DNA from: a virus
Direction: 5' to 3' (one strand)
IMG/VR virus record: IMGVR_UViG_3300046048_000391
Coordinates: 1-22,652 of that record
DNA length: 22,652 nt
Numbering within the stretch: position 1 is the stretch's first letter; each line of letters opens with the position of its first letter. Below, one piece after another: positions 1 to 22,652 of this stretch. Under the pieces are notes generated by a model, which was given only the letters and a program-made list of their open reading frames with translations, was not told the DNA's origin and ran no database searches. The translations under genes and the position numbers were made by a program.

Positions 1-941
1 GTTTTGTGGAGAATACGAGGATACCATTGCTAAATGGGAGTTGCCCAACTATCGCTGAGATGAATGGACGAGAGGAATGGGTCTATTCGTGTACTCCTAA
101 TGGACGCATTGTGCCTGGGAAGGCTCGTGGCAAGCTGACGAAATATGTAATGGAGCTGGTGGATGTTGTCCTGGATAGTGGTGCCGTCGAGAGATGCACT
201 CCTGATCATCTGTGGATGTTGCGAGATGGGACATATAAGGCAGCTAGAGATCTCATTCCTGGAGTTGATCGTCTCATGCCAATCAACAGAGTGTGGCCTG
301 TGAATGGCGGGTATGAGCGTGTAACGGATCTTCATGGAGACAGGCATCTAACACACCATCTTGTCTGGGAGCACCTGAATAGGGGCCTTGGGCAGCAGGA
401 GTGTGTGCATCATAAAAACGGAACAAAGACTGATAATCACCCCAAAAATCTTATTTGTGAGGAGCTTGCCGAGCACGCACGTCGCCACACGCTGAAGAGG
501 CACGCGGAGGGCGGCGAATACAGTTACAAGGTCGCGGAGGGTCTTCAGGCATTTAATCTTAGCGAGCGTGGCAGGCAGGTTCACAGTGAGGCGATGAGGA
601 AAACGAATGCTTCCAGATCCAAGGAAGATCGGGATACGTCTGCCAAGAAGAATCCAGGTTTTAGAAGTGACATCACCTTGGCATCTCTGGACAAGGCGAG
701 AGGTGAAGAAAACGCCAACAGTGCTGCTAGGTTGCTTGGGTGTGGCCGCAATGTGGTGATGCGTGTTCTTCGGGAAAATGGGTTCGATTCGTGGGACGAT
801 TTCCTGGTGTCGGAGTGCGGGAACAACCATAAAGTTAGATATGTGATTCCAGTGAAACTCAAAGAGCCTGTGCCTGTTTACGATCTTGAGGTGGACGAGT
901 TTTCCAATTTTGCACTCTCCTCTGGAGTGTTTGTTCATAAC
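1..941 (+). mobile_element. Intein with HNH homing endonuclease in terminase nuclease motif
   Basis: This protein-splicing element is about 314 residues including a Cys1 whose codon starts one base before the window. Block A reads CFVENTRIPLLNG (first C inferred). Block B is CTPDHLWMLRDG, with the conserved T-x-x-H at about residues 67-70. An HNH nuclease core with VHHKNGTKTDNHPKNL lies at about 136-151. A helix-turn-helix-like segment (NSAARLLGCGRNVVMRVLREN) is at about 240-260. Block F is VYDLEVDEFSNF, and block G ends VHN before Ser+1. All splicing residues visible here are intact, so it should be active. The HNH and HTH parts would cut and recognise intein-free terminase alleles for homing. 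The layout matches the second intein, in the portal gene. Confidence 0.88.
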
Positions 942-1169
942 TCGAAGGACGTGGCCGACGCTATGGCAGGAGTTGTGTATGGTCTGCTGAATCATGCAGA
1001 GCGCTTGCCATTGGATGCGTTGGCTGGTACGAAGAATAGGATCACTCACGAATATTCGTGGGTATCTGAGTCCATCCCGGCGGACAAGGTGGATTTGCAA
1101 GAGGTCCGCGCCGCGAAGGAAGCAGGTGATGATACTGAAATCCTTCCTATCCTATTCGGTGACGAGTAA
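1..1169 (+). CDS. Terminase large subunit, C-terminal part, containing an intein (5' end outside window)
   Basis: This is the 3' part of the ATPase/nuclease that cuts and pumps phage DNA into the prohead. The frame is open to the left edge. Bases 1-2 (gt) fit the end of a TGT codon for intein Cys1, so nearly all visible coding sequence up to 941 is intein. The C-extein, 942-1166, is 75 residues and begins SKDVADAMAGVVYGL. This matches the last acidic motif of terminase RNase H-like nuclease domains (DD-x-x-DA type), where a metal-binding Asp sits. The ATPase domain and most of the nuclease lie upstream and cannot be checked. The TAA stop abuts the portal ATG at 1170, as expected for adjacent packaging genes. 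The GTG at position 6 is an internal Val codon, not a start. The family is assigned from the short C-extein and its position before the portal gene; no other family fits as well. Confidence 0.83.
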   Translation, partial: FVENTRIPLLNGSCPTIAEMNGREEWVYSCTPNGRIVPGKARGKLTKYVMELVDVVLDSGAVERCTPDHLWMLRDGTYKAARDLIPGVDRLMPINRVWPVNGGYERVTDLHGDRHLTHHLVWEHLNRGLGQQECVHHKNGTKTDNHPKNLICEELAEHARRHTLKRHAEGGEYSYKVAEGLQAFNLSERGRQVHSEAMRKTNASRSKEDRDTSAKKNPGFRSDITLASLDKARGEENANSAARLLGCGRNVVMRVLRENGFDSWDDFLVSECGNNHKVRYVIPVKLKEPVPVYDLEVDEFSNFALSSGVFVHNSKDVADAMAGVVYGLLNHAERLPLDALAGTKNRITHEYSWVSESIPADKVDLQEVRAAKEAGDDTEILPILFGDE

Positions 1170-3773
1170 ATGAGCGCTTTACAATCCATCAGGAATTTTT
1201 TGCTCATGGACAAGGAAAGCCTCATCGCTGACGAAGCGAGGGGCAATGCTGTAGTTCCAGTCGCCGACGGGACGGTGGTTCCTATGGGGGCTGACGCTGG
1301 CGACGGATACCAGCATCTCTCGGCCATGCTCACAATGGACGCGAGCCTGATGCAGCGGTACGCCGATTACGAGAACATGGATGACTACCCTGAGCTTTGC
1401 GTAACAGGCGATACGCTTGTTCGAACGCTGGATGGTCCTGTGCGTATCGATAGCTTGGCACAGCGGTACGCCCCAGGTGAGCGCTTTGGGGTTATTGCCT
1501 ATGACATCGTCAGACGAGAGTTTGTGGCGGCTCAAGCGCACAGTCCACGACTCACAAAAAGGGACACTGTCTGTGAAGTTGTTTTTGATACTGGTGATGT
1601 CTTGCGATGTACCCTCGATCATAAAATTCTTACCAGGGATGGTCGTTGGGTGAAGGCGGCAGAATTAAGGGTCGGCGATAGTGTCATGCCGCTAAATTCA
1701 CGAGTAAATGCGTCTGGTTATATGCGTATAATGCATCCTGAAAAGCCAGCCAATGAGCGATGGGAATATCTTTACAGGGTAGTGGCGCGAACAAAATTTG
1801 GACAGTATGATACTGCCGAATATTCCGTGCATCATAAAGATGAAAACAAGCTCAACGATTCCTGGGAAAACATTGAGCTGTTGACACCTACCGAACACTA
1901 CAGGCTTCATCAGCCGTCATGGACTGATACATCGGCAAACTTAAAGTGGACAGATGAACGTCGGGAAAAACACGCCGAACGCTTACGCGGGAATGCCCAC
2001 CGGAAGGGCAAAACATTAACATTTGAGCAAAAGGAAGCGCTTGCTGCAAAGTGGAAATTCAAGCAGCGAAGCAATATTGTAGAGCTTCCGGTGATGTTGC
2101 AAGCAGTTAGGTCGAGTACATCACTAGCAGAGGCCGCCAGAAAACTTGGCCTGAATTGGAGTACTCTGTGCCGTCGATTGTCTCGAAACGGTCATGATTA
2201 TCGACGGGAGATTGGCAAGAACGGAACCAATCACAAGGTCGTTGCTGTGCGTGTATTGGGCGAGCAGGACGTTTACGATTTGACCACTGATAAATACCAT
2301 AACTTTGTTGCAAATGGGATAGTGGTACACAATTCCTCAGCGCTGGATTACTATGCGGACGACACCACCATTCCAGACAGCATCCATGGGAAAACGATCT
2401 GGGCCGTGTCCAGGGATCATTTGTTCAGGGATTTGATTGATGACTGTCTTCATCGCAGGATGAGGATAGAGGAAGATATTTGGCCTGCTGTACGTACATT
2501 TTGCAAGTACGGCAATCTGTTCGCTGAAAACGTTGTGGCGGATAAGCTCGGGCTGGTTGGGCTGAACTGGCTGCCGGTTCCCACTGTGCGTCGTGTCGTT
2601 GGCAAGAGGGGCAATTTGTTGGGCTACGTGCAGGATACTGCGTGCGAGTTCAACTTCATCTACAGCGATTTCGAGAGACTTCTGAAGGAGCGCGACAAGA
2701 AGGACAAGGATACTACCCAGGGTCGCGATCTGGAGTTCTTCTACCCGTGGGAAATAACCCATTGGCGGCTGCGCTCGAAGTACATGAGGTCGTTGTATGG
2801 TTATTCCATCCTCGATCCGGCGCGGTGGATTTGGAAGCGTCTCCAGATGCTCGAAGATACCGCCCTTGTTTATAAGCTGACGAGAAGCCCTGCCCGCTAC
2901 GCATTTTACATCGACACGTCTGACCTGCCGCCCAAGCAGGCTATGGCGCTCGTCGAGAAGGTGCGTCGCCGCTTCAAGAAGCGGAAGCTTATCGATCCCT
3001 CCACGGGCAAACTGGATTTCCGCTACAATCCGCTTACGCCGGACGAGGATTTCTTCATACCGGTCAGAAAGGACAAGGAGTCTACCCGTATCGATGTCAT
3101 CGCCGGTCCCGATTACCAGAACATGGACGACATAGAGTACTTCCGAGGGAAACTCATGTTCTCGGTGAAAATACCGCGTTCTTACTGGACGAGCGATGCC
3201 GAGCCGAATAAGGGCCAGGTAGCCCAAGAGGACGTTCGGTTCGCTCGGACGGCGATGAGAATCCAGCGTGAGTTTCGCAACGGGATCAAGCAGTCCGTTC
3301 GAGTACACCTGGCGGCGCTCAATATCGATCCAGACTCAACAAAGTGGGACATCAAGATGTCTGTGCCGAGTGCCATCTTCGAGCTACAACAGATCGAGGT
3401 CTTGAACGCGCAGGCTGGCCTTGCATCCTCCCTGGAGAATTGGTTCGACAAGGAGTGGATCATCCAGCATGTCTTCCATGCGACAGAGGATGATGCCGCC
3501 TACGTCATGCAGCAGAAGGCTGCCGAGCGCGACCGAGAGGCGAAGCAGGCTGCCGCGACAGAGCAGGAGATTGCCAATATTTTCCCGGACGCCAAACCTC
3601 CAGAGCCGCCTGGCGAAGCATCGGCCCAGGAGGATATTGCAGTGGATGAACGGATTCAGAGGTTGATAGAGTCGCAAGAAGAAACTAGGAAAACTACGAA
3701 GAAGGTGTTAAAAGAAGTGGCCAAGATGAAACCCACCTTTTTCCGAATGGTTGCAAATGATAGGAGGCGATGA
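1170..3773 (+). CDS. Portal protein (T4 gp20-like) containing an intein
   Basis: The portal is the dodecameric ring at the head vertex through which DNA enters and leaves, and on which the prohead is nucleated. The 867-residue precursor has an N-extein of 76 residues, an intein (residues 77-388) and a C-extein of 479. Spliced, it would be 555 residues, close to T4 gp20 (524). The splice junction rejoins MDDYPEL to SSALDYYADD, the conserved region of gp20-type portals. Further matches are the WxxRS.YMRSLYGYSILDPARWIWK-type segment, the KIPRSYW segment near a NKGQVAQEDVRFART stretch, and a C-terminal Lys/Glu-rich helix. The ATG directly follows the terminase TAA; GGTGA about 6 bases upstream is a weak ribosome-binding site, so translational coupling is likely. 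The last base pairs overlap the next gene (ATGATG). Confidence 0.9.
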   Translation: MSALQSIRNFLLMDKESLIADEARGNAVVPVADGTVVPMGADAGDGYQHLSAMLTMDASLMQRYADYENMDDYPELCVTGDTLVRTLDGPVRIDSLAQRYAPGERFGVIAYDIVRREFVAAQAHSPRLTKRDTVCEVVFDTGDVLRCTLDHKILTRDGRWVKAAELRVGDSVMPLNSRVNASGYMRIMHPEKPANERWEYLYRVVARTKFGQYDTAEYSVHHKDENKLNDSWENIELLTPTEHYRLHQPSWTDTSANLKWTDERREKHAERLRGNAHRKGKTLTFEQKEALAAKWKFKQRSNIVELPVMLQAVRSSTSLAEAARKLGLNWSTLCRRLSRNGHDYRREIGKNGTNHKVVAVRVLGEQDVYDLTTDKYHNFVANGIVVHNSSALDYYADDTTIPDSIHGKTIWAVSRDHLFRDLIDDCLHRRMRIEEDIWPAVRTFCKYGNLFAENVVADKLGLVGLNWLPVPTVRRVVGKRGNLLGYVQDTACEFNFIYSDFERLLKERDKKDKDTTQGRDLEFFYPWEITHWRLRSKYMRSLYGYSILDPARWIWKRLQMLEDTALVYKLTRSPARYAFYIDTSDLPPKQAMALVEKVRRRFKKRKLIDPSTGKLDFRYNPLTPDEDFFIPVRKDKESTRIDVIAGPDYQNMDDIEYFRGKLMFSVKIPRSYWTSDAEPNKGQVAQEDVRFARTAMRIQREFRNGIKQSVRVHLAALNIDPDSTKWDIKMSVPSAIFELQQIEVLNAQAGLASSLENWFDKEWIIQHVFHATEDDAAYVMQQKAAERDREAKQAAATEQEIANIFPDAKPPEPPGEASAQEDIAVDERIQRLIESQEETRKTTKKVLKEVAKMKPTFFRMVANDRRR
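1398..2333 (+). mobile_element. Intein with HNH homing endonuclease in portal gene
   Basis: A 312-residue intein. Block A is CVTGDTLVRTLDG, starting with Cys at codon 1398-1400. Block B is CTLDHKILTRDG. An HNH core contains VHHKDENKLNDSWENI followed by His-rich TEHYRLHQ. A helix-turn-helix-like segment (SLAEAARKLGLNWSTLCRR) comes next. Block F is VYDLTTDKYHNF and block G is VVHN before Ser+1 (TCC at 2334). All catalytic splicing residues are present: Cys1, block B Thr/His, penultimate His, last Asn, Ser+1. By eye, more codons end in A or T than in the extein, suggesting separate origin. Length, domain order and the shared NHKV...VYDL run-in to block F make it a relative of the terminase intein. 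Confidence 0.92.
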
Positions 3774-4633
3774 TGCCGTATGTACAGGGAAGCGCTCTGA
3801 GTAAAGTATTTGCTGGCAGTCTGGAGGCCCAGACCAACATGATCAAGGATGCCATCTCTGAGCACTACGGGGATTCCCCGGTCAATATAGTGTCAGTCCA
3901 CACGGATCATGCCTTCGGATTTGACGTGGACGGTAAATTCCTCAGATTCACCTACACCGTCGAGGATGGGGTGGTGAAGAACATTGACCAGAAGCCGTCC
4001 AAGGCTGTCAGGGTATGGGAGGATAACGAAGTCCCGCTCTTTGTCTCGAAGCAGCTTAAGTCGATGGTCAACAAGATGATGCGTGGGAAGCCGATAGAAC
4101 GAACTCAAGTTCGCGAGGTCGCGTCTGTCATACAGAGAGATGAGGACTACTGGCTATCCGGTGTGTTGGCGAAGCTGGACGAAGCCACCGGCGAAGCCGC
4201 CGAGTGGACGAAGATGTATGAGGCGAACAAGGAGCAGATACGGACTTCGCTCCATGGCCACATACGTGAGTACGAGGGCCGTTTACCCAAAACGCGCTAT
4301 TCCAAGATAGGCGCTGACAAGATCTCCGAGTTCGAGAACGAGTTGCGCGAATCCTTCGGGGTTGTGAACGCCGTTCTTCAACAGATAGTTGACGAATGTA
4401 CCGGGATAGTGTTTGATAAAGAGAGAGATGAGTTTTTCGGTGCCATACGAAAATCGTTGATCGCTGAAGCGCAGACCGTTGTAGGTCTGCTCGGCAAGGC
4501 CGAAAAGTTGATGGGTTCCGAAGATTTGGAATCCATGTCGATGGCACATGACAGGCTGGCCGAGTGGGCAAAAACAATGGTGGTCGTAGCTGAGTATTTG
4601 AAAGACAAGGCGCGGCCCGATAACGAGGAGTAG
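3773..4633 (+). CDS. Unassigned phage protein between portal and prohead protease
   Basis: I do not recognise the family. The protein is 286 residues (287 from the ATG at 3770). AGGAGG at 3762-3767 is only 2 bases from the ATG at 3770 but 5 from the ATG at 3773, so I prefer 3773; the gene overlaps the portal stop either way. Residues 1-85 look like a small mixed alpha/beta domain (VNIVSVHTDHAFGFDVDGKFLRFTY, split here by eye). The rest is charged and helical, with long amphipathic stretches. No Cys cluster except one near C-terminal third, no signal peptide and no membrane segment are seen. T4 places the small prohead-core proteins gp67 and gp68 at this point, so a head-core or scaffold accessory role is a reasonable inference from position only. 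Confidence 0.72.
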   Translation: MPYVQGSALSKVFAGSLEAQTNMIKDAISEHYGDSPVNIVSVHTDHAFGFDVDGKFLRFTYTVEDGVVKNIDQKPSKAVRVWEDNEVPLFVSKQLKSMVNKMMRGKPIERTQVREVASVIQRDEDYWLSGVLAKLDEATGEAAEWTKMYEANKEQIRTSLHGHIREYEGRLPKTRYSKIGADKISEFENELRESFGVVNAVLQQIVDECTGIVFDKERDEFFGAIRKSLIAEAQTVVGLLGKAEKLMGSEDLESMSMAHDRLAEWAKTMVVVAEYLKDKARPDNEE

Positions 4634-4636
4634 GAA

Positions 4637-5593
4637 ATGGATACCCGAAAAAAAGTCATAACGACTACCGTAGAAGAGGATTTCAAAGCAATTGGGTTGC
4701 CGCTGAACGAGGCCGAGCAGGGAATGCTCGGCGGCGTGCTCACCGAGGACGTTGGAACGCCCTTGACCTATCCGCAGGGGGGTCAAGCAGATCAGGAGCA
4801 GAGGCAGCAGGAGGACGTTGATCCAATCGACGGTCCTGTTGTGACCCGCGAGCTTCTGGAGCGCGTCTCGAATCTTCCGTTCGAGAACTTCGAGGAGGGC
4901 GATTTCGACGAGCTGCTGGAGGCTCTGAAGGCGAAGACACTCCCCGAAGATGACGAGGAGCTGAAGACGATGGCCGAGGGCGTCGTCAAGAAAATCCTCG
5001 ACGAGAAAATCGGAGTGAGGACACGTCGGCACAAGGCGCACTCGATGGGCAAGAAAGTATCCTTCCAGTGTGGCCCCGGTTTCAGAACCGATCCCAAGGA
5101 CCCGGCGGGCAAGCGCTGTGTCAGGTCGGTGGTGGCGGTGGGAGGCAAGGGCAAGCTCACCAGGGAGGAGCGCAAGAAAAGGCTCTGGGGACGTTCCGGC
5201 CAGGGTATGCACTCCAAAAAGGTGTCGGCTCGCTGGGCCGTACGTAGGCCGCGCAGGGAGTCCTCCGAGGGCCTAATCAGCCCATTCGCCGCCGAGCTGG
5301 CCGCTTTGACCGAGGGAACCTCCGAAGTCTCCGAGAGCGCGAGAGACGAGGTGATGGGTCGCATCGGTCGCATCTTCCGCCTGCTCCACGAGGAGTTCTT
5401 GGACCCGTCGGTGACGGAGATCTACGAGAACATCTACGAGGAACTGGACGAGGCATGGGAGGCAGGGAGGCTCGACGAGGAAGTCATGGAGCCAGAGGAC
5501 TTCGTTCGCGAGGTGAAACCAGCGCTGTCCCTTATCATGAAGTCGTTGGACCGGCTGGACCGGATCGACAAAGGGGAGCTGGAGGGAAACTGA
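4637..5593 (+). CDS. Unassigned prohead-region protein; 0-frame product of a probable -1 frameshift gene
   Basis: A 318-residue protein of unknown family. GAGGAG at 4625-4630 lies 6 bases before the ATG and overlaps the previous gene's stop. Residues 1-120 are acidic and partly helical. Residues 128-210 are strongly basic (RTRRHK, EERKKRLWGR, RWAVRRPRR) and contain a Cys pair, C145 and C161, in a turn-rich segment (FQCGPGFRTDP). Residues 212-318 are acidic and helical. Two LTE tripeptides (35-37, 224-226) match the (L/I)-x-E rule known for T4 prohead protease cleavage, so it may be trimmed during head maturation. The last two sense codons, GGA AAC, are part of a slippery heptamer just before the UGA stop; see the entries at 5572 and 5590. 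Position suggests a prohead-core role similar to T4 gp67/gp68, but no sequence match is claimed. Confidence 0.75.
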   Translation: MDTRKKVITTTVEEDFKAIGLPLNEAEQGMLGGVLTEDVGTPLTYPQGGQADQEQRQQEDVDPIDGPVVTRELLERVSNLPFENFEEGDFDELLEALKAKTLPEDDEELKTMAEGVVKKILDEKIGVRTRRHKAHSMGKKVSFQCGPGFRTDPKDPAGKRCVRSVVAVGGKGKLTREERKKRLWGRSGQGMHSKKVSARWAVRRPRRESSEGLISPFAAELAALTEGTSEVSESARDEVMGRIGRIFRLLHEEFLDPSVTEIYENIYEELDEAWEAGRLDEEVMEPEDFVREVKPALSLIMKSLDRLDRIDKGELEGN

Positions 5594-5617
5594 GCAGCCC
5601 CTCCTTGTACGAGGGGC
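5572..5617 (+). promoter_or_regulatory. Probable programmed -1 ribosomal frameshift signal
   Basis: Three elements stand in the classical order. A Shine-Dalgarno-like AGGGGAG is at 5572-5578. The heptamer GGGAAAC is at 5584-5590, in the correct phase G GGA AAC of the 4637-5593 frame. The UGA stop (5591-5593) follows at once. After a 6-base spacer comes a hairpin with a perfect 7-bp stem (GCCCCTC at 5597-5603 with GAGGGGC at 5611-5617) and a 7-base loop. Lambda G/GT uses GGGAAAG, and E. coli dnaX uses an SD, heptamer, stop and hairpin in the same order. The hairpin has no U-tract, so it is not a terminator. GGAGGG at 5581-5586 could alternatively pair with CCCTCC at 5599-5604, a structure exclusive with the hairpin. 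Function is inferred. Confidence 0.7.
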
Positions 5618-5805
5618 AACGAAAACGGCGAACGGCTTACAGGTCCGGTCGCCAGGAGTTAGCGGGTGTTGAATCGCTCAAACCGTTTGTCCGTCCTGAT
5701 GGAAAAAAGACGGATAGAAAAGTCTCTCCAGAAGCAAAGAGGAGAGAGGAGCGCAACCCACTTGCTCGAACAGAACTCCGGCACAAGCGCTGGAAGAAGT
5801 GGTGA
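5590..5805 (+). CDS. Basic 71-residue C-terminal extension reached by -1 frameshift
   Basis: The -1 frame after the heptamer is open for 71 codons, starting CTG AGC AGC (LSSPSLYEGQRKRRTAYRSG) and ending HKRWKKW before TGA at 5803-5805. That stop is 4 bases before the protease ATG at 5810, the spacing seen between real genes here. The peptide is extremely basic (rich in Arg and Lys, several RKRR, RREER and KRWKK clusters) with no hydrophobic core, like a nucleic-acid- or scaffold-binding tail. Full product: 389 residues with the upstream ORF. An independent start is the main alternative: CTG 5590 lies 3 bases after GGAGGG and TTG 5605 lies 18 bases after it, both poorly spaced, and no ATG exists in this frame. 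Either way the stretch 5594-5809 appears to be coding rather than empty. Confidence 0.62.
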   Translation: MSSPSLYEGQRKRRTAYRSGRQELAGVESLKPFVRPDGKKTDRKVSPEAKRREERNPLARTELRHKRWKKW

Positions 5806-5809
5806 GACA

Positions 5810-7432
5810 ATGGCAAAGCTTCTATATGAAGAGATTCCACATTTTTCTCAGTTCACCATCAATGAGGCGAAGGGCGGCAAGCTCATCGCTCGCGGTGAGT
5901 TCGGTCGCGTAGGTGTGCCGACGGAGAACGGGCGCATCTATCCCGAGGATTTGATGAACCGCGAATTCGAGCGCCTGATGGAATCCATCAAAGCGCGTAG
6001 GGTTCTTGGCGAGTTGGATCATCCGGCTGACGGCAAGACCTCCCTGAAGCGCGTTTCTCATGTCATCACAAATCTGATGATCAAGGACGGCATCGTCATC
6101 GGCGAGGCAGAGATTCTAAATACTCCCGAAGGCAAGACGCTGAGGGCGCTGATCGAGGCAAATGTGCAGGTCGGAGTGTCCTCTCGCGGATACGGCTCGA
6201 CGCAGCCGTCCACGGGCAAGACCGAGGGAGAGATAGTGCAGGACGACTTTGTGCTGAAGACCTACGACTTCGTAGGGGATCCGGCGATGAAGACCGCCGT
6301 TCCGGGAATCTTCACCGAGGATGTGGACGTGGAAGACGACGATCCCGCCGAGCTGTTTCTGACTGAGTTTCCAGAGATAGCCGAGGGCATCAAGTCGAAG
6401 GCTCTTGAGGAAGCCAAAAAAACCGGCAACAGCGAGGTGGACGAGGCCATAAAAGCCACCGAGGAGAGGGTTCGCAAGGAGCTGAGTGAAAATTTCGAGC
6501 GTGTATTGGCCGAAACGATCACCAGTGCCAAAGAGGAGTTGCGCGAGGAGTTGCGCGAGGAGCTGGGGAACGACCCCGAGGTGGGAGGAGCAAAGGCCAT
6601 TTTGGCGCAGGTCGCCGAGTTGGTCAGCACCTATCATGCTACGCCGGACGAGAAGGCCGTCGCGGACGCCTTGAAGGCAAAAGAGCTGGAGGTGGCCGAG
6701 GCCACATCTGAGCGTGACGAAGCAGCGGAGAAGGCCCTGGCCGCTGCGTTCCAGTTGCATATCGAGCGGCAGATCGGAAAGCACCCGATGGCCGACACGA
6801 TTCGCAAGCTGCTAAAGGGCAAGAAGTTTGAGTCCAAGGAAGAAGTGGACGAGACGCTCAAGGCAGTCTTGGCCGATCTCCCAGGTGAGGACGAAAACGA
6901 CGACCGCGTGTCTGCCGAGGAAGCGAAGCTTCGCGAGGATAACGCGGAACTACGAGGAGAAGTGACCCTGCTTTCGAGCAAGGTGGAAGATTTGAATAGC
7001 AAATTGCAGAAGGCTGCGAAGTTGGGAGAGCGGATTGATGAGCAGCGCAAGGCTGCTGCGCTCCGTGCAGAGGAAGCCGAAGAGGCCAAGGAGAAGGCCC
7101 AGAAGCAGTTGGAGGATCTCAAGGAGGCCCACGAGCTGTCGGTTTACAAGCACGATAGGGTAGTCGGGTTGACGAACGGTAGAGAGTTGCTGGCCTTGAT
7201 GGAGGATGTAAACTCCAAGGCTGCGGTGGACAGGTTGGTCCGTGAAAAGGGGTCGAGGGAAATCGCCGATGGCGAGCTGCGAACGATGACTCAGAGCCTA
7301 AAGAGAGGAATTGGGGAACGGTCGCAGTCATTAACCGAAGACAAACCAGCAAAACAACCCGCGTTGTCTAAAGCTGACACGGGGTTAGAGGAAGACGAGA
7401 TGCTGGAACTGGCGGGAGTTACGACAGGATAA
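5810..7432 (+). CDS. Prohead core protease (T4 gp21-like) fused to a coiled-coil scaffold-like domain
   Basis: A 540-residue protein. Residues 1 to about 175 form the protease that matures the prohead. Motifs are VPTENGRIYPEDLM, GELDHP with His71, VGVSSRGYGST with Ser124/Ser125 as nucleophile candidates, and DFVGDPAMKTAV. These match the His and Ser regions of the gp21-type family. T4 gp21 is only 212 residues. Here some 360 more residues follow, Glu/Lys/Ala-rich with long heptad-like helices at about 215-330 and 370-455, resembling T4 gp22 core scaffold. This implies protease and scaffold in one chain. I chose ATG 5810 (GGTGAG 4 bases upstream) over the in-frame GTG at 5666, because the extra 48 residues overlap the basic frameshift ORF and precede the family's usual start. 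Several (L/I)-x-E sites (LTE, IAE, LAE) suit self-processing. The major capsid gene follows after 23 bases. Confidence 0.87.
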   Translation: MAKLLYEEIPHFSQFTINEAKGGKLIARGEFGRVGVPTENGRIYPEDLMNREFERLMESIKARRVLGELDHPADGKTSLKRVSHVITNLMIKDGIVIGEAEILNTPEGKTLRALIEANVQVGVSSRGYGSTQPSTGKTEGEIVQDDFVLKTYDFVGDPAMKTAVPGIFTEDVDVEDDDPAELFLTEFPEIAEGIKSKALEEAKKTGNSEVDEAIKATEERVRKELSENFERVLAETITSAKEELREELREELGNDPEVGGAKAILAQVAELVSTYHATPDEKAVADALKAKELEVAEATSERDEAAEKALAAAFQLHIERQIGKHPMADTIRKLLKGKKFESKEEVDETLKAVLADLPGEDENDDRVSAEEAKLREDNAELRGEVTLLSSKVEDLNSKLQKAAKLGERIDEQRKAAALRAEEAEEAKEKAQKQLEDLKEAHELSVYKHDRVVGLTNGRELLALMEDVNSKAAVDRLVREKGSREIADGELRTMTQSLKRGIGERSQSLTEDKPAKQPALSKADTGLEEDEMLELAGVTTG

Positions 7433-7455
7433 CACCGCCACCCAAGGAGAGAAAA

Positions 7456-9063
7456 ATGGACCAAGGAGAGATCGAAGCCAGAGCATTGCTCGAAGCCGCA
7501 GGACCGAGATCCGTGCATGACAAAAGCTACGCCGCCGCTTGCATGAACAAGTGGGGTAAGATGCTCAACGGCATCCAGAACGGCTATGTCAAGAAATGCA
7601 CAGCCATCCTGCTCGAAAACCAGATGGAGCACGTAAAGAGTCTGCAAGAGGACACCCTCTCCACAGACACCGGCGCGTTCCACAAGTACACCTTCCCGAT
7701 CTTGCGGAGGGTTTGGCCGAACCTGATCGCGAATCAGCTCGTGTCGGTGCAGCCGACGACCTCGCCGGTCGCCGCGATGTTCTACTACGAGAAGAAGTTC
7801 GACGACAGGAAGGGCACCAAGATACCGCAAGGCGGAATCGCGAACAACCCGACCGACATGAGCTACGACGGCGAAGTGAACTCGGGCGACAACATGATCC
7901 AGAACTTCGCCAAGTACTACAGCTCGGAGTTCAACGACTACGACGTGACCTGCACGGATACCGGCGTGGGCACGGCGACGCTGAACCAAGGTGGTGCCAA
8001 CTGCCGCGTGACAGAGTGGTCGCCCATCCGAACTCCCGCAACGGACGGACAGCGGACGTTCTACGTGAAAGCGTACTACCGCTGCCTCGATGCCGATAAC
8101 GCCAGTGCGGACACGGCGGTCGTGGCAACCCTGAACGGGTCCGGCAACCTGATCGACGACCTGAATTCCAACAACGTTGGAACCTTCACCGTCGCGAACG
8201 GCAACTGGGCCATCACTCCGCTGGGATCTGCCGGTTCCGCGTCGAACTTCACCTCCAACACCGTGATCTACTTCCAGTACTTCGTGAACTGGGAGCAGGT
8301 GGGCTACACCACCGGGGCCAAGATCCCGAGTATCAGCCTGGAAATCACCCTCTACACCGTCAAGGTCGAGAGCCGGAAGCTCAAGGCCCGCTGGACGGTC
8401 GAGGCGGTGGACGACATGCGGGCGCTCCACGGCCTGGATGTCGAGACGGAGATCGTTTCCACGTTCTCCAACGACGTGATGCTGGAAGTGGACCGCGAGA
8501 TCGTAACGGACCTCGTGAACGGAGCGGCTCACACTGCCACTTACACTTACGCCGCAACCACTCCGGGCGAGATCGAGACGATTCGTGCGCTGATAACCAA
8601 GGTCGCCGCGATGTCGGCTCGCATCCACAAAACCTCGGGCAGAGCGCCCGCGAACTTCATGGTCGTTTCGCCAGCGGTTCAGGCGCTCCTGGATCAGCTC
8701 TCGACGCACGGCGACTACGCCAGCATCGAGCAGAACGTCCAGCAGACCAGCTACGGGCCGGTCATGGCGAACTTCGGCATCAGCCGAGTCGGCACCTTGC
8801 TCCGCAAGTGGGCGGTCTACGTGGATCCGTACATGGACGAGGACAAGATTCTCGTCGGCCTCAAGGGGAACAACTTCCTCGACGCGGGCTACGTGTACGC
8901 TCCTTACGTGCCGCTGCAAGTGACGCCGACCTTCATGGAGCCGAACGACTTCACGTTCCGCAAGGGCGTGAGGACTCGGTACGCCACGAAGATGCTGCGT
9001 AACGAGTACTACGGCGTGATCACCTGTTCCGGCCTGCCCAGCGTGACCACCACATTGCCGTAG
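7456..9063 (+). CDS. Major capsid protein (T4 gp23-like, HK97 fold)
   Basis: This 535-residue protein builds the icosahedral shell. GGAGAG lies shortly before the ATG. Recognisable gp23-family segments are RRVWPNLIANQLVSVQPTT with SPVAAMFYYEKK at about 85-115, KLKARWTVEAVDDMRALHGLD at about 310-332, the following ETEIVSTFSNDVMLEVDREI, and the C-terminal VDPYMDEDKILVGLKGNNFLDAGYVYAPYVPL segment (quoted in parts). Residues about 155-290 are Thr/Asn/Gly-rich and beta-like, the place of the insertion domain of gp23/gp24. The N-terminal arm is short; LLE at 11-13 before AAG fits the (L/I)-x-E prohead protease rule, predicting loss of 13 residues. Codons are strongly C-ending (GAC, AAC, TTC, TAC) compared with neighbours, as expected for the most expressed virion gene. 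Confidence 0.95.
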   Translation: MDQGEIEARALLEAAGPRSVHDKSYAAACMNKWGKMLNGIQNGYVKKCTAILLENQMEHVKSLQEDTLSTDTGAFHKYTFPILRRVWPNLIANQLVSVQPTTSPVAAMFYYEKKFDDRKGTKIPQGGIANNPTDMSYDGEVNSGDNMIQNFAKYYSSEFNDYDVTCTDTGVGTATLNQGGANCRVTEWSPIRTPATDGQRTFYVKAYYRCLDADNASADTAVVATLNGSGNLIDDLNSNNVGTFTVANGNWAITPLGSAGSASNFTSNTVIYFQYFVNWEQVGYTTGAKIPSISLEITLYTVKVESRKLKARWTVEAVDDMRALHGLDVETEIVSTFSNDVMLEVDREIVTDLVNGAAHTATYTYAATTPGEIETIRALITKVAAMSARIHKTSGRAPANFMVVSPAVQALLDQLSTHGDYASIEQNVQQTSYGPVMANFGISRVGTLLRKWAVYVDPYMDEDKILVGLKGNNFLDAGYVYAPYVPLQVTPTFMEPNDFTFRKGVRTRYATKMLRNEYYGVITCSGLPSVTTTLP

Positions 9064-9102
9064 GCAAAGTCTGGGCGCGGGTCTGTGGCTCGCTAGTGAC
9101 GC

Positions 9103-9143
9103 ACAGGGTCGGGTCCGAACCATCGGGTCCGGCCCTGTTTTTT
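9103..9143 (+). terminator. Intrinsic terminator after major capsid gene
   Basis: A 15-bp stem, 9103-9117 (ACAGGGTCGGGTCCG) with 9124-9138, includes three G-T wobbles, has a 6-base loop AACCAT, and runs into six T residues (9138-9143). It lies 39 bases after the capsid stop in the only clear intergenic space of the head cluster. It would limit read-through from the highly expressed capsid gene into the 9158 gene. No obvious promoter is seen between it and that gene, so downstream transcription must come from partial read-through or an unrecognised phage promoter. Confidence 0.85.
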
Positions 9144-9157
9144 AAAAGGAGTATGTC

Positions 9158-9664
9158 ATGCAGCAATTCATTTTAGCCCGTGGCCAGAAGCCAAACGCCT
9201 TCGAGGGCGTGAAGATGGTCGAGGCGTCGGGAAACATGCCCAGGCTTGCGAAGAAAATAGAGTTCGCATTTCGCCCAGGTAAGATTGTAGAGGTGCCGGA
9301 CGACGTGGACATGTCAGGGTGGGTGGATGGTGGCTACATCATCCCGGTCAGGCCAGGAAAGCCTATGGCGAAAGAACCCATCCCGTCTTCGCCCGAGCCA
9401 GTGCCGCCGAAGCCTGAGCCTCCCAAAGAGGTGAGTGTTACGACACAGCCGAAGCCGAAGGTGGAGATGCCGCCTGCGGCCAGGCCGAAAGTGGAAGCGC
9501 CCCCAGTGCCGCCGAAGCCTGAGCCTCCCAAGGAGGAGCCGAAGCCGGACTACGAGGAGTTGGAAGACGGCAGTTTTAAGTGCTTGCACTGTGACAAAAC
9601 GTACAAGGCGAACAGCAGGGCAGAGGAGTACGTCAGGAAGCACGTCGAGAAAGAACACCTGTAG
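9158..9664 (+). CDS. Unassigned protein with Pro-rich linker and zinc-finger-like C-terminus
   Basis: A 168-residue protein of unknown family; AAGGAG at 9146-9151 is 6 bases before the ATG. Residues 1-70 form a small domain (MQQFILARGQKPNAFEGVKM, ending near GYIIPVRPGKP). Residues 72-132 are a low-complexity Pro/Lys/Glu linker with two near-identical blocks PVPPKPEPPKE. Residues 137-168 read FKCLHCDKTY, then a 15-17 residue helix-like spacer, then RKHVEKEHL. This gives C-x2-C and H-x4-H, the ligands of a C2H2 zinc finger, with a spacer a little longer than the usual 12. The linker suggests an extended arm holding the finger away from the first domain. Location next to capsid genes suggests a virion or assembly protein, but DNA-binding regulation is also possible. 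Confidence 0.78.
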   Translation: MQQFILARGQKPNAFEGVKMVEASGNMPRLAKKIEFAFRPGKIVEVPDDVDMSGWVDGGYIIPVRPGKPMAKEPIPSSPEPVPPKPEPPKEVSVTTQPKPKVEMPPAARPKVEAPPVPPKPEPPKEEPKPDYEELEDGSFKCLHCDKTYKANSRAEEYVRKHVEKEHL

Positions 9665-9676
9665 ACGGAGGGTAAA

Positions 9677-10387
9677 ATGGTCTTGTTGCATGAAGATCGT
9701 CTTGCCAATACCCTTGTGTCCGGCAAGATAGGGTTGCGGGAAACGGTCGAGGTGAGAACCAGGATGGGCCATTTCGTCGTACAAGGCGAGGTTGTCTCAT
9801 CTACTCCCTGGGGCCTTGTGATTAAAGAGGGCAAGGCCCAGAATTTTTATGCCGATAATCTGTATCTGTTTTCCGTGGTCGAGCCTGAGTTGGAAGAGGT
9901 AGCTGGCAACCTGTTGACCGACAAGTCTCTCGATTCCAGGGTGGAGATAAAGCTGGCCCAGATGGAAGCTGGCGACATCCAGCCTGGAGCGAAGGGCAAG
10001 GCAGGAGGGGCCATGCTGCCTTCCAACGACGGCGACGACGAAGACGATGACGATGACGTAGAGAAGAAAAAGGATGACGGGGAGGATAAGACCAAGGACG
10101 ATGAGGGGAAAAAGCCTGTGGCAAAGACTGGCTCTGCCATCGATCCCGACAAGCTTCCCGAGGACATCAAGCGCTCTATTTTATCAGCGAAGCAGATGGA
10201 TGAGGGTCAGCTCAATGGGGTCTTGAGTGAGTTAAGCGACGCCGTCATGAAGAGTCTGAAGCGTGCTGGTGTCAAAGAGACGGAGATTTTTGGGCTGGTG
10301 GCCAAGATTAATAACGCCGCCTTTAGGATTCTGACGGGTGAGCCGCCACCGCCTCCGGCTCCAAAGAAGAAGGAAAGTAAAAAGTGA
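9677..10387 (+). CDS. Unassigned protein with small N-terminal beta domain and acidic linker
   Basis: A 236-residue protein of unknown family. GGAGGG at 9667-9672 is 4 bases before the ATG. Residues about 18-66 alternate hydrophobic and polar residues as in a small beta barrel (VEVRTRMGHFVVQGEVV, WGLVIKEGKAQNFYADNLYL). Residues about 116-146 are a highly acidic, then mixed-charge, low-complexity linker (NDGDDEDDDDD, KKKDDGEDK). Residues about 154-218 look helical (LPEDIKRSILSAKQMDEGQL). The end is a PPPPPAPKKKESKK tail. GTGA at 10384-10387 overlaps the next gene's start, indicating coupling. No enzyme motif, signal peptide or membrane segment is visible. Virion or head accessory role is inferred from position only. 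Confidence 0.75.
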   Translation: MVLLHEDRLANTLVSGKIGLRETVEVRTRMGHFVVQGEVVSSTPWGLVIKEGKAQNFYADNLYLFSVVEPELEEVAGNLLTDKSLDSRVEIKLAQMEAGDIQPGAKGKAGGAMLPSNDGDDEDDDDDVEKKKDDGEDKTKDDEGKKPVAKTGSAIDPDKLPEDIKRSILSAKQMDEGQLNGVLSELSDAVMKSLKRAGVKETEIFGLVAKINNAAFRILTGEPPPPPAPKKKESKK

Positions 10388-11103
10388 TTCGCACAGAGGC
10401 CGAGGTCAAAGAGTGGATCTGCCGCAGGCTTGGTGCTCCGGTCATCAATGTGGAATTGACCGATGATCAGCTCGACGACGCAGTGATGCTCGCCAAGGAG
10501 TATTGGCAGATGTGGGTGGGTCAGTGCAAGGCCATACAGATGGATTTGACCGGCAGCACCGAATATTCCGAGGCAGACATGGGGGTGACGGATCTCGACT
10601 ACGTAGTCGATGTCATATTCGCGTACAATTCTAGCAATCTGATCGACTTTTTCGCCTGGGCCGACGTGGAGATAAATCCGTTTCAGTATGTGTTCTCGGG
10701 TGAGGGTGGCTACGGTACTCTTGTTCAGTACATGCAGTATCGAGAGATGGGGAAACGCATTGTTTCCGCAGATCGGGACTGGGAATGGGATAAGGCGAAG
10801 CGCCGACTCATCATCGTTCCGAAGGATACCACCACTTCGATGGTGGAGATATTCTACGTATCCAAGACGGTGGACCTGGCCTATTTGACGAGCTACGAGT
10901 GGCTGATGTTTCGGCAGTATGCGCTGTCGCAGGCCATGAAGACGCTTGCTCATATCCGAATGAAGTTCGCCGATAAGCCGTCTGCGACGGGGACTTTTAC
11001 ACTGGACGGAGACGCCATGTACGCTAATGCCGAGGGCATGGAAGCAATGGTCGAAGAAAAAATGAGATCTTTGCAGTCGCCTGTGGCATTCTGGGCTGAA
11101 TAG
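10384..11103 (+). CDS. Probable virion neck or head-completion protein
   Basis: A 239-residue protein with a GTG start overlapping the upstream TGA. The first 40 residues (EVKEWICRRLGAPVINVEL, then TDDQLDDAVMLAKEYW) form the two-helix pattern I associate with phage neck, adaptor and head-completion proteins, in which the 'LGAPV..VELT..Q' opening recurs. The middle is beta-like with aromatic residues (NLIDFFAWADVEINPFQYVF). Near the end comes a helical block (SYEWLMFRQYALSQAMKTLAHIR, in parts) and the GTFTLDGDAMYANAEG segment. Its order, after capsid and before other small structural genes, suits head-to-tail joining. The exact T4 counterpart (gp13, gp14 or other) is not clear, so the role is an inference from pattern and place. 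Confidence 0.6.
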   Translation: MIRTEAEVKEWICRRLGAPVINVELTDDQLDDAVMLAKEYWQMWVGQCKAIQMDLTGSTEYSEADMGVTDLDYVVDVIFAYNSSNLIDFFAWADVEINPFQYVFSGEGGYGTLVQYMQYREMGKRIVSADRDWEWDKAKRRLIIVPKDTTTSMVEIFYVSKTVDLAYLTSYEWLMFRQYALSQAMKTLAHIRMKFADKPSATGTFTLDGDAMYANAEGMEAMVEEKMRSLQSPVAFWAE

Positions 11104-11113
11104 GAGGATTTAC

Positions 11114-12019
11114 ATGATCGACGAAAGAAAAGACGATGAGTTTTTGGCCGACATGGCTGAGATTTTGCCGGAAGCTGATAAAAAGGCTCTCGGGATGGTA
11201 AAAATCGAGAGTGGCGACAAGAAGACGCTCGACAGCCGAGTTATCGACCAGGCTTCGCAGTTGATAGAAAGCAACGAGGAACTCTTTGCGTCGCAAGAGC
11301 TGACGCCTGTTTTTCCATTGGCGGGCAAGAAGACGCTGAAGCCGTATCAGGGCAAGGAGTCGGACGCCGAGATCATGTTCAATTTCGAAGACTGGGAAGA
11401 TGCCCAAGTGCTCTACGACTTCATCGTCGAGAGTGGGCTGCTCGAACCCGGCGAGGTGGTACTGCGGCACATCGAGGGTCAGAACGGCGTCCATTTTGCT
11501 CCGCACGTTCTCGTGATGAAGCCCGACGTGATCCATGCTGCCATGCTCGCCTATCAGGATGTCGTACTGGAAGACAGCGCGGAGGTGTTCAACGACATCA
11601 CCGAGGGTATCGGCATCGTGCTTCAGGAGCGAACTGTCACTTCTGGAGCGCCGAAGAGGAAGGTGGGCAAGGGTAATCCGTTCCACGACAAAGACTCTGG
11701 CCATTTTACCGGGGCCAAGGACAGTATCGACTCCAAGGGAGGGGGTTCTTGGGCGATGGGCAAGACCAAGCTCAAGTACACGGGGGCGAAGAAGTCAAAG
11801 AAGGGCGATCTGGTAGTCAATTTCGGCTCGACGAAGCATCCGTGTGGCAGGGCCGCTCGGAAGAAGGGTAAGGACATTCGGTGTTGGGACGGCGAGGAAG
11901 GGGCCGGATTCAAAATTGCCAGACTTCTGGGCAAAAAGAAGAGGCGCGAGGATTTCGACTTCTACGACGGCAATCTCCTTACTGAAATCCGCGAGTATTT
12001 CAACTCGTTGTCCGAGTAA
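11114..12019 (+). CDS. Unassigned structural-region protein with NPFHDKDSGHFT motif
   Basis: A 301-residue protein of unknown family. AGGAGG at 11102-11107 overlaps the previous stop and lies 6 bases before the ATG. Residues 1-170 are acidic and look folded (FEDWEDAQVLYDFIVESGL, VLRHIEGQNGVHF). At 187-200 stands GNPFHDKDSGHFTG, similar to the short N-P-x-H-D-x-x-G-x-F-T motif often seen, with unknown role, in phage head-morphogenesis proteins. Residues 208-278 are Gly/Lys-rich and basic with a Cys pair (C244, C257) in HPCGRAARKKGKDIRCWDG, rather like the basic Cys-pair segment of the 4637 gene. The C-terminus is an acidic helix. Architecture (acidic domain, basic central-to-late domain, acidic end) suggests an internal head or DNA-contacting protein, but that is a guess. 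Confidence 0.7.
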   Translation: MIDERKDDEFLADMAEILPEADKKALGMVKIESGDKKTLDSRVIDQASQLIESNEELFASQELTPVFPLAGKKTLKPYQGKESDAEIMFNFEDWEDAQVLYDFIVESGLLEPGEVVLRHIEGQNGVHFAPHVLVMKPDVIHAAMLAYQDVVLEDSAEVFNDITEGIGIVLQERTVTSGAPKRKVGKGNPFHDKDSGHFTGAKDSIDSKGGGSWAMGKTKLKYTGAKKSKKGDLVVNFGSTKHPCGRAARKKGKDIRCWDGEEGAGFKIARLLGKKKRREDFDFYDGNLLTEIREYFNSLSE

Positions 12020-12025
12020 GAAAAG

Positions 12026-12585
12026 GTGCCGCCTGTCTACGGAGATCAGGACGCTCATTATCTCCAATGTTTGGAGGAGGAGCGCATCAAGCTTGTAGGC
12101 CCAACTGCCGAATATTTTTCTTTAAATCGCGGTAAAAATGTAGATGCTCTGTACGGGGAGCCGGACAACGATCCTCTTTATGGAGGATCTTCCGCTGCGG
12201 GTACTCCCCAGATGGATGAGAAGTCCTGGAACTTCTATCCGAATCCGTATGCGACGCCGACAGAGGAGTCTTTGACATTCTCCGTGGCCTTCGAGTATCA
12301 GGAGTCCGAGAACAGGCAACCCGCTGTCCGGGACGAGGGATTCTATGCCGATTACGACGCGATCATGTTCCTGGCGAAAACAGCCTGGGAAGATGCTATC
12401 GCAGATACTCGGATTGATGGTAGAATCCCCAAGGAAGGCGACGTAGTCTACTGCTTCAATGAGTGGTGGGATGTCGTCAGGGTGGGGTCCGGTGGAAACA
12501 TAGCGGACACCGCAACTTTCGTCGGGTGGAAATTCGAGCTGCGTAAGCGGACCAAATTCACACCAGACAGAAAGGTAGACAGGTA

Positions 12586-12586
<1 letters not shown>
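12026..12586 (+). CDS. Unassigned small virion protein, possibly head-tail joining
   Basis: A 186-residue protein read from a GTG start 6 bases after the previous stop. The ribosome-binding site is weak (only AAGG-like bases adjoining the start), so coupling to the upstream gene is likely; no in-frame ATG is available near the N-terminus. The segment AEYFSLNRGKNVDALYGEP and the later Tyr/Trp-rich beta-like region (VVYCFNEWWDVVRVGSGG) are typical of compact phage structural proteins. I recall similar 'YF.LNRG...D.LYGEP' strings in T4-like myovirus virion proteins but cannot name the family. Its TAA overlaps the ATG of the next gene by one base. Neck or tail-completion function is inferred from position. 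Confidence 0.6.
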
Positions 12587-20744
<8,158 letters not shown>

Positions 20745-20770
20745 TGAGTTAACAAAACAGGAGGAAATAA

Positions 20771-21415
20771 ATGTCAATTGTATGGAATGGAGAGCAATGT
20801 TTGTTTGTGGTAGAGGACGACACTCTGAACGGAATCGTAAATTTGCAGCTTTTGATGAAGGAGATCGACGCTGCCATATCGTCGGCCACTGTCGTTGGCA
20901 TCAATGTGAACTACAACGAGGTCACGGAAAAAAACGACGCAGTGATAACATTCTCTGCGGAGCCTTCGGCAGAAGACAAGACGACCGTAGAGGGTGCCAT
21001 TGAAGCTCACGAAGGGACTAAGAGTACCAGAGACGCGCAGAAATGGGTGAGCCAAGCGGAGCAAACAAGCACCGACACAGCTTGGGAAACTGTTTTGCAC
21101 AAAGAGACGAGTCCTCTTCGAGCTGGAGAATGGCAGCTTGACGTATCGTTGGAGATAAAATCAGGTGCGTCGTCATTGTCGTCTGCCGCTAAGGCCCGAT
21201 TGATAGCCGAAAAATTGGGTGGATCCGCCGAAGAGAGAGCGGCGTGGGCGAGCAATATCCAGCTATACGACGGCAAAAGCTCCAGAATCCCATTTACTGC
21301 TGAGGAGGCCGACCAGTGGGAGTTTGCGATACAAATCTGTCAGGTCGGAGGCACCACTGCGTATGCGAGGCGCATGAGGGTTTCGTTGACATACTCAGGG
21401 GTGACACCGGTATAG
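20771..21415 (+). CDS. Unassigned fibre-associated protein with beta-domain-like C-terminus
   Basis: A 214-residue protein. AGGAGG at 20759-20764 is 6 bases before the ATG, a strong site. Residues 1-85 look like a small alpha/beta domain (MSIVWNGEQCLFVVEDD, then LLMKEIDAAISSATVVGINV). Residues about 95-210 are beta-like. The string TSTDTAWETVLHKETSPLR, then AGEWQLDVSLEIK, aligns by eye with [20 protein letters not shown], then [13 protein letters not shown], in domain 2 of the collagen protein, and both end with RR(A/M)R followed by a beta strand. The protein may be a cap, chaperone or binding partner of the fibre. It carries no enzyme motif that I recognise. A collagen-like reading frame continues past its stop in the -1 frame; see 21400. 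Confidence 0.72.
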   Translation: MSIVWNGEQCLFVVEDDTLNGIVNLQLLMKEIDAAISSATVVGINVNYNEVTEKNDAVITFSAEPSAEDKTTVEGAIEAHEGTKSTRDAQKWVSQAEQTSTDTAWETVLHKETSPLRAGEWQLDVSLEIKSGASSLSSAAKARLIAEKLGGSAEERAAWASNIQLYDGKSSRIPFTAEEADQWEFAIQICQVGGTTAYARRMRVSLTYSGVTPV

Positions 21416-21480
21416 TCGGAATAGTGGGGCCAACAGGAATGACTGGTCCAATGGTCCGACGCCCTGCGCCGAGGGCATAA
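21400..21480 (+). pseudogene. Out-of-frame collagen-like fragment after the 20771 gene
   Basis: In the -1 frame relative to the 20771 gene, bases 21400-21477 read GDTGIVGIVGPTGMTGPM followed by VRRPAPRA, then TAA at 21478. Gly-X-Y register holds for six triplets, so chance is unlikely. The fragment would follow the gene's last beta strand directly if one base were lost near GGGG at 21398-21401. It may be a decayed or frameshift-accessed collagen tail. No good slippery heptamer in the right phase is visible. Confidence 0.45.
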
Positions 21481-21521
21481 TTGCCCCAAGAAGAAAGGTC
21501 GTATAACAAAGGAGTGATGAG

Positions 21522-22652
21522 ATGTTGACTGTTGCGATGATTGTAAAAGATGAGGTTGCTACGCTGGAACGGGCGGTGATGTCCGTGAAGGAGTACGTCG
21601 ATGAGGTGGTTATCGGCGTCGATCAGGCGTCGCAGGACGGCACCAGGGAGTTGGCCAAAAAGTTGGCCGACAAAGTGCTCACGCACCATCTGGACGCAGA
21701 GCTGAAGCGCAGAGGGCCAAGGCCGTCGAAGAAGCCCTCGACGGACTGGGGGTTTTCCAAGGCCAGAAACCAGGTGCTCGCTCAATGCAAGAAAGAAAAC
21801 TGGCGATTATGGCTGGACGGCCACGAGATTTTGCACAACCCGGAAGGAGTGATCGCGGCCATTGAAAAGGCCAAGAAGTGGGGATGCGACGGGATCGAGG
21901 CCAAGATCCTGTTTGAACCGGACGAATATGGAGTTCCGAATCGAATATACAACCAGGGGCGCGTATTCGCTCCGTCCGTTCGGTTCAGGAATCCGCAGCA
22001 CAATGTTCCGGTGGTCAACAAGACCTACTTCTCTGACGCATTCACTGTGGAGCACAGGAAGCAAGACCAGGCTCCGGCGGCGAAGCAGGCCAGGGATGCA
22101 CAGCGAAGCGTGGCCACTGTCGCGGGCTTCGAGAAGGAGACGCTGGAGAATCCGGCGAATTCGAGGTCATGGTTCTATCTTGGGAACGCTTACAGGGAGA
22201 ACGCTCGGTGGCTGGACGGTGTTGAAGCTTACAAGAAGTGCCTAGAGGTCAGCGCGTGGAATGAAGAGAGGTGGCACGCCAGGGTCAACCTGGGAACTTG
22301 CTACGCTCGCCTTGGAGATCCTCTGAGGGCGAGGGTGGAGTTTGCGCGCGCGCTGGAAGAGTTTCCGGCCTACGCCGAAGCGTATTTTTACCTCGGCGAC
22401 ATGGCGTACAAGGACCGGAATTACAGAGAGGCTCAGGTATGGTTGGAGAAGTGTGTGCAGCTCGACATGCCCTACAGCAAACTGTTTGTGAATCCCAAGA
22501 TATATCTGGTTGACAGATATGACTTGCTTTCGATGGTGTACGATCATCTCGGGCATTACGCCAAGGCCATAGAGTTCGGCGAAAAGGCATTGGAGAACAC
22601 GACCAACCCGCGTATCGCGAAGAATGTGAAGATCTGGAGCGACTGGGTTGTG
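21522..22652 (+). CDS. Family 2 glycosyltransferase with C-terminal TPR repeats (3' end outside window)
   Basis: The frame is open from ATG 21522 to the right edge, 377 codons with no stop. AGGAG about 10 bases upstream gives the start. Residues 1-200 are a GT-A, family 2-type domain that moves a sugar from a nucleotide-sugar to an acceptor: MIVKDEVATLERAV start, DEVVIGVDQASQDGT (34-41 region), WGFSKARNQVL at 76-86, and WLDGHE at 97-102 in place of the usual metal-binding LDxDE. The later GVPNRIYNQGRVF also fits the family. From about residue 213, TPR repeats follow (SWFYLGNAYRENARW; RVNLGTCYARLGDPLRA; AYFYLGDMAYKDRNY; LLSMVYDHLGHYAKA), about four in view, which usually bind protein partners. 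Coming right after the collagen-like fibre, it is a candidate for glycosylating its threonines. The metal-site His (LDGHE, not LDADE) is slightly unusual. Confidence 0.87.
   Translation, partial: MLTVAMIVKDEVATLERAVMSVKEYVDEVVIGVDQASQDGTRELAKKLADKVLTHHLDAELKRRGPRPSKKPSTDWGFSKARNQVLAQCKKENWRLWLDGHEILHNPEGVIAAIEKAKKWGCDGIEAKILFEPDEYGVPNRIYNQGRVFAPSVRFRNPQHNVPVVNKTYFSDAFTVEHRKQDQAPAAKQARDAQRSVATVAGFEKETLENPANSRSWFYLGNAYRENARWLDGVEAYKKCLEVSAWNEERWHARVNLGTCYARLGDPLRARVEFARALEEFPAYAEAYFYLGDMAYKDRNYREAQVWLEKCVQLDMPYSKLFVNPKIYLVDRYDLLSMVYDHLGHYAKAIEFGEKALENTTNPRIAKNVKIWSDWVV

Follow-up and report, generated by a model that had tools for sequence, protein, structure and literature searches.

Gene order at the locus

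The window, a virus record of 22.7 kb (22,652 nucleotides) taken over its whole length, was annotated from its open reading frames and from domain matches. It begins with a partial ORF (6-1169) carrying an intein-like insert with the C-terminal splice motif VFVHN-S and an HNH endonuclease, followed by a T4-type portal gene with an intein (1170-3773; PF07230, E 7e-59; Intein_splicing, E 9e-19; HNH_3, E 9e-8), so that two neighbouring genes each bear an intein-like insert with an HNH endonuclease. A gene without known function (3770-4633) separates the portal from the gene studied here, which occupies 4637-5593 on the plus strand and encodes a probable prohead-core protein of 318 residues. PHROG and Pfam matches place this gene next to a gp21-like head maturation protease of the Peptidase_S77 type (5810-7432, plus strand; phrog_207, E 5e-42; PF03420, E 1e-14), which is followed by a Gp23-type major capsid gene (7456-9063). 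Another IMG/VR contig, 3300045959_000210, is identical to the window over the part that it covers.

The protease (5810-7432) continues into a long C-terminal extension rich in coiled coil, and the capsid gene is not preceded by a gp22-like scaffold gene of its own; the protease ORF may be a protease-scaffold fusion. Further downstream, one ORF of 2574 amino acids (13020-20744) consists mostly of Gly-X-Thr/Pro collagen-like repeats, with a PF01391 match (E 2e-70) on its first 493 residues, while the last ORF (21522-22652), open at the window end, encodes a Glycosyltransferase family 2 domain and then TPR repeats.

Probable frameshift signal in the window

The 318-codon frame ends in GAG GGA AAC TGA, which places the heptamer G_GGA_AAC (5584-5590, plus strand) in the phase for -1 slippage, with GGA as XXY, AAC as YYZ and the TGA directly 3' of it (5591-5593). 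A 6-nt spacer (5591-5596) leads to a predicted hairpin at 5597-5617, in which GCCCCTC (5597-5603) and GAGGGGC (5611-5617) form 7 bp around a 7-nt loop, and the Shine-Dalgarno (SD)-like AGGGGAG (5572-5578), a possible upstream stimulator, lies 5 nt 5' of the heptamer. From 5590 the -1 frame stays open for 71 codons, encoding a tail with 22 Lys and Arg vs 9 Asp and Glu residues and the motif RKRRTAYRSGRxE, and it closes at a stop (5803-5805) separated by 4 nt from the ATG of the protease gene at 5810. The original prediction had described this arrangement, namely the phased heptamer with its adjacent UGA, the spacer and perfect hairpin, the SD-like element, and the Arg/Lys-rich frame closing just before the protease, and each of these elements is present.

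The window carries CTGA at the gene end and has no ATG, GTG or TTG overlapping the upstream stop; the sole such codon in the -1 frame between the heptamer and the conserved core of the tail is TTG 5605, inside the hairpin. The z-score of the hairpin varies with the stretch folded, from -1.4 (57 nt) and -1.2 (80 nt) to -4.4 for the 60 nt that start 4 nt past the heptamer. GGGAAAC occurs seven times in the window, counting all frames, and is therefore not rare as such, so that the case for frameshifting rests on comparative data.

Conservation of the tail

Viral and genome scans, followed by an iterated tail profile, recovered a tail homologue immediately before the protease gene in 258 loci of IMG/VR and MAG origin, comprising 129 distinct tails; the original prediction had proposed such a search of relatives. 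Even in L004, a distant relative whose protease is 37% identical, the gene preceding the protease has RRTAYRSGR in its -1 frame. The profile found no match in 14 loci, several of them incomplete; among profile-negative loci, L098 (GGGAAACTGA), L239 and L245 (GPF..., CCCTTTC type) have a diverged -1 tail recognizable by eye.

Among equal-length tails of 75-97% identity, substitutions fell on codon positions 1/2/3 in a ratio of 726/342/1950, counts drawn from pairs that are not independent but with a plain direction, and changed codons were synonymous in 1750 cases vs non-synonymous in 645, compared with 277:2192 and 99:2335 in the other two frames. Judged by this coding constraint, the 71-residue basic tail is a real protein. 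Outside the family, tblastn with four different tails found no match among GenBank phages, and searches with the tail against PHROGs, Pfam and PDB sequences returned nothing. The AlphaFold model of the tail alone was uninformative (mean pLDDT 65).

Conservation of the heptamer

The heptamer was sought in the 116 distinct loci in which the tail lies in the -1 frame of the upstream ORF. An in-phase X_XXY_YYZ heptamer with its last base at most 30 nt from the zero-frame stop is present in 81 of the 116, vs 2.3 expected from the rate within the same genes (45 in 24,611 codon pairs), and the other two phases yielded 3 and 8 heptamers in the same loci. In-phase heptamers cluster at 0 nt (27), 3 nt (37) and 6 nt (7) from the stop, and 69 distinct loci have one within 6 nt before it. 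The conservation of the heptamer that the original prediction proposed to look for is thus borne out, and the excess persists when loci are thinned by protease identity: 48/70 at below 80%, 29/46 at below 70%, 17/22 at below 60% and 10/12 at below 55%.

Wherever the last or last-but-one codon pair encodes Gly-Asn, it is written GGA AAC (53/53), compared with 2/39 in gene bodies. Other loci share the design with GGGAAAC replaced by GGGAAAA, AAACCCT, CCCAAAC, CCCTTTC, AAAAAAA or AAAAAAC (AAAAAAN), and the zero-frame stops in the 81 heptamer loci are of all three kinds (TGA 36, TAG 27, TAA 18). From these comparisons, the heptamer is kept as nucleotides, not as amino acids, and the agreement exceeds chance very strongly.

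Exceptions fall into several groups. In five loci the heptamer lies farther from the stop, at 39-57 nt before it, and about 12 tail loci lack both a heptamer and a start codon near the stop. Five of the latter, L102 (2162-2191), L106, L157, L252 and L257, have in common CGC CCT A(C/T)C at most a few codons away from the upstream stop; their tail is in the -1 frame, for the most part with no start codon, and the motif is possibly a different slippery site, permitting a C_CCT slip. An in-frame fusion considered for L009 was rejected as a chance GC-rich open frame.

RNA structure and upstream elements

Across the family, a 60-nt stretch that begins 4 nt past the heptamer folds better than its dinucleotide shuffles (mean z -1.98, vs -0.45 for upstream stretches), a difference with a Mann-Whitney P of 3e-11 computed over loci that are not independent. 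The 11 sequences of the clade nearest to the window share a two-part stem beginning 8 nt past the heptamer, with 92.6% of cells paired, compared with 36-50% in slid controls; six of its pairs have changed on both sides, giving 13 double-change cells, and its covariation exceeds that of all 500 shuffles. A second clade keeps CCGCTTATC/GGTAAGCGG, the loop between them being variable, and one pair has changed on both sides from A-U to G-C. Upstream of the heptamer, pairing to the anti-SD is modestly enriched in the family (mean -5.6 vs -3.9 kcal/mol), though not universal. Candidate stimulators of the expected kind, a structure 5-9 nt downstream and/or an SD upstream, are found as a family trend.

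The predicted hairpin of the window differs from the stems of both clades, such that its role as a downstream stimulator, which is likely, is assigned by analogy. Rfam gave chance matches only at the site. In another locus, L026, an inverted repeat, GAGGTCTACGACCTC (3220-3264), lies directly 5' of a GGGAAAA heptamer.

Start codons and a clade with a separate tail gene

Between 45 nt before the stop and the conserved core, 62 of the 81 heptamer loci have no ATG, GTG or TTG in the tail frame. The -1 frame opens at most 28 nt before the stop in 33 heptamer loci, which implies entry from upstream within a short stretch that holds the heptamer; 27 of these lack ATG, GTG and TTG, and 13 lack CTG, ATT, ATC and ATA as well.

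The original prediction had named, as evidence that would count against it, relatives that keep the tail as a separate gene and lack the heptamer. Such relatives do exist, essentially in one clade, mostly with GTGA or ATGA over the upstream stop, whereas elsewhere the tail follows a slippery site and mostly has no start. In the protease tree, a single supported set of 22 rows holds 20 of the 23 separate-gene rows together with two heptamer rows, and the heptamer state occupies the deep branches; the tree has no root, so that the direction of the swap cannot be read from it. The separate genes have N-termini of their own, such as MNLIPVDLLLEVAK in L107, and on sequence grounds their existence confirms that the tail is a real protein. 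Since GTGA and ATGA are likewise -1 overlaps, a swap between stop-start coupling and slippage is easy to picture.

Probable programmed frameshifting and its alternatives

Taken together, these data make it very probable that the 4637-5593 gene contains a conserved programmed -1 frameshift that gives two protein forms. Ribosomes translating the 318-residue frame would reach G_GGA_AAC just before the UGA, where most would terminate and release the short form, while a fraction would slip back one base on GGA AAC and re-pair with GGG AAA, aided by the stop codon, the downstream RNA stem and, in many cases, an SD-like sequence upstream. Slipped ribosomes would read 71 more codons, yielding a 389-residue long form that ends in the conserved Arg/Lys-rich tail. 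We infer that slippage occurs in cells at some frequency. The features expected of a programmed -1 frameshift are an in-phase heptamer beyond chance and a coding -1 extension without its own start, and both are found, one clade differing in the latter; with the heptamer, the tail and, in the nearest clades, a downstream stem kept across many relatives, comparative sequence data thus favour the -1 reading originally predicted. In E. coli, which may not be the host of this virus, GGGAAAC is, as far as is known, not as slippery as sites of the GGGAAAG type. This property, the dozen or so loci with neither heptamer nor start, and the separate-gene clade count against the frameshift reading.

The best-surviving alternative, which we regard as improbable, is that termination-reinitiation at or close to the upstream stop, from TTG 5605 or from a CTG over the stop, yields the tail as a small protein of its own, and that GGGA is nothing but a ribosome-binding site. 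The clade with a separate gene and its GTGA or ATGA overlap would fit this explanation, as would the fact that a heptamer directly at the UGA creates AAACUGA, in which a CTG overlaps the stop. However, a heptamer 3 nt before the stop (GGGAAACGAnTAA) leaves no CTG at that place, 62 of the 81 heptamer loci have no ATG, GTG or TTG where one is needed, and 13 are without any near-cognate codon. Moreover, a ribosome-binding site needs neither a codon phase nor an invariant GGA AAC and would not be swapped for AAACCCT or CCCTTTC, and the TTG of the window, enclosed in the hairpin, has no SD and is not conserved.

Transcriptional rather than ribosomal slippage could also yield a -1 product, and runs of seven to eight A at the site in some loci (L024, L170) would be suited to it. 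Yet the dominant sites, GGGAAAC and CCCTTTC, contain runs of three identical bases, too short for known transcriptional slippage, and slippage by the ribosome agrees with the codon phase, the stop next to the heptamer and the RNA stems downstream of it, leaving transcriptional slippage very improbable. Finally, although GC-rich DNA, the window included, gives many long chance open frames, a chance frame behind the gene end, or a sequencing error splitting one gene, is refuted by the comparative data, with the tail kept as protein in 129 distinct sequences from independent metagenomes, an upstream-frame stop that is always there in the form of three different codons, and a non-random heptamer.

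Possible role of the two forms in the prohead core

From its gene position only, the product of the zero frame is a probable prohead-core protein. It has a basic middle part with Cys pairs and an acidic C-terminal part, predicted to be helical by AlphaFold (mean pLDDT 77), with 29 Asp and Glu vs 11 Lys and Arg among the last 110 residues. Searches with the zero-frame proteins against PHROGs, Pfam and PDB sequences gave scattered single-member or sub-threshold matches only, and Foldseek with the zero-frame model gave nothing below E 0.2.

By analogy, the acidic helical end, the basic tail and the gene position suggest a core protein made in two charge forms. The interval between the portal (gp20 in T4) and the gp21-type protease is the one that holds gp67 and gp68 in T4, where the end of gp67 is acidic and that of gp68 basic. 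Those are two ordinary genes expressed with no frameshift, and homology to them was rejected: hhalign gave a probability below 1% for the tail and zero-frame profile against gp68, and no member of the family matched phrog_1064, the family of gp67. The T4 core proteins are present in set copy numbers, about 340 for gp67 and about 240 for gp68 (PMC9958956), and gp68 has been linked to head size (Keller et al. 1984, as cited in PMC9026906). PMC9958956 describes the structure of the T4 core and the placement of proteins within it as unresolved. It is about evenly balanced, in our judgement, whether both forms belong to the prohead core, the basic tail binding DNA, the shell or an acidic partner in the core, and frameshifting fixing the ratio.

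More tentatively, and with the balance leaning somewhat against it, -1 frameshifting could be an old and prevalent means by which a broad group of uncultured T4-like phages joins a conserved basic domain to a prohead-core protein, its slippery site having been replaced several times and swapped with the GTGA/ATGA overlap in one clade, so that the two devices would be interchangeable for dosing a core component, perhaps contributing to the setting of head size.

Comparison with known systems

Tail chaperones and major capsid genes are the best-known places of conserved phage frameshifts, whereas the present one lies in the portal-to-protease interval. The available text of PMC5009743 places phage frameshifts in tail chaperones and capsid proteins and does not contain the words "prohead" or "scaffold", and PRFect (PMC10885494) names capsids, not portal or prohead genes. 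No earlier report of a frameshift at this prohead-region site was found in the papers searched, most subscription literature lying outside the search; within that scope the novelty claimed by the original prediction holds, and no description of frameshifting next to the head protease seems to exist so far. What is new is the gene, the place and the lineage, the mechanism itself being of a familiar kind. The gene pair has no known relatives, and routine annotation would overlook the tail or label it a separate gene. The family makes it possible to test how the composition of the core is dosed in large myovirus heads, and its members form a natural series that delivers one domain either by slippage or by stop-start coupling.

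The dnaX gene of E. coli likewise combines an SD-like element, a heptamer, a nearby stop and a downstream stem, but its site is A_AAA_AAG and its shifted product is shorter, whereas here the site is mostly G_GGA_AAC and the shifted product longer. According to PMC5009743, G_GGA_AAC has been given for the haloarchaeal virus HCTV-1.

Lambda G/GT (Xu, Hendrix and Duda 2004, cited in PMC7230728 and PMC3483164) resembles the present case in its heptamer, which lies close to the end of a small gene of a structural module, in a C-terminally extended minority product, and in wide conservation among dsDNA phages. That site precedes the tape measure gene, while ours lies in another gene, between portal and protease, encodes unrelated protein sequences, has its stop within 0-6 nt of the heptamer and commonly has a stem. 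Placed between portal and protease, not next to a tape measure gene, and without a PHROG match, the gene does not fit the tail-chaperone family.

The capsid frameshifts of T7/T3, Lactobacillus phage A2 and Listeria phages A118, A500 and PSA likewise produce two forms of a head gene that differ by a C-terminal extension, through a shift near the stop, and they extend the shell protein, often with an Ig-like domain or by a +1 shift (PMC5009743). Here, by contrast, a non-shell gene beside the protease would gain a short basic tail.
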